This document shows positions 1 through 63,331 of a stretch of 63,331 nucleotides of DNA, one piece after another. This DNA comes from Chlorobiota bacterium (lineage in GTDB: Bacteria; Bacteroidota; Ignavibacteria; Kapaibacteriales; NICIL-2), in the NCBI GenBank assembly GCA_026415505.1, contig JAOAGY010000027.1, positions 1 through 63,331 of the forward strand. Reading direction: 5' to 3'. The translations under genes were made by a program, and so were the position numbers. The notes under the pieces are model-generated. The model worked only from the letters and a program-made list of their open reading frames with translations. It did not search any database and was not told the origin of the DNA. The first letter of the stretch is position 1. Each line of letters starts with the position of its first letter.

Positions 1-19
1 AGATGTGTATAAGAGACAG
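1..19 (+). other. Nextera transposase mosaic-end adapter (sequencing artefact)
   Basis: The first 19 bases, AGATGTGTATAAGAGACAG, are exactly the Tn5/Nextera mosaic-end sequence used in library preparation. It is not genomic. It shows that the contig end was built from an untrimmed read and that the true sequence starts at about base 20. Confidence 0.97.
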
Positions 20-172
20 ACCCGTGACAACACTCTGCTGGATCAGCGCGAGGTGCCCTTCGACCTGGTGTTCGTGGACCGGGACCAGGCCAAGGCCGAC
101 GCCGAGCAGATGGTGTGGACCGAGCGGGGCGTGTCCATCACCCCCCTGCTCCCCGACCCCGACATCCCCTGA
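20..172 (+). CDS. 3' end of an unidentified gene (partial)
   Basis: An open frame enters directly from the adapter and runs 50 codons to a TGA at 170-172. It contains DQREVPFDLVFVDRDQAKAD and ends in LLPDPDIP. I do not recognise the family; the first part loosely recalls a thioredoxin/glutaredoxin-like fold. Nearly every third codon position is G or C, unlike genes further right but like the first ~130 codons of the next gene. It ends 21 bases before that gene, so both may belong to one operon in whatever genome this end came from. Confidence 0.45.
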   Translation, partial: TRDNTLLDQREVPFDLVFVDRDQAKADAEQMVWTERGVSITPLLPDPDIP

Positions 173-193
173 TCTCCCCCGACGGAGGCGCCC

Positions 194-1413
<1,220 letters not shown>

Positions 1414-1417
<4 letters not shown>

Positions 1418-2241
1418 GTCGGGCAGCGAAGATCGTTACATGGAACGTCAACGGCTTGCGTTCGGCGTACCGCAACGGTTTGCGTCACTACATCGAGCGA
1501 GAGCAACCTGACATTCTGTGTTTGCAGGAAATTCGTGCTACTCCCGATCAGCTCGATGCGACGATGCATCCGCCGGCAGAGTACCGCGCGTTCTACGCGC
1601 CGGCTCGCAATCGGAGTGGCTACAGCGGCGTGGCGATCTTTTCGCGTCTCGAACCCGACGCTGTCGTCGAAGGCATCGGAGTCGACCGCTTCGATCGTGA
1701 AGGGAGAGTGCTGCGCGCCGATTACGGTTCGATCTCGGTCGTGTCCGTTTATGCGCCGAAGGGCTACAGCCCCGACGACGCACGGAGCCAGCCGGAAAAG
1801 GTCGAGCGTCTTGCATTCAAGTTGGAGTTTTATCGGAAACTGACACGCTACGTCCGCACGCTCCGCGCAGGTGGGCGGCGAGTGATTCTGTGCGGAGATT
1901 TCAACACCGCGCATACCGAACTCGATCTGGCACGTCCCCGTGAAAACGAGCGCACCAGCGGTTTTTTGCCCGAAGAGCGCCGCGCATTCGACAAGCTGTT
2001 GGAGGCAGGGCTGGTGGATGTGTTCCGACGCTTTGTCTCCGATGGCGGTCACTACACCTGGTGGAGCCAGCGGCGCGGCGCACGCGAGCGGAATATCGGT
2101 TGGAGGATCGATTACCACTTGGTGGACGCCGAACTCGTGCCGCTGGTCACTGCTGCATACCTTCAGCCGGAGGTTCGCGGCAGCGACCACTGCCCAGCGG
2201 TGATCGCAATCGCAGCGTCGGCGTTTATTCCGAGCATGTGA
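1414..2241 (+). CDS. xthA: Exodeoxyribonuclease III (AP endonuclease)
   Basis: The product is 275 residues, the usual length for ExoIII, which cuts DNA at abasic sites and degrades 3' ends in base excision repair. Catalytic landmarks are all present: TWNVNGLR at the N-terminus, LQEI (metal-binding Glu), YSGVAIFSR, VYAPKG, GDFNTAH (Asp and Asn), RIDYHLV and the terminal GSDHCPA (Asp-His pair). No ATG precedes the conserved N-terminus. The start is taken as the TTG at 1414, which overlaps the previous stop as TTGA and gives (M)SRAAKIVTWNVNG. Expression is probably translationally coupled to the ligase gene. It converges on the next gene with a 24-base gap. Confidence 0.93.
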
Positions 2242-2265
2242 CAGTGAGCGAAGGCGGTCGAGCTG

Positions 2266-4686
2266 TCAGAAGTTGTATCGCAGACCGAGAAGAAATTGTA
2301 GTCGCTGAATCCTCCATTCAGCGTCGCTGAGAATGCTGCTCAGTGGATGGACGTACTGTGTTTCGAGCGTGACAACCCACCGGAGCGCTCCTGGTATGGG
2401 GCCAGCAATACCGAAACCGACTGCTGCTTCGGGGTACAATGTGCGGAGCGAGGACAATTGCTGTGTACGTGCGGAACCGAGTAGGCTGGAACCGATTGCT
2501 GGCGAAGGGAGCACAAAACGCCGCTCGATCGTCACCGACGACGATAACTGCACGGCAGCGCGAAGACCGCCCGACAGATACAGCTCGTATCGTCGCGAGC
2601 CGAGCTGGGCGGTCAATGCGGTCCATTCTGCCCCAACGCCGATGGCTACCGATGGTAAGCTCGGCTCGATTTGCGTTTCGGCTTGGACAGCGATGAGCGA
2701 GTCCGAGGGCAGTCGCAGCAGCGATGATGTCGAATCCGGTGACGAGAGTGCTTGTCCGTATGGCTCGACCGAGAGCCGCGCTACAATGCGCAAATGATCG
2801 TCGAGCGTGTAAGCGACGAGTGCACCGATACTCACGGCTCTACCGCTGGCATCCCCTGTCGGTCGCTCGAGCGACAGTCCACCGCTGGCTCGGAACGATG
2901 TGGTGTGGTCGTTAGCGGTGGCGATACCGTAAATACCAACTTGCCACGGTAAACGTGTGGGGCACTGCTCGGAAGTTGTGAACTCGAAACGTCGTTGCTG
3001 TGGATTGTAGCAGTACGTGAACGTCGCCACTGCTCGATTGGCTGCTGCGTCGATGAAAGCCAGCGTGATGGTGCCATCCTGTTCCGGATCGAGCGGATGA
3101 ATGTCGAATTCGGCTTGTGGTTGACCCGATTCGATGCGAGGCAGGTAGGCGCGGAGGTTCCGTGCATAGAGTGTAACGATGCTGTCGAGACCACGATCGG
3201 TGGGACGATCGTCTCGGACGACGATGTGGAGCGACTTGCCGCCAGGTTTGATGGTGAATGTACTCTGTGGCGGCAGCCGATCGCGCAGCGTGTCGAGGAC
3301 GATGAATGTTTGTCCGCCCATCGTTCCATAGGCATCGTATGCGTCGTAGCGATACCCGAAACCATACGAGTAAAGTCCGAACGGTTCATCGCCGACGATG
3401 GTATGGCTACCGTATTCCAGGCGCACTTGCGCGATGTAGTAGCTGCTGATCCCGATCGGTTCGAATGCAGTGCGTGGAAGCGGTCGTCCGTCGAGTCGGA
3501 TCGTACCGATGGCGTCTTCGCGCGCAACGACGTTGATGTAGTGTTCCCACGAACCTTGCACGGGTGTCGCGATCCGATACCGACGGACGAACTGCTGTGT
3601 CGGCGAGACGAGGATCATCATGGGATCGCCGATTTGATCCCCGTTGCCATAGCCCTGCGAGTACTGCGCAACGAGGATTGGTTTGTCGGCGGTGATTTGT
3701 ACGTGCCCTGTTTCGTTCTGTTCTTCGTAGTACTCGCCGGCATCGAGTACGGCGATGAGTGTTTGATTCTTGAAGACACGCGTTCGGTCGTTGGCTGCCA
3801 GAACTCGAAAAGTGTATCGCGAGCGCCCGCGGAGTTTGCCAATGTAGTAGTGTTTGCCCCACGCGCTGACGGGTGGGAGTTGCTCGACCAGATGGTTGCA
3901 TGCTGTCACGCCGGGTGGAACGTATGCGCACGTGTGTCCGCTGAACACGGCGATTGGTTTGTTGGCTTTGATGAACGTCCCGGTCAAGTCGCCCGTCCCC
4001 GCTGCGTAGAATTGCGCACGAACTTGATAGACTTGCCCACGTTGCAGCTCGATCGTATAGCCTTGGTGCAAGCCGTGTCCGTCGGTCGTCGGTGTCGTCG
4101 GAACGATCTCGACGCGTGTGTCGTCCTCGGTCGCAACGATAGCGAAAATCGGCGTCAATACTGCCGACAGTTTATTGTAGCAAATAGCTCGATATTCCGT
4201 CCCGAGCACAGTCGTCGGGAGCGCCAGATAGGTGTCGGTCGTCTGCACGCGGTGGTTGAGTGCATACACAGCGATTGGTGTCGTGCTCTGTATGTGAAGC
4301 GCTCGCATTTGAACACGTGGGAACGTGTCGAGTTCAGCTTCAGGTGTAATCCGTACCGATCGGATCGTACCAGCGGGAACGCTCATGCGGTGACGAAACG
4401 AGAGCGCCGGAATCTCCATCCTTACCTCGGCATCGTCTTCGGCTGTAATGAACACCTCCAGTTGAGCCGGTTCGTAGCTGCCGGGTTTTCCTGGATCTTG
4501 TTCGCGGAAATTCTTCATGAAGCACAGCCAAAAGTCGGTACCTTCGGAGTTGAGTACCCGCAGACGTGTCGCTGGAATCGTGTCGAGCTGTTGAGCGGTG
4601 CTGATAGCCGCTGACAACACCACAAACATGACGAGGGCAAAGATCTCGCCGCGGCGAATGACTTCTCTCACTTTGCAATGATACAT
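2266..4686 (-). CDS. IgGFc-binding-like surface domain fused to an outer-membrane beta-barrel
   Basis: This 806-residue protein starts at the ATG at 4686, which overlaps the previous gene's stop by 19 bases and gives a good signal peptide (residues 1-33, ending STAQQ). Residues ~40-440 resemble the IgGFc-binding protein N-terminal domain, with EGTDFWLCFMKNF, VYALNH, IVATEDDTRVEIVPT, KPIAVFSGHTC, VEQLPPVSAWGKHYY and KPILVAQYSQG. The last ~230 residues alternate polar and apolar positions and end in LLGLRYNF, a terminal Phe typical of outer-membrane barrels. A surface domain anchored by its own barrel is inferred. The paralogue at 22155-25121 has the same N-terminal domain but a T9SS-type tail. 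The ligand is unknown. Confidence 0.75.
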   Translation of the reverse strand: MYHCKVREVIRRGEIFALVMFVVLSAAISTAQQLDTIPATRLRVLNSEGTDFWLCFMKNFREQDPGKPGSYEPAQLEVFITAEDDAEVRMEIPALSFRHRMSVPAGTIRSVRITPEAELDTFPRVQMRALHIQSTTPIAVYALNHRVQTTDTYLALPTTVLGTEYRAICYNKLSAVLTPIFAIVATEDDTRVEIVPTTPTTDGHGLHQGYTIELQRGQVYQVRAQFYAAGTGDLTGTFIKANKPIAVFSGHTCAYVPPGVTACNHLVEQLPPVSAWGKHYYIGKLRGRSRYTFRVLAANDRTRVFKNQTLIAVLDAGEYYEEQNETGHVQITADKPILVAQYSQGYGNGDQIGDPMMILVSPTQQFVRRYRIATPVQGSWEHYINVVAREDAIGTIRLDGRPLPRTAFEPIGISSYYIAQVRLEYGSHTIVGDEPFGLYSYGFGYRYDAYDAYGTMGGQTFIVLDTLRDRLPPQSTFTIKPGGKSLHIVVRDDRPTDRGLDSIVTLYARNLRAYLPRIESGQPQAEFDIHPLDPEQDGTITLAFIDAAANRAVATFTYCYNPQQRRFEFTTSEQCPTRLPWQVGIYGIATANDHTTSFRASGGLSLERPTGDASGRAVSIGALVAYTLDDHLRIVARLSVEPYGQALSSPDSTSSLLRLPSDSLIAVQAETQIEPSLPSVAIGVGAEWTALTAQLGSRRYELYLSGGLRAAVQLSSSVTIERRFVLPSPAIGSSLLGSARTQQLSSLRTLYPEAAVGFGIAGPIPGALRWVVTLETQYVHPLSSILSDAEWRIQRLQFLLGLRYNF

Positions 4687-5417
4687 GGTGCGATCAAAAC
4701 GTGCCCATTGACACGCAGGCACAAATGGTACATCCCCGCCGACGTCGCGTTGCGGTCGAGCGTCAGTTCGACGGTGTGGGGACCGGCAGGCAAGCGCCCC
4801 CATGTCCACTGCATCAGCTCTCTGCCGAGCGGATCGTACAGAAGCAGCGTCGGCTCGGCGCTACCGGCCAGCCAAAACGTGACGCGAAAACGATCGCCCT
4901 CGATCGGATGCGGAGCGATGGGACCGATCGCATTCGATGGTTCGACGACCAGCGGCAACGCCGGATCGAGCGCGATCGTCCCGCCGTCGATGCGAACAGC
5001 GAGCGGTCGGCTGTTCCGATAAATAGCGACGTCGGAAAATCGTGCTGGCGAACTACCGCTCCACAAAATCGTGCAGCGTGCGACAAGCTCCAACCGCGTC
5101 ACCGAGCGCAGACAAACCAGACGCACCGTGTATTGCCCGTCGCCGGTCGGCAGCGTTTCGTCGGTGGTGGCGATCGTTCGGGCGTCGTTTGGGAACTTTG
5201 CCGCGAGGTCTCCGATAGCGAGCGCCGCACGCGAATAGACCAAGCGTACATCGAGCGTATCGCCGGCAGCGGCAGCTGTCTCGACCACGATCGGTAGCAC
5301 AGCCACGGTGCCTCGATCGAGCGAGGTGTCGGGCAATGTCACGGCAGCTACCTGCGCACATACGCGGAGCGTCGCACATGCAGTCAGTGCCAATCGCAGC
5401 AATCGTCGAGCTGTCAT
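4668..5417 (-). CDS. Secreted protein with T9SS type A-like sorting domain
   Basis: The protein has 249 residues, with a signal peptide ending near RVCAQ. The last ~85 residues look like a T9SS C-terminal sorting domain: APHPIEGDRFRV, LLLYDPLGREL, LPAGPHTVEL and SAGMYHLCLRVNG, ending in AK. The middle has no recognised domain. ATG 5417 is chosen over an in-frame ATG at 5435, because a TATTTTTG promoter element lies at 5441-5448 and would leave no leader for the upstream start. It is the first gene of a two-gene minus-strand unit with the barrel fusion downstream. The tail predicts export through the outer membrane by T9SS; the role is unknown. Confidence 0.7.
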   Translation of the reverse strand: MTARRLLRLALTACATLRVCAQVAAVTLPDTSLDRGTVAVLPIVVETAAAAGDTLDVRLVYSRAALAIGDLAAKFPNDARTIATTDETLPTGDGQYTVRLVCLRSVTRLELVARCTILWSGSSPARFSDVAIYRNSRPLAVRIDGGTIALDPALPLVVEPSNAIGPIAPHPIEGDRFRVTFWLAGSAEPTLLLYDPLGRELMQWTWGRLPAGPHTVELTLDRNATSAGMYHLCLRVNGHVLIAPCIIAK

Positions 5418-5598
5418 GTCGGAGCGGAATCGCATTCGAACAAAAATACGCTCGATTCGAAAGGACGCGGTGCTCGTTGCGGCAGGGCAGCTCGCCTGCT
5501 CGATCCAAACGCCAACGAATTTTCAAGTGGTATCGGCGGCTGAAACAGTCGCCGTCACAAATGCGAAAAAATGTCCCCGATTTTTGGGTGAATAGCTC
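5418..5598. promoter_or_regulatory. Divergent intergenic region with minus-strand -7 element
   Basis: This 181-base region separates divergent secreted-protein genes. On the minus strand TATTTTTG at 5448-5441 matches the Bacteroidota -7 consensus TAnnTTTG. I see no clear -33 TTTG at the right spacing. On the plus strand GATTTTTG near 5578-5585 is a one-mismatch candidate for the gene starting at 5599. No terminator is seen. Confidence 0.4.
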
Positions 5599-7254
5599 GT
5601 GAAGTTTGTATCACAAAGTGCGGCAATCGCTATGCAAGCGACGTTCGTTTTCTTCTCGGTGCTCATGCTTGCTGTGACGCTGCTTCCAGCCCAATGGATC
5701 CGCGTCAATGGCTCATTCGGTGCGTCGGCTGATGCTTACCGTGCCGTCGGAAACACCGCACGGCTGCCATCGGAAACCTACCGGGCAGTCGGGCGCCTGA
5801 GCTTCGTGCTGGCAGACCAAATCGAGCTGCCGATCGAGCTGTATCTCAACAGCGGGCAGATCGGTTTTCAGCAGCCGTTCAATCAATTCGGCATCACGCC
5901 ACGGTTCGGATGGCTCCAACTCTACGGCGGATGGTATTCGGCACGCGTGTCGGATTTCACATTCGGCGATCTGCGGATTCTCGGCGGTGGCGCAGAGCTT
6001 TCGCCTGGTGCGTTTCGATTGGCGGTGCATTACGGCTACACGCGCCAAGCGCGCGATCCCGACACGGCATACGCATTTTTTGGTGAATACCGCCGACGTG
6101 TCATCATCGGCAAGCTTGGCTACGAAGCCCACGACGGCAGCTTTTTCACCATCCAGGCGATGACCTCGCATGACGAAGCCGGCTCAATCCGCCGCGACAG
6201 TCTCACGCCGACGCCGCAGGCAAATGCGGTGCTGTCGCTGGCTGGTGGTGTTGCAGCGTTCAACGGTGCTGTCCGACTCCGCGGGGAAGTCGCTACGGGA
6301 TTGTTCACCAACAACATCACCGCCGGTGTCGATAGCGCTCTCGCGGCGAACATCCCGTCGGCTCTGCAGCAGCTTATCCCGACGAATGCAACCTCGAACA
6401 TCGACGGTGCGGCACGGCTCAATCTGACGATCACGCCGAGCGCAATGTGGGGAATCACACTCGACGGGCAGTGGATCGGACCAGGCTTTGTCACGCTCGG
6501 CTATGCGCAACTGCTCAACGATCTGCTCGACCTGAGTGCATCGCCTTACGTGCGTTTCCTCGACGGCAAACTCTCGCTTCGAGCCACCGTCGGACGCCGC
6601 GCCAACAACCTCCGCCGAACACGCATCGCGACCATCGAGCGCTGGACGGTCAACACAGGTGCCAACTGGCAAATCAGCGACGCATTCGGTGTGGATGTGC
6701 AGTACGGGCAGTACACGATGACCTCCGACCACGCCAACGATACGCTCCGCGCCGATAACCGCATGCAGACAATGACGCTCTCGCCAACATGGCGGTTTGC
6801 TGCCGGCGGGACCGATCACTTCGTGTCGGCATCGCTGACCTACCAACGCACGACCGACAACAACATCGTCAGCGGGCGGTACGGTACAAACTCGGCACTG
6901 AGTGCATCGGCATCGCATTCGGTGCAGCTACCGTCCAAGCTCGGTCTGAGCACCTCGCTCAGCTACAATCGCACGGAAACGTATCTGCAGAACATCAGTT
7001 TCGCCACGCTCAGCGAGTCGGTGACGTATCCGTTCGCCGAACGCTGGACAGCGCGTGGGACGCTTGGTGTGAATGCGACGAGCACGACGCGAACGACGCT
7101 GCAACTGCTGCTCCGCGCTGCGCTGACGTATTCGCTCGGCGACTGGGGCAGCCTGACACTGCAACTGATGAACAACACATTCGACCTGACTGCGCAGCAA
7201 GGTAACCGCTACAGCGAGCTGTTCGGGAGCCTGCAGTACGCAGTCAGCTTTTGA
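5599..7254 (+). CDS. Outer-membrane beta-barrel protein of the TANFOR-like cluster
   Basis: The predicted protein is 551 residues (GTG 5599; an in-frame ATG at 5632 would give 540 and still keep the signal peptide MQATFVFFSVLMLAV). After the signal, the sequence is amphipathic beta strands with aromatic girdle residues throughout, such as FGWLQLYGGWYSARVSDF and ISDAFGVDVQYGQYT. It ends in SLQYAVSF, a C-terminal Phe typical of barrels. No named family was recognised. It is the first gene of a plus-strand run and is followed 27 bases later by the 2453-residue giant. An outer-membrane pore or anchor for that protein is an inference from position only. Confidence 0.65.
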   Translation: MKFVSQSAAIAMQATFVFFSVLMLAVTLLPAQWIRVNGSFGASADAYRAVGNTARLPSETYRAVGRLSFVLADQIELPIELYLNSGQIGFQQPFNQFGITPRFGWLQLYGGWYSARVSDFTFGDLRILGGGAELSPGAFRLAVHYGYTRQARDPDTAYAFFGEYRRRVIIGKLGYEAHDGSFFTIQAMTSHDEAGSIRRDSLTPTPQANAVLSLAGGVAAFNGAVRLRGEVATGLFTNNITAGVDSALAANIPSALQQLIPTNATSNIDGAARLNLTITPSAMWGITLDGQWIGPGFVTLGYAQLLNDLLDLSASPYVRFLDGKLSLRATVGRRANNLRRTRIATIERWTVNTGANWQISDAFGVDVQYGQYTMTSDHANDTLRADNRMQTMTLSPTWRFAAGGTDHFVSASLTYQRTTDNNIVSGRYGTNSALSASASHSVQLPSKLGLSTSLSYNRTETYLQNISFATLSESVTYPFAERWTARGTLGVNATSTTRTTLQLLLRAALTYSLGDWGSLTLQLMNNTFDLTAQQGNRYSELFGSLQYAVSF

Positions 7255-7281
7255 GCATGTTCAACTTTCTGCGGAGGACCA

Positions 7282-10200
7282 ATGCTGGTTCGACGTGTCC
7301 TCGTGGCGCTTGCGTGCTGCATCGGCTCGCTGGCAGCTCAGCCGTTTACCGTCTCGGTCCTTGTGCGCAATCCCGCTCCAACGTCGCTGGAGACGTGGCG
7401 CACCGACCCGACCATCGTTCGGGTGATGCTCACCAACACAGGAACGACTGCACGCGAGGTCGTGCTCGGCATCGTGCTGACCAATCGCACGACCGGTCAA
7501 ACGGTGTCCACGAACAACTCGCATCCCTGCATGCCGGTCTTCCGGCTGGCAGGCGGGGAAACACGCATGCTCGACGGACCCGACCTCATCTGCGAAAACG
7601 CACTCGTCATTGACCCCGCGATTCGGAATTCGATCATCACAGCCGGTGCGATTCCCGAAGGCGATTACGAATTCTGCGTCAGTGTGCTCGATGCCGTTGA
7701 CCGCCGCACGGAACTTGCCACCACTGGCGCTCGCTGTGCGACGTCGCGCATCGTCTGGCCAGAGCCGCCGGTGCTCGTTCGCCCCTTGAGTAGCGATCCG
7801 GCGCAGCGCTGCGATGCGGCGATCCAGCTTCAGTGGCAACCGCTGACGCCTGTACCCCCCGGCGGTGTGCAGTACCGCGTCCGTGTCGTCGGCATGTTCG
7901 AAGGGCAATTGCCCCGCCAAGCGTTGGAAGCTGCAACGCGCACTGAAACCGTTGCCGACGAAGTCGTCGCTACGACGACGTACATCATTGCACCGAACAA
8001 TCCCGTCCTGCTGGATTTGGTACAGCGGCGCTCGCCGCGTCTGGTCGGTCTTGCCTGGCAAGTGGAAGCACAAGACCCGAGCGGACGACCGATTGCCACA
8101 CGCGGTGGCACGCGCGGGAGAAGCGACATCGGCACGTTCACCGTGGAATGCCCCGATGCCGGTTCGGTTGCTTCGTGCAGCGGGACGATGACGCTCCAAG
8201 GCTATTACCCCGTCCCCAGCGACACGATTCCATGGGTGCCGCCGCTTTTGGTCGTGCAGTGGGGACCGTACTGCGACGACGTGCTGCGCATGCAGTACAC
8301 GCTGACGCTCACCGATGACGCCAGTGGAAGCGGCTACACCAACAGCCGCACGCTTTCCTGGCCACGCGGTCCCATCGAAGGACAAGGGCTTTCCGGACAG
8401 TCGAACGCGCACGAGCGGGCGCGGCTTATCATCGTCAATCAGTGGGACGACCGCGGGGCGTTTGTGGAGTGGAATCGTCAGCTCCGCCGCGGTGCGACGT
8501 ATCGCTGGACGGTTGCCGCAACCTTCACCCGTCGCGAGGGACGAGACGAGCGCACCTACACACCCACGTCGGCAGAGCAGCGCTTCAACCTCGGTTTGCG
8601 AATGCCGACCGAACCAAGCCCCGCCGACGGTGCAACGCTCACGACGCGACGCGGTCTGACGCTGCGCTGGACGATACCGCAGCCGACGTCCATCGCACGC
8701 GAGTATCTTGCCGATTTGGTCACGCTGCGCGGCAGCAGCTCCAGCGGGATGCTCTTCGGAGAAGCGCGGGAAGTCGTCCGTGTTCTCGTCGCCCGCGATA
8801 CGACGTTCCGCTCGCCGATCGCCAGTCGCACACTTACCATCCCCGAAAGCGGCAACTTCACCAGCTTCGACGAGCGTGTGCGGGAGCTGTTCGGCTCGAA
8901 AAACGTCACCTGGAGCGAGCTGGAACTCGCCGATGGCGACTATTTCTGGCGCGTCGAATACTGCAATCCCTCCGATACATCGCAGACGTATCGGCGGGGT
9001 CCGATCTGGCGCTTTCGGGTCGGCTCCAGCGTCTCGGCGAGCGAGTGTGTGCGGCTCCGCCCGCATGTGCCCGAACATCGCTCGACCGTGAGCACGCCGA
9101 GCGACGGTCGCATTCGCTTTTCCATCGTCGCCGAGCCGGGAATCCGCCTCGATGCCGTTACCGGATGCCGCGTGCGCATCTGGCAGATGACGAGCGCCAG
9201 CGAAGACCCCGCAGCCGTGCGTGGACGCAGCCCCATGCTGGACGTAACAGTTTCGACTGGCGAAGGGCGACTCCCACTGGCTGAGCTCGGCAGCGGCGCG
9301 ATTGCGCTCAGCTTCATCAATGCCGAAGGAGCGCGCCACAGCTTCACTGCAACGAACGGGCAAACCTACTTGTGGGAATGCGAGCTGCAATACGACGGCA
9401 CTCGCATCCGCTCCGATGGGACGCGATGCGATGTCAGTCGCTCGGTGTGCGAAGGCACCTTCACCTTCCGCGCCGGCGAGTGCAACGATCCGTGCGAAGC
9501 ACCCCTGCCGTCCAACCGCACACCGCTCAGTGGACCTCTCGCTGTCGGCGACGTCATTCGCATCGGGCATTTCGAAGCGGAGCTGACCAGGGTCAGCGGA
9601 CCCAACGACAACCTCTCGGGCGAAGCACTCGTGCGGCTGCCATGGCTGGGGATTCGCATCCGCACGCAGTTTTCGGGAATTGCTGTCAACACCGATCGCC
9701 AGGTCTATAGCGGGCAATTAGAAGCAGCGCAAGCAACAGGCTCGGGGCTGACCCAGGAGCAAGCCAATGCCCTCAGTTCGACACTGGGACTTACCGCAGA
9801 GCAGCTTTCCACCATAGACCGATTCATTGCCGACCACAACCGCTTTGTGAGTGTTTTTACTGCCAATCAACCAGTCGAAATGCCGATCGGCTTCGACCGC
9901 ACCATCGAGGGTTTCCGCGTTGCGGTCGGAATCATCGGTATGGTGTTCCAGCCGACGGGAGCGCGACTCAACCTCGTGCACGTGCAACCGCTGCCGTGGC
10001 TCGGTCCAGGGCAGTCGCTCGGCTTCGGCGTGCGGAACGTGTGCTTTTCGCCGAATGGTTTGGGGCGGTCGCTCGACATTTATTTGGCGAGCGATCTCGG
10101 CTATCGTGCCAGTGACGATTCGTGGGCGATCAATCTCAAAGCACCGCAGCCGGCGCGCAGCGGTTTGCCCGCCGATTCCGGAACGTACGTGCGCATTCGG

Positions 10201-13200
10201 TGTGGTGGCTTCGAGTTCGTGCGGCTTGCTGCCGAGGTGGAGTTTCCGCGCTCGTGGATGGTGCCCTCGCCCGACGATGGAAGCAGCCGTGTGATTCTTC
10301 GCTTTACGACGCTCGTGCGCGGCTCGGGGGATTTTCTCGCCACAGCCACGATGACGCCGTTCAGCCCTGCCGGTGCATCGGGGTTCGTCTTCCGCTGCGA
10401 GAACGTTGCCGTTGACTTCTCCGATCGCGACAATCCCGACGGTATCGCGTTCCCGTCGGGCTATCGCGGCGAAACCAGCACGCGCTGGCGCGGCTTCTAT
10501 TTGGGGCAGCTCTCGATGCAGCTACCCGAAGGCATCCGCGGCTGGAGCAGTACAGAGCCTCCTCGTGTGGAGGTCCGTAATGTTATCATTGACCGCAGCG
10601 GAGTGAACTTCAGCATCGTCGCAGCGAACATTTTCCGCTATCCGCAAGGGAATTTCGGCGGGTGGGGAGCAAGTCTCGACACGCTCGGTATCGCTGTTGT
10701 CAATTCCTCACTACAGCGCGGCTGGATGCGCGGACGGATCAAAGTACCCATCAGCGACTCCTCGCTGGACTATTCGGCAACGTTGCGGGATACGGTGGGC
10801 GGTATTCGCTTCGAGTTCAGCATCACACCACGTGCTGCGCTCAATGTGCCGCTTTGGGTAGCAACGCTCCAACTGGACAACACCTCGTGGGTGCGGCTCG
10901 AAGCGGGTGCAGGCGTCGCACGTGGCTTCCGCGCACGCGCCAATTTCAACGGGCAGATTTCCTTCGGCGGCACGCGCGACATACCGCTCAACCTCGGTGG
11001 CATTCGTTTCCAAGACATGCTCATTCGGTCGGACTCGGCACCGTACATCAGCGTGCGATCGTGGGCATTTGCGTCGCCGCCGCATAGCATCCTCGCGCCA
11101 CCGGAGCCGTCGCCGGACGGCGGTGGGAGCAGCAGTCGAAGTGCAGGTGGCTTCCCGATCAGCATCCGGGAGTTCAGTTTGGTTAGCGCCGATCGCCGCG
11201 AAGGTCCTGGTGTCGGTGTTCGGATCGGGGTGGACGTCAATCTCCAGAGTGGCTCCAACGGCATCAGTGGCGGAACGACAATCTCGGTGTGGGGAGCATT
11301 CCAAAGCAGCAGCAGCGGTCCGCCCTCGTTCGTGTTCAGCGGTATCGACCTGGATTCCATCGGCATCCGCGCCGACATGGGCGCAGTTGCGATTGAGGGA
11401 TACGTCCGCTTCTACAACAACGATCGGGTCTACGGCAATGGCTTCCGCGGTGGTGTTCGGGCGAATTTCGTTCGGATGGTGTTGATCGAAGCGACCGTGC
11501 AGTTTGGTTCCATCGCGGGTCCGCAAGCATACCGCTACTGGTACGTGGATGCGCGTGCCATTCTCGCCAGCGGCATACCGGTGTTCAGCGGGGTGGGTAT
11601 CTATGGCTTCGGTGGCGGTGCATGGTACAACATGCGACCAGAGAGCGATCCTGGTCCGGTAACCCCGACCGGGGGCACAACGACGACAACCACTGCCAGT
11701 ACCGGTGCTGCGGGCTCGACGAACTCGGGTGCACGCTATGTGCCATACTACTCTTCCGGCGGCGAAACATTCGGCTTCTATGCTCTCGTCACCGTCGGTA
11801 CTCATCCCGAACCCAAAGCATTCAACTGCGATGTGCGGTTGGAGGTGAGTTTTGTCGGGGGCGGGATTCATCAAATCCGGCTCCGCGGTGATGCGTGGAT
11901 GATGGCAGGACTCACCGAGCGGCGCAACGCTCGGGTGACTGCTTATGCTGACATCTCGTACACCTTCCCGACCCGAACGTTCTACGGTGAGTTCGGTCTT
12001 ACTGCTAATCTCGAAGCGGTTCGAGCAACGGGACGAATGGTGATGCTCTTTTCGCCGGAGACGTGGCACGTCAAAATCGGCGACCCAGAAGGGCAGCGAA
12101 TCGAAGTGAACGTACTCAATAACCTGATTGCTCTCCGCGCCTATTTCATGGCGGGGATGAATCTGCCTTCGATTCCACCGATTCCTCCGGAAGTGCTGGA
12201 GCTGACAGGTCCGATTCCTGCACCGGTTCGACCGTCTGCATTAGGACGCGGTAACGGCTTTGCGTTTGGAGCGGAAGCCAGATTCGCACCACCGGAATTG
12301 CGATTTCTGATTTTCTACGCGTCCATGCAGTTCATGATCGGTTTCGATATGGCGTTGCTCGATTACGGGGCAACGGCGCGCTGCAGCGATGGTCGTCCGA
12401 TGGGTGCCAATGGTTGGTACGCAACCGGGCAAATGTACGCCCGACTGGATGCCTCGATCGGCTTGTTCGTGGATTTGTGGTTCGTTTCGGGGAAATTCGA
12501 AATCCTTGGATTGCGTGTGGGGGCAGCGCTGCAAGCAGGACTGCCGAATCCGACCTGGCTCGCTGGTGCGTGCGGGGGACATTACAGCATCCTCGGCGGT
12601 GCAATCAATGGTTACTGCAATTTCCAATTCACGCTCGGCGATCGGTGCACGCCCCCGACGGAGTCGGCGCTGGCAAGTATCGAAATGATCAACGATATCG
12701 CACCGGACGACGGCTCGACCGATGTGTCCATCTTTGCCGAGCCGACGGCGTTTTTCAACATCATGCCGGACCGACCGTTCGCACTGGAAGAGATGCAGAG
12801 CGATGGCTCGAGCAGAACGAAGATATTCCGGATTCGGGTCGGTAGCTTCACGCTCCGCAAACGCGACAGCCGCGGCACATTCACGGTGAACGTTCCCGTT
12901 ACCCAAGTCGATCGCTCGACACACGAGGCACCGGCAAAAGCTATCGTGCCATCGGAACCGCTGGAAGGACTCACCGAGTACCGTGCCGAGGTCACGGCAT
13001 ACGGACAGGAGTTCACGGGAAGTTTCAGTCGGCGACCGGGCGAAACGACCGAGCAAGCCAGCGAGCGTGCTGCTCTCCAGTTGGCATCGGCGACGTCGTG
13101 GCGGGATGTTCGCTACAGCACGGGCACGCGGAGCGGTCAGCGCGTCGAACAGACCGTCACGACCACCTTCACCACGCAGCCACGACCGGATACGATCATG

Positions 13201-14643
13201 CCCGAGTGGGTGTACCTTGCCTATCCACGACCACGGCAGCGATTCTATTTGCAGGGTGAGTGCAGCGACGGCGAGATCGTCTTGCTCACCAATCCGCAGT
13301 GGATGTTCCCCGCTTCGGGCGGTGCGCAACGAGTGGGGGACACTATCCGCCTCTATCGTGTGCGATTGATCAACCTCCAGACGGGGCAGCGAACGGAACT
13401 CCCACTTCAATACACTCGCACACCGCGTCCGTACTACGTCGGTGAGCGCCGCACAGGGCAGCTCTGGGGTGGGCGCATCAGCTTTACGATCCCGCGGCTG
13501 GAAAACGAGGCGATCTATGCGGTACAGGTCGTTCGCCGCGATTCGGTGACATCACGAAAACAATCTCTGCTCGAAAGAACATCTCGTCAGTTGCGGCAGA
13601 ATACATCCAGAGCGCAGGTGCGTGATGAGATAATTGCACCGCTCTTTGCTCGTCAGTTGCGGCAGAATACATCCAGAGCGCAGGGGATCGGCGTGACGAA
13701 CCAGAAGTTGCTCGACCGTCTGGGAAGCACGCTCACGCTCAGACGCATCAATCGCCCATCGGGGTTCGATGTCGGGCGCAGCGTTGCCAGCAACGAGAAG
13801 CTGCTCTACGTGTACTATTTCCGCACCAGCCGTTACAATCGTCTGCAGGACAAAATCGCCGAGGTGAACACAGTGCGCACTGATTCGGTGAACGTCATCG
13901 CACTCATTGTTCGCGTTATCGGCTTGGTGCCTCATCTCCGCTCACCGGAGGGGTTCGATCCTCATGATCTGCAGAGGCAGACGATTACTGCCTCGCCGAC
14001 CGGCAGCGGGCTGCATGAATACGCAGTGCCACCGCTTATCTCCACATATGCTTGGTTACGAACCGATCGGTGGCATACCACGTTCGTCAATCCACAGGTG
14101 TACGATGAACTCACCTGGATGGCGAGCCTGCCCGGCAGTAGCAGCACTATTCGCGCTGACCGGTGGAACTGGACACGAGCGACGCGACAAGGTGAAACGA
14201 TGCTGGGTGTATCACAAACGAGCCATGACCTTCTCAGCGATGACGAAATCGCTGCTGCAACGGGCGACCCGTCTCTTCGAATGCTTTCGACGCTGGTGAG
14301 AACCATTCGCGTTCGCTTTACCATCAGCCCGGAACGAGAATTCAGCGGCTTCAGCGTGTCGCTGACACCTGCGACTTCGCCAGTGACGCGTTGTTTTTAC
14401 AGTCAGCCGGTGTACGTAGGACTGGACCAGGGCTTGCTCCCCAGAGAAGCATCGCGATTGTTGTCACACTACTGTGGTGGTGGCGACGTTGGCTATGACG
14501 GAGCGACGTGTGACCGGCTTCGTCGCATCGCAGCGCGTCGTTTTGTGTTCCCGTTCCGCGGCGACTATACGACGGTGTGGTCGTACCCGCGATGCCAGGA
14601 CCCCGATCGCCCCGTAAGCTACCAGTTCCGTTTCCGTTACTGA
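7282..14643 (+). CDS. Giant secreted TANFOR-like multidomain protein
   Basis: This 2453-residue protein has a signal peptide (residues 1-20, ending SLAAQ) and a GGAGG seven bases before the ATG. Residues ~20-170 resemble the TANFOR domain known from Tannerella and gliding Bacteroidota: PFTVSVLVRNP, a GGETRMLDGPDL block, and GAIPEGDYEFCVSVLD followed by Cys and PPVLVRP. Several fibronectin-III-like modules follow to ~residue 730 (repeated W.V....R patterns). Then come ~1000 residues of unassigned beta-rich repeats and an Ig-like block near 1810 (IAPDDGSTDVSIFAEP). No T9SS tail is evident; it ends SYQFRFRY. A 66-base in-frame duplication lies near residues 2101-2135. It sits between a barrel gene and an FN3 gene with gaps of 27 and 10 bases. 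Function unknown; probably cell-surface. Confidence 0.75.
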   Translation: MLVRRVLVALACCIGSLAAQPFTVSVLVRNPAPTSLETWRTDPTIVRVMLTNTGTTAREVVLGIVLTNRTTGQTVSTNNSHPCMPVFRLAGGETRMLDGPDLICENALVIDPAIRNSIITAGAIPEGDYEFCVSVLDAVDRRTELATTGARCATSRIVWPEPPVLVRPLSSDPAQRCDAAIQLQWQPLTPVPPGGVQYRVRVVGMFEGQLPRQALEAATRTETVADEVVATTTYIIAPNNPVLLDLVQRRSPRLVGLAWQVEAQDPSGRPIATRGGTRGRSDIGTFTVECPDAGSVASCSGTMTLQGYYPVPSDTIPWVPPLLVVQWGPYCDDVLRMQYTLTLTDDASGSGYTNSRTLSWPRGPIEGQGLSGQSNAHERARLIIVNQWDDRGAFVEWNRQLRRGATYRWTVAATFTRREGRDERTYTPTSAEQRFNLGLRMPTEPSPADGATLTTRRGLTLRWTIPQPTSIAREYLADLVTLRGSSSSGMLFGEAREVVRVLVARDTTFRSPIASRTLTIPESGNFTSFDERVRELFGSKNVTWSELELADGDYFWRVEYCNPSDTSQTYRRGPIWRFRVGSSVSASECVRLRPHVPEHRSTVSTPSDGRIRFSIVAEPGIRLDAVTGCRVRIWQMTSASEDPAAVRGRSPMLDVTVSTGEGRLPLAELGSGAIALSFINAEGARHSFTATNGQTYLWECELQYDGTRIRSDGTRCDVSRSVCEGTFTFRAGECNDPCEAPLPSNRTPLSGPLAVGDVIRIGHFEAELTRVSGPNDNLSGEALVRLPWLGIRIRTQFSGIAVNTDRQVYSGQLEAAQATGSGLTQEQANALSSTLGLTAEQLSTIDRFIADHNRFVSVFTANQPVEMPIGFDRTIEGFRVAVGIIGMVFQPTGARLNLVHVQPLPWLGPGQSLGFGVRNVCFSPNGLGRSLDIYLASDLGYRASDDSWAINLKAPQPARSGLPADSGTYVRIRCGGFEFVRLAAEVEFPRSWMVPSPDDGSSRVILRFTTLVRGSGDFLATATMTPFSPAGASGFVFRCENVAVDFSDRDNPDGIAFPSGYRGETSTRWRGFYLGQLSMQLPEGIRGWSSTEPPRVEVRNVIIDRSGVNFSIVAANIFRYPQGNFGGWGASLDTLGIAVVNSSLQRGWMRGRIKVPISDSSLDYSATLRDTVGGIRFEFSITPRAALNVPLWVATLQLDNTSWVRLEAGAGVARGFRARANFNGQISFGGTRDIPLNLGGIRFQDMLIRSDSAPYISVRSWAFASPPHSILAPPEPSPDGGGSSSRSAGGFPISIREFSLVSADRREGPGVGVRIGVDVNLQSGSNGISGGTTISVWGAFQSSSSGPPSFVFSGIDLDSIGIRADMGAVAIEGYVRFYNNDRVYGNGFRGGVRANFVRMVLIEATVQFGSIAGPQAYRYWYVDARAILASGIPVFSGVGIYGFGGGAWYNMRPESDPGPVTPTGGTTTTTTASTGAAGSTNSGARYVPYYSSGGETFGFYALVTVGTHPEPKAFNCDVRLEVSFVGGGIHQIRLRGDAWMMAGLTERRNARVTAYADISYTFPTRTFYGEFGLTANLEAVRATGRMVMLFSPETWHVKIGDPEGQRIEVNVLNNLIALRAYFMAGMNLPSIPPIPPEVLELTGPIPAPVRPSALGRGNGFAFGAEARFAPPELRFLIFYASMQFMIGFDMALLDYGATARCSDGRPMGANGWYATGQMYARLDASIGLFVDLWFVSGKFEILGLRVGAALQAGLPNPTWLAGACGGHYSILGGAINGYCNFQFTLGDRCTPPTESALASIEMINDIAPDDGSTDVSIFAEPTAFFNIMPDRPFALEEMQSDGSSRTKIFRIRVGSFTLRKRDSRGTFTVNVPVTQVDRSTHEAPAKAIVPSEPLEGLTEYRAEVTAYGQEFTGSFSRRPGETTEQASERAALQLASATSWRDVRYSTGTRSGQRVEQTVTTTFTTQPRPDTIMPEWVYLAYPRPRQRFYLQGECSDGEIVLLTNPQWMFPASGGAQRVGDTIRLYRVRLINLQTGQRTELPLQYTRTPRPYYVGERRTGQLWGGRISFTIPRLENEAIYAVQVVRRDSVTSRKQSLLERTSRQLRQNTSRAQVRDEIIAPLFARQLRQNTSRAQGIGVTNQKLLDRLGSTLTLRRINRPSGFDVGRSVASNEKLLYVYYFRTSRYNRLQDKIAEVNTVRTDSVNVIALIVRVIGLVPHLRSPEGFDPHDLQRQTITASPTGSGLHEYAVPPLISTYAWLRTDRWHTTFVNPQVYDELTWMASLPGSSSTIRADRWNWTRATRQGETMLGVSQTSHDLLSDDEIAAATGDPSLRMLSTLVRTIRVRFTISPEREFSGFSVSLTPATSPVTRCFYSQPVYVGLDQGLLPREASRLLSHYCGGGDVGYDGATCDRLRRIAARRFVFPFRGDYTTVWSYPRCQDPDRPVSYQFRFRY
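13584..13685 (+). repeat. In-frame 66-base duplication inside the TANFOR-like gene
   Basis: The same ~36 bases (encoding RQLRQNTSRAQ) occur at 13584-13619 and 13650-13685, with a 66-base period that preserves frame. The unit uses ATA, TCC and AGA codons that are uncommon in this gene, so it may derive from a small inserted element. Confidence 0.7.
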
Positions 14644-14653
14644 AGGGTAAGCC

Positions 14654-16756
14654 ATGCGTTGCTTGTTCGTGCTCGTGCTCGTCTGGATCGTGTCGGCGAG
14701 CGCAGTTGCCCAGGAAACCAGCCAACCCTCCGATACGACGCTCGAATCGTACCGCGAGCTTCTGGCGCCGAAGCTCCACCTGCTGGCGCAGTCCTACGGC
14801 GATTCGGTCGTGCTGCGGTGGGCGCCCTCGAACGCGCCGGCGTGGCGCGTGTACAACCGCATCGGCTACATTGTCGAGCGGGCGCTCATCGACACTACCG
14901 AAAGCGGGCCGCTGCGCTTCGAGCGCTTGACGCCGGAGCCGCTCCGCCCATGGACGCTCCAGCAGTGGAAAGAGCGCAGCCGACCCGAACAACAGTATGC
15001 GGCAATCGCTGTGCAGTGTCTCTACGGAGCGCTCTCGATTCCGCAGCCGAATTCCGTGCAGAACATGCTCGATGCCGCGACGGAATTGGAGAACCGCTTC
15101 GGCTTTGCGCTCTTTGCTGCCGACTGCGACGCACATGCCGCAACCGGCTTGGGTCTTCGATTGGTCGATCGGCGAGTCCGCCTGGGGCAGGTGTGGGCGT
15201 ACCGTGTGTTTCCTGCGCAGCTCGATTCTGTCTTCCTGCTGGATACGGCGTACCTTGTAGTGCACATTGACCCGTACCGCCCGTGGCCGCCGGTGCTCGA
15301 TCTGACTGCCGAGGGAAGCGATCGCTTCGTGCGGCTAAACTGGAAAAACTTCCCCACGGGTGGCTACACCGGCTTCAACGTCTATCGCACCGGTCCCGAC
15401 GGGCGACGAGTGAAACTCAACAACACGCCGATCGTGCCGGCGACACCACGCGGCTGGGGTCGCCGCATCGAACCGTGGTTCGAGGACACGACTGCCCAGT
15501 GGGGCAGAGAGTACACCTACGAAGTGCGCGGCATTTCACCCTTTGCCGAAGAAGGCGAGCCGGCGACGGTACGTGCAACGCTCCGCGATCGCACACCGCC
15601 TCCGATGCCGCGCATGAAAAAGCCCATCATTTACGGCATCACAATGGTGCGGCTGGAGTGGGAAATCGCCGACGTGCCGGACCTGAAAGGTTTCGTCGTG
15701 ATGAAAAGCGACAAGCCCGACCGTAATTGGCGTGCGCTCTCGGAGCAACCGTTACCGGCGACGCAGCGAGCACTGCTCGACACGCTTGCCGATCCGGACT
15801 TTCCGCACTATGCCGTCATCGCTGTGGACACCGCCGGCAACGCCAGCGACTACCTGCCGCTCTATGTGGATTTGCACGACACCATCCCGCCGGCGCCACC
15901 GACGGGCGTTCGCGGCACGATGGATTCCAACGGTGTGGTGCGCCTGGAGTGGAATCTCGGCACCGAGCGCGACCTGATGGGCTACCGCGTGCTCTGGGCG
16001 AACGACACGACGCACGAATTTTCGCAGCGCACCAATCTCGTCTGGCAGGACACGGTCTTCTACGACACCGTTGCCGTCAACACGCTGACCGAATACGTGT
16101 ACTACCGCGTCGTGGCAGTGGACAATCGCTACTTCCACTCCGACCCCTCGCCGATCGTGGCGGTGCGGCGACCCGATGTTGTGCCGCCGGTCGCGCCGAT
16201 TTTTACCGACGTGCGGGCATACGAGGATCGGGTCGTGCTTACGTGGAATCCCTCGACCAGCAGCGACGTGGTTCGGCACGTTCTTTACCGTCGCAGCGAG
16301 AGCGACACCGGCTGGACCGTTCGTGCCGAGCTGTCGCCGACAGCGCAGCAGTTCACCGATACCGCCGTTGTGCCGCTCTGGACGTACCGGTACACGCTGG
16401 AAGCGATCGATCGCAGCGGCTTGCGGTCGGAGCGAGCCTTACCGGTGCAGGCGCGTCCCTACGGTTTCGCCGAACGAGCGCCTGTTGTGGACGTTTTGGC
16501 GCAATACGACAGCAGCACCAATGCTGTGCTGCTCCAGTGGCGCTATCTGCAGCCGCCTGCCGAGCGATACTGGTTCGTGATTTACCGTGCCGTCGATCAC
16601 CATCCGCTGCGCATGTACCGTGCGGTGGAATCCTCGCAACTGCGCTTTACCGACCGCGAGCTGGTTGGGCGGGGGCGCTACCGCTATGCCGTGCGTGTGA
16701 TGACCGCGACGGCGCAATCGCCGCTCTCGGACGAAGTCGCCGTCGAGGTTCGATAG
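14654..16756 (+). CDS. Secreted fibronectin type III repeat protein
   Basis: This 700-residue protein has a signal peptide ending ASAVAQ. From about residue 210 it carries at least four fibronectin-III-like modules. Each has the pattern VRLxW, a central Y.VY or F.VY strand (GFNVYRTG, GYRVLWAND, RHVLYRRS, WFVIYRAV) and a closing Y.V.A.D/Y.YEV strand, separated by Pro-rich linkers such as DRTPPPMP, DTIPPAPP and VVPPVAP. The first 200 residues are unassigned. It starts 10 bases after the giant TANFOR-like gene, so the two are surely co-transcribed. Together with the barrel gene they look like one surface assembly. No T9SS tail is seen. The partner and substrate are unknown. Confidence 0.75.
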   Translation: MRCLFVLVLVWIVSASAVAQETSQPSDTTLESYRELLAPKLHLLAQSYGDSVVLRWAPSNAPAWRVYNRIGYIVERALIDTTESGPLRFERLTPEPLRPWTLQQWKERSRPEQQYAAIAVQCLYGALSIPQPNSVQNMLDAATELENRFGFALFAADCDAHAATGLGLRLVDRRVRLGQVWAYRVFPAQLDSVFLLDTAYLVVHIDPYRPWPPVLDLTAEGSDRFVRLNWKNFPTGGYTGFNVYRTGPDGRRVKLNNTPIVPATPRGWGRRIEPWFEDTTAQWGREYTYEVRGISPFAEEGEPATVRATLRDRTPPPMPRMKKPIIYGITMVRLEWEIADVPDLKGFVVMKSDKPDRNWRALSEQPLPATQRALLDTLADPDFPHYAVIAVDTAGNASDYLPLYVDLHDTIPPAPPTGVRGTMDSNGVVRLEWNLGTERDLMGYRVLWANDTTHEFSQRTNLVWQDTVFYDTVAVNTLTEYVYYRVVAVDNRYFHSDPSPIVAVRRPDVVPPVAPIFTDVRAYEDRVVLTWNPSTSSDVVRHVLYRRSESDTGWTVRAELSPTAQQFTDTAVVPLWTYRYTLEAIDRSGLRSERALPVQARPYGFAERAPVVDVLAQYDSSTNAVLLQWRYLQPPAERYWFVIYRAVDHHPLRMYRAVESSQLRFTDRELVGRGRYRYAVRVMTATAQSPLSDEVAVEVR

Positions 16757-16760
16757 CGTC

Positions 16761-17018
16761 CTACAGCACCACCACAACAAGCGCTGCTGTCCACTGCCGT
16801 CCTGAGCGGGCGCACACCATGTACATGCCTGCCGGCAGCTGGGGCAGTCGCAGCCGCTCACCACCCGCAGGCAGCACGCCTTTGGCAAGTACGGCATGCC
16901 TTTGCTCCGGTTGGTCGGAAGAGGTGTGGGCTGACCGTGTGTACGTGCGATTACGTGGTGTATCAATTTGGTAAACTTGCCGTAACCCCACCGCAACAGT
17001 AGCAGGGGAGTTTCGCAT
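16761..17018 (-). pseudogene. Orphan fragment of a T9SS sorting domain
   Basis: On the minus strand this 85-codon frame ends RLRLPQLPAGMYMVCARSG then QWTAALVVVVL. That is the usual end of a T9SS type A sorting domain (LPAGMY.V...SG.......V). There is no signal peptide, no passenger and no clear start of the domain, so I read it as the 3' remnant of a lost secreted-protein gene rather than a working gene. It converges on the FN3 gene with a 4-base gap and fills most of the 303-base space before the TonB receptor. Nothing else was recognised there. Confidence 0.4.
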
Positions 17019-17059
17019 CGGTTCGTGTGTGGTTGTTACAACATCTGCTCCTTTTCCCG

Positions 17060-19921
17060 ATGCTTTTGCGTTCCCTCGTGTGTGTGGCTCTTGTGTGTGG
17101 CATGCTTGCCCGTGCTGACGATACCGGTACCATCACCGGCAAGATTCGCGAAGCAAAAACCGGTGAACCGCTGCGCGGCGCGACAATCGTCCTCGACGGT
17201 ACGAAAAAAGGCGCGATCAGCGATCCGAAAGGCACCTTCACGATCAAAAACGTCCCGCCGGGGACGCACTCGATCACCGTTCGGTACGTGGGCTACGAAA
17301 CAAAGCGCATCGGCGGCATCGTCGTCCAGCCGGGGAAAGTTGCAAACGTATCGGTCGTGCTCGATCAAGATCGGCAGCTCGTCACGCGCGACGTCGTCGT
17401 CGAGGCGCGTCGCACAAGCGAAACACAAGCCGCACTGCTGGCGCAGCGAAAAAACAGCGCGCAGGTTTCCGACGGTATCAGCATCGAGGAAATCAAGAAA
17501 TTGCCCGACGCCGATGCCGGACAAGCGCTCCGCCGCGTGCCCGGTGTGACGCTGGCATCGGACAAATTCATCGTCGTCCGCGGCACCAGCGATCGCTACA
17601 ACAATGCGATGCTCAACGGCGTGGTGCTGACTTCGACCGAACCTGACAAGAAAGCTTTCACCTACGACCTGTTTCCCAGCGACCTGCTCGAAAGCGCGAC
17701 CATCACGAAAACCTTCACACCCGATCTGCCGGGCAATTTCACCGGCGGCATGGTGCAACTGGCGACGGTAGAGTTTCCCTCGCAGCGCGTGTTGAAGGTC
17801 GGCTTTTCCTCGTCGGTCAACGACAATACTTTTCTGCAAAGCAACCGCTACATCAGCGCCAGCGGGGGGCGATGGGATTGGCTCGGCTTCGACGATGGCA
17901 CACGATCGCGCCTTCCCGACGGCATGCCCGCCGATCGTCGCCAAATGAGTGCACTTTTGAGCGCGGTTCGCAATCCCTACGACACGACCGGCGCACGACA
18001 GCGCTGGACACAGCTTTCGCAAACGTTCAACAACGGCAACTGGAAACCGCAACAACGCACGCTCGCGACGCCGAACAGCTCGCTGTCGCTTGCATATTCC
18101 GATGTTACCTCGCTGTTCGGTAGCGAGCTCGGTATCGTCGCCAGTTTGGTGCATTCGAATTCCTGGAGCATCGCGACGATCGAGCGCAACGGCATCTTGG
18201 CCGACCGTTCGCAGTGGTTCCGCACCGGCGGATACAATCCCTCGCGCACGACCAATCTCGGCGGTATGCTCAATCTTGCTCTCCGCGCCAGCGATTACAG
18301 CACGATCGCACTGCGGACAGTCTATAGCCACACTGCCGACGAAGACGTTGTCGTGCTCAACGGTCAGGACTACGTGCGGATTTTCGACACCAAGCAAATT
18401 TCGATGCAGTACGTCGAAAAGACACTGCTCAACTCGGTTCTTTCCGGCGAGCACACGCTGGCGATGCTCGGCAATGCGGGGTTGGAGTGGAGAATCGGTT
18501 ATTCGCAGTCGAATCGCAACGAGCCGGACTTTCGCCGTTTTCGTTTCGCGCGTCAAACGCCGCTCGACGAATCCTACGTCGAACCGTACACGTCCGACAT
18601 CATCGCATTTACGCCGCTCGGACAAGGCGACGGGGTCCGTGCGGGGCGCTTTTTCTCGACGCTCGACGAGCGTTCTGCCAGCGGCGGCTTCGATCTCAAA
18701 CTTCCGCTCGGCGATCTGACGCTGAAGACCGGTTTCCTGACCGAACATCGCACGCGGCGTTTTACGGCGCGGTCGTTCACCTACGTGCCCGGTCCGGAGT
18801 TCGCGCTCGACTACGAGGTGTTCACGCTGCCGGATTCGGTGCAGTGGGCTGATCCGTCGCGCATATTCCAACCGCAGAATTTCGGTCCGCAGGGTATCGG
18901 CATCTCGGAAGATTCGCGCCTTGCCGACGCCTACGACGCCAGCGAACGGCTCTACGCAGGCTACATCATGGGTGATTGGTCGCTCGATGCGCTGGGATTG
19001 CCGCTGCGCATCATCGGCGGTGTGCGCTACGAGGACAATCGCCAACAGCTCGAAAGCTTCGATTTGAGCGATCGTCCCGTTTCGGTGGACCTCTCGACGC
19101 GCGATCTGCTGCCGGCACTGTCGGTGGTCGTCAAGCTGACCCCGGCGATGAATCTGCGCCTGGCAGGCTCGCAAACACTGGCGCGCCCGTCGCTGAGAGA
19201 GTTCGCGCCGTTTGCCTTCTACGACTTTTCGACCCAATCGCAAGTGATGGGCAATCCGAACTTGACACGCGCGCTGGTGACCAATGCCGATGTGCGGTGG
19301 GAGTGGTTCACTGCGCCGGGTGAAGTGATCTCGGCAGGTGTGTTCTACAAGCGATTCCTCCACGCGATCGAGGAAACCATCTACTTGGAGCAGCAAGAAA
19401 TCGCGCGCACGTTCCGCAATGCCGAAGGTCCGGCGACCAACTACGGCGCCGAAATCGAACTGCGCAAGCGACTCGACGTGCTCGGCTCGTGGGGCGAGAA
19501 CGTGACGCTATCGGTCAACTACGCGCGAATCTTTTCGGAGATCGCCGTCGCGCAAGGGGGGCAGATCGATCGCCGCCCGATGTGGGGGCAGTCGCCCTAC
19601 ACGCTCAACGTCGTCGTGCTGGGAGCGATTCCCGATTGGGATGCAACGATTAGTCTCGGCTACAACGTGTTCGGTCGGCGCATCGTGCTCGTTGGTTTGC
19701 GCAATGCCTACACGTTCCCCGATCCGCACACTTACGAGCTTCCCCGCGATGTGATAGACCTGACGATGACCAAACGATTCGGCGCAATCGAACTGCGCCT
19801 GTCTATCCGCGACCTGCTCAATCAACCGCTGCGGTGGGAGCAGGGCGGTACGATCGTGCAATCGACCATTCGCGGACGTTCCATCGGACTTGGTGTGAGC
19901 TATCGGCTCGACGGTCAGTGA
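17060..19921 (+). CDS. TonB-dependent receptor with carboxypeptidase-regulatory-like N-terminus
   Basis: The receptor is 953 residues from ATG 17060, which begins a clean signal peptide (MLLRSLVCVALVCGMLARA); a GTG at 17027 would add 11 residues. Residues ~25-100 form a CarboxypepD_reg-like domain (GTITGKIREAKTGEPLRGAT, VRYVGYETK). Residues ~125-240 are the plug (KLPDADAGQALRRVPGV, VRGTSDRYNNAMLNGVV, TKTFTPDLPGNFTGG). The rest is a barrel with NLRLAGSQTLARPSLREFAP near the end. Such receptors import large or scarce substrates across the outer membrane using TonB energy. The stop overlaps the next gene's start (TGATG), and that gene encodes a T9SS-exported protein, so the two probably act as a pair. 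The substrate is unknown. Confidence 0.88.
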   Translation: MLLRSLVCVALVCGMLARADDTGTITGKIREAKTGEPLRGATIVLDGTKKGAISDPKGTFTIKNVPPGTHSITVRYVGYETKRIGGIVVQPGKVANVSVVLDQDRQLVTRDVVVEARRTSETQAALLAQRKNSAQVSDGISIEEIKKLPDADAGQALRRVPGVTLASDKFIVVRGTSDRYNNAMLNGVVLTSTEPDKKAFTYDLFPSDLLESATITKTFTPDLPGNFTGGMVQLATVEFPSQRVLKVGFSSSVNDNTFLQSNRYISASGGRWDWLGFDDGTRSRLPDGMPADRRQMSALLSAVRNPYDTTGARQRWTQLSQTFNNGNWKPQQRTLATPNSSLSLAYSDVTSLFGSELGIVASLVHSNSWSIATIERNGILADRSQWFRTGGYNPSRTTNLGGMLNLALRASDYSTIALRTVYSHTADEDVVVLNGQDYVRIFDTKQISMQYVEKTLLNSVLSGEHTLAMLGNAGLEWRIGYSQSNRNEPDFRRFRFARQTPLDESYVEPYTSDIIAFTPLGQGDGVRAGRFFSTLDERSASGGFDLKLPLGDLTLKTGFLTEHRTRRFTARSFTYVPGPEFALDYEVFTLPDSVQWADPSRIFQPQNFGPQGIGISEDSRLADAYDASERLYAGYIMGDWSLDALGLPLRIIGGVRYEDNRQQLESFDLSDRPVSVDLSTRDLLPALSVVVKLTPAMNLRLAGSQTLARPSLREFAPFAFYDFSTQSQVMGNPNLTRALVTNADVRWEWFTAPGEVISAGVFYKRFLHAIEETIYLEQQEIARTFRNAEGPATNYGAEIELRKRLDVLGSWGENVTLSVNYARIFSEIAVAQGGQIDRRPMWGQSPYTLNVVVLGAIPDWDATISLGYNVFGRRIVLVGLRNAYTFPDPHTYELPRDVIDLTMTKRFGAIELRLSIRDLLNQPLRWEQGGTIVQSTIRGRSIGLGVSYRLDGQ

Positions 19922-21972
19922 TGTTTCACCATCTGTTCGGTTTTTCCATGCAGCGTTTGTTGCTTCTTTTGTGTGCAGTTGTGGTTGCATCGGCGACCGC
20001 ACAACAAATCACCGTTCGGCTCAAAAAACCTGCCGGCGGCGAAATCTTCCGTCCGGGTCGGTCGGAAGACCTCGAATGGGATACGACGGCATATCCGGGC
20101 ATTTATCCGACGTGGCGGTTCCAGTTTGCGACGTCGCCGACAGGACCGTGGACTGATTTGCCCGGTGCAACAGCGGTCAAGGATTCGGCAAATCGTCGTG
20201 GGCGCTTTGTGGGTGGCTTTCGCGTTCCGGCAGTGCCGACGACGAACGGGTACGTCCGCATGGTACTCGTCAAGCCCGACGGTACGCTCGATGAAACCGT
20301 CACGAGCCGCAATCAGCAGCCGTTCACGATCGAGCAGCCGCGCGCGATTCAGCCCGATTCGGTTCTGCGGACGCCGATCACCAGCCGCGTGCAGCTTTCG
20401 TCGCGAAAGATTTACGGGCTCGACGGCTACGTGTTCGTCGACGATGGCGGTGTGCTGCTCATCGAACCGGGCACGATTATAGTCGGAGACACAGTCGGGC
20501 AGAATTCGGCGCTCTGTGTCAATCGCGGCGGCAAGATCATCGCCGAAGGGACGCGGCAACATCCGATCATTATGACCTCGTCGGCGCCGCCGGGACAGCG
20601 TGCAGCCGGTGACTGGGGCGGTTTGCTCATCTGCGGTCGCGCACGTACGAATCACCCCGGCGGACAAGCGGCACTCGAAGGCGGTATCGCCGATGCCAAT
20701 CAGGTGCGCGGTTGGTTCGGCGGCAATGACGACAACGATTCGAGCGGTGTCGTTCGGTACGTGCGTATCGAGTTCGCTGGCATTGCAGCAGCACCGAACA
20801 GCGAATTGAACGGATTGACGCTCGGCGGTGTCGGCAGACGAACCGTTATCGAGTACGTCCATGTCAGTTACGCCAACGACGATGCGATCGAGTGGTTCGG
20901 TGGCTGTGTCAATGGTAGATACCTGATCGCGAGTGGCTGTCTCGACGACGATTTCGATACCGACAACGGCTGGAGTGGGAGAGTGCAGTTCGGCGTGGGG
21001 CAGCGTTTTCGATCGCGTGCCGATCAATCTATCTCGCAGGCATTCGAGTCCGACAACGATGCCAACGGCTCGCTGAACCAGCCGTACACGACCGGTGTGT
21101 TCTCGAACATGACGCTCATCGGACCGTTGCAGGACACCTCGTGGACGCCGGGGACAGGTACGACACCGAACACATTCAACTCGCGATTCGGTGCGGCGGC
21201 GCAAATTCGGCGCAATTCGCGCTTGAGCATCGTCAACAGTGTGTTCATCGGCTGGCCGCGCGGTGTCGAAATCGCCGGTAGCAACACGATGGCAGCCGCA
21301 GCACAGGATTCGCTGTTGATCCGGAACAACACATTCTACGGCATCAAGGGCACATGGCTCAACTTCGCTGGCGGCTCGCCGCCGCAAGGGATGGCGACTT
21401 CGTGGATCGAGCAGCCACAGTTCGCCAACGTTCTCGACAAAAGCTCTCCGGCACTGGCGATGCTGATGAATCCGTTCGCAACGGACGAAAGTTTCGATCC
21501 AAGGCCGATGGCAAGTTCGCCGCTGGCGAGCCAACCGACGAGTTATACCAGCACGCGGGTCGTTGACTTGAGTTGGTTCACCCAAGTCAGCTATCGCGGA
21601 GCGTTCGCGCCGTACCCGGTCGAGCGGTGGGATTTGCCGTGGGCGGAATACGATCCGGTCAACGCCGATTACAGCGTGACGTCGGTCGAATCCGGCGACG
21701 ATGGGTTACGACTCGGCGTGGACGTGTTGCCCAATCCTGTCGCCGAGGTGGCGACCGTTCGCTACACGCTCCCGACCGACGACCGGGTCACGCTCAGCCT
21801 GACCGATGCCAGCGGACGGGAAGTGGTGCGGTACTTGACGGCGTATCCGCAGCATGCGAGCATTTACGAGGTGCCGCTGTCTGCCGAGTGGCTCGCCAGT
21901 GGAACGTACTTTGCCCGCCTAGTGGCCGAACGCAACGGTGTCGTGACGGTGCCGGTCGTTGTCGTGCGCTGA
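19921..21972 (+). CDS. T9SS-exported beta-helix-like protein paired with the TonB receptor
   Basis: This 683-residue protein has a signal peptide ending SATAQQ. The ATG at 19921 overlaps the receptor's stop by one base. Residues ~150-450 match a widespread family of secreted proteins found beside TonB receptors: DGYVFVDDGGVLLIEPGT, GDWGGLLICG, WFGGNDDNDSSGVVRYVRIE, NSELNGLTLGGVG, NDDAIEWFGG and CLDDDFDTDNGW. Many short Asn/Gly turns suggest a parallel beta-helix. The final ~75 residues are a T9SS type A sorting domain (VDVLPNPVAEVATVRYTL, TDASGREVVRYL, LASGTYFARLV). Co-translation with the receptor suggests that it binds or processes the receptor's substrate; this is inference. Confidence 0.8.
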   Translation: MFHHLFGFSMQRLLLLLCAVVVASATAQQITVRLKKPAGGEIFRPGRSEDLEWDTTAYPGIYPTWRFQFATSPTGPWTDLPGATAVKDSANRRGRFVGGFRVPAVPTTNGYVRMVLVKPDGTLDETVTSRNQQPFTIEQPRAIQPDSVLRTPITSRVQLSSRKIYGLDGYVFVDDGGVLLIEPGTIIVGDTVGQNSALCVNRGGKIIAEGTRQHPIIMTSSAPPGQRAAGDWGGLLICGRARTNHPGGQAALEGGIADANQVRGWFGGNDDNDSSGVVRYVRIEFAGIAAAPNSELNGLTLGGVGRRTVIEYVHVSYANDDAIEWFGGCVNGRYLIASGCLDDDFDTDNGWSGRVQFGVGQRFRSRADQSISQAFESDNDANGSLNQPYTTGVFSNMTLIGPLQDTSWTPGTGTTPNTFNSRFGAAAQIRRNSRLSIVNSVFIGWPRGVEIAGSNTMAAAAQDSLLIRNNTFYGIKGTWLNFAGGSPPQGMATSWIEQPQFANVLDKSSPALAMLMNPFATDESFDPRPMASSPLASQPTSYTSTRVVDLSWFTQVSYRGAFAPYPVERWDLPWAEYDPVNADYSVTSVESGDDGLRLGVDVLPNPVAEVATVRYTLPTDDRVTLSLTDASGREVVRYLTAYPQHASIYEVPLSAEWLASGTYFARLVAERNGVVTVPVVVVR

Positions 21973-21985
21973 CGGACTTTGACGC

Positions 21986-22045
21986 TCTCCGCCGAGCGGA
22001 GAACCACACACACAGCAGGGCGCCTTACGGGGCGCCTTGTTTTTT
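21986..22045 (+). terminator. Intrinsic terminator after the TonB receptor operon
   Basis: Two hairpins follow the stop. The first pairs 21986-21992 with 21996-22002 (7 bp). The second has an 8-base stem, AGGGCGCC (22017-22024) with GGCGCCTT (22031-22038), a 6-base loop and six T residues at 22040-22045. The second is a textbook rho-independent terminator. Confidence 0.85.
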
Positions 22046-22154
22046 CGAGTATTGTCGCCGATGCCGAGCGATGCACTGAAACCGAACGACCATCGTTAGT
22101 GTTCTTGCGTAGCAACTCGAATTGCAAGTGTCCAAAAATGTTGTCGAGGCGACC

Positions 22155-25121
22155 GTGAAACGGGCAATCATTTTCCTTGTGGCGTCGGTACTCGCGGCGA
22201 GTGCTGACGAACTGCCCGATAGCAGGGGCAAAGACTTCTGGTTTTGTTTCATGCCGAACTTCCATAGCAACGGCTATGAGAATTGGTCGCAGAATCCCCA
22301 AGACTCTCTCTTTGTGTACATCGCCGCAGAGAAGCCTACGACGATCACGCTGAACTACACGCCGCACGATGGTCGTCCGCCGCAGGAGATCCGCGCCAGA
22401 ATCGACAACTCCGCCCAAATGTTGACGATCAAAATGGGGTACTACGGCGTCGAACTCAAGGGTATCACTGCCGGAGGATGGTACTATAGCCAAGCCGAGC
22501 GTCACACCCAGCGTCCGGTGCCGTATTCACTGCACCTGACGAGCGATGAAGATGTGACCGTCTATGCCCTCAATCATGCCGACAAAACCAGCGATGCGTT
22601 CTTGGTTCTCCCGACCGATGCGCTCGGCAAAGATTACTACGTGATGAGTTACAACACCGATGTGTACGGTCAGTACAGAGATGGAGCCAGTACGCCCTCG
22701 CAATTTGCAATTGTTGCTACTGAAGATTCGACGATTGTCGAGCTCGTCACACTGAAAGCGCCGACGACCGATGGAGGTTCCGCACGTGTGATGCTTCGTC
22801 GAGGAGAAGTGTATCTCGTCCAAAGTTCGGTAACGAGCGATGCGTATGATTTGACCGGCTCGCGCATCAAGTCGAATCGCCCGATAGCCGTGTTCGGCGG
22901 TCATCAGCGCGTCCGCGTCCCTTTGCAGAACAGAGAAAACACTGCTTCGCGCGACTGCTTGATCGAGCAATTGCCGCCGATCAACACGTGGGGACGCGCG
23001 GCGTTGTTGGTGGGGTATCCGAATCCGCCGGACGAGCTGTACTTGGGGAGCGATCGCTATCGAATACTGGCGGCACGCGACAGCACGGTGATTTACCTCG
23101 ATAGCGTTCCTCTGGTGACGCTCGATGCCGGAGAATTCTACGAAGGAGACATCAGTAACACACCGCACGTTGTGTACTCAAATCGCCCGATTCTTGTGGC
23201 GCAGTTTCGTCATACATCGAGTCCTGTCGCGATGCCCTCCAACAGTCTCTTTTTGGGCGATCCGTTCATGATGGTCGTACCGCCGACCGAACAGTTCATG
23301 AGTAGCTACCGGTTCATTTGTCCGCTCGCCTACGAAGATTCTGCCGTTAGCTCACGCCGAACTGTACCGGTGGAAGTGTACAAGCTACACTATGTCACGA
23401 TCGTCGCACCAGACACGGCACTCGGTAGCGTGAGGCTCGATGGTGTCCTGCTACCTGTAACGTCATTCTCGCCGATTCCAAAAAGTCGCTATTACTACAC
23501 CTGGCAACGACTGGGCGCGGGCGTTCACAGTGTCAGTGCCGATGCCCCGATCGGCATCTACGTTTTCGGATACGGTTATGCTGATTCGTATGGTTATGTC
23601 GGCGGCATGAGTTATCGGCGTTACGATTTCGATCCGCCGGTGATTTCTTCGCTGCCACCGTGTCCGCCATATCGCTTGGTTGTCTATGACACGTTGCCGG
23701 GGGACAGCCGCGTGGATGTCGTAGCGATTGTTTCTGATTCGACTCGCAATATTTCATGGCGAATTCTTCGGCAATCGCTTCTGCCGCAGGATTCGGTCGT
23801 GGTGGAAATCCAACTGAACGATCCATACGAGGACGGCTACGTGACCGTGAGGGCACAGGACGCCGAACAATTTGTCACGCAAAAGCGAGTGGATGTGCCG
23901 GGAATGACGCTCCGTGTCGTAGGTCAGAACGGCTCGATCGGGCGTCCGCCGCAAGCATTCGTCTATCGTAACGCAACGGCGCGGAGTTCGTGCTTCCCGG
24001 TACCAATCGTCAACACGGGTGCTTTCCCACAAACAGTGCGCCGTGCCGAGTGTAGTGTCGGTACGATCAGTGGTAGTCCGTTACCGGCAGTCCTCGGCAA
24101 AGGCGATACGATCGTGCTGCGTGTTTGCTATCGCTCGACGACGACAGCGACAATCACCGACACACTATGGCTTGTAACGCCGTGTCAGCGTGTAGCGGCA
24201 GCGGTATTCACTGTCGAATTCATCGTAGATTCCTTGCCACCGTCGGTGCAACAGCTCGATGGAGATTGCCCGCCGCTGCGAACACTCACGCTCAGTGAAA
24301 CGGGGTATAGCCAGTCGGGTATCGCTTCCGTTACAGTCGTTGATTCGTTCAACGTGGACATTCGCATGCTCGCCCCACGGGAGCAGGCGAACTCCGCTGA
24401 AACACAGCAGCTGACGATTGCCCATCGAGACTGGCGACTCGATGGGTGGTATCGTCTCGACGCTGCCGATTCATCCGGTAATCATCGCACGATAGAAGGC
24501 AGCTTCGAAGGACATACGGTGATGATCGCCGATCGTGATTCGCTCGATCCACGCCAGCAATTCGAGGGAAAGAACAATCGCTTCGTCTGCGATACGATCG
24601 AGCTGTACAACTTCGGTCTGTATCCGAAACGGTTCGAACGCCTCGTGGCGCGTGGTATCGAGTTTTCGGTGCCACCGTCGTGGATACCATTGATCATCGC
24701 TCCTGGCGAGCGCGTTCGAGTGCCGATTTGTGCTCAGCTACCGCCGTACGATTCACGCCACGACAATGTCTATCGAGATACCGTCGAACTGGTCGTCGGG
24801 TGTTACGTGCGGCGAATGCCTGTGACGATTACTGTGCTGCCAGAGCAGTACGATGCGAGCAGTTCGTGTGGTGTCACAATCCGCGCCGGTAGCACCGATC
24901 AGTTGCCCCTGCAGCGCGACGGCGCGATGTTCCGAGTAGAAACACCGTCGCCAGCGACTGCGGAGCTGTACGATGTCAGTGGTCGGTGTTTGTTGCGGCT
25001 ACCTGCTACTGGAAGTGCCGTCGTAGTCGATATGGCGAGCATTCCGACTGGTGCGTACTGGCTGATTCTGCGTACCACGACAGCAGTGTACAGCTATCCT
25101 GTCCTCTGGCTCGGTCAGTAA
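22155..25121 (+). CDS. IgGFc-binding-like secreted protein with T9SS-type tail
   Basis: The product is 988 residues from GTG 22155, chosen because VKRAIIFLVASVLAASADE is a direct signal peptide; a TTG at 22122 would add 11 residues in front of it. Residues ~25-470 resemble the IgGFc-binding N-terminal domain (SRGKDFWFCFMPNF, VYALNHADKTSDAFLVLP, FAIVATEDSTIVEL, RPIAVFGGHQRV, IEQLPPINTWGRA). A beta-rich region follows with paired Cys residues. The last ~65 residues look like a sorting domain (TAELYDVSGRCLLRLP, IPTGAYWLILRTT). It is a paralogue of the barrel-fused protein at 2266-4686. A terminator lies upstream, so it has its own promoter. Ligand unknown; adhesion is a guess. Confidence 0.75.
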   Translation: MKRAIIFLVASVLAASADELPDSRGKDFWFCFMPNFHSNGYENWSQNPQDSLFVYIAAEKPTTITLNYTPHDGRPPQEIRARIDNSAQMLTIKMGYYGVELKGITAGGWYYSQAERHTQRPVPYSLHLTSDEDVTVYALNHADKTSDAFLVLPTDALGKDYYVMSYNTDVYGQYRDGASTPSQFAIVATEDSTIVELVTLKAPTTDGGSARVMLRRGEVYLVQSSVTSDAYDLTGSRIKSNRPIAVFGGHQRVRVPLQNRENTASRDCLIEQLPPINTWGRAALLVGYPNPPDELYLGSDRYRILAARDSTVIYLDSVPLVTLDAGEFYEGDISNTPHVVYSNRPILVAQFRHTSSPVAMPSNSLFLGDPFMMVVPPTEQFMSSYRFICPLAYEDSAVSSRRTVPVEVYKLHYVTIVAPDTALGSVRLDGVLLPVTSFSPIPKSRYYYTWQRLGAGVHSVSADAPIGIYVFGYGYADSYGYVGGMSYRRYDFDPPVISSLPPCPPYRLVVYDTLPGDSRVDVVAIVSDSTRNISWRILRQSLLPQDSVVVEIQLNDPYEDGYVTVRAQDAEQFVTQKRVDVPGMTLRVVGQNGSIGRPPQAFVYRNATARSSCFPVPIVNTGAFPQTVRRAECSVGTISGSPLPAVLGKGDTIVLRVCYRSTTTATITDTLWLVTPCQRVAAAVFTVEFIVDSLPPSVQQLDGDCPPLRTLTLSETGYSQSGIASVTVVDSFNVDIRMLAPREQANSAETQQLTIAHRDWRLDGWYRLDAADSSGNHRTIEGSFEGHTVMIADRDSLDPRQQFEGKNNRFVCDTIELYNFGLYPKRFERLVARGIEFSVPPSWIPLIIAPGERVRVPICAQLPPYDSRHDNVYRDTVELVVGCYVRRMPVTITVLPEQYDASSSCGVTIRAGSTDQLPLQRDGAMFRVETPSPATAELYDVSGRCLLRLPATGSAVVVDMASIPTGAYWLILRTTTAVYSYPVLWLGQ

Positions 25122-25154
25122 TTTCGCATACGTTGAACATCGGTGCCGATCGCC

Positions 25155-25820
25155 ATGCAATTGTTTGTTGATTCTGCCAATCTCGATGAGATTCGGCATG
25201 CCGCACAGCTCGGTATCATCACGGGTGTGACGACCAATCCGAGCTTGCTCGCCAAAGAAGACCCCTCGCAGCCTGTCGAACGAATCATCTCCACGATTCA
25301 TGAGATCGTCGGCGGTCATATTTCCGTCGAGGTTGTTTCGACCGATACCGACGGGATGATTCGCGAGGCAGAGGAGATTCTTTCGTGGTTACCGGAGGCG
25401 ACGATCAAAATCCCGATGATTCCCGCAGGGCTTGCTGCTGTGCATCAACTGAGCCGCCGAGATATTCCGACCAACGTCACGCTGGTTTTCTCGCCGACAC
25501 AAGCCTTAGCGGCAGCGAATGCAGGCGCTTCGTATGTGAGCGTTTTTTTGGGTCGGCTCGACGATATCGGACACGATGGTATCGGCGTGTTGCGGGACGT
25601 CGCCGAAATCTGGGATATTCATCGGTTCGAAGCGGAGATCATTGCTGCATCGGTTCGCCACCCGATGCACATCGTCGAAGCCGCCAAAGCCGGAGCGCAC
25701 ATCGCGACAGTGCCGTACAAGGTACTCATGCAATCGCTCAAGCATCCGCTCACCGATGCGGGGCTGGATGCGTTTCTCCGTGATGCTGCCAAGCGGCAAC
25801 AGCGTTCCGTCGCCGTATGA
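25155..25820 (+). CDS. tal: Transaldolase / fructose-6-phosphate aldolase family
   Basis: The protein has 221 residues, the length of the short single-domain transaldolases that transfer a dihydroxyacetone unit in the pentose phosphate pathway. Landmarks are MQLFVDSANLDEIR, GVTTNPSLLAKE, the Schiff-base lysine in ATIKIPMIP, NVTLVFSPTQALAAANAGA, SVFLGRLDDIG and GAHIATVPYKVL. ATG 25155 is used rather than the in-frame GTG at 25143 because the family begins MQLF or MKFF. Whether it acts as transaldolase or as fructose-6-phosphate aldolase cannot be told from motifs seen here. Its stop overlaps the next start (ATGA). Confidence 0.93.
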   Translation: MQLFVDSANLDEIRHAAQLGIITGVTTNPSLLAKEDPSQPVERIISTIHEIVGGHISVEVVSTDTDGMIREAEEILSWLPEATIKIPMIPAGLAAVHQLSRRDIPTNVTLVFSPTQALAAANAGASYVSVFLGRLDDIGHDGIGVLRDVAEIWDIHRFEAEIIAASVRHPMHIVEAAKAGAHIATVPYKVLMQSLKHPLTDAGLDAFLRDAAKRQQRSVAV

Positions 25821-26308
25821 TCGTTGCGTGGTTGGTGGCGCTCAGCACTGCAGCGGTAGCACTCGGCGCCGATGTCGCCGTCGAATTTTCGATGGAGGAC
25901 CAATATGGTGTGCAGCGCTCATCCGGTCAGCTACGGGGTAGGTCGTATGTTCTCGTCATTGCTGACCGCGACGGCGCCGAACACTCGGTGCGGTGGGGAG
26001 AGTATCTCTACCGTGCACTCGGAAACGACGTTGCCATCATCGGCTGTGCCAATCTCGACGGCGTGCCGTGGTTCCTTCGCTGGCTGGTGCGCGGAAAATT
26101 CCGCGAGCGTGTCACAGCGATCCCCGTCTTGCTCGATTGGAACGGCGAACTTTTTCGAGCGTATTCGTGCACCGAGAAAGTTCCGACTCTCGTCGCAGTC
26201 AACAAGAGTGGGGAAGTCGCCCTTCGGTTCAGTGGTGTTCCGGACGCCGAATCGCTGCGCAGTGTCGTTCTGCAGCTTCGACAACGACTCGGTCTCGACC
26301 GACAATGA
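25817..26308 (+). CDS. Secreted thioredoxin-fold protein without CxxC
   Basis: The protein has 163 residues with an N-terminal hydrophobic signal (MIVAWLVALSTAAVALGAD). The rest has a thioredoxin-like pattern: SYVLVIADRDG, VAIIGCANLDGVPWF, VTAIPVLLDWNGEL, VPTLVAVNKSGEVALRFSG (a cis-Pro-like VPT) and a C-terminal helix. It recalls YtfJ-like or redoxin-like periplasmic proteins. No CxxC is present; isolated Cys residues lie in GCANLD and YSCTEKVP. A thiol-redox role is therefore uncertain. It is coupled by ATGA overlaps to transaldolase upstream and RNase H downstream. Confidence 0.55.
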   Translation: MIVAWLVALSTAAVALGADVAVEFSMEDQYGVQRSSGQLRGRSYVLVIADRDGAEHSVRWGEYLYRALGNDVAIIGCANLDGVPWFLRWLVRGKFRERVTAIPVLLDWNGELFRAYSCTEKVPTLVAVNKSGEVALRFSGVPDAESLRSVVLQLRQRLGLDRQ

Positions 26309-26940
26309 ACGACTACGACTTTCTGGTTTACACCGACGGCGCATGTATCGGCAATCCAGGTCCGGGCGGGTGGGCAGCGATCATTCGCGACCGGAAAGGA
26401 CATGAGCGCGTCGTCAGCGGCAGTGCTCGCTCGACGACGAACAATCGCATGGAACTACGTGCAGCACTCGAAGCACTACGGCAATTACCGGTAGGCAAAC
26501 AGGTGCGTGTACTCCTCCGTGCCGATTCGCGGCACCTCGTCGATGCAATCACGAAAGGATGGGCTGCTCGGTGGCGACAACAAGGGTGGAAACGCAATCG
26601 TCACGAACGTGCAGAGAACACCGACCTGTGGGCGCAGCTCCTCGACGAACTCGAACGTCGTACTGTCGTGGTCGAATGGACAAAAGCTCACAATGGCGAT
26701 CCGCTCAACGAGCGATGCGATGCAATTGCACGCAACGAAGCCGAACATGCAACCGGGACAGACGAGGGCTACGTTCGCCGACACAAACAACTGCCGCTGG
26801 AGCACCAGCCGCTGGCGATGCATTGCACACGTGCTGCCGATGGCTCGGTGACGATCAGCGTCGAAGGTTCATCGGTGACGATTCCCGCCGCCAGTGTGCC
26901 CGACCTCATTCGTACGCTCAGCGAACTTTCCAGCGGCTGA
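26305..26940 (+). CDS. rnhA: Ribonuclease HI with C-terminal extension
   Basis: The product is 211 residues, about 55 longer than typical bacterial RNase HI. It cleaves RNA in RNA-DNA hybrids. The catalytic set is complete: Asp in VYTDGAC, Glu in TNNRMELRAAL, Asp in LRADSRHLVDAI, and Asp in LNERCDAIARNEA; KAHNG supplies the catalytic-loop His (usually KGHNG). The basic protrusion WAARWRQQGWKRN is kept. Residues ~150-211 add a charged linker and a short beta-rich piece (HCTRAADGSVTISVEG) ending TLSELSSG, which I do not recognise. The start overlaps the redoxin stop (ATGA). Confidence 0.92.
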   Translation: MNDYDFLVYTDGACIGNPGPGGWAAIIRDRKGHERVVSGSARSTTNNRMELRAALEALRQLPVGKQVRVLLRADSRHLVDAITKGWAARWRQQGWKRNRHERAENTDLWAQLLDELERRTVVVEWTKAHNGDPLNERCDAIARNEAEHATGTDEGYVRRHKQLPLEHQPLAMHCTRAADGSVTISVEGSSVTIPAASVPDLIRTLSELSSG

Positions 26941-26941
26941 T

Positions 26942-27685
26942 ATGCGGTGGTTGATGTCAGTGCTCCCTACCTGCGTATTGGCGCAATCGGTGTCGCTGGT
27001 GATGCCCGATACGATGCCTGCTCGTTTGGTCGAATGGAAGACCGTGCCTGCGAATCTGTACGTTGTCACGAGCACCCAGTTGGCGCTGCGACTCAGCGTG
27101 TGGCTCGAAGGACCGGTGTCTCTGTCTGCCCCGTTTACTGAGCATCCAGTGATGGTCGTCGCCGATACTACCGTTCGTTCGCTGGGCGATCTCATCGCTG
27201 AATGTTTCGCCACTGCCGAGCTGTTTCTCCGGCGCAATCAGTTGCCGGCTGGGCGTTATCGCTTGTGCGTTGTCGGTACCGACCCGACCGATTCGTCCCG
27301 CATGCTCACCAAGATAGCCTGCCACTCGTTTGTCGCTGGAGCGCTGCCGTCGGTCGAAGCGGTCGTCCCGCGCAGTGTACTCCGTGCGGATTCTCTCGTC
27401 GCGCTGAGATTTGTCTGGCGTTCAAAAGTTGTCGCCTCGACACCGAGCCACCTGCGTGTGTGCGTTGTCGAGCGGCAGCTTGGACAGAGTGCGTGGCATG
27501 CGCTCATGCTCAATGCTCCTGTGGCAACGTGCGACGGTATCAGCAGCGATGGGCTGCGATGGGAATGCACCGTGAACGGAGCGAAGTTCGAACGCAGCAG
27601 AGCCTACGTATGGGGTGTGTTTGCGCTCGAACGCCAGACGCGCTGGGAACTCGTCTCCGAACCGGTCGAATTCGTCGTCGAGTGA
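26942..27685 (+). CDS. Small secreted TANFOR-like protein
   Basis: The protein has 247 residues and starts at ATG 26942, one base after the RNase H stop, with a short signal peptide (MRWLMSVLPTCVLAQ). The block MVVADTTVRSLGDLI, then LRRNQLPAGRYRLCVVGTDP, a Cys, and ALRFVWRS aligns in order with the N-terminal domain of the giant protein at 7282 (MLDGPDL, GAIPEGDYEFCVSVLD, Cys, IQLQWQP). The C-terminal half resembles one fibronectin-III-like module (HLRVCVVERQLG, AYVWGVFAL). No sorting tail is seen. It may be a stand-alone partner or paralogue of the giant; the similarity was judged by eye. A terminator follows. Confidence 0.55.
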   Translation: MRWLMSVLPTCVLAQSVSLVMPDTMPARLVEWKTVPANLYVVTSTQLALRLSVWLEGPVSLSAPFTEHPVMVVADTTVRSLGDLIAECFATAELFLRRNQLPAGRYRLCVVGTDPTDSSRMLTKIACHSFVAGALPSVEAVVPRSVLRADSLVALRFVWRSKVVASTPSHLRVCVVERQLGQSAWHALMLNAPVATCDGISSDGLRWECTVNGAKFERSRAYVWGVFALERQTRWELVSEPVEFVVE

Positions 27686-27745
27686 CCTTCGCACGGTAAG
27701 TATGCCAGAAACGGTACGGTGCCGTACTTCGAGGTAGAGCATACG

Positions 27746-27774
27746 TTCGGAGCACGATCCACGCTCCGAATTTT
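27746..27774 (+). terminator. Intrinsic terminator after the tal-rnhA operon
   Basis: TTCGGAGC (27746-27753) pairs with GCTCCGAA (27763-27770) across a 9-base loop and is followed by TTTT. The T run is short, so termination may be partial. Confidence 0.6.
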
Positions 27775-27787
27775 CACAAACACCTCC

Positions 27788-27796
27788 TATTTTTGC
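27788..27796 (+). promoter_or_regulatory. -7 promoter element for the DUF4286-paa operon
   Basis: TATTTTTGC matches the Bacteroidota -7 consensus TAnnTTTGC and lies 24 bases before the ATG at 27820, just after a terminator. No good -33 TTTG is seen at 17-22 bases upstream. Confidence 0.55.
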
Positions 27797-27819
27797 ACCG
27801 AATAGTACGACTGTGTCAG

Positions 27820-28158
27820 ATGATCATCTACCAAGTCCTCTGCACCGTACCGCAGGCGATCGAGGAGGAATGGCGGCAGTGGATGATGCGCGAACATATT
27901 CGCGATGTGATGAACACCGAAATGTTCGACAGCGTCCGGATTGCACGTATCCTCAAGCCGGAGTATCCATCGGGGGTGCGATATTGCATCCAGTACTATG
28001 CACCATCGTGGGAGCGGTACGAGCAATATCGCACCGATTTTGCGCCGGTGCTCCAAGCAGCGCACAATGCCAAGTACGGTGGGATGATCGAAATCGAACG
28101 AACTGTGATGGAAACGATCGACTCCGACAACGTCGAACAATCTCTGCAAGCTCCATGA
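27820..28158 (+). CDS. DUF4286 family protein
   Basis: The protein has 112 residues and matches DUF4286 along its length: MIIYQVLCTVPQAIEEEW, WMMREHIRDVMNTEMF, YCIQYYAPSWERYEQY and FAPVLQAAHNAKYGG. The family is a small ferredoxin-like (dimeric alpha-beta barrel-type) fold of unknown function. ATG 27820 is chosen over 27793 because it is the conserved family start and lies at a sensible distance from the promoter element. It is the first gene of the run and overlaps paaB by ATGA, occupying the place where paaA usually stands in paa operons. Confidence 0.8.
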   Translation: MIIYQVLCTVPQAIEEEWRQWMMREHIRDVMNTEMFDSVRIARILKPEYPSGVRYCIQYYAPSWERYEQYRTDFAPVLQAAHNAKYGGMIEIERTVMETIDSDNVEQSLQAP

Positions 28159-28574
28159 GCCGTACTGTTACACTGCAATCGCTCGATCCGCGCGTGAGCC
28201 GACTGGAAATCGCCGCCGAGCAGGAGCCATTCGAAGGCGTCCCCGAAGGTTCGCATTTGCAGACATTCGAGGTGTTTCACCAAGCCAAAAGCGGAGCACG
28301 CCATATCCACGTCGGCAGCATCCATGCACCGAATGCTGAAATGGCGATGGTATTCGCCAAAGAGCAGTATGCACGACGCTCGCAATGTGTCAATCTGTGG
28401 GTCGTCAAAAGCAGCGAGATCATCGCCTTTTCGCCAGACGATGCGGACCTCTTCGCTACGACTCCCGACAAAGATTACCGCGATGCCAGTGGTTACAAGG
28501 TCATGCAAAAAATTCTGGCGTGGAAGCAGCGTCTCCAACAAGAGCAATCCCAATCGCAACAGTCGCAGCCATGA
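28155..28574 (+). CDS. paaB: Phenylacetyl-CoA epoxidase subunit PaaB-like
   Basis: The protein has 139 residues. PaaB is a small structural subunit of the phenylacetyl-CoA 1,2-epoxidase complex in aerobic phenylacetate degradation. Landmarks are HLQTFEVFHQAKSGARHIH, VGSIHAPNAEMAMVFAKEQY, ARRSQCVNLWVVKSSEI and DKDYRDASGYKVM. There are ~30 extra N-terminal residues and a Gln/Ser-rich tail compared with the ~95-residue family core. ATGA overlaps at both ends couple it to DUF4286 and paaC. The catalytic subunit PaaA is not in this window. Confidence 0.88.
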   Translation: MSRTVTLQSLDPRVSRLEIAAEQEPFEGVPEGSHLQTFEVFHQAKSGARHIHVGSIHAPNAEMAMVFAKEQYARRSQCVNLWVVKSSEIIAFSPDDADLFATTPDKDYRDASGYKVMQKILAWKQRLQQEQSQSQQSQP

Positions 28575-29335
28575 TTGAACACCGCCACGCACTCGAAGAC
28601 TTGCTTTTCCGCATGGCTGACGATGCGCTCATTTATGGTCATCGCAACAGCGAGTGGACCGGCTTAGCGCCGATTTTGGAAGAGGACATCGCGTTCTCTT
28701 CGATCGCTCAAGACAAGCTCGGGCATGCATTGGCGCTTTACCGGATGCTCGCCGATATGGGACATGCCCAGCCCGATACACTCGCATTCACCCGCAATGA
28801 GCGAGAGTTCCGCTGCTGCCAGCTCGTCGAGTTACCGACGCAGGATTACGCCGTCGCACTCATGCGACATGCGTTGTTCGATATCGCCGAGCAGATTCGC
28901 TACGAGATGCTCGAATCAAGCGCGTTCCGTCCGCTGGCTGAGCTTGCACGGAAAGTTCGCGGTGAGATCAAGTATCACGTTTTTCACGCCACTTCGTGGC
29001 TGCGGATGCTGGGTTCGAATGGAACCGATGAAAGTCGCGCCAGAATGCAAGCTGCGCTCGATATGCTCTTTCCCTATGCACTGGGCATATTCGAGCCGAG
29101 TCGTTACGACGAAGAATTGTCCACGAGCGGCATTTTTCCCGGCGAAGCCGAGTTGCAGCACCGATGGCTCGATGAGATCGTTCCAGTGTTGGAAAATTCC
29201 GGCTACCGTGTCCCATCGTTGGACGCAGTCGAACCGGTCTATGGTGGTCGCTCTGGTTACCACAGCGAACATCTCGGACCGTTGCTCGACGAGATGACCG
29301 CCGTGTTTCGCCTCGATCCCGACGCTGAATGGTGA
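28571..29335 (+). CDS. paaC: Phenylacetyl-CoA epoxidase subunit PaaC
   Basis: The 254-residue, mostly helical, ferritin-like protein belongs to the PaaC family, the structural partner of PaaA in the epoxidase. Landmarks are DDALIYGHRNSEWTGLAP, EEDIAFSSIAQDKLGHA, FRCCQLVELPTQDYAVALM, KVRGEIKYHVFHATSWLRML and the C-terminal YGGRSGYHSEHLGPLLDEM. The last is a characteristic PaaC ending. Length is normal. ATGA overlap with paaB and a short overlap with paaD indicate one transcript and coupled translation. Confidence 0.93.
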   Translation: MIEHRHALEDLLFRMADDALIYGHRNSEWTGLAPILEEDIAFSSIAQDKLGHALALYRMLADMGHAQPDTLAFTRNEREFRCCQLVELPTQDYAVALMRHALFDIAEQIRYEMLESSAFRPLAELARKVRGEIKYHVFHATSWLRMLGSNGTDESRARMQAALDMLFPYALGIFEPSRYDEELSTSGIFPGEAELQHRWLDEIVPVLENSGYRVPSLDAVEPVYGGRSGYHSEHLGPLLDEMTAVFRLDPDAEW

Positions 29336-29832
29336 CGATGAGCACAGCCACGCTGACAACCGACGACGTTCTTGCCGCATTGGCACAGGTACACGATCCC
29401 GAACTGCCGATGCTTTCGATTGTGGACATGGGAATCGTGACAAGTGTCGAGATTGCTCCTGATAGCATCTCGGTTGCTATTACGCCGACGTTCGTCGGGT
29501 GTCCAGCGCTTACAATGATCGAACGTGCTGTGCGCGAGACGCTCCAGCAGTTTCCCGTCGAGCGCGTCGAAGTACGGGTGGACTATTCGACGCCGTGGAC
29601 GACCAATCGTATGACCGAGCGAGGGCGACAAGCATTGGCTGAACACGGATTGGCGCCACCGCCACGATTCGAGGGAGACTTCGAGCCTGCAATTCTGCTC
29701 AATGCGCAATGCCCCTACTGCGGCAGCACCAATACCCACCTACGCTCTCCGTTCGGTGCGGCGCTGTGTCGCGCGGTGTACTACTGCAACGACTGCCGGC
29801 AAGCATTCGAACAATTCAAGCCGGTCGGATAG
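29329..29832 (+). CDS. paaD: Phenylacetate pathway iron-sulfur assembly-type protein PaaD
   Basis: The protein has 167 residues. The N-terminal ~95 residues form a MIP18/DUF59-type domain (VHDPELPMLSIVDMGIV, TFVGCPALTMIE, RVDYSTPWTTNRMTERGR). The C-terminus is a zinc-ribbon (CPYCGS and CNDC). PaaD is thought to help mature the epoxidase metal centre or its reductase. ATG 29329 overlaps the paaC stop; ATG 29338 is an alternative three codons later. The reductase paaE and the rest of the pathway are not seen nearby. Confidence 0.92.
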   Translation: MVTMSTATLTTDDVLAALAQVHDPELPMLSIVDMGIVTSVEIAPDSISVAITPTFVGCPALTMIERAVRETLQQFPVERVEVRVDYSTPWTTNRMTERGRQALAEHGLAPPPRFEGDFEPAILLNAQCPYCGSTNTHLRSPFGAALCRAVYYCNDCRQAFEQFKPVG

Positions 29833-29836
29833 ACTC

Positions 29837-30523
29837 ATGTACCATCCCATCCCACAATCGGTCATCGAAACAACCGATGGCGGAACGTTTCCCATCGGCA
29901 CGATCTACTGCATCGGTCGGAACTACGCCGATCATGCTCGTGAAATGAATGCAACAGTCCCCGACGAACCGATTGTTTTCATCAAACCACCGAGCGCGTA
30001 CCTTCCCGATGGAGGAACGATCGTCGCACCAGCACCGGGGCATACACTGCACCACGAAGTCGAAATCGTCGCGGCAATCGGGGAACGACTGCATCGAGCC
30101 ACGCTCGACGATGCCCGCAAGGCAATTGTCGGGTATGCCGTCGGCATTGACGTCACACTGCGGGACGTTCAGCAGCGCGCCAAAGAACGTGGCTTGCCGT
30201 GGGCGACGGCGAAAGCATTCGCGACAAGTGCGCCGATCTCGCGCATCGTTCCCGCTCCGATGGTCGAATCGCTCGATCGGCTCGCATTCGGTCTCGCCGT
30301 CAATGGCGTTGTGCGTCAAACGGGTTTCGCTGGCGATATGATCTGGTCGGTGCCGGAGTTGGTCGCGTATCTGTCGCGGTGGTTTATTCTCCAGCCGGGC
30401 GATGTCGTGTTCACCGGAACTCCCGATGGTGTCGGTCCGCTCGCCGACGGGGATCGTGTTCGCGCGTGGCTCGGTGAATATGTTGCCCTCGATGTTGCTG
30501 TGCACGTTCCGCCTGCTCGGTGA
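29837..30523 (+). CDS. Fumarylacetoacetate hydrolase family protein
   Basis: The product is 228 residues, the length of the compact FAH-fold hydrolases/decarboxylases (acylpyruvase, HpcE-like). Landmarks are IYCIGRNYADHAREM, PIVFIKPPSAYL, the metal-binding Glu pair in HHEVEIVAAIG, Asp in GIDVTLRDVQ, GLPWATAKAFATSAPIS and GDVVFTGTPDGVGPL. It probably cleaves a C-C bond in a beta-diketo or keto-acid intermediate. It sits four bases after paaD, so an aromatic-catabolism role fits, but the substrate cannot be read from sequence. ATG 29837 is the first codon of the conserved part. Confidence 0.88.
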   Translation: MYHPIPQSVIETTDGGTFPIGTIYCIGRNYADHAREMNATVPDEPIVFIKPPSAYLPDGGTIVAPAPGHTLHHEVEIVAAIGERLHRATLDDARKAIVGYAVGIDVTLRDVQQRAKERGLPWATAKAFATSAPISRIVPAPMVESLDRLAFGLAVNGVVRQTGFAGDMIWSVPELVAYLSRWFILQPGDVVFTGTPDGVGPLADGDRVRAWLGEYVALDVAVHVPPAR

Positions 30524-31269
30524 TGGTGTACTTCATTTCCGACGTGCACTTGGGTTATGGGGAACGAGACGACTCGCGCCGCCGCGAGCGACTGCTCGTC
30601 GAGTTCCTCGATACGGTCGCTCCCACAGCCGAAACGCTCTTCATCGTCGGAGATTTGTTCGATTACTGGTTCGACTATCGCAGCGTCGTTCCTCGCGAGT
30701 TTTTCCGGACACTGGCGGCACTCGATCGGCTGCGTAGCAGTGGAACACGCATCGAGTACGTCGTCGGCAATCACGATTTCGGTCATCGGGATTTTTTCGA
30801 CCGCGAGCTGGGCATCACTGTTTTGTGGAACGACATCGAGCGTACGATCGGCGACAAACGGTTCTATATCGCGCACGGCGATGGAAAAGTTGCCGGCGAT
30901 TGGGGATACCTCGTGCTGCGTGCGATTCTTCGGAGTCGTTTGGCGAATGCACTCTATCGCTGGATACATCCCGACATCGGCATTGCACTCGCATCGGCAT
31001 CGTCGCACACGAGCCGCCGCTATACCGATTCACGCGAGTATGGCTCGACGGATAGCCTGGCAGAATTCGCTCGCCGTAAAATCTGCGATGAAGGCTTCGA
31101 TGTCGTCGTCATGGGACACCGCCACCAAGCAGCAGTGATGGAGTTCGGCGACGGCGATCGTTGTGGAACATACGTCAATCTCGGTGATTGGCTCAGCCAG
31201 CCGCTCGTCGGGTGCTTCGACGGTGAGCGTATCACACTGGAGCGGGTCGAATCGCTCATTCGGCGGTAG
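30523..31269 (+). CDS. lpxH: UDP-2,3-diacylglucosamine diphosphatase LpxH-like
   Basis: The protein has 248 residues of the metallophosphoesterase fold. It removes UMP from UDP-2,3-diacylglucosamine in lipid A synthesis at the inner membrane. Metal-binding motifs are FISDVHLG, GDLFDYWFDY, VVGNHDF, IAHGDG and MGHRHQA. The YWF motif and length favour LpxH over other phosphoesterases. ATG 30523 overlaps the previous stop as TGATG; the preceding GTG at 30520 would add one residue. Its presence confirms a lipid A-type outer membrane. It is probably the last gene of the run that begins at 27820. Confidence 0.88.
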   Translation: MVYFISDVHLGYGERDDSRRRERLLVEFLDTVAPTAETLFIVGDLFDYWFDYRSVVPREFFRTLAALDRLRSSGTRIEYVVGNHDFGHRDFFDRELGITVLWNDIERTIGDKRFYIAHGDGKVAGDWGYLVLRAILRSRLANALYRWIHPDIGIALASASSHTSRRYTDSREYGSTDSLAEFARRKICDEGFDVVVMGHRHQAAVMEFGDGDRCGTYVNLGDWLSQPLVGCFDGERITLERVESLIRR

Positions 31270-31327
31270 CGTCGCTTCCGGTGCTGTGTGTTGTAGCTGC
31301 ACACAAGATTCGCTGAAACCAACGCCG

Positions 31328-31336
31328 TATTTTTGC
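31328..31336 (+). promoter_or_regulatory. -7 promoter element for the thiolase operon
   Basis: TATTTTTGC matches TAnnTTTGC, 32 bases before the thiolase ATG and inside the only 99-base gap in this stretch. A weak -33 candidate (ATTCG) ends 16 bases upstream. Confidence 0.5.
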
Positions 31337-31368
31337 CGCACACGCTCACCAATCGCGAGGTTTTCCCA

Positions 31369-32547
31369 ATGCCTTCGACCGTCATACTGTCGGCAGCGCG
31401 AACACCCATCGGTGCGTTCATGGGGTCGCTGTCGTCGCTGTCGGCACCGGAGCTCGGTGCAATCGCCATCGAAGCAGCACTCCGCCGTGCGGAAGTGGCT
31501 CCCGAACAAGTCGGCGAAGTCATCATGGGCAATGTGCTCACCGCCGGCGTCGGGCAAGCGCCCGCACGCCAAGCGGCGCTCAAAGCGGGATTGCCGAAAA
31601 CGACTCCGTGCACGACGATCAACAAGGTCTGCGGCAGCGGACTCAAAGCCGTCATGCTCGCCGACCAAGCGATTCGCTGCGGCGATGCCGAGGTCATCGT
31701 TGCCGGTGGGCAAGAGTCCATGAGCAATGCACCGTACCTGCTGCCGAAAGGACGGACGGGCTATCGCTACGGTCACGGCGAGGTGCTCGACTCGATGCTG
31801 CTCGACGGTCTGACCGATGCCTACGAGCCGCAACCGATGGGCGTCTTTGCCGATCGCTGTGCAGTCGAGTGCAATATCTCGCGTGCAGAGCAAGACGAAT
31901 ACGCCATCGAAAGCTATCGGCGCGCGCTTCGTGCGCAAGAAGAAGGACTTTTCGCCGACGAGATCGTGCCCGTTACGGTCAGGTCCGGCAAGTCCGAAAC
32001 GGTTGTCTCGCTCGACGAAGAACCGCAAAAAGTCAAGTTCGAGAAAATACCCCAGCTCAAGCCGGTTTTCACCAAAGATGGCAGCGTTACTGCTGCCAAT
32101 GCCAGCTCGATCGACGACGGTGCGGCGGCGCTCGTTCTCGCCAGCGATGAATGGGCGCTGACGCACGGCAAAGTCGCTATAGCGCGCATTGTCGCTCAGG
32201 CAATGTATGCACACGATCCGGCTGAATTCAACACCGCTCCGATCTACAGCATCGAGCGGCTTCTGGCGAAAGCCGGCATGACGATCGACGATATCGACCT
32301 TTTCGAAATCAACGAAGCATTCGCCGTGACGGCACTGGCTGCGAAAAAGCAGCTCGGCATCCCGCTCGAGAAGCTGAACGTGCACGGAGGCGCCGTCGCG
32401 CTCGGTCATCCGATCGGTGCCAGCGGTGCACGAATCCTGACGACGCTCCTCTATGCTCTCCGCCGCTACGGAAAACGCTACGGCGTCGCAGCGCTCTGCA
32501 TCGGCGGCGGCGAAGCGACTGCCGTTCTCGTCGAAATGCTCGACTAA
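31369..32547 (+). CDS. Acetyl-CoA acetyltransferase (thiolase)
   Basis: The protein has 392 residues, standard for biosynthetic/degradative thiolases that condense two acetyl-CoA or cleave acetoacetyl-CoA. Landmarks are ILSAARTPIGAFMG, the nucleophilic Cys in TTINKVCGSGLKAVMLA, GGQESMSNAPYLLP, NEAFAVTALA, GGAVALGHPIGASGARI and the second Cys in LCIGGGEA. ATG 31369 gives the family start; upstream codons fall in the promoter. A 3-hydroxybutyryl-CoA dehydrogenase lies at 57404, so a C4 acyl-CoA route may exist. It is followed 18 bases later by isocitrate dehydrogenase. Confidence 0.93.
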   Translation: MPSTVILSAARTPIGAFMGSLSSLSAPELGAIAIEAALRRAEVAPEQVGEVIMGNVLTAGVGQAPARQAALKAGLPKTTPCTTINKVCGSGLKAVMLADQAIRCGDAEVIVAGGQESMSNAPYLLPKGRTGYRYGHGEVLDSMLLDGLTDAYEPQPMGVFADRCAVECNISRAEQDEYAIESYRRALRAQEEGLFADEIVPVTVRSGKSETVVSLDEEPQKVKFEKIPQLKPVFTKDGSVTAANASSIDDGAAALVLASDEWALTHGKVAIARIVAQAMYAHDPAEFNTAPIYSIERLLAKAGMTIDDIDLFEINEAFAVTALAAKKQLGIPLEKLNVHGGAVALGHPIGASGARILTTLLYALRRYGKRYGVAALCIGGGEATAVLVEMLD

Positions 32548-32565
32548 CGAAACCCTACGTGCCCG

Positions 32566-33963
32566 ATGAATTCGACTCGTCGTGTTACGCTCATTCGCGG
32601 TGACGGCATCGGTCCGGAAATCACCGATGCGGTCGTCCGCATTTTCGATGCCGCGCGTGTCCCCATCGAATGGGAAGAAGCTGCTGCTGGGTTGGCGTGT
32701 TACCACGAGCACGGTACGCCGCTACCGCAAGCGACGCTCGATTCGATACTCCGCAACAGAGTTGCGCTCAAAGGTCCGACGACCACACCCGTCGGCGAAG
32801 GATTCAAAAGCGTCAACGTCACCATTCGTAAGGCGCTCGATCTGTTCGCGAACGTTCGTCCGACCAAGTCGCTGCCCGGCATCGTCACACGCTTCGGGAA
32901 TGTGGACATCATCGTCGTGCGGGAGAACATCGAGGACACCTACGGTGCGATCGAACATCGTCAAACGCCCGACGTTGTGCAAACGCTCCGCATCATCACG
33001 CGGCAGGGCAGCACGCTCGTGCACCGTTATGCGTTCGAGATGGCGCGCCAGCTCGGTCGGCGACGTGTGACGTGTGTGCACAAAGCCAACATCCACAAAC
33101 ACAGCGACGGCTTGTTTTTGGAATGCTTCCGTGCGGTCGCCAGCGAGTATCCCGACATCGTCGCCGACGATCTCATCGTGGACAATGCGTGTATGCAGCT
33201 CGTCGTGCGACCGGAAACCTTCGATGTCCTGGTCCTGCCGAATCTGTTCGGCGACATCGTCAGCGACTTGTGCGCCGGTTTGGTCGGCGGACTCGGTGTG
33301 GCGCCGGGCGGCAATATCGGTCGGCATCATGCGGTATTCGAGGCAGTTCACGGCTCGGCACCCGACATCGCCGGCAAGGGCATCGCCAATCCGACAGCGC
33401 TGCTGCTGTCGGCGCTGCAGATGCTCGATCATCTTGGTATGAGCGATTATGCCCGACGAATCGAGCAAGCGCTCTACGCGACGCTGAAAGCGGACATCCG
33501 CACGCGCGACGTCGGCGGAACAGCCACGACGCAGCAGTTCACCGATGCGATCGTTGCACGTCTGGACGATTCGCCGCACCAGACGCAGCCCAAGCATCGG
33601 AGCACGATCACCGTCGGCGAACCACCGCCACCGACCTCATCGGCGATATGGTCGCTTGTCGGTGCCGATGTGTTCGTCGAGTGGAACGATCTGGACCGAC
33701 TTCCGGCAATGCCGGAGCAGGTCGGTCCTCTTGCGCTTCGCATGATGTCCAATCGTGGCACGAAAGTGTATCCGCCGCCGGTGCCACCGATCACGATGGT
33801 CAATTGGTATCGCTGCCGCTATCTGGCGGAATCGCCGATCGCGACCGCCGACGTCCACGCGTTGCTGGAAGAACTCGAACGCCACGGCATTCGGTGGATG
33901 CAGGTCGAGCTTCTCTGCACCGACGGCGAGACCCCCATGTTTTCCAAAGCACAAGGTGAATGA
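32566..33963 (+). CDS. icd: Isocitrate dehydrogenase, Thermus-type with C-terminal extension
   Basis: The protein has 465 residues. It oxidatively decarboxylates isocitrate in the TCA cycle. The first ~335 residues are the beta-decarboxylating dehydrogenase core: TLIRGDGIGPEITDAV, the substrate-binding Ser in GEGFKSVNVTIRKALDLF, FANVRPTKSLPG, VRENIEDTYGAIEH, HKANIHKHSDGLF, LPNLFGDIVSDLCAG and EAVHGSAPDIAGKGIANP. The remaining ~130 residues (SAIWSLVGADVFVEWND, GTKVYPP, RWMQVELLC) match the extra domain found in Thermus- and Rickettsia-type enzymes. Cofactor preference was not determined. The stop overlaps the next gene (ATGATGA). Confidence 0.9.
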   Translation: MNSTRRVTLIRGDGIGPEITDAVVRIFDAARVPIEWEEAAAGLACYHEHGTPLPQATLDSILRNRVALKGPTTTPVGEGFKSVNVTIRKALDLFANVRPTKSLPGIVTRFGNVDIIVVRENIEDTYGAIEHRQTPDVVQTLRIITRQGSTLVHRYAFEMARQLGRRRVTCVHKANIHKHSDGLFLECFRAVASEYPDIVADDLIVDNACMQLVVRPETFDVLVLPNLFGDIVSDLCAGLVGGLGVAPGGNIGRHHAVFEAVHGSAPDIAGKGIANPTALLLSALQMLDHLGMSDYARRIEQALYATLKADIRTRDVGGTATTQQFTDAIVARLDDSPHQTQPKHRSTITVGEPPPPTSSAIWSLVGADVFVEWNDLDRLPAMPEQVGPLALRMMSNRGTKVYPPPVPPITMVNWYRCRYLAESPIATADVHALLEELERHGIRWMQVELLCTDGETPMFSKAQGE

Positions 33964-35681
33964 TGACGACACACCGCTCGTTCGATACGTTCGACCAATT
34001 GCCCTACCAGCGTCCCGACTACGACACGTTTGCCGTGCAGTGGAACGAGCTGCTCGATCGCTTCCGCACTGCGGCGAGCGCCGAGGAGCAGTCCGACATG
34101 CTCGGTACGATGAACGCAATGCGTGCCGAACTCGATACGGCTGCGACGATCGTTTCGATTCGCCATTCGTGCGATACGAGCGATCGGTTCTACAGCGACG
34201 AGCAGAAGTACATGGACACGATCCGCCCGCTCGTCGCCGAGCACGTCAACGATCTTTACCGCGCGCTCATCGCATCGCCCTATCGCGACCAGTTGACGCA
34301 GCGTTGGGGCGTGCAGCTTTTTCGTATCGCAGAAATGTCCGTGCGCTGCCAGTCGCCGGAAGTCATCGAGCTGCTTCAGCGTGAAAACGAACTGGCGACC
34401 GAATACCAGAAGCTGCTCGCATCGGCAGAGATACCGTTCGATGGCAAGACGCTGAACCTATCGAGCATCGTGCCGTACCTGCAGCACACCGATCGCGCGG
34501 TGCGACGCGCTGCGTCGGAAGCCAAATGGGAATTTTTCCGCACTAACGCCGACGAGCTCGATCGGCTCTACGACGAACTCGTCCGCGTGCGAACCGATAT
34601 TGCCCGGCGCTTGGGGTATGGCTCGTTCACTGAGCTGGGCTATATGCGGATGCTCCGTTCCGACTACACCGCTGCCGATGTCGCGCGGTATCGCCAGTAC
34701 GTGCTTCGACACATCGTGCCGATCGTCGTGCGGCTGCGCCAGCGTCAAGCCAAACGGCTCGGACTGGAGCGATTGACGTTCTACGACGAGCCATTGCACT
34801 ACCGCAGCGGCAATGCCACGCCGAAGGGCGATCCCGATTGGATCATCGCCCGTGCCGAGCAGATGTACCAGGAGATGTCGCCCGAAACGCACGAATTCTT
34901 CCAGCTCATGCAGCAGCGTCGTTTGATGGACCTGCTCACACGCCCGCGCAAGGCGACCGGCGGCTACTGCACGTTTTTGCCCGTCTATGGTGTGCCGTTC
35001 ATTTTCGCCAACTTCAACGGCACCGCGCACGATGTGGACGTGCTCACGCACGAGTTCGGTCATGCATTCCAGTGCTACTCCAGTCGCCACCATCCGGCAC
35101 CGGAGTACTGGTTCCCGACCTACGAAGCGTGCGAGATTCACTCGATGAGCATGGAATTTTTCGCCTGGCCGTGGATCAAAAGCTTTTTCGGCGACGACGA
35201 AGACAAGTACCAGTTCCAACACCTCAGTGGGGCGCTGCTGTTTTTGCCGTATGCAGTGCTGGTGGATCACTTCCAACACGAAGTGTACGACAATCCCTCG
35301 ATGACACCCGCCGAGCGCAAGCGCTGCTGGCGCCAGTTGGAGCGACAGTATTTGCCGTTCCGCGACTACGACGGCGACGACTTTCTCGAATCCGGTGTCG
35401 TCTGGCAACAACAGCGACACATCTACGAATCCCCGTTCTACTACATCGACTACGCGTTGGCGCAAGTCTGCGCGTTGCAATTCTGGGTTCGTGCCAAAAC
35501 CGATCGTGCTGGCGCATGGCACGATTACCTGGAACTCTGCCGTGCCGGTGGAACGCGGTCGTTCACCGAGCTTGTCGCATTGGCGAATCTGCGTTCACCG
35601 TTCGACGAGCGGAGTTTCACCGACATCATCGGCGACATCACCGCGCGACTCGACGGCGTGCCCGATTCGCACTTCGATTGA
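33960..35681 (+). CDS. M3-family oligoendopeptidase (PepF-like)
   Basis: The protein has 573 residues and is a zinc metallopeptidase of the M3/oligoendopeptidase F group, which hydrolyses short peptides in the cytoplasm; no signal peptide is seen. The zinc motif is in DVLTHEFGHAFQ (HExxH), with the third ligand in the downstream TYEACEIHSMSMEF. Other landmarks are GGYCTFLPVYGVPFIFANFN and ESPFYYIDYALAQV. Length and motif spacing are normal for the family. It overlaps the isocitrate dehydrogenase stop, so the two are co-translated, though no functional link is evident. Confidence 0.92.
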   Translation: MMTTHRSFDTFDQLPYQRPDYDTFAVQWNELLDRFRTAASAEEQSDMLGTMNAMRAELDTAATIVSIRHSCDTSDRFYSDEQKYMDTIRPLVAEHVNDLYRALIASPYRDQLTQRWGVQLFRIAEMSVRCQSPEVIELLQRENELATEYQKLLASAEIPFDGKTLNLSSIVPYLQHTDRAVRRAASEAKWEFFRTNADELDRLYDELVRVRTDIARRLGYGSFTELGYMRMLRSDYTAADVARYRQYVLRHIVPIVVRLRQRQAKRLGLERLTFYDEPLHYRSGNATPKGDPDWIIARAEQMYQEMSPETHEFFQLMQQRRLMDLLTRPRKATGGYCTFLPVYGVPFIFANFNGTAHDVDVLTHEFGHAFQCYSSRHHPAPEYWFPTYEACEIHSMSMEFFAWPWIKSFFGDDEDKYQFQHLSGALLFLPYAVLVDHFQHEVYDNPSMTPAERKRCWRQLERQYLPFRDYDGDDFLESGVVWQQQRHIYESPFYYIDYALAQVCALQFWVRAKTDRAGAWHDYLELCRAGGTRSFTELVALANLRSPFDERSFTDIIGDITARLDGVPDSHFD

Positions 35682-35699
35682 TCGAAACCGGTCTTGGCG

Positions 35700-36434
35700 A
35701 TGGAAAAATTTCTCGTTATCGACATCGAAACCTCGCCGCTCGAGTGGGAGAGCTTCGACGAAGCTCAGCAGGCGTACTTGCTGGCACGTGCTGAAACGCC
35801 GGAGGAACAGGAGGAACGGAAAAAACAAATGGCGCTGGCTCCGCTGACGGGATTCGTGGTGTGCATCGGTTTGTACTTGGTCGAGCGCGAAGGCGAAACG
35901 GTCACCGAACGCAAGCGCGTGTGTTTGATGAACGACCGCAGCGATGCCGAGCGTCCCGGTGAGACGACCGAGCTGGAGCACGGCGGCAAGCTCTACGTGT
36001 ACAGCGAGCGAGCGATCCTTCGCGACTTTTGGAACTACCTGCGCACAGACGAGTGCCGCGGCGCGCATTACATCACCTTCAACGGTCGCATGTTCGATTT
36101 TCCGTTCCTGATGCTGCGTTCGGCGGTTCTCGGCGTGCGTCCGTCGGAGAACTTGCTGCGAGGAACGCGCTACAGCTACGATCACCACACCGACTTGCTC
36201 GACGAATTCACGTTCTACATGCCGCAATCGGTCGGTGCGACGCGGCGATACAACCTCGATTTTTTGACGAAAGCGTTCGGCATCGAATCACCGAAAAGCC
36301 ACGGCGTGGACGGCACGAAAGTCGCCGCACTCTATGCCGCAGCGGAATACAAAACGATCGCCGAATATTGCCTTGCGGACGTCGTCGCTACGTGGCATCT
36401 TTACCAGGTGTGGGAGCGCTATCTGAAGTTTTAG
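35700..36434 (+). CDS. Stand-alone DnaQ/PolB-like 3'-5' exonuclease
   Basis: The protein has 244 residues with an RNase H-like exonuclease fold. Motifs are FLVIDIETSPLEW (Asp/Glu of ExoI), YITFNGRMFDFPFLM (Asp of ExoII) and [16 protein letters not shown] (Asp of ExoIII-type, with DV in place of the common Y..D). It resembles predicted exonucleases associated with PolB-like domains. No polymerase domain is attached. ATG 35700 is used instead of the upstream TTG. Its 3' end overlaps the convergent YihY gene by 47 bases. Confidence 0.8.
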   Translation: MEKFLVIDIETSPLEWESFDEAQQAYLLARAETPEEQEERKKQMALAPLTGFVVCIGLYLVEREGETVTERKRVCLMNDRSDAERPGETTELEHGGKLYVYSERAILRDFWNYLRTDECRGAHYITFNGRMFDFPFLMLRSAVLGVRPSENLLRGTRYSYDHHTDLLDEFTFYMPQSVGATRRYNLDFLTKAFGIESPKSHGVDGTKVAALYAAAEYKTIAEYCLADVVATWHLYQVWERYLKF

Positions 36435-37353
36435 CGGCGACCTGTTCCCACCAATATTCGGCAGCTTCGGCAGCCGCGAGCACGATGAGCGCCGTGTAGT
36501 ACATCCACAGCGCCGCGACGACGACGAGCGAAAACGTGCCGTACACTGCGCCGAGAGAGCGAGCGTGTTCGATGTACACCGTGAACCCAAAGCGCGCGAT
36601 TTCCCACAGTATCAGCGCAACGATACTGGCACGCACGATGAGCGGCACCGGTTGCGGACGGCTCGGCACGAAATGGTAGAGCAAATACACGATCGCGAAC
36701 GCGGCGATGAAATTCGCGCCGAAGCTGAGCCAACCGGAAATGTGCAGCCGATCGAGCAGCGGTATAGCTTCGGTCAAATTCGAACTGAGGAGCGACACCA
36801 GCGGCGTTACGAGCAACATCACAACGACGACGGCAACCAGCACGAGCGTCAGCAGCAAATCGCGCAGCTTGTACCACACAAACGACCCCGGCGTCGGGAT
36901 GCTGAAGATTGCATTGAGCGCCGTCCGCAGCGAACTCAGAAGCGCCGATGCCATCCACAGCAGCACAGCTACGGCGACGATCGTCGCGGTCAGTGCATAG
37001 GTGCGAACGCGATCGAGTTCTGCAACGAGCCGATCGAGCAACGAAGCGATGTGCTGTGTCGGTGGGAGCGCCTCCGCGATGGCGTCGGTGACAGTAGTGC
37101 GGACAAGCTCCGGCGGCAGCAGCATCGAAGCCACCACGATCACCAGACCGAGGAGCGGCAACACGCACAGCAGCATGTTGAAAGCGATGCCTGCTGCCAA
37201 CAGAAAGACGTGTTGCTGCTCCAAGCGATCGGTGATGGCTTCGATATGACGCCACCCCGTGCGTGCGACGCGCCCGATGGTGTCGCGCAGTCGCCGCTCA
37301 CCGCCCGACGATGCGGAGGTAGTTGTCTTCGACTTTTTCCCAGTTGACGACAT
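36388..37353 (-). CDS. YihY/BrkB family inner-membrane protein
   Basis: About 321 residues with six hydrophobic segments, as in the YihY/BrkB family: [89 protein letters not shown] and [20 protein letters not shown]. The family motif [15 protein letters not shown] is present. The function of the family is not settled. The start is set at ATG 37353, which overlaps the superoxide dismutase 3' end by 56 bases; no later start exists before the conserved part. The tail overlaps the convergent exonuclease gene. Confidence 0.82.
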
Positions 37354-37999
37354 TCCACCAGGCTTTGATGTAGTCCGCGCGGCGGTTTTGGTACTTGAGG
37401 TAGTAGGCATGCTCCCACACGTCGATGCCCATGATGGGAGTGACACCCCATGGCGTGAGTTTGTGCTGATTTTCTGCTTGGAGAATGATTAGTCGCCCAT
37501 CGCTGGGACGCACGTGGAGCAGTGCCCAACCGCTTCCTTCGACTGCCGCTGCTGCAGCGCTGAAATGCGCGCGAAATGCCTCGACCGATCCGAAACTGTC
37601 TTTGAGCGCCGCTTCCAATTTGGAAGGAATCTTCCCGCCGCCGCCTTTGTTTGCCGGTGCCATGATTTGCCAGAACATCGAGTGCAAAAAGTGTCCGCCG
37701 CCATTGAAGGCTGCTTTTTTCGACCAATACTCGATGGTGGTGTAGTCGCCGCTGCTGCGCGCTTTGGCAAGTTCGGCTTCGGCTTTGTTGAGACCGTCCA
37801 CGTATGCCTGGTGATGCTTGGAGTGGTGAATCTCCATCGTTTTGGCGTCGATGTAGGGCTCCAGCGCATCGTAGGGGTAGGGAAGCGGCGGCAATGTATG
37901 CTGTGGCGCAGGCGCATCTCCTGCGGAAGCAATCGTCGGTTGTACTGCCAGTGCAGCGCCTGCTGCTATACCGAGTTCGACGAACTCACGGCGGTTCAT
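37298..37999 (-). CDS. sodA: Fe/Mn superoxide dismutase with Tat signal
   Basis: The protein has 233 residues, versus ~200 for the cytoplasmic enzyme. It converts superoxide to hydrogen peroxide and oxygen. Metal ligands are seen in [21 protein letters not shown] and [13 protein letters not shown]. The extra ~35 N-terminal residues, [19 protein letters not shown] then QPTIASA, form a twin-arginine-type signal, so the folded enzyme is probably exported to the periplasm. Fe versus Mn cannot be assigned safely. It follows rluB by 27 bases and its end overlaps yihY, in a minus-strand operon starting with glycosyltransferase 9. Confidence 0.93.
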
Positions 38000-38026
38000 T
38001 GCTCGATGGTAACCGATAGTGAAACA

Positions 38027-38779
38027 TCACGAAAGACCGACCAACTTTCGCAGCGAAAGTACTTCCTGACGCGTCAAATGCCGATACTCGCCGCGCGCCA
38101 AACTGCGGACGGTGATCGTGCCGTAGCGGCTGCGATGGAGTTTGCGAACCTCGTAGCCGAAATGCTCGAACAACCGCCGCACCTCGCGATTTTTCCCTTC
38201 GCGCAGAACGATGCACACCTGACGTGCGTCCGACGGTGAAATGATCACTTCTGCCGGACCGGTCGTTTCGTCGTCGAGCCGGACGCCGCGCGCAATCTCG
38301 GCTGCATGGCGCGCCTCGAGCGGCTTGTCGAGTCCGACGATGTATTCCCGTTCGACGCCGTATCGCGGATGAGTCAGCCGTGCTGCCAGCTCGCCGTCGT
38401 TGGTCAGCAGCAGCACCCCTGTGGTGTTGCGATCGAGCCGACCGACCGGATAAAGGCGCGTTTTGAGCGGAACCAGATCGAGCACCGTTTTGCGACCGCG
38501 CTCGTCGCTGGTTGTGGTGATGTAGTCCTTCGGTTTGTTGAGCACGATGTACGTCAGATGCTTGTACGGCGAGACTGGCTTGCCTTCGACGGTGACCAGA
38601 TCGCCGGGGTGGACTTTCGTTCCCAGTTCGGTGACGATGCGACCGTTGACCTTCACCGCACCGCGCGCGATGAGTTCGTCGGCTTTGCGACGCGATGCGA
38701 TGCCGGCGTCGGCGAGAAACTTGTTGAGCCGGACGAGCTGCTGTTCGTGTTCGGGCGACTGTTGCGAAGTGATTTTCAT
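38027..38779 (-). CDS. rluB: 23S rRNA pseudouridine synthase RluB-like
   Basis: The protein has 250 residues. The N-terminal S4 domain (VRLNKFLADAGIASRRKADE) binds RNA. The catalytic domain carries the active-site Asp in LYPVGRLDRNTTGVLLLTNDG, preceded by YIVLNKPKDYITT and followed by REGKNREVRRLFEHFGY. The RluB/RsuA/RluE/RluF subfamily modifies rRNA; RluB in the large subunit is the most likely. The start overlaps the glycosyltransferase stop by four bases (ATGA). Confidence 0.9.
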   Translation of the reverse strand: MKITSQQSPEHEQQLVRLNKFLADAGIASRRKADELIARGAVKVNGRIVTELGTKVHPGDLVTVEGKPVSPYKHLTYIVLNKPKDYITTTSDERGRKTVLDLVPLKTRLYPVGRLDRNTTGVLLLTNDGELAARLTHPRYGVEREYIVGLDKPLEARHAAEIARGVRLDDETTGPAEVIISPSDARQVCIVLREGKNREVRRLFEHFGYEVRKLHRSRYGTITVRSLARGEYRHLTRQEVLSLRKLVGLS

Positions 38780-39801
38780 CGGGTCCTTTGTTCGATGGCG
38801 ATGCGAGCACGCTCAAAGACGTCTTCTGCGGTGATCGAGTGCATGCATTCGAGCGTGCCGCGAGGGCAGCGCCGCCGTCCGTGATCGGTGCACGGACGAC
38901 ACGGGAGCGCCGGCGGCTCGGCGACAGCCGAGCCTGGTGCACGTGGCGCAAAGCCGAACTCTGGAACGGTCGAACCGAAGATCGTCACGGTCGGACATGC
39001 CGCAAGCGTCGCCAGATGCGTTGGCGCACTGTCGTTGGCGATCAGCACCGAACACGAGCGCAAGAATGCCACCGTCGCTGCCGGATCGAGCGCGCCGGCG
39101 AGGCTGAGTGCACCGGTTGTTGCCGCCAGTTGTTCGCACAAAGCGACATCGGCAGGACCGCCGATGAAGACGACCGCTGCACCATCGCGGCGGAATCGCT
39201 CCGCGACGTCGGCGAAACGTTCTCGGAGCCACCGCTTGGTTTCCCACACTGCTCCCGGAGCGATGGCAACGATCGGGCGTCCGTTGCAGCGCTGGTGCGC
39301 AGCGGCGAGCTGATCCTGCTGCCGAGCGTCGAGACGGAGTTCGAGCGGCACATCGAACCCCGGCGGTTCGATGCCCAGAGCTTCGATCAATGCGGCGTTG
39401 CGTTCGATTTCGTGCTGGTCTCTGCGGTACGTGGCGCGATGCGTCAGCAAAGATGCACCCGTTGCTGTGTCGAAACCGACGCGAACGCTTGCTCTGCTTG
39501 CGAAAGCCACCAGCGCAGTTCGGATGCTGCGTTGCAGGCAGAATGCGATCTCGACGCCTTGCTGCCGCAGTCGAGTCGCCATGCGAAAGATGCCGCCCAG
39601 ACCGCGATCGCGTCCGCGTTTGTCGAACACCAGCACCTGGCTGATGGCGGGGTTGGCGCGTGCGAGCAGCTCTCCATCGGGACGGCAGACGAACAGAACG
39701 CGGGCTTCGGGAAATGCACGGCGAACCTGGTCGGCGAAGATCATGCTGAGCGCGGTATCGCCCAGAAACGCTGTTTGAACGATTGCGATCGTGGTCGGCA
39801 T
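38776..39801 (-). CDS. Glycosyltransferase family 9 (heptosyltransferase-like)
   Basis: The protein has 341 residues of the GT9/WaaF type, which usually add heptose to the lipopolysaccharide core from the cytoplasmic face. Landmarks are IAIVQTAFLGDTALSM, FVCRPDGELLARANP, CLQRSIRTALVAFAS, PIVAIAPGAVWETKRW, VVFIGGPAD and LIANDSAPTHLATLAACPTV. The tail has a CRPCTDHGRRRCPRGTLECM stretch also seen in heptosyltransferase II relatives. It is the promoter-proximal gene of the minus-strand rluB-sod-yihY run and is divergent from the kynurenine-branch genes across 72 bases. Confidence 0.9.
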   Translation of the reverse strand: MPTTIAIVQTAFLGDTALSMIFADQVRRAFPEARVLFVCRPDGELLARANPAISQVLVFDKRGRDRGLGGIFRMATRLRQQGVEIAFCLQRSIRTALVAFASRASVRVGFDTATGASLLTHRATYRRDQHEIERNAALIEALGIEPPGFDVPLELRLDARQQDQLAAAHQRCNGRPIVAIAPGAVWETKRWLRERFADVAERFRRDGAAVVFIGGPADVALCEQLAATTGALSLAGALDPAATVAFLRSCSVLIANDSAPTHLATLAACPTVTIFGSTVPEFGFAPRAPGSAVAEPPALPCRPCTDHGRRRCPRGTLECMHSITAEDVFERARIAIEQRTR

Positions 39802-39873
39802 GGCACGCGCAATTTACACTCGGTGCGGTTTGTAATTTGCAGCCGGCATGTTCCACATTCTCTCTCCGCACCG

Positions 39874-40401
39874 ATGGCAGTCGCAGCACCGATCGATTTC
39901 ATGAAGTGGATCGACGAGCATCGCCACCTGCTCAAACCGCCCGTTGGGAACCAGTGCATCTACGACAGCGGTGATTTCATCGTGATGGTCGTCGGTGGTC
40001 CGAACTCGCGCAAGGACTACCACTACGACGAAGGAGAAGAGCTGTTCTACCAGATCGAAGGCGACATCACGGTGAAAATCATCGACGACGGCAGACCGCG
40101 CGACATTCACATTCGGCAAGGCGAAATGTTCTTGCTCCCGGCACGCGTGCCGCATTCGCCCCAGCGTGGTGCGAACACCGTCGGGCTCGTGATCGAACGC
40201 AAACGCCGTCCAGACGAACTCGATGGCTTCATGTGGTTCTGCGAGCAGTGCGGCGAGAAACTCTACGAAGAATTTCTGCACGTGTCGGACATCGTCAAAC
40301 AATTGCCGCCGATCTTCGAGCGATTCTACGGTAGCATCGAAAACCGCACGTGCAAGCGTTGCGGCGCTGTGATGGAGCCACCGACACCACCGAAAGCCTG
40401 A
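39874..40401 (+). CDS. nbaC: 3-hydroxyanthranilate 3,4-dioxygenase
   Basis: The protein has 175 residues, the bacterial cupin-type enzyme that opens the ring of 3-hydroxyanthranilate to 2-amino-3-carboxymuconate semialdehyde in tryptophan (kynurenine) breakdown or quinolinate synthesis. Landmarks are VGGPNSRKDYHYDEGEELFY (His and Glu ligands), FLLPARVPHSPQR (third His) and the two Cys pairs of the bacterial rubredoxin-like site, CEQCGEK and CKRCG. It is followed nine bases later by the enzyme for the next step. No other kynurenine genes are in the window. Confidence 0.93.
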   Translation: MAVAAPIDFMKWIDEHRHLLKPPVGNQCIYDSGDFIVMVVGGPNSRKDYHYDEGEELFYQIEGDITVKIIDDGRPRDIHIRQGEMFLLPARVPHSPQRGANTVGLVIERKRRPDELDGFMWFCEQCGEKLYEEFLHVSDIVKQLPPIFERFYGSIENRTCKRCGAVMEPPTPPKA

Positions 40402-40410
40402 CGGCGAGCG

Positions 40411-41490
40411 ATGGTGAAAATCGACATTCACGCGCACATCATGCCCGAACGCTGGGAGCCACTCCACGAGCGCTTCGGCTACGGTGGCTTCATCGTCATG
40501 GATCACTACCGCGACGGCGCCGCACGAATGATGCGCGACGACGGTACCTTCTTCCGCGAGGTCGGTCGCAATGCATGGGACCCCGCTGCGATCGTCGCGG
40601 ACATGGATCGTCACGGCGTGGACGTGATGGTTCTCTGCACGGTGCCGGTGCTTTTTTACTACTGGGCAAAACCGGAACATACGCTCCAGTGGGCGCGGTT
40701 CGTCAACGACCACTTGGCATCGGTCGTGCGGCAATATCCGGATCGGTTCATTGCGCTGGGAACAGTGCCGCTGCAGGATACCGCGCTGGCGATCGCCGAG
40801 ATGGAACGATGCGTGCGCGAGCTTGGCATGCCGGGACTCGAAATCGGCTCGAACGTCAACGGTGTCAATCTCGACGACGAGCGACTGTTCCCGTTCTACG
40901 AGGCTGCCGAGTCGCTCGGCTGTGCGCTCTTGGTGCATCCCTGGGATATGCTCGGTGCCGATCGGCTGAGGCGATACTGGGGCGAATGGCTCGTCGGGAT
41001 GCCGGCGGAAACGGCACTGGCGATTCACTCGTGCATTTGCGGTGGTGTCTTCGATCGGTTCCCCCGCTTGCGAATGTTGTTCGCTCATGCCGGCGGCGCG
41101 TTTCCGTTCACGCTCGGTCGTATTTCGCACGGATGGCGCGCTCGACCGGATTTGTGCAACGTCAACAGTGTGCGCGATCCGCGCGAGTATGCCAGGCATT
41201 TCTGGGTGGACAGCATCACCCACGATGCGCGCGCATTCGAATTTCTGCTGAACGTCGTTGGTGCCGATCGTGTCGCGATGGGGAGCGATTATCCGTTCCC
41301 GCTCGGAGACTTGGAGCATGGGCGGTTCATCGAAACGCTTCCGCTGTCCCACGAAACAAAAGAGCGCATCTTTTGGAAGAATGCGCTCGAATTTCTCGGT
41401 CTCGATGCAGCGAGCCTTACCGCTTACGGCAGCATCGCGGCGAGCGAATCGTCTGTACGCACCAGCGGCGACAGCCGCACCAGCGCGTAG
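40411..41490 (+). CDS. nbaD: 2-amino-3-carboxymuconate-6-semialdehyde decarboxylase
   Basis: The protein has 359 residues, an amidohydrolase-fold zinc decarboxylase acting on the product of the preceding gene and diverting flux from quinolinate to full oxidation. Landmarks are KIDIHAHIMPERW (zinc His pair), GLEIGSNVNGVNLDD, LLVHPWDMLG, HSCICGGVFDRFPRLRMLF, AHAGGAFPFTLGR and GSDYPFPLGDLEHG (catalytic Asp). The C-terminus is ~20 residues longer than the core and overlaps the convergent rlpA gene by 67 bases. Confidence 0.93.
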   Translation: MVKIDIHAHIMPERWEPLHERFGYGGFIVMDHYRDGAARMMRDDGTFFREVGRNAWDPAAIVADMDRHGVDVMVLCTVPVLFYYWAKPEHTLQWARFVNDHLASVVRQYPDRFIALGTVPLQDTALAIAEMERCVRELGMPGLEIGSNVNGVNLDDERLFPFYEAAESLGCALLVHPWDMLGADRLRRYWGEWLVGMPAETALAIHSCICGGVFDRFPRLRMLFAHAGGAFPFTLGRISHGWRARPDLCNVNSVRDPREYARHFWVDSITHDARAFEFLLNVVGADRVAMGSDYPFPLGDLEHGRFIETLPLSHETKERIFWKNALEFLGLDAASLTAYGSIAASESSVRTSGDSRTSA

Positions 41491-42170
41491 TTGAGCGTGG
41501 TTTTGCCCTCGGCATCGGTGCTCGGCAGTACCGCCAATGCCATGTCGCGATCGGCTATGTGCATGCGATGGGCGCGAACTGCCCGGCTGAAGTTGTCGAA
41601 CTGTTCGACGATCGTTACTGCGGTCGGGTCCGCCCAGTACGGTTCATAGCGGATGCCGACAAAGAGCAAAACGAGTGAATCGCGCACCATGTCGTTCGGT
41701 GTGAATCCTTCGGCGCGCACGGTGCCCAGCTGGAGATCGAGGGCATTGGCTGCTGCATACGACAGGTCGAGCACGCGGCGCTTGACGAAGGGTCCGCGGT
41801 CGTTGATTTCGACCAACAAGCACTCGCCGCTTCGGGGATTGGTCACGCGCAGTATCGTGCCGAATGGGAGCTTGCGATGCGCCGCGGTGAATTCGTACAT
41901 GTCGAAACGCTTTCCGTGAGCGGTGCGGCGCCCGTGGAAGGCGTGCGCGTAGTACGATGCGATTCCCTCGAACGACAGCGGAAACGTCGCTTGTTCTATT
42001 TGTGGCGCCGGTGTCGCAACGACGCGAACGTCCTCGCTTGCGGCAGCAATGCTCAGTTTGGAAAGACCGATCACCACTCCGGCGAGTGCGATGAGCGTCG
42101 CTGCGGGGATGCTCACCAGTCGGGCACTGTACCGCGCCCACTGCGAGAGTACCTGCATGGCGCTCTCCAT
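41424..42170 (-). CDS. RlpA-family septal-ring lytic transglycosylase-like protein
   Basis: About 248 residues from ATG 42170 (ATG 42158 is also possible). An N-terminal membrane segment (LVSIPAATLIALAGVVIG) leads to a double-psi beta-barrel domain: GIASYYAHAFHGRRTAHG, FTAAHRKLPFGTILRVTN, CLLVEINDRGPFVKRRVLDL and SYAAANALDL. RlpA proteins cleave glycan strands lacking stem peptides, often at the septum. The C-terminal ~80 residues are unassigned and no SPOR domain is seen. The upstream ATG at 42236 is rejected because it lies above the promoter element at 42207-42215. Confidence 0.85.
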   Translation of the reverse strand: MESAMQVLSQWARYSARLVSIPAATLIALAGVVIGLSKLSIAAASEDVRVVATPAPQIEQATFPLSFEGIASYYAHAFHGRRTAHGKRFDMYEFTAAHRKLPFGTILRVTNPRSGECLLVEINDRGPFVKRRVLDLSYAAANALDLQLGTVRAEGFTPNDMVRDSLVLLFVGIRYEPYWADPTAVTIVEQFDNFSRAVRAHRMHIADRDMALAVLPSTDAEGKTTLNYALVRLSPLVRTDDSLAAMLP

Positions 42171-42206
42171 TGATGAAACTGCTTCGATGCACCCCTTGAG
42201 GGGCAT

Positions 42207-42237
42207 GCAAAGGTACGATATGCACAATGAATGCAAT
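42207..42237 (-). promoter_or_regulatory. Bacteroidota-type promoter for rlpA
   Basis: On the minus strand ATTG (42237-42234) is followed after 18 bases by TACCTTTGC (42215-42207). This fits the -33 TTG / -7 TAnnTTTGC architecture, 36 bases before the ATG. It is the best-formed single-gene promoter in the window. Confidence 0.7.
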
Positions 42238-42322
42238 ATGAACGGCTCGGTGCGCTCGGAAAGGATAGCACCGGTGCGCTGTGTCGCCGAGTCATCATCG
42301 AGCGGGGCATATGTTCTCCGAC

Positions 42323-42713
42323 GTCATGCCGAACTTGGTTCAGCATATCGCGCCTCTACACGTCATGCTGAACTTGGTTCAGCATCTTGAGACCCTGAAC
42401 CACGTTCAGGGTGACGAACGTCGCACTGTCATGCCGAACTTGTTTCGGCATCTTGCTGAGACTCTGAAACAAATTCAGGGTGACGGTGAGGGAACGAGAC
42501 TCCGAAACAAGTTCGGGGTGACATGCTTTGGCGATGAGTGCATCTCCCATCTGTCATGCTGAACTTGATTCAGCATCTTGAGACCCTGAACCACGTTCAG
42601 GGTGACGAATGTTGCACTGTCATGCCGAACTTGTTTCGGCATCTTGCTGAGACTCTGAAACAAATTCAGGGTGACGGTGAGGGGACGAGACTCCAAAGCA
42701 AGTTCGGGGTGAT
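42323..42713. repeat. Palindromic interspersed repeat island with 191-base tandem duplication
   Basis: The 594-base gap between rlpA and purH holds at least five copies of a palindromic element of the form GTCATGCTGAACTTGnTTCA / TGAAnnnnGTTCAGGGTGAC. Copies start at 42323 (partial), 42362, 42428, 42553 and 42619, with half copies near 42496-42523 and 42689-42713. The block 42362-42523 recurs at 42553-42713 with a 191-base period, so it duplicated as a unit. Each copy can fold into hairpins. Such elements are known between genes in many bacterial phyla. Small frames reading through them are not genes. Confidence 0.9.
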
Positions 42714-42764
42714 GTAGTGGAAGGATGAGTACTCTCATGCGACTGCATAGAGCTTCGGCCGCGT

Positions 42765-44300
42765 CTAATGTCGGAAATGCCGCATGTCGGTGACAATCAT
42801 TGTCAGGTTGCGCTCGTTTGCGGCTCTGATGACTTCATCGTCGCGGATCGAGCCTCCCGGCTGAATGATCGCGGTTGCGCCGGCATCGGCACATTGAACG
42901 ACGCCGTCAGCGAATGGGAAAAACGCATCGCTGGCAACTGCAGAGCCGCGGAGGTCCAACCCAAATTGTTGCGCTTTCCATGCAGCGATTCGAGCACTAT
43001 CCACGCGCGATGGTTGCCCGGCTCCGATAGCCAACGTTCGATCCGGTGCAGCATAAACGATTGCGTTCGACTTGGCATGTTTGGCGACTTTCCAAGCGAA
43101 CATCATCGCTCGAAGTTCGTAGTCGGTAGGTTCACGCTCTGTGACGACGCGCACGTGGTCGGTCCGCAAGAGTTCATTGTCGGGGGTTTGAACGAGTATG
43201 CCGCCGAGCACACTCCGTATCGAATCGCCGCGCAATTGCCGCTCGACTTCGGTGCGGTCAAAAGCGATCAAGCGCCGATCCCGTTTTTTCGAGAGCAGCG
43301 CCAGCGCAGACTCACTGAACGCCGGTGCAGTGATAACCTCGGTGAACAGTGGATGTATGTGTGCAGCGAAATCTTCCTCGATCGGCGAGTTTGTCGCAAC
43401 AATCCCGCCGAACGGAGAAACCGTATCTGTCGCATAAGCTTTGTTCCATGCCTCGATAAGCGTTCCTCCTGAACCAACACCACACGGATTGGTATGCTTG
43501 ACGATCGCGACCGTCGGCTCGGTGAACTCCAGTACCAGTCGGATTGCTGCATCGAGGTCGAGCAGATTGTTGTACGAGAGTTCTTTGCCGTGAAGCTGTG
43601 TGTAGCAACGATCGAAGTCGCCGAACAGCGCTGCTCTCTGGTGCGGATTTTCACCGTAGCGCAATCGGCGGGACTGCTTATGACCGATCGTCATGTATCG
43701 GCGCTCGACCATCGAGGGCTCAAAGTACGAAGCGATGTGAGAATCGTACCATGCCGTGTATTCGAACGCATGCCCAGCGAGCATCCGCCGAACTGCCAAA
43801 GGTACGTCCTCGCCAGCTTGGATGTACTGGAGGACTGTTTGGTAGTCTTCCGGCGAAACGAGCGGGACGACCCAGCGATAGTTTTTTGCGGCGGCACGAA
43901 GCAATGCTGGTCCGCCGATGTCGATTAGCTCGATGAGTTCGTCCTCGGGGAGATTTCTGTTGTGTGCCTCGACGAACGGGTAAAGATTAACGCATACGAT
44001 GTCGATCGGCTCGATGCCATGGTGGCGAAGTTGCTCCATGTGCGAGGGATCGTCGCGGCGGGCTAAAATCGCTGCATGAATGGCTGGATGCAGCGTCTTG
44101 ACTCGTCCATCGAGCAGTTCGGGGAACTGCGTTACTGTGCCGACACTGACGATAGGCAATCCAGCCGCGCGGAGTGCTTCCGCAGTGCCACCGGTCGAGA
44201 GTATTTCGACGCCGTGGCGGACGAGCTGAGTGGCGAATTCCACGATACCGGTTTTGTCCCACGCACTGATCAGCGCGCGGCGAAGAGGTCGTGTGTGCAT
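42765..44300 (-). CDS. purH: Bifunctional AICAR formyltransferase / IMP cyclohydrolase
   Basis: The protein has 511 residues, normal for PurH, which catalyses the last two steps of IMP synthesis. The cyclohydrolase part has RRALISAWDKTGIVEFA, ILSTGGTAEAL, FPELLDGRVKTLHPAIHAAI and NLYPFVEA. The transformylase part has LRYGENPHQRAALFG, KELSYNNLLDLDAA, VAIVKHTNPCGVGSG, GQPSRVDSARIA and ASDAFFPFADGV. ATG 44300 gives the usual short N-terminus; the upstream in-frame ATG would run into glnN. It starts 38 bases after the glnN stop and probably shares its transcript. Confidence 0.95.
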   Translation of the reverse strand: MHTRPLRRALISAWDKTGIVEFATQLVRHGVEILSTGGTAEALRAAGLPIVSVGTVTQFPELLDGRVKTLHPAIHAAILARRDDPSHMEQLRHHGIEPIDIVCVNLYPFVEAHNRNLPEDELIELIDIGGPALLRAAAKNYRWVVPLVSPEDYQTVLQYIQAGEDVPLAVRRMLAGHAFEYTAWYDSHIASYFEPSMVERRYMTIGHKQSRRLRYGENPHQRAALFGDFDRCYTQLHGKELSYNNLLDLDAAIRLVLEFTEPTVAIVKHTNPCGVGSGGTLIEAWNKAYATDTVSPFGGIVATNSPIEEDFAAHIHPLFTEVITAPAFSESALALLSKKRDRRLIAFDRTEVERQLRGDSIRSVLGGILVQTPDNELLRTDHVRVVTEREPTDYELRAMMFAWKVAKHAKSNAIVYAAPDRTLAIGAGQPSRVDSARIAAWKAQQFGLDLRGSAVASDAFFPFADGVVQCADAGATAIIQPGGSIRDDEVIRAANERNLTMIVTDMRHFRH

Positions 44301-44338
44301 GAGTAGTGCAGTGATGAGTGGAAGCGAAATTACCGCGG

Positions 44339-46474
44339 TTACTTGAGCCAGAGCAGTTGTTGGTAACTCGGTAATTGCCACAAGTGTTCGGGTATGAGGC
44401 GTTCGAGTTGGTCGGCGACATGGCGGACATGCACCATAGCAGGCAGAACGTTGCGTGCCATATGATGAGCTTTCTCGCGTGCCGTCTCGCCGCCGAGTTC
44501 GGCGTTGTGACGACGCAGAGCTACGATCGCTTCGACGAAACGATCGGTCAACTCAGCGACCTCGCTTGCGACTGCTGTCGCAGCACGATGCGCGGCGAGG
44601 TGACCGAGCGTGTCCAGATATGCAAAGCACGATGGCAGCAGCTGTGTCGTCGCGATTCGTTCGGTCGTTTCCGCTTCGATGTTGACCGTCTTGAAATAGT
44701 GTGTGTAGGCGATCTCTTGTCGTGCGATCAATTCTCGTTCATTGAGTATTCCGTAGTCCGACAGCAAGGCGACGTTTTTCGGACTGGTGACCAGCGGCAG
44801 CACATCGAGTGTTGTCCGCAGATCGAGCAAGCCGCGTCGAGCAGCTTCCGCATGCCACTCGGGCGAATATCCATCGTCGTTGTATATGATCGCGCGGTGT
44901 TCGGCAACGACGTCGCCGATGACGCCTTCGAGTGCTTTCGGCAGCGACATTCCTTGTGCCAGATTGCTTTCGAGCTTTGCTGTGAGCCGATCTATCGCTT
45001 GCGCTGCGATGGCGTTCAATATGGTCGCCGGCAGCGAGACGCTTTGGGAAGAGCCGACAGCGCGGAACTCGAATTTCGAGCCAGTGAACGCAAACGGCGA
45101 CGTGCGATTGCGGTCGGACGCATGGCGTGGTAAATGCGGCAGAATCGCTGCACCGAGCTGGAGAATTCCTCCATCGGAAGCAGCGACCGGACGTCCGCTC
45201 GCGAGACTGTCGAATATTTCCGTGAGCGCATCGCCCAAGTACATCGAGATGATTGCCGGCGGCGCTTCATGAGCGCCCAAGCGGTGATCGTTCGCTGCCG
45301 AGGCAACGCTGTAGCGGAGCAGGTCCTGATGCGTATGCACTGCCGCGACCATCGCAGCACAGAAGAACAAAAACGCCATGTTCTGTTGCGGCTCGGTACC
45401 CGGATCGAGCAAGTTCAAGCCGGTATCGGTCGCTATTGACCAATTCAAATGCTTGCCGCTACCGTTGACGCCGGCGAACGGCTTTTCGTGAAGCAAGCAT
45501 ACCAAGCCATAACGACGCGCGGTCGAACGCAGCACGTTCATCACAAGGTGTTGGTGATCGGCAGCGGCGTTGACGTGCTCGAATACCGGCGCGATTTCGT
45601 ACTGTGCCGGTGCGACTTCGTTGTGTCGAGTCTTGACGGGAACCCCGAGCCGGTAGAGGATATGTTCGACTTCCGTCATGTAGGACAGGACGCGGTCGGG
45701 GATCGTGCCGAAGTAGTGATCCTCCAGCTCCTGTCCACGCGGGGGCTTTGTGCCGAAGAGTGTTCTGCCGGTCAAGTACAAGTCCGGGCGACGGTGGTAG
45801 AACGTCTCGTCCACGAGGAAATACTCTTGCTCGCATCCCATTGTCGCATAGGCACGCTCTGCTGGAATGCCGAGAATAGATAGCGCACGAAGAACACTTC
45901 GGTTGAGAGCCTCCAGCGATCGAAGGAGCGGAAGCTTCGCATCGAGCGCCTCACCTGTCCATGATGCGAACACTGTCGGGATGCAGAGCGTCGCACCATT
46001 CGAGTGCCGCATGATGAATGCAGGCGAGCTGGGGTCCCACGCTGTGTAACCGCGAGCCTCGAACGTCGCGCGCAAACCGCCGCTGGGAAACGACGATGCA
46101 TCAGGCTCGCCTTGAATCAAATCCTTCCCAGAAAATTCGGTAACTGCACCGCCATCGGCGAGCGGGGTCACAAAGCTTTCGTGCTTTTCGGCGGTCGAGC
46201 CGGTCAGTGGCTGGAACCAGTGCGTATAGTGAGTCGCGCCGCGTTCAGTCGCCCATTCTTTCATCGCCAACGCGACGGTGTCGGCAATGGCGGGATCGAG
46301 CGGCGTGCCATGCTGTATCGTCGCGATCAGCGATCGAAACACCGGTTTCGACAGTCGCTGTCGCATTTGATCGAGCGTGAAGACATCGCACGCGAACGAC
46401 TCGTGAATGTCCTCCGAATCGAGGAGCGGTGCGCCGTTGGGACGCCAGGCAGCATGGGTCTGCGGAGGTTTCAT
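44339..46474 (-). CDS. glnN: Type III glutamine synthetase
   Basis: The protein has 711 residues, typical of the large GlnN enzymes of Bacteroidota and cyanobacteria. It makes glutamine from glutamate, ammonia and ATP. Landmarks are [47 protein letters not shown] (metal-binding Glu), [56 protein letters not shown] and the C-terminal helical region. ATG 46474 overlaps the AsnC-type regulator stop (ATGA), so the two are coupled. Confidence 0.95.
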
Positions 46475-46962
46475 GACGAACGTCTCGGTGTAGGTGAAAC
46501 AGTACGGAGCAACTGTGTCGTTTCCAAAGGTGTCGAGAGAACAAGGCTCGTTTGTGTTCGCTGCACACCGCGCCAGCGCTGAATCGTCGAGAGCAACGCC
46601 TCGAGCGCGGCAGTGTTGGGAACTCGAACCTTGAGCAGGTGCGAGGCTTCTCCGGTGATGGCATGACACTCGGCGATGGCTGGTTCTTTTTTGCAGCGAG
46701 CGATGAACGATGGATAGTTGGCGCTCCCTTCGACCCAAACGAAGACGAAGGCAGTGATGTCCAACCCCAATGCTGCGGGCGAGAGGTGCGCGTGATAGCC
46801 GGTGATGATTCCTGCGCGTTCTAACTTGCGGATATGATCGCTGGTTGCCGTTACCGACAACCCGACCCGTTCCGATAGTTCGGTCAGACTCAGTCTCGCG
46901 TTTTCTTCGAGTAGCCTGCAAAGCAATCGGTCGGTGTCGGAAAGTTGATAATTTTCGGACAT
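46471..46962 (-). CDS. Lrp/AsnC-family transcriptional regulator
   Basis: The protein has 163 residues. Residues ~5-60 are the winged helix-turn-helix ([52 protein letters not shown]). Residues ~65-145 are the RAM effector domain ([41 protein letters not shown]). These regulators sense amino acids and usually control a neighbouring gene. Its overlap with glnN suggests that it regulates glutamine synthetase in response to an amino acid and controls its own operon. The effector is unknown. Confidence 0.92.
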
Positions 46963-46997
46963 TGGTAAAGAAAGGCACAGAATTTCAATAGCTCACC

Positions 46998-47006
46998 GCA
47001 AAGATA
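46998..47006 (-). promoter_or_regulatory. -7 promoter element for the asnC-glnN-purH operon
   Basis: The minus strand reads TATCTTTGC, a full match to TAnnTTTGC, 36 bases before the regulator's ATG. A weak -33 (TTCG) lies 17 bases upstream. It overlaps the leader of the divergent mtgA gene, so an AsnC protein bound here could affect both. Confidence 0.6.
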
Positions 47007-47017
47007 CGGAAAATTTT

Positions 47018-47716
47018 ATGATACGAACAGTCGCTCTCTGGATCGTCCGCTTGATACTCGGCTGGATAATCGTTACTGCATCGTTGGTGCTGCTCTACGC
47101 ATTGGTGCGCCCGCCTGTGACGACAGTCATGATCGTCAACATCGTCGGTGATGCACTCGATGGCAAATGGTATGGCATCGAGAAGCGATGGGTCCCATTG
47201 GAGAATATCTCGCCGAATTTAGTGCGTGCAGTGATGGCAGCCGAAGACACGCGCTTTCTCGAACATCACGGATTCGATTGGGACGCTATCGAAAAAGCTC
47301 GTCAGCTCAACGAGCGCTATCGCGGGCGCAAGCTCTATGGTGCCAGTACAATCTCGATGCAGACGGCAAAAAACGTTTTTCTCTGGCATGGCAGGAACTA
47401 TATCCGCAAAGCGCTCGAAGCGTACTTTACTGTCCTCATCGAAACGGTGTGGGGAAAACGTCGCATCATGGAGGTGTATCTCAATGTTGTCGAGTTCGCA
47501 CCCGGTGTCTATGGTGCAGAAGCGGCAGCGAATCGCTACTGGAAGAAGTCCGCGCGCCAGCTCAGTGCGAGCGAATCGGCTCTGATGGCAGCCGTTCTGC
47601 CGAATCCACGACGGTGGAAGTTCTGGCAGCCGACGTCGTACATCCGTGCACGTCAAGCTACAATTCTCGCACGTATGAACGATGTCCGCATCCCTGAGGA
47701 TTGGTACCGGCGGTAG
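47018..47716 (+). CDS. mtgA: Monofunctional peptidoglycan glycosyltransferase
   Basis: The protein has 232 residues, with one N-terminal membrane helix (IVRLILGWIIVTASLVLLY) and a GT51 domain that polymerises lipid II into glycan strands in the periplasm. Landmarks are AVMAAEDTRFLEHHGFDW (catalytic Glu), LYGASTISMQTAKNVFLW, KALEAYFTVLIETVWGKRRI, MEVYLNVVEF and YGAEAAANRYW. No transpeptidase domain follows, so it is MtgA rather than a class A PBP. Confidence 0.94.
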   Translation: MIRTVALWIVRLILGWIIVTASLVLLYALVRPPVTTVMIVNIVGDALDGKWYGIEKRWVPLENISPNLVRAVMAAEDTRFLEHHGFDWDAIEKARQLNERYRGRKLYGASTISMQTAKNVFLWHGRNYIRKALEAYFTVLIETVWGKRRIMEVYLNVVEFAPGVYGAEAAANRYWKKSARQLSASESALMAAVLPNPRRWKFWQPTSYIRARQATILARMNDVRIPEDWYRR

Positions 47717-47719
47717 CGA

Positions 47720-47728
47720 TAATTTTGC
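47720..47728 (+). promoter_or_regulatory. -7 promoter element before the UPF0173 gene
   Basis: TAATTTTGC matches TAnnTTTGC. TTG at 47701-47703 lies 16 bases upstream as a -33 candidate. The element is 33 bases before the ATG at 47761. Confidence 0.55.
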
Positions 47729-47760
47729 AGTGCCGTCACTACTGAAGTTTCTGCACGGAT

Positions 47761-48450
47761 ATGACGTTTACCTACTACGGGCACTCCTGCTTTGCGATCG
47801 AGCTACCGAGCGGTGAGCGGCTCTTGTTCGATCCGTTCGTTACGCCGAATCCTCGTGCAGGCGGTATCGAAGTGGACAGTATTGCCGCCGATTACATCTT
47901 TATCTCGCACGGTCACTTCGACCATATCGCCGACGCGATACCCATCGCACGGCGGACGGGAGCATTGGTGGTCTGTTCGTGGGAAATTTCACAGTGGCTG
48001 GAAAAACAGGATATTTCGAACGTGCGACCGATGAATACTGGTGGGACATGGCGTGCACCGTTCGGCACTGTCTATTGTGCAGTCGCGCACCATTCGAGTG
48101 GATTGCCCGATGGCAGCTACGGCGGCAATCCGATGGGATTTGTCGTGTCGTCTCCACACGGAACGTTCTACTATGCCGGCGATACGGCACTGACGCTCGA
48201 TATGCAACTTCTACGGCGTCGCTACACACTCGACGCAGCGATACTGCCGATTGGGGACAACTTCACGATGGGTATCGAGGATGCTGTTGTGGCTGCAGAA
48301 TTCCTGCAGTGTTCCAACATCATCGGCGTGCATTTCGACACGTTCGATTTGATTCGAATTGATCACCAGTCCGCGATTGCCGCATTCGCCAAACACGGCT
48401 ATACACTACGATTGCCATCGGTGGGGGCGACAATTCCGCTCCTTCTGTAG
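47761..48450 (+). CDS. UPF0173 metal-dependent hydrolase (beta-lactamase fold)
   Basis: The protein has 229 residues of the UPF0173 / YtkL group, cytosolic metallo-beta-lactamase-fold hydrolases of unclear substrate. Landmarks are YYGHSCFAIELPSGERLLFD, PFVTPNP, YIFISHGHFDHIADAI (HxHxDH), VAHHSSGLPDGSYGGNP, YYAGDTALTLDMQLL, ILPIGDNFTMGIEDA and GVHFDTFDLI. Length is normal. It has its own likely promoter and is followed 27 bases later by a small membrane protein. Confidence 0.9.
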   Translation: MTFTYYGHSCFAIELPSGERLLFDPFVTPNPRAGGIEVDSIAADYIFISHGHFDHIADAIPIARRTGALVVCSWEISQWLEKQDISNVRPMNTGGTWRAPFGTVYCAVAHHSSGLPDGSYGGNPMGFVVSSPHGTFYYAGDTALTLDMQLLRRRYTLDAAILPIGDNFTMGIEDAVVAAEFLQCSNIIGVHFDTFDLIRIDHQSAIAAFAKHGYTLRLPSVGATIPLLL

Positions 48451-48477
48451 CGATGTTTCACTATCACAGGTGCGGTC

Positions 48478-48690
48478 ATGAAGGCGAACATGAGTACTGC
48501 CGATCGTTGGATTCGGATCGCGATCGCAGTTCTTGTAGCGATCGGGATCGCCACTGGTACACTGACCGGTGGATGGGCGATCGGACTCGGTATCGTGGCA
48601 GTAGTTCTGCTGTTGACGAGTTTGGTCAGCTTCTGCCCGCTCTACGCAGTGTTGGGCATTAGCACCTGCCGCGTCAAAGAAAACCAGTAG
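48478..48690 (+). CDS. DUF2892 small inner-membrane protein
   Basis: The protein has 70 residues with two transmembrane helices (RIAIAVLVAIGIATGTL and GLGIVAVVLLLTSLVSF) and the family ending CPLYAVLGISTC. This matches the DUF2892/YgaP membrane domain, which in other proteins is fused to rhodanese. Here it stands alone, although a rhodanese-like gene lies at 49579. Function unknown. An in-frame ATG at 48490 is also possible. Confidence 0.8.
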   Translation: MKANMSTADRWIRIAIAVLVAIGIATGTLTGGWAIGLGIVAVVLLLTSLVSFCPLYAVLGISTCRVKENQ

Positions 48691-48762
48691 GGTTCGGCGC
48701 CCGAACCGGCGAGAACTTCACTTCCTCTTTGGCTTTCGAGCGAGAGAGAAGGTGCAATCTCG

Positions 48763-48771
48763 TAGTTTTGC
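48763..48771 (+). promoter_or_regulatory. -7 promoter element before the FKBP gene
   Basis: TAGTTTTGC matches TAnnTTTGC in the 146-base gap before the FKBP-type isomerase. No convincing -33 is seen. The leader to the ATG at 48837 would be about 60 bases. Confidence 0.45.
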
Positions 48772-48836
48772 CTCCGTATAGCGTCCGCTGCTTGCTGCAG
48801 GACGGGCAGTTTCCTACACTTTTCTATAGGTTCGAG

Positions 48837-49574
48837 ATGACTGGCTCAACATTGTTCGTGCTCGCCGTTGCTGTCGCCCTCCTTTTTGGCACAGTGCATG
48901 CCCAACAGAAAAAATCTCCCTCGCAATCGCCTTCGGCTCCTTCATCGAAGGTCGAGCTGCGCGATTTTGCCGATAGCTTGAGCTATGCCCTCGGCATGAA
49001 CATCATTCAAATGGTCAAAGAGCAACACTTCCCGATTCGTCGCGAGATTCTGCTGCGCGCGCTCGCCGACGGTTTCGATTCAAAACCCTACGCACTCGCC
49101 GAGCAGGACATGGTGGCTGTGTTCCAGCAATATCAACAGCAGAAACAAGCCGAAGAGGAAGCAAAGCGTGCGGAAGAGGTAGCCAAGAATCGAGCCGAAG
49201 GAGATAAATTCCTGCGTGAAAACGCTAAGCGAGCTGGTGTCAAAACAACACCCAGTGGGCTCCAATACGAAGTCATCCAGCAAGGTAATGGACCGAAACC
49301 CTCCGGACCATCGGCAACAGTGAAAGTGCACTATCGCGGAACACTGCTCGACGGGACAGAATTCGATAGCTCGTACAAGCGCGGCGAACCTGCCGAGTTC
49401 CAGCTCGATCGCGTCATCAAAGGATGGAGCGAAGCAGTGCAGTTGATGAACGTCGGCTCCAAGTACAAGTTCTACATCCCAGCCGATCTGGCGTATGGCG
49501 ATCGTGGTGCGGGCAATGTCATTCCGCCGGGAGCAGTTCTCATTTTCGAAGTCGAACTGTTAGAGACCAAGTAG
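48837..49574 (+). CDS. Exported FKBP-type peptidyl-prolyl isomerase
   Basis: The protein has 245 residues with a signal peptide (LFVLAVAVALLFGTVHAQQ). Residues ~45-150 form the FkpA/Mip-type dimerisation region (LSYALGMNIIQMVKEQ) followed by a Lys/Glu/Ala/Gln-rich coiled coil. Residues ~155-245 are the FKBP domain (VKVHYRGTLLDGTEFDSSY, FQLDRVIKGWSEAVQLM, YKFYIPADLAYGDRGAG, IPPGAVLIFEVELLE). It folds periplasmic or outer-membrane proteins. ATG 48837 is used as the signal-peptide start. Confidence 0.93.
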   Translation: MTGSTLFVLAVAVALLFGTVHAQQKKSPSQSPSAPSSKVELRDFADSLSYALGMNIIQMVKEQHFPIRREILLRALADGFDSKPYALAEQDMVAVFQQYQQQKQAEEEAKRAEEVAKNRAEGDKFLRENAKRAGVKTTPSGLQYEVIQQGNGPKPSGPSATVKVHYRGTLLDGTEFDSSYKRGEPAEFQLDRVIKGWSEAVQLMNVGSKYKFYIPADLAYGDRGAGNVIPPGAVLIFEVELLETK

Positions 49575-49578
49575 CTGC

Positions 49579-50037
49579 ATGCGTGTCCTTGTTCCGATCC
49601 TGATGATTGTCCCGTTGGTGCTCTTCGCACAAGGTGTGGAGGGTTCGAGCGGTCAGCGGCAGCCACGGGTGCAGTATCATTTTCCAGGAGAAGAGGACAC
49701 GCTCGAATTTCGCTACGGCTTTACTGTCGAAGACGTCGCAGAGCTAATCCGGACGGATACAGCGTTGGTCATCGTGGATATACGTCCGCCAGCATCGTTT
49801 GCCAAAGGGTATCTCCGTGGTTCGATCAACATTCCGCGGCAACAATTGCTCGATCGTTTGTCTCAACTACAGCAGTGGGAACGCCTGCGCCGGAACATCT
49901 TGCTTGTTTCCGCCGACGGTAAAGATGCCAAGCGAATGGCAGCACAGCTCCATCGCCGGAATGTCACGCGTGTGTGGTACTTGCGTGGCGGTATTGCTGC
50001 GTGGGTCTCTGCGGGACGTCAACTTGCGACAGAATAA
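49579..50037 (+). CDS. Exported rhodanese-like protein lacking the catalytic Cys
   Basis: The protein has 152 residues with a signal peptide (VLVPILMIVPLVLFAQG). It has the rhodanese fold: TALVIVDIRPPASFAKGYLR, GSINIPRQQLLDRL and VWYLRGGIAAWVSAG. The active-site loop, usually C at the start of a CxxGxR/S turn, reads ILLVSADGKDAKRMA, so Ser replaces Cys. Sulfur transfer is unlikely; a binding or regulatory role is more likely. It lies four bases after the FKBP gene and is probably co-transcribed. Confidence 0.8.
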   Translation: MRVLVPILMIVPLVLFAQGVEGSSGQRQPRVQYHFPGEEDTLEFRYGFTVEDVAELIRTDTALVIVDIRPPASFAKGYLRGSINIPRQQLLDRLSQLQQWERLRRNILLVSADGKDAKRMAAQLHRRNVTRVWYLRGGIAAWVSAGRQLATE

Positions 50038-50099
50038 AACAAGGCAATTGAGAAACGTTTGAGTCGTCGTATCACGCGGTTAGTGATAGCGACGATTTT

Positions 50100-50456
50100 A
50101 TGCCGCGTCGTTCGAAACCGCTACTGTTTGTTCTCGAGCTTGCTGCCGGGGCAATTCACTTCGTTCTCGTCGGTGGCGCCTTCGCTGCTGCCAGCGGGAT
50201 AGTGTGGGTGCTCGTCGCTACCGGGAGCAGTTTGTGTGGGTGCACAGAGCAACCGTCATATTTCGAGTCCGCAGGCATGCTCGCATTTGGCTATATTGTT
50301 TCTCGCTCGGTAGGATTCGCCCGAAGGCACACCAGAGGGGTACGGCGTAAGTGGAAAAATATGCCCAGCCAGAAACAACGTTGCTCCTATCGAAACGTCA
50401 AGCCGCAGCTCGATGAAGCAGACAATGTACCGATTGCCGACGAGTCTTCTTTGTGA
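50100..50456 (+). CDS. Small hypothetical membrane protein
   Basis: The protein has 118 residues with one strong and one weaker hydrophobic segment (FVLELAAGAIHFVLVGGAF, ESAGMLAFGYIVSRSV) and a basic C-terminal half. A CGC motif follows the first segment. I recognise no family. Its last 70 bases overlap the convergent phosphatase gene, so the true end or reality of the tail is less certain. Confidence 0.45.
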   Translation: MPRRSKPLLFVLELAAGAIHFVLVGGAFAAASGIVWVLVATGSSLCGCTEQPSYFESAGMLAFGYIVSRSVGFARRHTRGVRRKWKNMPSQKQRCSYRNVKPQLDEADNVPIADESSL

Positions 50457-51613
50457 CGAGTTGGCGACTTGTAGTCGAGCACAACAAACGTAACGTCATC
50501 GGGGAACGTATCGGATACCCACCGAACCGAGAGTGCCGCAATGAGCGACGCGGTCAAATCACCACCGCATGCAACGGCTCGCCCGACGATATCTGCCCAT
50601 TGCTCTTGTTGGAGTGCCAGATCGTCCGATGCTGCATCGAGTGCGCCATCGGTGAACAGCACTAAGCGATCGCCGGAGTGGAGACGGTAAACACTGCTGG
50701 CGAACGTGTTGGACTCGATCGCACCGAGCGGCATTCCCCTCTGCAGTTCGAGTTGGCGAATCGTGCCGCCTTCGCTGATGCAGTATGGCGGCGGGTGTCC
50801 AGCACTGACGATGCAGAGATCGCCTGTGTCGGGGTCGAATACCGCCACGAGAACCGTCACAAAAAACGCCTGCGGATTGTTCGTCGCCAGTGCGCGGTTG
50901 GTCGCTTCCATCGCGCGAACAGGCGAGGGGTCGTGTTCCAGGTGCGAACGCAACAGCGTCTTGGTCACCGCCATCCACAGTGCCGCGCTAACGCCTTTGC
51001 CGGAGACGTCGCCGACAGCCATCACCAAACGACCGTCGCTTGTGACCCAGTGGTCGTAGAAGTCGCCGGCAACGTGGCGAGCCGGAACGAGCAATGCCGA
51101 AAGGTCGTAACGATCTTCGGGATCGTGGACGTGCGAGGGCGGCAGCATGTGCCGTTGAATCTCCGCTGCTATCGCCAGTTCGCGTTCGTAACCGCGCAAG
51201 CGCTCTCGCGTGCGAAATGCCTGTTCGAGTTCGGCATGCCGTGCCAGCGCATTGGAGAGCGCCGTTTCCAGCTCTTCGAGCGTGGGCGGCTTGACGATGT
51301 AATCGGTTGCACCGGCGCGTATCGCTTCGATGATCGAATGTGCATCGGCAGCACCCGACAGCACGACCGACTGGAGCATCGGATACAGCCGACGGCACTG
51401 AGCGATCAGCTCCAGTCCGTTCATCGTCGGCATGGCTAAATCGGTCAGCAGAATGGCTGCTTCCGGGTGTGACTGCAATAGCGCCAGCGCTTCCTCGCCG
51501 CTCGAGGCATGAAGAATGCGGAGATGGTTTACTGCTGCGATCGGCTCGAGTGCCAGCTCGACCATCGCGAGAAATTCGCTGCTGTCGTCGCAGACGACGA
51601 TCGTTCGCTCCAT
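50387..51613 (-). CDS. Response regulator with RsbU-type PP2C phosphatase output
   Basis: The protein has 408 residues. Residues ~1-125 are a receiver domain (IVVCDDSSEFLAMVELAL acidic pair, LLTDLAMPTMNGLEL phosphoacceptor Asp, YIVKPPTLEEL lysine). Residues ~130-165 form a coiled linker. Residues ~170-380 are a PPM/SpoIIE phosphatase (HVAGDFYDHW, VMAVGDVSGKGVSAALWM, VSAGHPPPY, LVLFTDGALDA). It would dephosphorylate an anti-sigma-factor antagonist when phosphorylated by a histidine kinase. Neither partner is nearby. A one-mismatch -7 element (GATATTTGC) lies at 51639-51647 on the minus strand. Confidence 0.92.
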   Translation of the reverse strand: MERTIVVCDDSSEFLAMVELALEPIAAVNHLRILHASSGEEALALLQSHPEAAILLTDLAMPTMNGLELIAQCRRLYPMLQSVVLSGAADAHSIIEAIRAGATDYIVKPPTLEELETALSNALARHAELEQAFRTRERLRGYERELAIAAEIQRHMLPPSHVHDPEDRYDLSALLVPARHVAGDFYDHWVTSDGRLVMAVGDVSGKGVSAALWMAVTKTLLRSHLEHDPSPVRAMEATNRALATNNPQAFFVTVLVAVFDPDTGDLCIVSAGHPPPYCISEGGTIRQLELQRGMPLGAIESNTFASSVYRLHSGDRLVLFTDGALDAASDDLALQQEQWADIVGRAVACGGDLTASLIAALSVRWVSDTFPDDVTFVVLDYKSPTRHKEDSSAIGTLSASSSCGLTFR

Positions 51614-51708
51614 CGCTCGCTACGGAATGTGCGTCCGTGCAAATATCGCTATCGCTGTCGGAGCACAATTGCTGTGCCACTTGGTATGCGGGCGAAGGAG
51701 CGAATGCA

Positions 51709-52152
51709 TTAGCCGACGTTATGATCGGCGGAGAAGTACGAGCGAATCTGGAACAGCAGCCATAGCCCGATCGCGTTCACGATGATGCTACCGAGCGACA
51801 TCGTAATCACGCCGCCAATGACGAGCAACACCCCACTGTACACTGCCAGCTCCCAGCCCTTGGCTCTCCCGCGAATCATACCGATGCCGCCGAGCAGACC
51901 CAGTAGCGCAGCGAGCGGAGTGACGACATACAAATCGAGCATTGCCAGAGGCGATGTGCCGTACCATGTCCACGGCACAAAAACAAACGCCGTGCTGAGA
52001 ATACCAAGTGCGGCAGCCAGTGCCAACAGCGAGAATGCCGATGCGATCGTGATGACCCACGGCAATACTCGACGCAGAAAATCGCGAGCACCATCGGGAA
52101 ATACGGGTAATTTCCCGAACAAACCATCGAGCCAAACAATCAAGCCATTCAT
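51709..52152 (-). CDS. Hypothetical four-helix membrane protein
   Basis: The protein has 147 residues from ATG 52152 with four hydrophobic segments (VLPWVITIASAFSLLALAAA, LYVVTPLAALLGLLGGIG, WELAVYSGVLLVIGGVI, IVNAIGLWLLFQIRSYF). No named family was recognised; the layout recalls small integral membrane proteins of unknown function. It starts 22 bases after a lipoprotein gene and is probably co-transcribed with it. Confidence 0.65.
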   Translation of the reverse strand: MNGLIVWLDGLFGKLPVFPDGARDFLRRVLPWVITIASAFSLLALAAALGILSTAFVFVPWTWYGTSPLAMLDLYVVTPLAALLGLLGGIGMIRGRAKGWELAVYSGVLLVIGGVITMSLGSIIVNAIGLWLLFQIRSYFSADHNVG

Positions 52153-52174
52153 CGAAAAAACTCCACGTATTGTG

Positions 52175-52807
52175 TTACATCGAGGCGAGCGCACGCAAGT
52201 TCACTTGATGCGCGACAGACTTGACAAAGTCGGTATTCTGCTGCTTGCTTGCTGCTACCCGGAGCCAGAATCGTCCACCGAGGATGTAGAGCACCTCTGC
52301 GTCGTTGCTTTTTTTCTTGTACGATTCCCATGCACCGCTCACCGGCAATCCAGGATCGAAACTGTGGGAGCGTTCGTCGGCGTTTTCGACACTGAAGTTG
52401 GCAAAAACGCCCATAGCCACCAGTCCCAAGCCTGCACTGTAGCTGTTGTAATCGGCGATTTCAACGGTCAACTCTGTACCATTGTCGCTGCGGAAGGTCC
52501 GCTTGGCGTTCGAATAAGCAAACTCACCGGACGAGATTGTCGAACCTTCCGGGTCTCCGCTCGGTTGAAATCCAGCAATGGACGTGGGTAGGTACGTCAG
52601 TAACTGTTCGTACGGAATCGGTAGCGTATCGCCTTTTGCCCTGCGTTCCTGTTGACGCTGCTCGATTTGTGCCTGGAGATTCTTAGCTTGCGGCGCATTC
52701 TTCGCTACTGTCGAAAGTACCTTGGCTGTTTCTTGCGCTTGCCTCATCTGCTCGCCGCACGAAAGCAAAAGGGTAGTGGCGCATACTGTAGCAAGTATCG
52801 AACGCAT
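52175..52807 (-). CDS. Putative lipoprotein
   Basis: The protein has 210 residues. It has a lipoprotein signal (MRSILATVCATTLLLSC) with lipobox LLSC, so the mature protein is lipidated at Cys17. A helical Gln/Arg/Lys-rich segment (AKNLQAQIEQRQQERRAKG) leads to a folded domain of unknown type (YLPTSIAGFQPSGDPEGSTI, LTVEIADYNSYSAGLG, RFWLRVAASK). ATG 52807 is chosen because the longer frame to 52975 overlaps the divergent promoter and has no signal. Function unknown. Confidence 0.7.
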   Translation of the reverse strand: MRSILATVCATTLLLSCGEQMRQAQETAKVLSTVAKNAPQAKNLQAQIEQRQQERRAKGDTLPIPYEQLLTYLPTSIAGFQPSGDPEGSTISSGEFAYSNAKRTFRSDNGTELTVEIADYNSYSAGLGLVAMGVFANFSVENADERSHSFDPGLPVSGAWESYKKKSNDAEVLYILGGRFWLRVAASKQQNTDFVKSVAHQVNLRALASM

Positions 52808-52915
52808 CGCGAACTCTTCGAGTGGTTGTACATACAAAGTTGGAGCAAAACTATTGGCAGCATTTCCCGAAATCGACGGACATTTTTCCAAACTGTGAAA
52901 TGGCAACGACAGGCG

Positions 52916-52923
52916 TATTTTTG
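52916..52923 (+). promoter_or_regulatory. -7 promoter element for the doxX-purC-rodA run
   Basis: TATTTTTG matches TAnnTTTG, 31 bases before the DoxX-family ATG in a divergent 147-base gap. The -33 candidate (TGTG, 18 bases upstream) is weak. Confidence 0.5.
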
Positions 52924-52954
52924 AGCCGTCGTTGCGATACCACCATCCCTTGCC

Positions 52955-53425
52955 ATGCGAAGTATCGTTTCCCATCCGCTCGTCACCGTCATCGCGCGCA
53001 TCGTGGTCGGCGGCATCTTCACGATGTACGCCGTCGATAAAATCGCTGCACCGGCAGACTTTGCGCTCAACATCGAGCGCTATCAGTTGCTGCCGCTGGC
53101 GCTCGTCAACCTGCTCGCGATCGTATTGCCGTGGGTCGAACTGCTCGTGGGCGTGTTTCTGCTCGCCGGTATTCGGCTGCGCGCCAGTGCACTGCTGGCA
53201 TCGGCGATGCTGGTCGTTTTCATCGTTGCGATCGGTTCAGCGATGGCGCGCGGGCTGGAAATCAACTGCGGCTGCTCGGCGCACAGCGAAACGGTCGGAT
53301 GGGGGAAAATCGTCGAAGACGCCATCTATCTGCTTCTTGCGCTGCGCATCGCATACAAACCGGATACGGTGTGGACCATCGAACGGCTTTCCGCCACCGA
53401 GGAGCCACGGCTGGCTACACAATGA
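52955..53425 (+). CDS. DoxX/MauE-family inner-membrane protein
   Basis: The protein has 156 residues with four hydrophobic helices (VTVIARIVVGGIFTMYAVDK, LALVNLLAIVLPWVELLVGV, ALLASAMLVVFIVAIGSAM, IYLLLALRIAYK). The INCGCSAHS loop, with a CxC pair, and the four-helix layout match the DoxX/MauE superfamily, some of which help redox or methylamine dehydrogenase maturation. The function here is unknown. It opens a plus-strand run and overlaps the next gene by ATGA. Confidence 0.78.
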   Translation: MRSIVSHPLVTVIARIVVGGIFTMYAVDKIAAPADFALNIERYQLLPLALVNLLAIVLPWVELLVGVFLLAGIRLRASALLASAMLVVFIVAIGSAMARGLEINCGCSAHSETVGWGKIVEDAIYLLLALRIAYKPDTVWTIERLSATEEPRLATQ

Positions 53426-54174
53426 GGCTTGCTGTCGTCGCTGTGCTCGTGCATGTCGTTGCCGCAGTTTGTTCGGCACAAGGGACAGCCGGCGACCTGG
53501 CGCTCTACGAGTCGCAACGCATCGTGGATATGCCCACAGCAGGTGTTCTCCCGCGAGGAGGCATCGAACTGCGAGCGATCGTGTTCGACGGGGGCGGCAT
53601 CACAACGGAAGCGATGGTGTCGCCGCTGTCGCGCGTGCAAGTAGGGCTCGGCTACAGCGGCAGCGGCATCGTCGGGACGAGCGACGTTCGGTGGCAGGGA
53701 CTTCCGTCGCTGTTGCTCCGCTGGCGATTCCTCGATGAAACGCTCACGCTGCCGGCGCTGGCGATCGGTGTGGAAACGCTCGGTCGTGGCGAGGTCAGCA
53801 GCGACCGATTCGCAACGGCGGCACCAGGTGTGTATATCGCAGCGAGCAAACAATTCCGCTGGTGGCTCGGCGGCTGTGCCTTGCACGCCGGCGTGGGGTA
53901 TGGGCTCGACCTTCGCTTCAATGGGAGCGATGTCAATGCGTGGGTGGGTGCCGAACAAGCACTCGGTCGTTCGATGGCGCTCGGCGTCGAGATCAATCCG
54001 CAGTCGGTCGAACGCACCCGACCGCTGCTGGTCAACGTTGCCGCGCGTTGGTCGGTCTTGCGCGGTGCGACGCTGGAGTTCTACGTTCGCGACGTACTCG
54101 CCCGTACAGCATCGCAACCACGCCGGTGGGTCGGCATCGAATGTATCGCACTACTGTCGCAACTGCTCTGGTAA
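53422..54174 (+). CDS. Putative small outer-membrane beta-barrel protein
   Basis: The protein has 250 residues with a signal peptide (MRLAVVAVLVHVVAAVCSAQ). The mature part is alternating amphipathic strands (VSPLSRVQVGLGYSGSGI, LLLRWRFLDETLTLPALAI, WWLGGCALHAGVGYGLDLR, NVAARWSVLRGATLEFYV). This suggests an 8-12-stranded outer-membrane barrel similar in feel to YjbH-like proteins. It starts by ATGA overlap with DoxX and ends by TAATG overlap with purC. Confidence 0.6.
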   Translation: MRLAVVAVLVHVVAAVCSAQGTAGDLALYESQRIVDMPTAGVLPRGGIELRAIVFDGGGITTEAMVSPLSRVQVGLGYSGSGIVGTSDVRWQGLPSLLLRWRFLDETLTLPALAIGVETLGRGEVSSDRFATAAPGVYIAASKQFRWWLGGCALHAGVGYGLDLRFNGSDVNAWVGAEQALGRSMALGVEINPQSVERTRPLLVNVAARWSVLRGATLEFYVRDVLARTASQPRRWVGIECIALLSQLLW

Positions 54175-55061
54175 TGGAACACGCTCCTGCCGTCGTCCGC
54201 GTCGAACTGCCGCTGCCGCTCGTGCATCGCGGCAAGGTCCGGGATGTTTTCGCCGTCGGTACCGATCGTCTGCTCATCGTCGCGACCGATCGCGTCTCGG
54301 CATACGATGTCGTTATGGACGATCCTGTGCCCGGAAAGGGCATCGTCTTGACGCAGCTATCGGCGTTTTGGTTCGAGCGGACGCGCCATATCGCTCCCAA
54401 TCATCTCATCAGTACGCGCACCGAAGACTTCCCGCCAGAACTTGCGCTGTACCGCGATGTGCTCGACAGCCGCTCGATGCTCGTCGAGCGAACCGAGCCG
54501 ATACGCTTCGAATGCGTCGTGCGCGGGTATCTGGCAGGCTCGGCATGGCGCGAGTACTCGGCAACCGGTCACGTCGCCGGTATTCGGCTGCCCGCTGGAC
54601 TCCGACACGGCGAACGATTGCCCGAACCGATTTTTACTCCAGCGACGAAAGCCGAGCACGGTCACGACGAGAACATAACGTTCGAGGAGCTCGTCCGTCG
54701 CATCGGGGAAGAACGTGCCGAGATGCTGCGTGCGTTGTCGCTGGCGCTCTACCGATTCGGTCACGATTACGCCATCGAGCGCGGATTGATCGTCGCCGAC
54801 ACGAAATTCGAGTTCGGCGAGCGTCGCGACGGGACAGTGATTCTCATCGACGAAGCACTCACGCCGGATTCGTCGCGATATTGGCTGGCGGAAACGTACC
54901 GACCCGGCGAGCCGCAGTACGAATTCGACAAACAGTTGTTGCGCGACTGGCTCGATCGGCAGCGATGGAATCGCCAGCCGCCACCGCCGCGACTCGATCC
55001 AGAACTGATCGAACGCTTGCGCGGGCGATACCGCGAAGCTCTCGAACGTCTGACTCGATAA
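54174..55061 (+). CDS. purC: SAICAR synthetase
   Basis: The protein has 295 residues. It joins aspartate to CAIR with ATP in purine synthesis. Landmarks are LVHRGKVRDVFAVG, IVATDRVSAYDVVMD, GKGIVLTQLSAFWFE, FECVVRGYLAGSAWREY, PIFTPATKAEHGHDENI, GLIVADTKFEFG, IDEALTPDSSRYW and EFDKQLLRDWL. ATG 54174 overlaps the preceding TAA by one base. Length matches the longer (about 290-residue) subgroup. Confidence 0.95.
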   Translation: MEHAPAVVRVELPLPLVHRGKVRDVFAVGTDRLLIVATDRVSAYDVVMDDPVPGKGIVLTQLSAFWFERTRHIAPNHLISTRTEDFPPELALYRDVLDSRSMLVERTEPIRFECVVRGYLAGSAWREYSATGHVAGIRLPAGLRHGERLPEPIFTPATKAEHGHDENITFEELVRRIGEERAEMLRALSLALYRFGHDYAIERGLIVADTKFEFGERRDGTVILIDEALTPDSSRYWLAETYRPGEPQYEFDKQLLRDWLDRQRWNRQPPPPRLDPELIERLRGRYREALERLTR

Positions 55062-55079
55062 CCGCTCGATGCGCCGACG

Positions 55080-56372
55080 ATGAGTATGTACGCACAGACC
55101 TACGATTCGAGCGAGCCGCTTCAAGCGAGCACGCTCGATGCCTACGAACTTCCGACCATCATGGCGATGGTTGCGCTGGTGAGCATCGGGTTGATCTCGA
55201 TTTACAGCGCAACGTATCAAACACCGATGGCGAGCTACTTTTCCAAACAGCTTGTTTTCGCCGCTGTCGGATCGGTCGCGTTCGCTATAGCGTACTTCGC
55301 GCCGGTTCATCTGGTGCGGATGAGCATACCGCTGCTCTACGGTGTCGCGTTGGTTTTGCTCGTGGCGGTTCTCATACCCGGCATCGGGGTGAAAATTCAC
55401 GGGCAGCGGTGTTGGATCGCGATCGGTGGTTTCCAATTCCAGCCGTCGGAGTTCGCCAAGCTCGCGACGCTTCTGATGGCTGGTTCGGCGATCGCCCAGC
55501 GACGCGGTGCAGTGCGAACGGTGCGCGATTTGGCGACGGTGATCGCGATCGTGCTCGTGCCGATGGTCTTGGTCGTGCTCGAAAAAGATGCTGGCACTGC
55601 GTCGGTGTTCGCGGCGATGCTGCTCGGCTTGTTGCTGTGGATCGGAATGCCGCTGATCATCGTCCTCTCGCTGGTGCTCGTACCGATTGCAGCGATTACG
55701 GCGGTTCATGCGACGATGTACGACACGCTGGTTGGCTTGGTGTCGCTTGCGATAGTGAGCGCTGCGGTTGCGTATGTCTTGGATCGCCGCTGGTGGGCGC
55801 CGCTGGTGGCTCTGGCGGTCGTCGGTGTCGTCAGCTATGCCAGCACGTTCGTTTTCGACCATCTGCCCGAGTACCAGCGCGGACGGATCCGCACGTTCTT
55901 CGAGCCGGAAAAGTATCCGAAAGAGGAAGGCTACCACGTGCTCCAATCGCTGATCGCAATCGGTAGCGGCGGGATCGTGGGCAAAGGCTATCTGCAGGGA
56001 ACGCAAACGCAATTGCGCTACATACCGGAACAGTGGACGGATTTCATTTTCTGCGTGCCTGCCGAAGAGTTCGGTTTCGTCGGTGCAGCGATCGTGCTTG
56101 TGCTTTACGGCTTTTTGCTGCTGCGGTTGGAGCGTCTCTATCGTCATGCGCGCGACCCGGTGGCATCGGTTGCGACGTTCGGGTTTGCGGTCGTGCTGCT
56201 CTATCACGTGCTGGTCAATGTCGGCATGACGCTCGGTCTGGTGCCGGTGATGGGCATTCCGCTGCCGTTCATGAGTGCGGGAGGAACGGCGCTGCTCGTA
56301 AACATGACGACGCTCGGACTGATCCTGAACTTTCATCGCCGAGCGCGCTTGGTCGAACGCTTGCAGATGTAG
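55080..56372 (+). CDS. rodA: SEDS-family peptidoglycan polymerase RodA
   Basis: The protein has 430 residues, with about ten hydrophobic segments and the SEDS signatures. These are MVALVSIGLISIYSATYQ, HGQRCWIAIGGFQFQPSEFA, VLEKDAGTASVFAAML, PEYQRGRIRTFFEPEKYP, GYHVLQSLIAIGSGGIVGKG, EQWTDFIFCVPAEEFGFVG and LVPVMGIPLPFMSAGGTALL. RodA polymerises lateral-wall peptidoglycan with a class B PBP. FtsW is the alternative; RodA is favoured by the WTDFIFCVPAEEFGF loop. It is followed two bases later by pdxA. Confidence 0.88.
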   Translation: MSMYAQTYDSSEPLQASTLDAYELPTIMAMVALVSIGLISIYSATYQTPMASYFSKQLVFAAVGSVAFAIAYFAPVHLVRMSIPLLYGVALVLLVAVLIPGIGVKIHGQRCWIAIGGFQFQPSEFAKLATLLMAGSAIAQRRGAVRTVRDLATVIAIVLVPMVLVVLEKDAGTASVFAAMLLGLLLWIGMPLIIVLSLVLVPIAAITAVHATMYDTLVGLVSLAIVSAAVAYVLDRRWWAPLVALAVVGVVSYASTFVFDHLPEYQRGRIRTFFEPEKYPKEEGYHVLQSLIAIGSGGIVGKGYLQGTQTQLRYIPEQWTDFIFCVPAEEFGFVGAAIVLVLYGFLLLRLERLYRHARDPVASVATFGFAVVLLYHVLVNVGMTLGLVPVMGIPLPFMSAGGTALLVNMTTLGLILNFHRRARLVERLQM

Positions 56373-56374
56373 CC

Positions 56375-57388
56375 ATGCGCTTGCTCGTCACGTGTGGCGA
56401 TCCGAACGGGATAGGGCTGGAGTTGCTTCTGCGCGCTCTGGCAGCAGGGGCGCTCGATTCGTTCGAAGCGGAAATGGTGCTCTGTGCACCGCCGGCTGTG
56501 GTCGCCGCATACGCTTCGGCTCTCGTGCAACGAGGCATTCTTCCGCCAGCGGAAACCGACCGTAGCGGTATTCGCATCGGCGATCGAACGTTGCCGATCG
56601 AAGAGTGCTTCGCTGCTGGATACATGCCACGTTTCGGCGTGCCGACTCCCGAATCGGGCGCTGTCGCACGTGCAGCGCTCGAATATGCAGCGCAAGCGAT
56701 GATGAGCGGCATCTTCGATGCGGTCGTGACGTTGCCGGTGTCGAAAGAGGCGCTTCGCATGGCGGGTTTTTCGTTTCCCGGACAGACGGAATTTTTCGGC
56801 AGTGTCGCCGGTACCCAGCCGACGATGATTTTAGCGTGCGCCGAATTGCGTGTGGCGCTGGTGACGATTCATGTGCCGATCGCGCGTGTCGCCGAGCTCA
56901 TCACGCTCGAACGCGAGGCTTCCACCATCGAGCGATTCGCACGTTCGTTGGCGCACGATTGGCTGATCGCATCGCCACGCATCGCGGTGCTCGGACTCAA
57001 TCCGCACGCAGGCGAACACGGCACAATCGGCGATGAAGACGAGCGTGTCGTTCGCGTTGCGATCGAGCAGGTTCGCCGTCGCGGTATCGAAGCAAGCGGA
57101 CCGTATCCCGCCGATGGTTTTTTCGCACGCGAGCAATGGCGCTCGTTCGATGGCGTCGTGGCGCAATACCACGACCAAGGGCTGATACCGCTCAAAACGA
57201 TCGCGCGCGGTCGTGGTGTGAACGTCACCGCGGGGCTGCCGTTTGTGCGTACCTCGCCCGATCACGGCACTGCCTACGACATTGCCGGTCGGGGGCAGGG
57301 CGATTGGGGCAGTCTGGTGGAAGCGATCGGCATGGCGCTGTATCTTGCGACCAATCGCAAACGGTTTTCCGAGCATGTTTCACCCTAA
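56375..57388 (+). CDS. pdxA: 4-hydroxythreonine-4-phosphate dehydrogenase
   Basis: The protein has 337 residues. It oxidises 4-phosphohydroxy-threonine in vitamin B6 synthesis. Landmarks are MRLLVTCGDPNGIGLELLL, VVTLPVSKEALRMAGF, PGQTEFFG, VTIHVPIARVAELI (metal His), LGLNPHAGEHGTIGDED, GVVAQYHDQGLIPLKTI (metal His) and GLPFVRTSPDHGTAYDIAG (metal His). Length and all metal ligands are as in the family. It lies in the purC-rodA-pdxA-hbd run. Confidence 0.95.
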   Translation: MRLLVTCGDPNGIGLELLLRALAAGALDSFEAEMVLCAPPAVVAAYASALVQRGILPPAETDRSGIRIGDRTLPIEECFAAGYMPRFGVPTPESGAVARAALEYAAQAMMSGIFDAVVTLPVSKEALRMAGFSFPGQTEFFGSVAGTQPTMILACAELRVALVTIHVPIARVAELITLEREASTIERFARSLAHDWLIASPRIAVLGLNPHAGEHGTIGDEDERVVRVAIEQVRRRGIEASGPYPADGFFAREQWRSFDGVVAQYHDQGLIPLKTIARGRGVNVTAGLPFVRTSPDHGTAYDIAGRGQGDWGSLVEAIGMALYLATNRKRFSEHVSP

Positions 57389-57403
57389 CCTTTTCGAACG
57401 CCT

Positions 57404-58261
57404 ATGGCAGACATTCGCTCGATTCTCGTTGTCGGTGCCGGAACGATGGGCAACGGCATCGCACACGTCGCCGCGCAGTACGGCTATGAGGTGACGCTCG
57501 CCGATGTTTCTTCCGAGCAACTCGATCGTGCGCTGGCGACGATTCGCACCAATCTCGAACGCCAGGCGAAAAAAGGTGCGATAGCTGAAAACGATATTCC
57601 AGACATCCTCGGTCGTATCGTGACGACGACCGATGCTGCGTCGGCTGCGGCGAAGGCAGATTTTGCCATCGAAGCAGCGAGCGAGAATTTCGATGTCAAG
57701 CGGTCGGTGTTTCGCACGCTCGACGAGCATGCGCCGTCGCATTGCATTCTGGCAACGAACACCTCTTCGATTTCGATCACGACGATCGCTGCAACCACAT
57801 CCCGCGCCGATCGGGTCATCGGGATGCACTTTTTCAATCCCGTGCCGGTGATGAAGCTCTGCGAAATCGTGCGCGGGCAAGCGACGAGCGACGAAACGTT
57901 CGCTGCGACGTTCGCACTGGCACAAGCGCTCGGCAAAACGCCTGTGACGGTGCAGGACTATCCGGGCTTTGTTTCGAATCGGATTTTGATGCCGATGATC
58001 AACGAGGCGGTCTATTGCCTGATGGAAGGGGTCGCATCGGCGGAGGACATTGACACGGTCATGAAACTGGGCATGAATCATCCGATGGGACCGCTTCAGC
58101 TCGCCGATTTCATCGGGCTGGACGTGTGTTTGGCGATCATGGAGGTGCTCCACGAGGGACTCGGTGACGACAAGTACCGTCCGTGTCCGTTGCTGCGACG
58201 GATGGTTGCAGCCGGTTACTTGGGACGAAAGACCGGACGGGGATTCTACACGTACCAATAG
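57404..58261 (+). CDS. hbd: 3-hydroxybutyryl-CoA dehydrogenase
   Basis: The protein has 285 residues. The N-terminal Rossmann fold (ILVVGAGTMGNGIAHVAAQ) binds NAD(P). IEAASENFDVKRSVF, LATNTSSISIT, the catalytic His-Glu pair in IGMHFFNPVPVMKLCEIVRG, GFVSNRILMPMINEA and GRKTGRGFYTY identify the family. It interconverts acetoacetyl-CoA and 3-hydroxybutyryl-CoA in butyrate-type metabolism, PHB turnover or phenylacetate catabolism. It ends the plus-strand run; a change in DNA character follows. Confidence 0.93.
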   Translation: MADIRSILVVGAGTMGNGIAHVAAQYGYEVTLADVSSEQLDRALATIRTNLERQAKKGAIAENDIPDILGRIVTTTDAASAAAKADFAIEAASENFDVKRSVFRTLDEHAPSHCILATNTSSISITTIAATTSRADRVIGMHFFNPVPVMKLCEIVRGQATSDETFAATFALAQALGKTPVTVQDYPGFVSNRILMPMINEAVYCLMEGVASAEDIDTVMKLGMNHPMGPLQLADFIGLDVCLAIMEVLHEGLGDDKYRPCPLLRRMVAAGYLGRKTGRGFYTYQ

Positions 58262-58334
58262 TTCGGCTCGCGCCGTTGCCGAGGAGATTTTCCACCGCAT
58301 GTGGAAATGCGGTGGAGAGTGCTGTCTTTGCCGC

Positions 58335-58369
58335 TTGTTTTTGAAAAGTTTGGTGTGTATATTGGGGGC
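58335..58369 (+). promoter_or_regulatory. Repeated promoter, copy 1 (T9SS cassette array)
   Basis: TTG (58335-58337), then 20 bases, then TATATTGG (58358-58365). The 32 bases 58338-58369 are identical to 60112-60143. The element lies ~87 bases before the 544-residue protein's ATG. It fits a Bacteroidota -33/-7 layout with one mismatch in the -7 element. Confidence 0.65.
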
Positions 58370-58455
58370 GTAAAGCCGTTCCACTTTTGACTTGGGCTGC
58401 TATGAGAGCGCGCAAGGTGGCGTTCTTTTCGTCAATATTTGAGGGGCATAACGCA

Positions 58456-60093
58456 ATGAAAGCCGCAGTGATGTTGTCGCTGGTATTCGTGACGGTCCAT
58501 AGCCAGATTGACAGCGATTCGGTGTCGGGAAATTTCGTGCTCGAGTGGCGTCACTTCCCTGCGCGTGTGCCGTTTGACAGCAGCTATGGTACGTTCTCTC
58601 CAAACTGCAATTTCACGGCACCACCTTCAGCACGTAAATATTTTGGCTCACAGGCGTTCTGGATCACCGATAACCGCATCGGTGTTCTGCACAAGCTCGA
58701 ACGTGGATTCGCAATCGAGACGTTCGACTCGCTGGCACGCGAGCAAGTGGCGCATTTGTCCCGCACGTTTAGTTTGGGTGAATTCGGTCGTGACGTGTGG
58801 TCTATCGGCGATGCGCGACGATTACGAGAAGGTGGTGTAGGGTTGTGGGGAGTTACGTATTACATGCCGGTGCAGATACTTGTCAACATTCAGGCGCCGT
58901 ATCCCAGTTACTTTTCGACGACAGTGGACTTGGAAACACATTCGGGCGGAATGAAGCAGGATAGCTCGCTACGACGCACAACACGACCACGTCCACTCAC
59001 ATTCGAAGACAACGAAGATTTCGTGCTGAGTTACAATGCATCGTCGTTCGATGACCAAGTTTGTTACATTCTCGAAGACGTCAGTCGTTCGCGGTGGCGG
59101 CTGGTTCTCTATACGAGCGACCTGCAGTGGAAGATATTTCAGAAGGAGTTTCCAGTTCCGTTTCCTGCAGTGATTCGTGATAGTCTCGGACGAGACAGCA
59201 TTTACTACCTCTCTGCAGTGCCGTATGCGATAAAGAACAGCAAGATGGGAATTGCGGGGCGGTCTTTCACGCAATCAGGGGAACGCGTCATTGTATTCTT
59301 CCGTGGCGAAAATTTCGACGATGTTCGCGCAATAAAACTACCGTCTGCGGAGAAAGATGTGGGGTATTTCGTTGACGATGGATTTGTTGTAGATGCATCG
59401 CTGCAGGCTGGGCGATTCATCGTTGCACAAGTATGGGAAAATTGCACAGTCGGTTGGACAACGCAATCGCCGGTGAAAACCATTTTCGCAGGATTCCGCC
59501 AGATTCCCGATAGGGAGATCAAATTCGAACTGCAACCATCTCGTTGGGGTGGATTTTACGTCGTGGGTAATGGGTGCACTGTCAATCCTCCATACTCGAT
59601 GACGTTTTTGGTTCGGTACAATTCGTTCGGTAGAATCAACGGTTTTTATAGAGCTGCTTCGGCGTTGAACTGTGGCATTGGTAGTATCCTCGAACACTAC
59701 CGTGATAGCTCGGTGTATGCTTTCGGAGTATTACATGATTCACAGTTTGTGGTCGCTCGTTTTCGCTTTGAGCCGTCGGATACCAGCAGTATCGGTGGAG
59801 GAAACACACCTTCGGACACGACATTGGGTGTATGGGATCGAGCGGCGTATGGCGGTGTGGAGGTATATCCGCAGCCAGTTCGTCGTGGGGAGCAGTTGCG
59901 CGTGGTGGCGATGGCAGATGTCGAAGCAGTGGAGGTGTGGACGCTCGACGGCAGGCGCGTGGTAGGTATGGCGGTGGAGCGTTCGGGAGAGGTGGCAGGT
60001 GTTTCGATGGATGTTCCGGCGGGTGTGTACGTGGTGGAGGTTCGTAGTAGTGGCGGACGTCAGCAGCGTGGTTTGGTGATGGTGGTGCCGTGA
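58456..60093 (+). CDS. T9SS-exported surface protein, array member 1
   Basis: The protein has 545 residues from ATG 58456, which starts a signal peptide (MKAAVMLSLVFVTVHSQ); earlier in-frame ATGs lie in the leader. The passenger (~residues 20-465) has no recognised family; it is beta-rich and Asp/Arg-rich, with few repeats. A Gly/Ser/Thr/Asp linker leads to a T9SS type A sorting domain from about residue 470: VYPQPVRRGEQLRVV, VEVWTLDGRRVVG and VPAGVYVVEVRSSGG, ending MVVP. The sorting-domain DNA is nearly identical to that at 63081-63311. Surface location is predicted; function unknown. Confidence 0.75.
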   Translation: MKAAVMLSLVFVTVHSQIDSDSVSGNFVLEWRHFPARVPFDSSYGTFSPNCNFTAPPSARKYFGSQAFWITDNRIGVLHKLERGFAIETFDSLAREQVAHLSRTFSLGEFGRDVWSIGDARRLREGGVGLWGVTYYMPVQILVNIQAPYPSYFSTTVDLETHSGGMKQDSSLRRTTRPRPLTFEDNEDFVLSYNASSFDDQVCYILEDVSRSRWRLVLYTSDLQWKIFQKEFPVPFPAVIRDSLGRDSIYYLSAVPYAIKNSKMGIAGRSFTQSGERVIVFFRGENFDDVRAIKLPSAEKDVGYFVDDGFVVDASLQAGRFIVAQVWENCTVGWTTQSPVKTIFAGFRQIPDREIKFELQPSRWGGFYVVGNGCTVNPPYSMTFLVRYNSFGRINGFYRAASALNCGIGSILEHYRDSSVYAFGVLHDSQFVVARFRFEPSDTSSIGGGNTPSDTTLGVWDRAAYGGVEVYPQPVRRGEQLRVVAMADVEAVEVWTLDGRRVVGMAVERSGEVAGVSMDVPAGVYVVEVRSSGGRQQRGLVMVVP

Positions 60094-60113
60094 GGGCTGC
60101 GCGTTGGTTTGTT
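59863..60113 (+). repeat. Sorting-domain/3'-end repeat, copy 1
   Basis: These 251 bases cover the whole T9SS sorting domain, the stop codon and the start of the next promoter. They align without gaps to 63081-63331; I count eight mismatches. Passengers upstream of the two copies are unrelated. Confidence 0.92.
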
Positions 60114-60143
60114 TTTGAAAAGTTTGGTGTGTATATTGGGGGC
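60108..60143 (+). promoter_or_regulatory. Repeated promoter, copy 2 (T9SS cassette array)
   Basis: TTTG (60108-60111), 20 bases, TATATTGG (60132-60139). The core 60112-60143 is identical to copy 1. It begins 15 bases after the stop of the previous array member and lies ~35 bases before the ATG at 60176. Confidence 0.7.
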
Positions 60144-60175
60144 AGAAAGCTGTTTCACTCGTGACCGGAGATGCC

Positions 60176-60841
60176 ATGACGTCGCGCAGTGTAGCTTTTT
60201 CTCTTCTCTTTTTGATGGCGTTGCCGGCGATGTCGCAGCAGCCATGTCCGCCGGGTTGGAACATGACGACAGTGACAATTGGACCGGACCCGAATGGCTG
60301 CATGTGGGAAGTTGATTTCTGCTACTCCTGCGGTTCAGCGACGGCACCATATCCAGGAATTCGAGCTGGTCATCCTCGCCCTGTCGGTAACCCGACATGC
60401 CCAACACCTAACCTCGGTTGGATTATCGAACAACTGATAAGCTACTACCAAAACTTCTGCACCATTCCAGAATGCCTTCCGGAGCCGGATACGTGTGCCA
60501 ATACACTGCAAGTCGTTGTCGAAGGACCCTTGTGCTTCCGGTGGCACGTGTATGTGTACCGCGATGAGAAAGACAGTTGTCGGAATGTCTATCTTAGAGT
60601 CGGTTGTCCCGAACATCGTGGGTACTGTCAGGTGGTTAGTTGCATTTGTTTCACCAACCGTCAGCCGCCGAGGGTTCGGGTATGCTATCTTCAAAGTCAA
60701 GCGTTGAATGTAGATTGTCAGCCATACGAGGAGCCACCACTGTTCGAGTGCAGCGATCGTCCACGGTGGGAATTTTATCCGCAGACTTACTGCATTCAGA
60801 GCGAGTGTAACCTCTCTGAACCTGGTAATTCTTGCCCATAG
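60176..60841 (+). CDS. Cysteine-rich secreted protein, no sorting tail
   Basis: The protein has 221 residues from ATG 60176 with a signal peptide (VAFSLLFLMALPAMSQQ). The mature part has about 20 Cys residues, mostly spaced as CxC, CPxP and single Cys (DFCYSCGSATAP, CTIPECLPEPDTC, CQVVSCICF, CIQSECNLSEPG), suggesting disulfide bonding. No family was recognised and there is no T9SS tail. It is read from the repeated promoter and ends one base before the next gene, with which it must be co-translated. It may be a partner that is secreted or retained with the propeller protein. Confidence 0.7.
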   Translation: MTSRSVAFSLLFLMALPAMSQQPCPPGWNMTTVTIGPDPNGCMWEVDFCYSCGSATAPYPGIRAGHPRPVGNPTCPTPNLGWIIEQLISYYQNFCTIPECLPEPDTCANTLQVVVEGPLCFRWHVYVYRDEKDSCRNVYLRVGCPEHRGYCQVVSCICFTNRQPPRVRVCYLQSQALNVDCQPYEEPPLFECSDRPRWEFYPQTYCIQSECNLSEPGNSCP

Positions 60842-60842
60842 G

Positions 60843-63311
60843 ATGTCGAACAGATACGTGGAGACGGTCATGAAGTGGATGTGCGCGATCGTGGCCATGA
60901 TTGTGGAACTGACCTGTTTGGCTCAGGACTTTCCGTATCGCATCGAACGAGTTAGCGTGGATTATCGTGGTGCCGTCGCAAACGACAGAGCGATCCTTTG
61001 CTATGGCAACCACGGTGTCATTACTGCATCGTACGACCGTGGTACGACGTGGCAGCAATTGAGCATCGGAGAACGCTACGATATTTACTACATTCAGCGG
61101 TGGCGGAACATGTTCGCAGGGGTGCATCGCGGCGGCATCATGTGGTCGAACGATGACGGGCGACACTGGCAGATCCGCATTATTGCAGCAGGAGAGGACG
61201 TCGTCGCGGGGTGCGGTCGGGATAGCATCGTGTACGTATTGCTACGCGACCGCGTCATGCAGTGGAATCTCGAACGTAATAGCGTCGAACTATTCGTCGA
61301 GCTGGACACATCGCTGCAGTGGATAGATATTGCATGTACCAGCAGGTATCTGTACGTTATGGCTACCGATTCGCTCGACAATTTCATTGTGCGAGGTATT
61401 CAATACGATCGTCTCGAAATGCTTCAAGACCGATACTTCAGTTCGTATCATAGCGCAGTGCATCTATCGGTGGCAAACGACACCCTGTATGCTTTGTGCG
61501 AACCTGTGGTCTTGGCGAGAGAAGTCGGTGATTATTTCTTAGCCTCATCGTCGCTTTTTGTATTGCCTGCAGGTCGCCTGACGACCAAGCGTGTTGCGTT
61601 CATCAGGATGAGAGGGTCGGCATATTTGGTGGAAGGCAATGTCGTTCGGTATCTCGGATTCACTCGGGAGGGGAACTTCCAGCTTCGCTATTACGAGACG
61701 ATTCTCGATTCGACAAGAGATTTCCAGCCGACCGCAGTTGTCGGAGTCGCCGAGGATCGGGTGCTCCCATTCTCATTACGGAGACCGCCGTTCAAGATGA
61801 CCAGAATCGTTCGCATCGGCAATAGCGGGGACAGCTTGCTTGCGGTTGGCGAAAACAAGATTATCGTTATGTCGACCGATGGAGGGAGTACATGGCGGTG
61901 GTGTTCGATCTTTTACTACAACTACTATCTCAACCTTGCCTATCAATCACCGGTGTACAGTGACTCGTGGTTTACGGTGTTTACATCGCCTGGCTACACC
62001 TATTACTCACTCCTTCGAAGCAAAGATGGGCTGACGACATTCGTTCCGCAACGCCGATGGTTGACGGGTTCTCCATCGCTATCTAACATTCTGTGGCACT
62101 TCGAACCCGATGGCAGAGGATTTATTCAGTACGGACCGAATTCACGGGGAGTGAATCTCGACTCGGCACTGGCAGTGACGACCGACTATGCCGAGACATT
62201 CGAGTGGAGACCGAGCATCACCCGATCATCGTATGGATGGGGGAGCGCTACAAGACCACTGCGATTGGGAGATACGTTTCTCGTTGTGGGGCGATTGACC
62301 CGTCGTGACACTGTCAACAATACCGTGCTCATCAACAGTAGCACGATGATCTATCGCTACAATGCACAGCTCGAGTCGGTGGATACGGTGGTCGTTCAGA
62401 ATCGGATACCTCTTCTCATGCAGAGTTTCGATGGTCGGAATGCGGTTGTGTTTCTGTGTTGCGACACACTCCAAAGCGCACAGGGGGATACACTCTACTC
62501 TCATACGGTGCTCTTATCCACCGATGCAGGTAGCCGATGGGAGACGCGTTCGCGACTCGATCTACCCCGTCGGATGGTTGGAGCGGGCATCGCGGTCGAA
62601 CGCAATGATGGAGGTAAAATTTACTTCCGATCGAGCTGGGGCGCCATCTATGTGTATCGCTACCGCGACAATGTGTGGGATACGATCATGTCACCGTCGC
62701 CAAACGACCTGGACGGTGTTCAAATTGCGTTCTTCGATCGCAAGTTGTGGTTGCTCGGCGCATTCGATACGACGACCAGGATTTACTATTACGATCTCGA
62801 TCAGCGGTCCGGTTGGGATTCGTTGACGCTTTCCGAGCACTTGTCGGAGTGGTATGGATGGTCTCTATCGAACGATCTCATCGGTTCGATGGCGATGATG
62901 GGTATTGTAGCGAGCACCGATTCGGCACTGTTTATCTCGATCGGCAAGCGGGTGTGGAAATTGGCATATGACGGTGATCTAATCCCATTCGAAATGGAAA
63001 TTCTCCGAATTGCGCGCGCCAGTAGCATTGTCAGCGTGGATCAAGACGGCGCATCTCGTGACGGTATCGAGGATATTCATGTATATCCGCAGCCAGTACG
63101 TCGTGGGGAGCAGTTGCGCGTGGTGGCGGTGGCAGATGTCGAAGCAGTGGAGGTGTGGACGCTCGACGGCAGGCGCGTGGTAGGTTTGGGGGTGGAGCGT
63201 TCGGGAGAGGTGGCAGGTGTTTCGATGGACGTTCCGGCGGGTGTGTACGTGGTGCAGGTTCGTAGTAGTGGCGGACGTCTGCAGCGTGGTTTGGTGATGG
63301 TGGTGCCGTGA
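60843..63311 (+). CDS. T9SS-exported Asp-box beta-propeller protein, array member 2
   Basis: The protein has 822 residues from ATG 60843 (ATG 60870 is an alternative with the signal peptide WMCAIVAMIVELTCLAQ). The passenger carries at least four Asp-box motifs of the form SxDxGxxW (SYDRGTTW, SNDDGRHW, STDGGSTW, STDAGSRW), as in sialidase- and Ycf48-type beta-propellers. The C-terminal ~78 residues are a T9SS sorting domain (VYPQPVRRGEQLRVV, VEVWTLDGRRVVG, VPAGVYVVQVRSSGG), nearly identical to that of array member 1. No sialidase catalytic Arg triad was identified, so an enzymatic role is not claimed. Confidence 0.78.
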   Translation: MSNRYVETVMKWMCAIVAMIVELTCLAQDFPYRIERVSVDYRGAVANDRAILCYGNHGVITASYDRGTTWQQLSIGERYDIYYIQRWRNMFAGVHRGGIMWSNDDGRHWQIRIIAAGEDVVAGCGRDSIVYVLLRDRVMQWNLERNSVELFVELDTSLQWIDIACTSRYLYVMATDSLDNFIVRGIQYDRLEMLQDRYFSSYHSAVHLSVANDTLYALCEPVVLAREVGDYFLASSSLFVLPAGRLTTKRVAFIRMRGSAYLVEGNVVRYLGFTREGNFQLRYYETILDSTRDFQPTAVVGVAEDRVLPFSLRRPPFKMTRIVRIGNSGDSLLAVGENKIIVMSTDGGSTWRWCSIFYYNYYLNLAYQSPVYSDSWFTVFTSPGYTYYSLLRSKDGLTTFVPQRRWLTGSPSLSNILWHFEPDGRGFIQYGPNSRGVNLDSALAVTTDYAETFEWRPSITRSSYGWGSATRPLRLGDTFLVVGRLTRRDTVNNTVLINSSTMIYRYNAQLESVDTVVVQNRIPLLMQSFDGRNAVVFLCCDTLQSAQGDTLYSHTVLLSTDAGSRWETRSRLDLPRRMVGAGIAVERNDGGKIYFRSSWGAIYVYRYRDNVWDTIMSPSPNDLDGVQIAFFDRKLWLLGAFDTTTRIYYYDLDQRSGWDSLTLSEHLSEWYGWSLSNDLIGSMAMMGIVASTDSALFISIGKRVWKLAYDGDLIPFEMEILRIARASSIVSVDQDGASRDGIEDIHVYPQPVRRGEQLRVVAVADVEAVEVWTLDGRRVVGLGVERSGEVAGVSMDVPAGVYVVQVRSSGGRLQRGLVMVVP

Positions 63312-63331
63312 GGGCTGTGCGTTGGTTTGTT
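63081..63331 (+). repeat. Sorting-domain/3'-end repeat, copy 2 (runs to window end)
   Basis: Copy 2 of the 251-base unit described at 59863-60113. It includes the stop at 63309-63311 and TTTG at 63326-63329, the -33 of a third promoter copy cut off by the window edge. Another array member therefore probably follows. Confidence 0.9.

Follow-up and report, generated by a model that had tools for sequence, protein, structure and literature searches.

A T9SS surface-protein gene array in a Chlorobiota bacterium with probable concerted evolution of its tail, promoter, and leader sequences

The window analyzed here, a stretch of 63,331 nucleotides, is the entire contig C40 in the genome (2.29 Mb, 99% complete) of a Chlorobiota bacterium, a thermophilic, hot-spring bacterium of the Kapabacteria type. 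Downstream of hbd, at the right end of the contig, we found three genes, A, B, and C, together with the promoter-like and repeated sequences listed in Table 1, and the contig end falls inside one of the repeats. Contig C15, when reversed, opens with TTGTTTTTGAAAAG and picks up exactly at the last bases of C40. We infer that C40 is joined directly to C15, which is supported by the hbd-to-pepF synteny seen in congeners; because the two contig ends overlap by only 5 nt, extra array units could also lie between them. Read from C40 into C15, the order is hbd - P1 - A - tail - P2 - B - C - tail - P3 - A' - tail - P4 - B' - C' - (different tail) - pepF. The joined locus from hbd to pepF is one three-gene module, A-B-C, present as two divergent copies, with identities between modules of 47% for A/A', 66% for B/B', and 40% for C/C'. 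An earlier note on this DNA, made from its sequence, had called the passengers unrelated; A and C are dissimilar gene types, but both are members of one module that is present twice, and since each has a paralogue in the second module, they are not random passengers.

Table 1. Features of the array and its left flank (window positions)
Feature	Position	Strand	Remarks
hbd, 3-hydroxyacyl-CoA dehydrogenase-like	57404..58261	+	Left flank of array
Promoter P1	58335..58369	+	TTG 58335-58337, 20 nt, TATATTG 58358-58364; Bacteroidota -33/-7 type
Putative remnant of B-like gene start (ATGAGAGCGCGCAAGGTGGCGTTC...)	58402..58455	+	Between P1 and A; 90-nt repeat D2, 80%
Gene A	58456..60093	+	Hydrophobic start; body resembling a beta-propeller; type A T9SS sorting domain (TIGR04183, 23.5 bits)
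Homogenized block	59809..60352	+	13 mismatches in 544 aligned nt versus C15
A-type sorting domain copy 1 (YPQPVRRGEQLRV...)	59865..60090	+	On A
Promoter P2	60109..60143	+	TTG-N20-TATATTG; core identical to P1
Gene B, small Cys-rich protein, predicted to be secreted	60176..60841	+	In other genera, homologues immediately precede those of C
T5 then CTCTTCTCTT in putative B signal-peptide codons	60196..60210	+	T7 in B', whose frame does not match its ATG
Gene C, BNR/YCF48-like beta-propeller with A-type sorting domain	60843..63311	+	
A-type sorting domain, C copy	63083..63308	+	Joined at GTATATCCGCAGCC (YPQP motif); C' paralogue with different tail
P3, first bases	63327..63331	+	Continues at start of contig C15 (reverse strand)

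All three proteins have hydrophobic N termini when read by eye. The curated TIGR04183 cutoff is 23 bits; A scores above it, and C reaches 22.9 bits as a full protein and 27.9 bits in the genome search, so both carry the sorting domain. The genome also encodes the T9SS translocon protein SprA (TIGR04189, 915 bits), and the products of A and C are predicted to be at the cell surface. The AlphaFold model of A has a mean pLDDT of 60 and matches propellers, a low-confidence lead that A may be a beta-propeller, while C resembles sortilin/YCF48/BNR propellers with scores below the curated cutoffs. Profile searches matched B to no known family. In three genomes of other genera (L141, L142, and L144), the gene immediately upstream of a C homologue is a B homologue, which shows B-C to be an old gene pair. 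The Cys-rich B-like gene and the BNR-propeller T9SS gene form a conserved two-gene unit across these genera.

Each of P1 to P4 has the form TTG-N20-TATATTG, with the TTG just upstream of a 32-nt core. As the earlier note had claimed, this core is identical before both transcription units of the window (58338-58369 and 60112-60143), with no such match expected by shuffling, and the last bases of the window match the start of a third copy, which C15 continues. The counterpart in the congener SKYG14 reads TTG-N20-TATATT and that in KatS3mg040 reads TTG-N20-TAGATTTG. The Bacteroidota -7 box has the consensus TAnnTTTG (PMC9723704), which these sequences fit, and P1 to P4 probably act as promoters. 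We looked for a wider set of genes using this promoter and found only the four copies genome-wide, even with a 19-nt core.

The two tails of the window lie in a 251-nt direct repeat (59863-60113 and 63081-63331) with 8 mismatches and no gaps, just as the earlier note had described it. When the contig was extended rightwards and the genome was searched, as that note had proposed, we found the 251-mer exactly three times and the promoter core four times, with the extra copies of both at the end of C15. The near-identical DNA is also longer than was claimed, since it continues into the start of B. In an alignment spanning A through the whole of B, the homogenized block is 97.6% identical between modules, compared to 40 to 65% up to 59808 and mostly 37 to 65% after 60352, where one 60-nt bin reaches 78%. 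The segment score of the block is 479, against a maximum of 36 in 2,000 shuffles, and its edges are sharp, as in a conversion tract. Within the block lie the sorting domain, the stop codon, the spacer, promoter P2, and the opening codons of B. Noncoding and coding DNA in it are equally alike, so selection on protein is not the cause of the likeness.

A profile search found approximately 67 TIGR04183 tails in the genome, and we compared 64 tail loci and the four array tails all versus all. Among the fetched tails, near-identical DNA across the tail was confined to the three array tails and one pair on contigs C22 and C32; the remaining matches were overlapping neighbor loci, repeats not spanning a tail, or short weak matches. 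The C22 (L109) and C32 (L110) loci are two T9SS genes with a common tail and ∼240 nt downstream at 96% identity, and their contigs overlap by exactly 141 nt, which suggests that they are adjacent. We also observed in KatS3mg040 (G004) an inverted, distant 1.76-kb stretch (C1:365164 and 2170186; L116 and L117), 99.5% identical, that spans the C-terminal part and tail of two large T9SS proteins.

The passengers and the tails of the array differ in apparent age. Synonymous sites of the passengers are saturated along A/A', B/B', and C/C', as they are between A' and the A gene of a congener, whereas Ks falls to 0.02 over the final 55 codons of A/A'. Passenger Ka/Ks was below 1 wherever it was computable. 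In the passenger tree, A' groups with A of SKYG14 and SKW269 (99/97), and a grouping of A with A' is rejected (AU p 0.0099). The tail tree, in contrast, groups A with A' (100/100) and rejects a grouping of A' with the congeners (AU p 0.0016). Because of long branches in the passenger tree, we treat the conflict between trees as supporting, not sole, evidence. The congener's tail at the matching place is ∼72% identical. Copies within the genome are more alike than orthologues between genomes in the homogenized part only, a pattern that characterizes concerted evolution.

The tail of C scores a z of 29 to 31 with the A tails, compared to a z of 11 to 12 against the congener's A tail. The tail of C' differs from these; it has the LDC..G.Y pattern typical of C homologues in other genera, which it matches with weak scores (z of about 4 to 5). 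The junction in C is formed by the codons for YPQP, the motif with which the sorting domain begins. Between A and pepF, a C-type tail remnant is found in SKW269 (G003) and, by near-identical DNA, in SKYG14 (G001), which means that this place was formerly occupied by a C gene whose tail was of its own type. The replacement probably went in the direction of an A-type tail onto C.

Five congeners were compared at the locus, among them Candidatus Kapaibacterium sp. SKYG14, Chlorobiota bacterium SKW269, and Candidatus Kapabacteria KatS3mg040 and KatS3mg039. Each of the five has just one A gene at this position, with hbd at its left and, where the contig reaches that far, pepF or a heptosyltransferase-like gene at its right. 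In SKYG14 and SKW269, a tail stub, a stop codon, and a promoter are followed by a Cys-rich gene, X, and then by A. The stub matches the A tail of its own genome at 61 of 70 nt and the tails of the window genome at 40 to 42 of 67 to 68 nt; being closest to its own genome's A tail, it indicates that homogenization was separate in both lineages. Leader stubs precede A and A' in the window genome, and a stub of the end of X precedes A in KatS3mg040. The tail, leader, and X stubs fit deletions having occurred between repeats. BLAST and profile comparison found no homology between X and B, which have the promoter and leader region alone in common. The A protein alone had no match in the named genome collection, and a profile of four sequences found the four named relatives. 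Gene order at the locus is unchanged both between G001 and G003 and between G004 and G005, which are two pairs of close relatives, and no passenger exchange was seen at the locus within either pair.

Beside rpoC in the same genus there is another T9SS tandem array, with near-identical ends around a saturated middle (amino acids ∼206 to 296 in the G004 pair). It has three tandem copies in KatS3mg039, with two tail types mixed, and two in KatS3mg040 (L169, G005:C1:1658000-1675000, reverse strand 6062-10493; L149, G004, 898-2418 and 11233-12690). The copy in the window genome (L170, G000:C20, reverse strand 7145-8000) is 98.1% identical to a G005 copy over 742 nt, compared to 83.8% in the adjoining longer alignment that contains rpoC, which suggests that this copy may have been exchanged between species. 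We count the rpoC array as support for a general tendency to tail recombination.

From these comparisons, we consider it probable that the hbd-to-pepF array is a concertedly evolving T9SS surface-protein family in which tail-promoter-leader units have been homogenized, one tail has been replaced, and several genes have been lost. Gene conversion and/or unequal crossing-over among the repeats would keep homogenizing the segment from the sorting domain through the stop codon and promoter to the beginning of the following gene, and the passengers would meanwhile diverge as old, vertically inherited paralogues. In at least one event, the C passenger would have become fused at YPQP to an A-type tail, and deletions between repeats would have removed genes, leaving the tail-promoter stub in the sister species and the leader stubs before A and A'. 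The recombination mechanism itself is deduced from its products in the DNA; recombination between the tail-promoter repeats is strongly supported by the low tail Ks against saturation, the sharp block edges, the tree conflict, the swapped C tail, and the deletion remnants in congeners.

Near-identical tails and promoters could also come from a recent tandem duplication followed by very fast passenger divergence under diversifying selection, the tails being unchanged because they are young. Saturated passenger synonymous sites contradict this explanation, as do Ka/Ks values below 1 where computable and the closer relationship of A' to the A genes of congeners than to A, and we give it almost no weight. 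That a special sorting domain and promoter are kept alike by strong purifying selection, without recombination, is just as hard to credit: the TIGR04183 match and the promoter-like site imply that both elements are functional, but silent-site identity contradicts this view, in that the tail Ks is so low and the noncoding spacer is identical, and both the congener's tail and over 60 further tails in the genome are divergent. The contig does stop inside a repeat, a typical site of assembly errors, and the tail at its end could be a chimeric join to another copy. This is very improbable, since the C copy differs from each of the other two by substitutions of its own (8 and 11 differences), the reading frame is unbroken through the junction, and a comparable tail-promoter remnant lies at the matching place in G001 and G003.

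The earlier note had read the repeats as a passenger-exchange platform: through recombination at tails and promoters, whole passengers would be exchanged, lost, or gained, and the cell surface would vary in consequence. The promoter-passenger-tail order does recur, and the rpoC array combines a variable middle and near-identical ends with mixed tail types and differing copy number. That note took only two copies and the same passengers in relatives as grounds against its reading; we found three tails, and the congeners differ in gene content. However, the passengers are old paralogues, present at the orthologous place in relatives and not newly exchanged, B-C is an old gene pair, and order is kept here in the two close pairs of relatives. 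We therefore regard such a platform as unlikely. Recombination survives from the proposal of modular exchange, but its visible products are homogenized and replaced tails around old passengers, together with gene loss; fresh passengers moving in or out were not seen, and, with one genome of the species examined, an active passenger-exchange system is not supported.

The leader sequences raise a further possibility. A separate promoter copy and an open passenger are present in all four units, with B' alone out of frame (L008, about 10922-10952, minus strand). The frameshift at the T7 tract of B' could be a recent loss, slippage switching, or a sequencing error, and we take it as a lead only. 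The leader codons of gene X contain (CTCTT)5 in SKYG14 (G001; L056, about 8713-8737) and (CTCTT)2 in SKW269 (G003), both out of frame, and B of the window has two CTCTT units; another leader CTCTT run lies elsewhere in G004 (L151, about 1501-1525). It is conceivable, though we think it rather improbable, that thermophilic Kapabacteria have a surface-variation system in which recombining tail-promoter-leader cassettes are combined with CTCTT and poly-T slippage in the leaders of Cys-rich partners, on in B and off in B' and in X of the sister species. If so, slow remodeling would be joined to fast on/off switching of exported proteins. An arrangement of silent donor cassettes with one expression locus was not found at the array.

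T9SS tails are commonly regarded as interchangeable address labels. The array that we interpret as concertedly evolving would be a natural record of one such label copied onto a different passenger at an exact domain border, with the promoter and the next leader traveling along, and it illustrates how surface proteomes may be rebuilt in little-known relatives of the Bacteroidota. It is also a caution that T9SS cargo trees built on tails can mislead. In the literature that we searched for concerted evolution of T9SS genes, or for recombination among tandem sorting domains, there was no direct precedent.

Three known systems offer comparisons. In Neisseria, opa genes have CTCTT repeats in the leader and recombine between loci (PMC3960869), a likeness to the CTCTT units in the leaders of X (SKYG14 and SKW269) and B that is a lead only; the array has few repeat units, unrelated proteins, and a different export route. 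The tandem leucine-rich repeat (LRR) proteins of Flavobacterium psychrophilum carry TIGR04183 tails (PMC5682007), and their gene copy number varies from 16 to 23 between isolates (PMC8400371). Like the array, they are tandem T9SS-exported surface proteins whose gene number changes within a lineage and whose repeats trouble short-read assembly. They are, however, one passenger family, whereas the array has three dissimilar gene types with homogenization limited to the tail-promoter-leader segment; copy change at the strain level is shown for the LRR genes, and the array is known from one genome of its species. In Porphyromonas gingivalis, rgpA, kgp, and hagA undergo domain rearrangement and allelic exchange (PMC5266723), so that there, as in the array, T9SS cargo modules including the conserved C-terminal domain are reshuffled between paralogues by recombination. 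The modules exchanged among population alleles of P. gingivalis are adhesin modules inside proteins, while the unit in the array crosses a gene boundary and takes with it a promoter and the next signal peptide.
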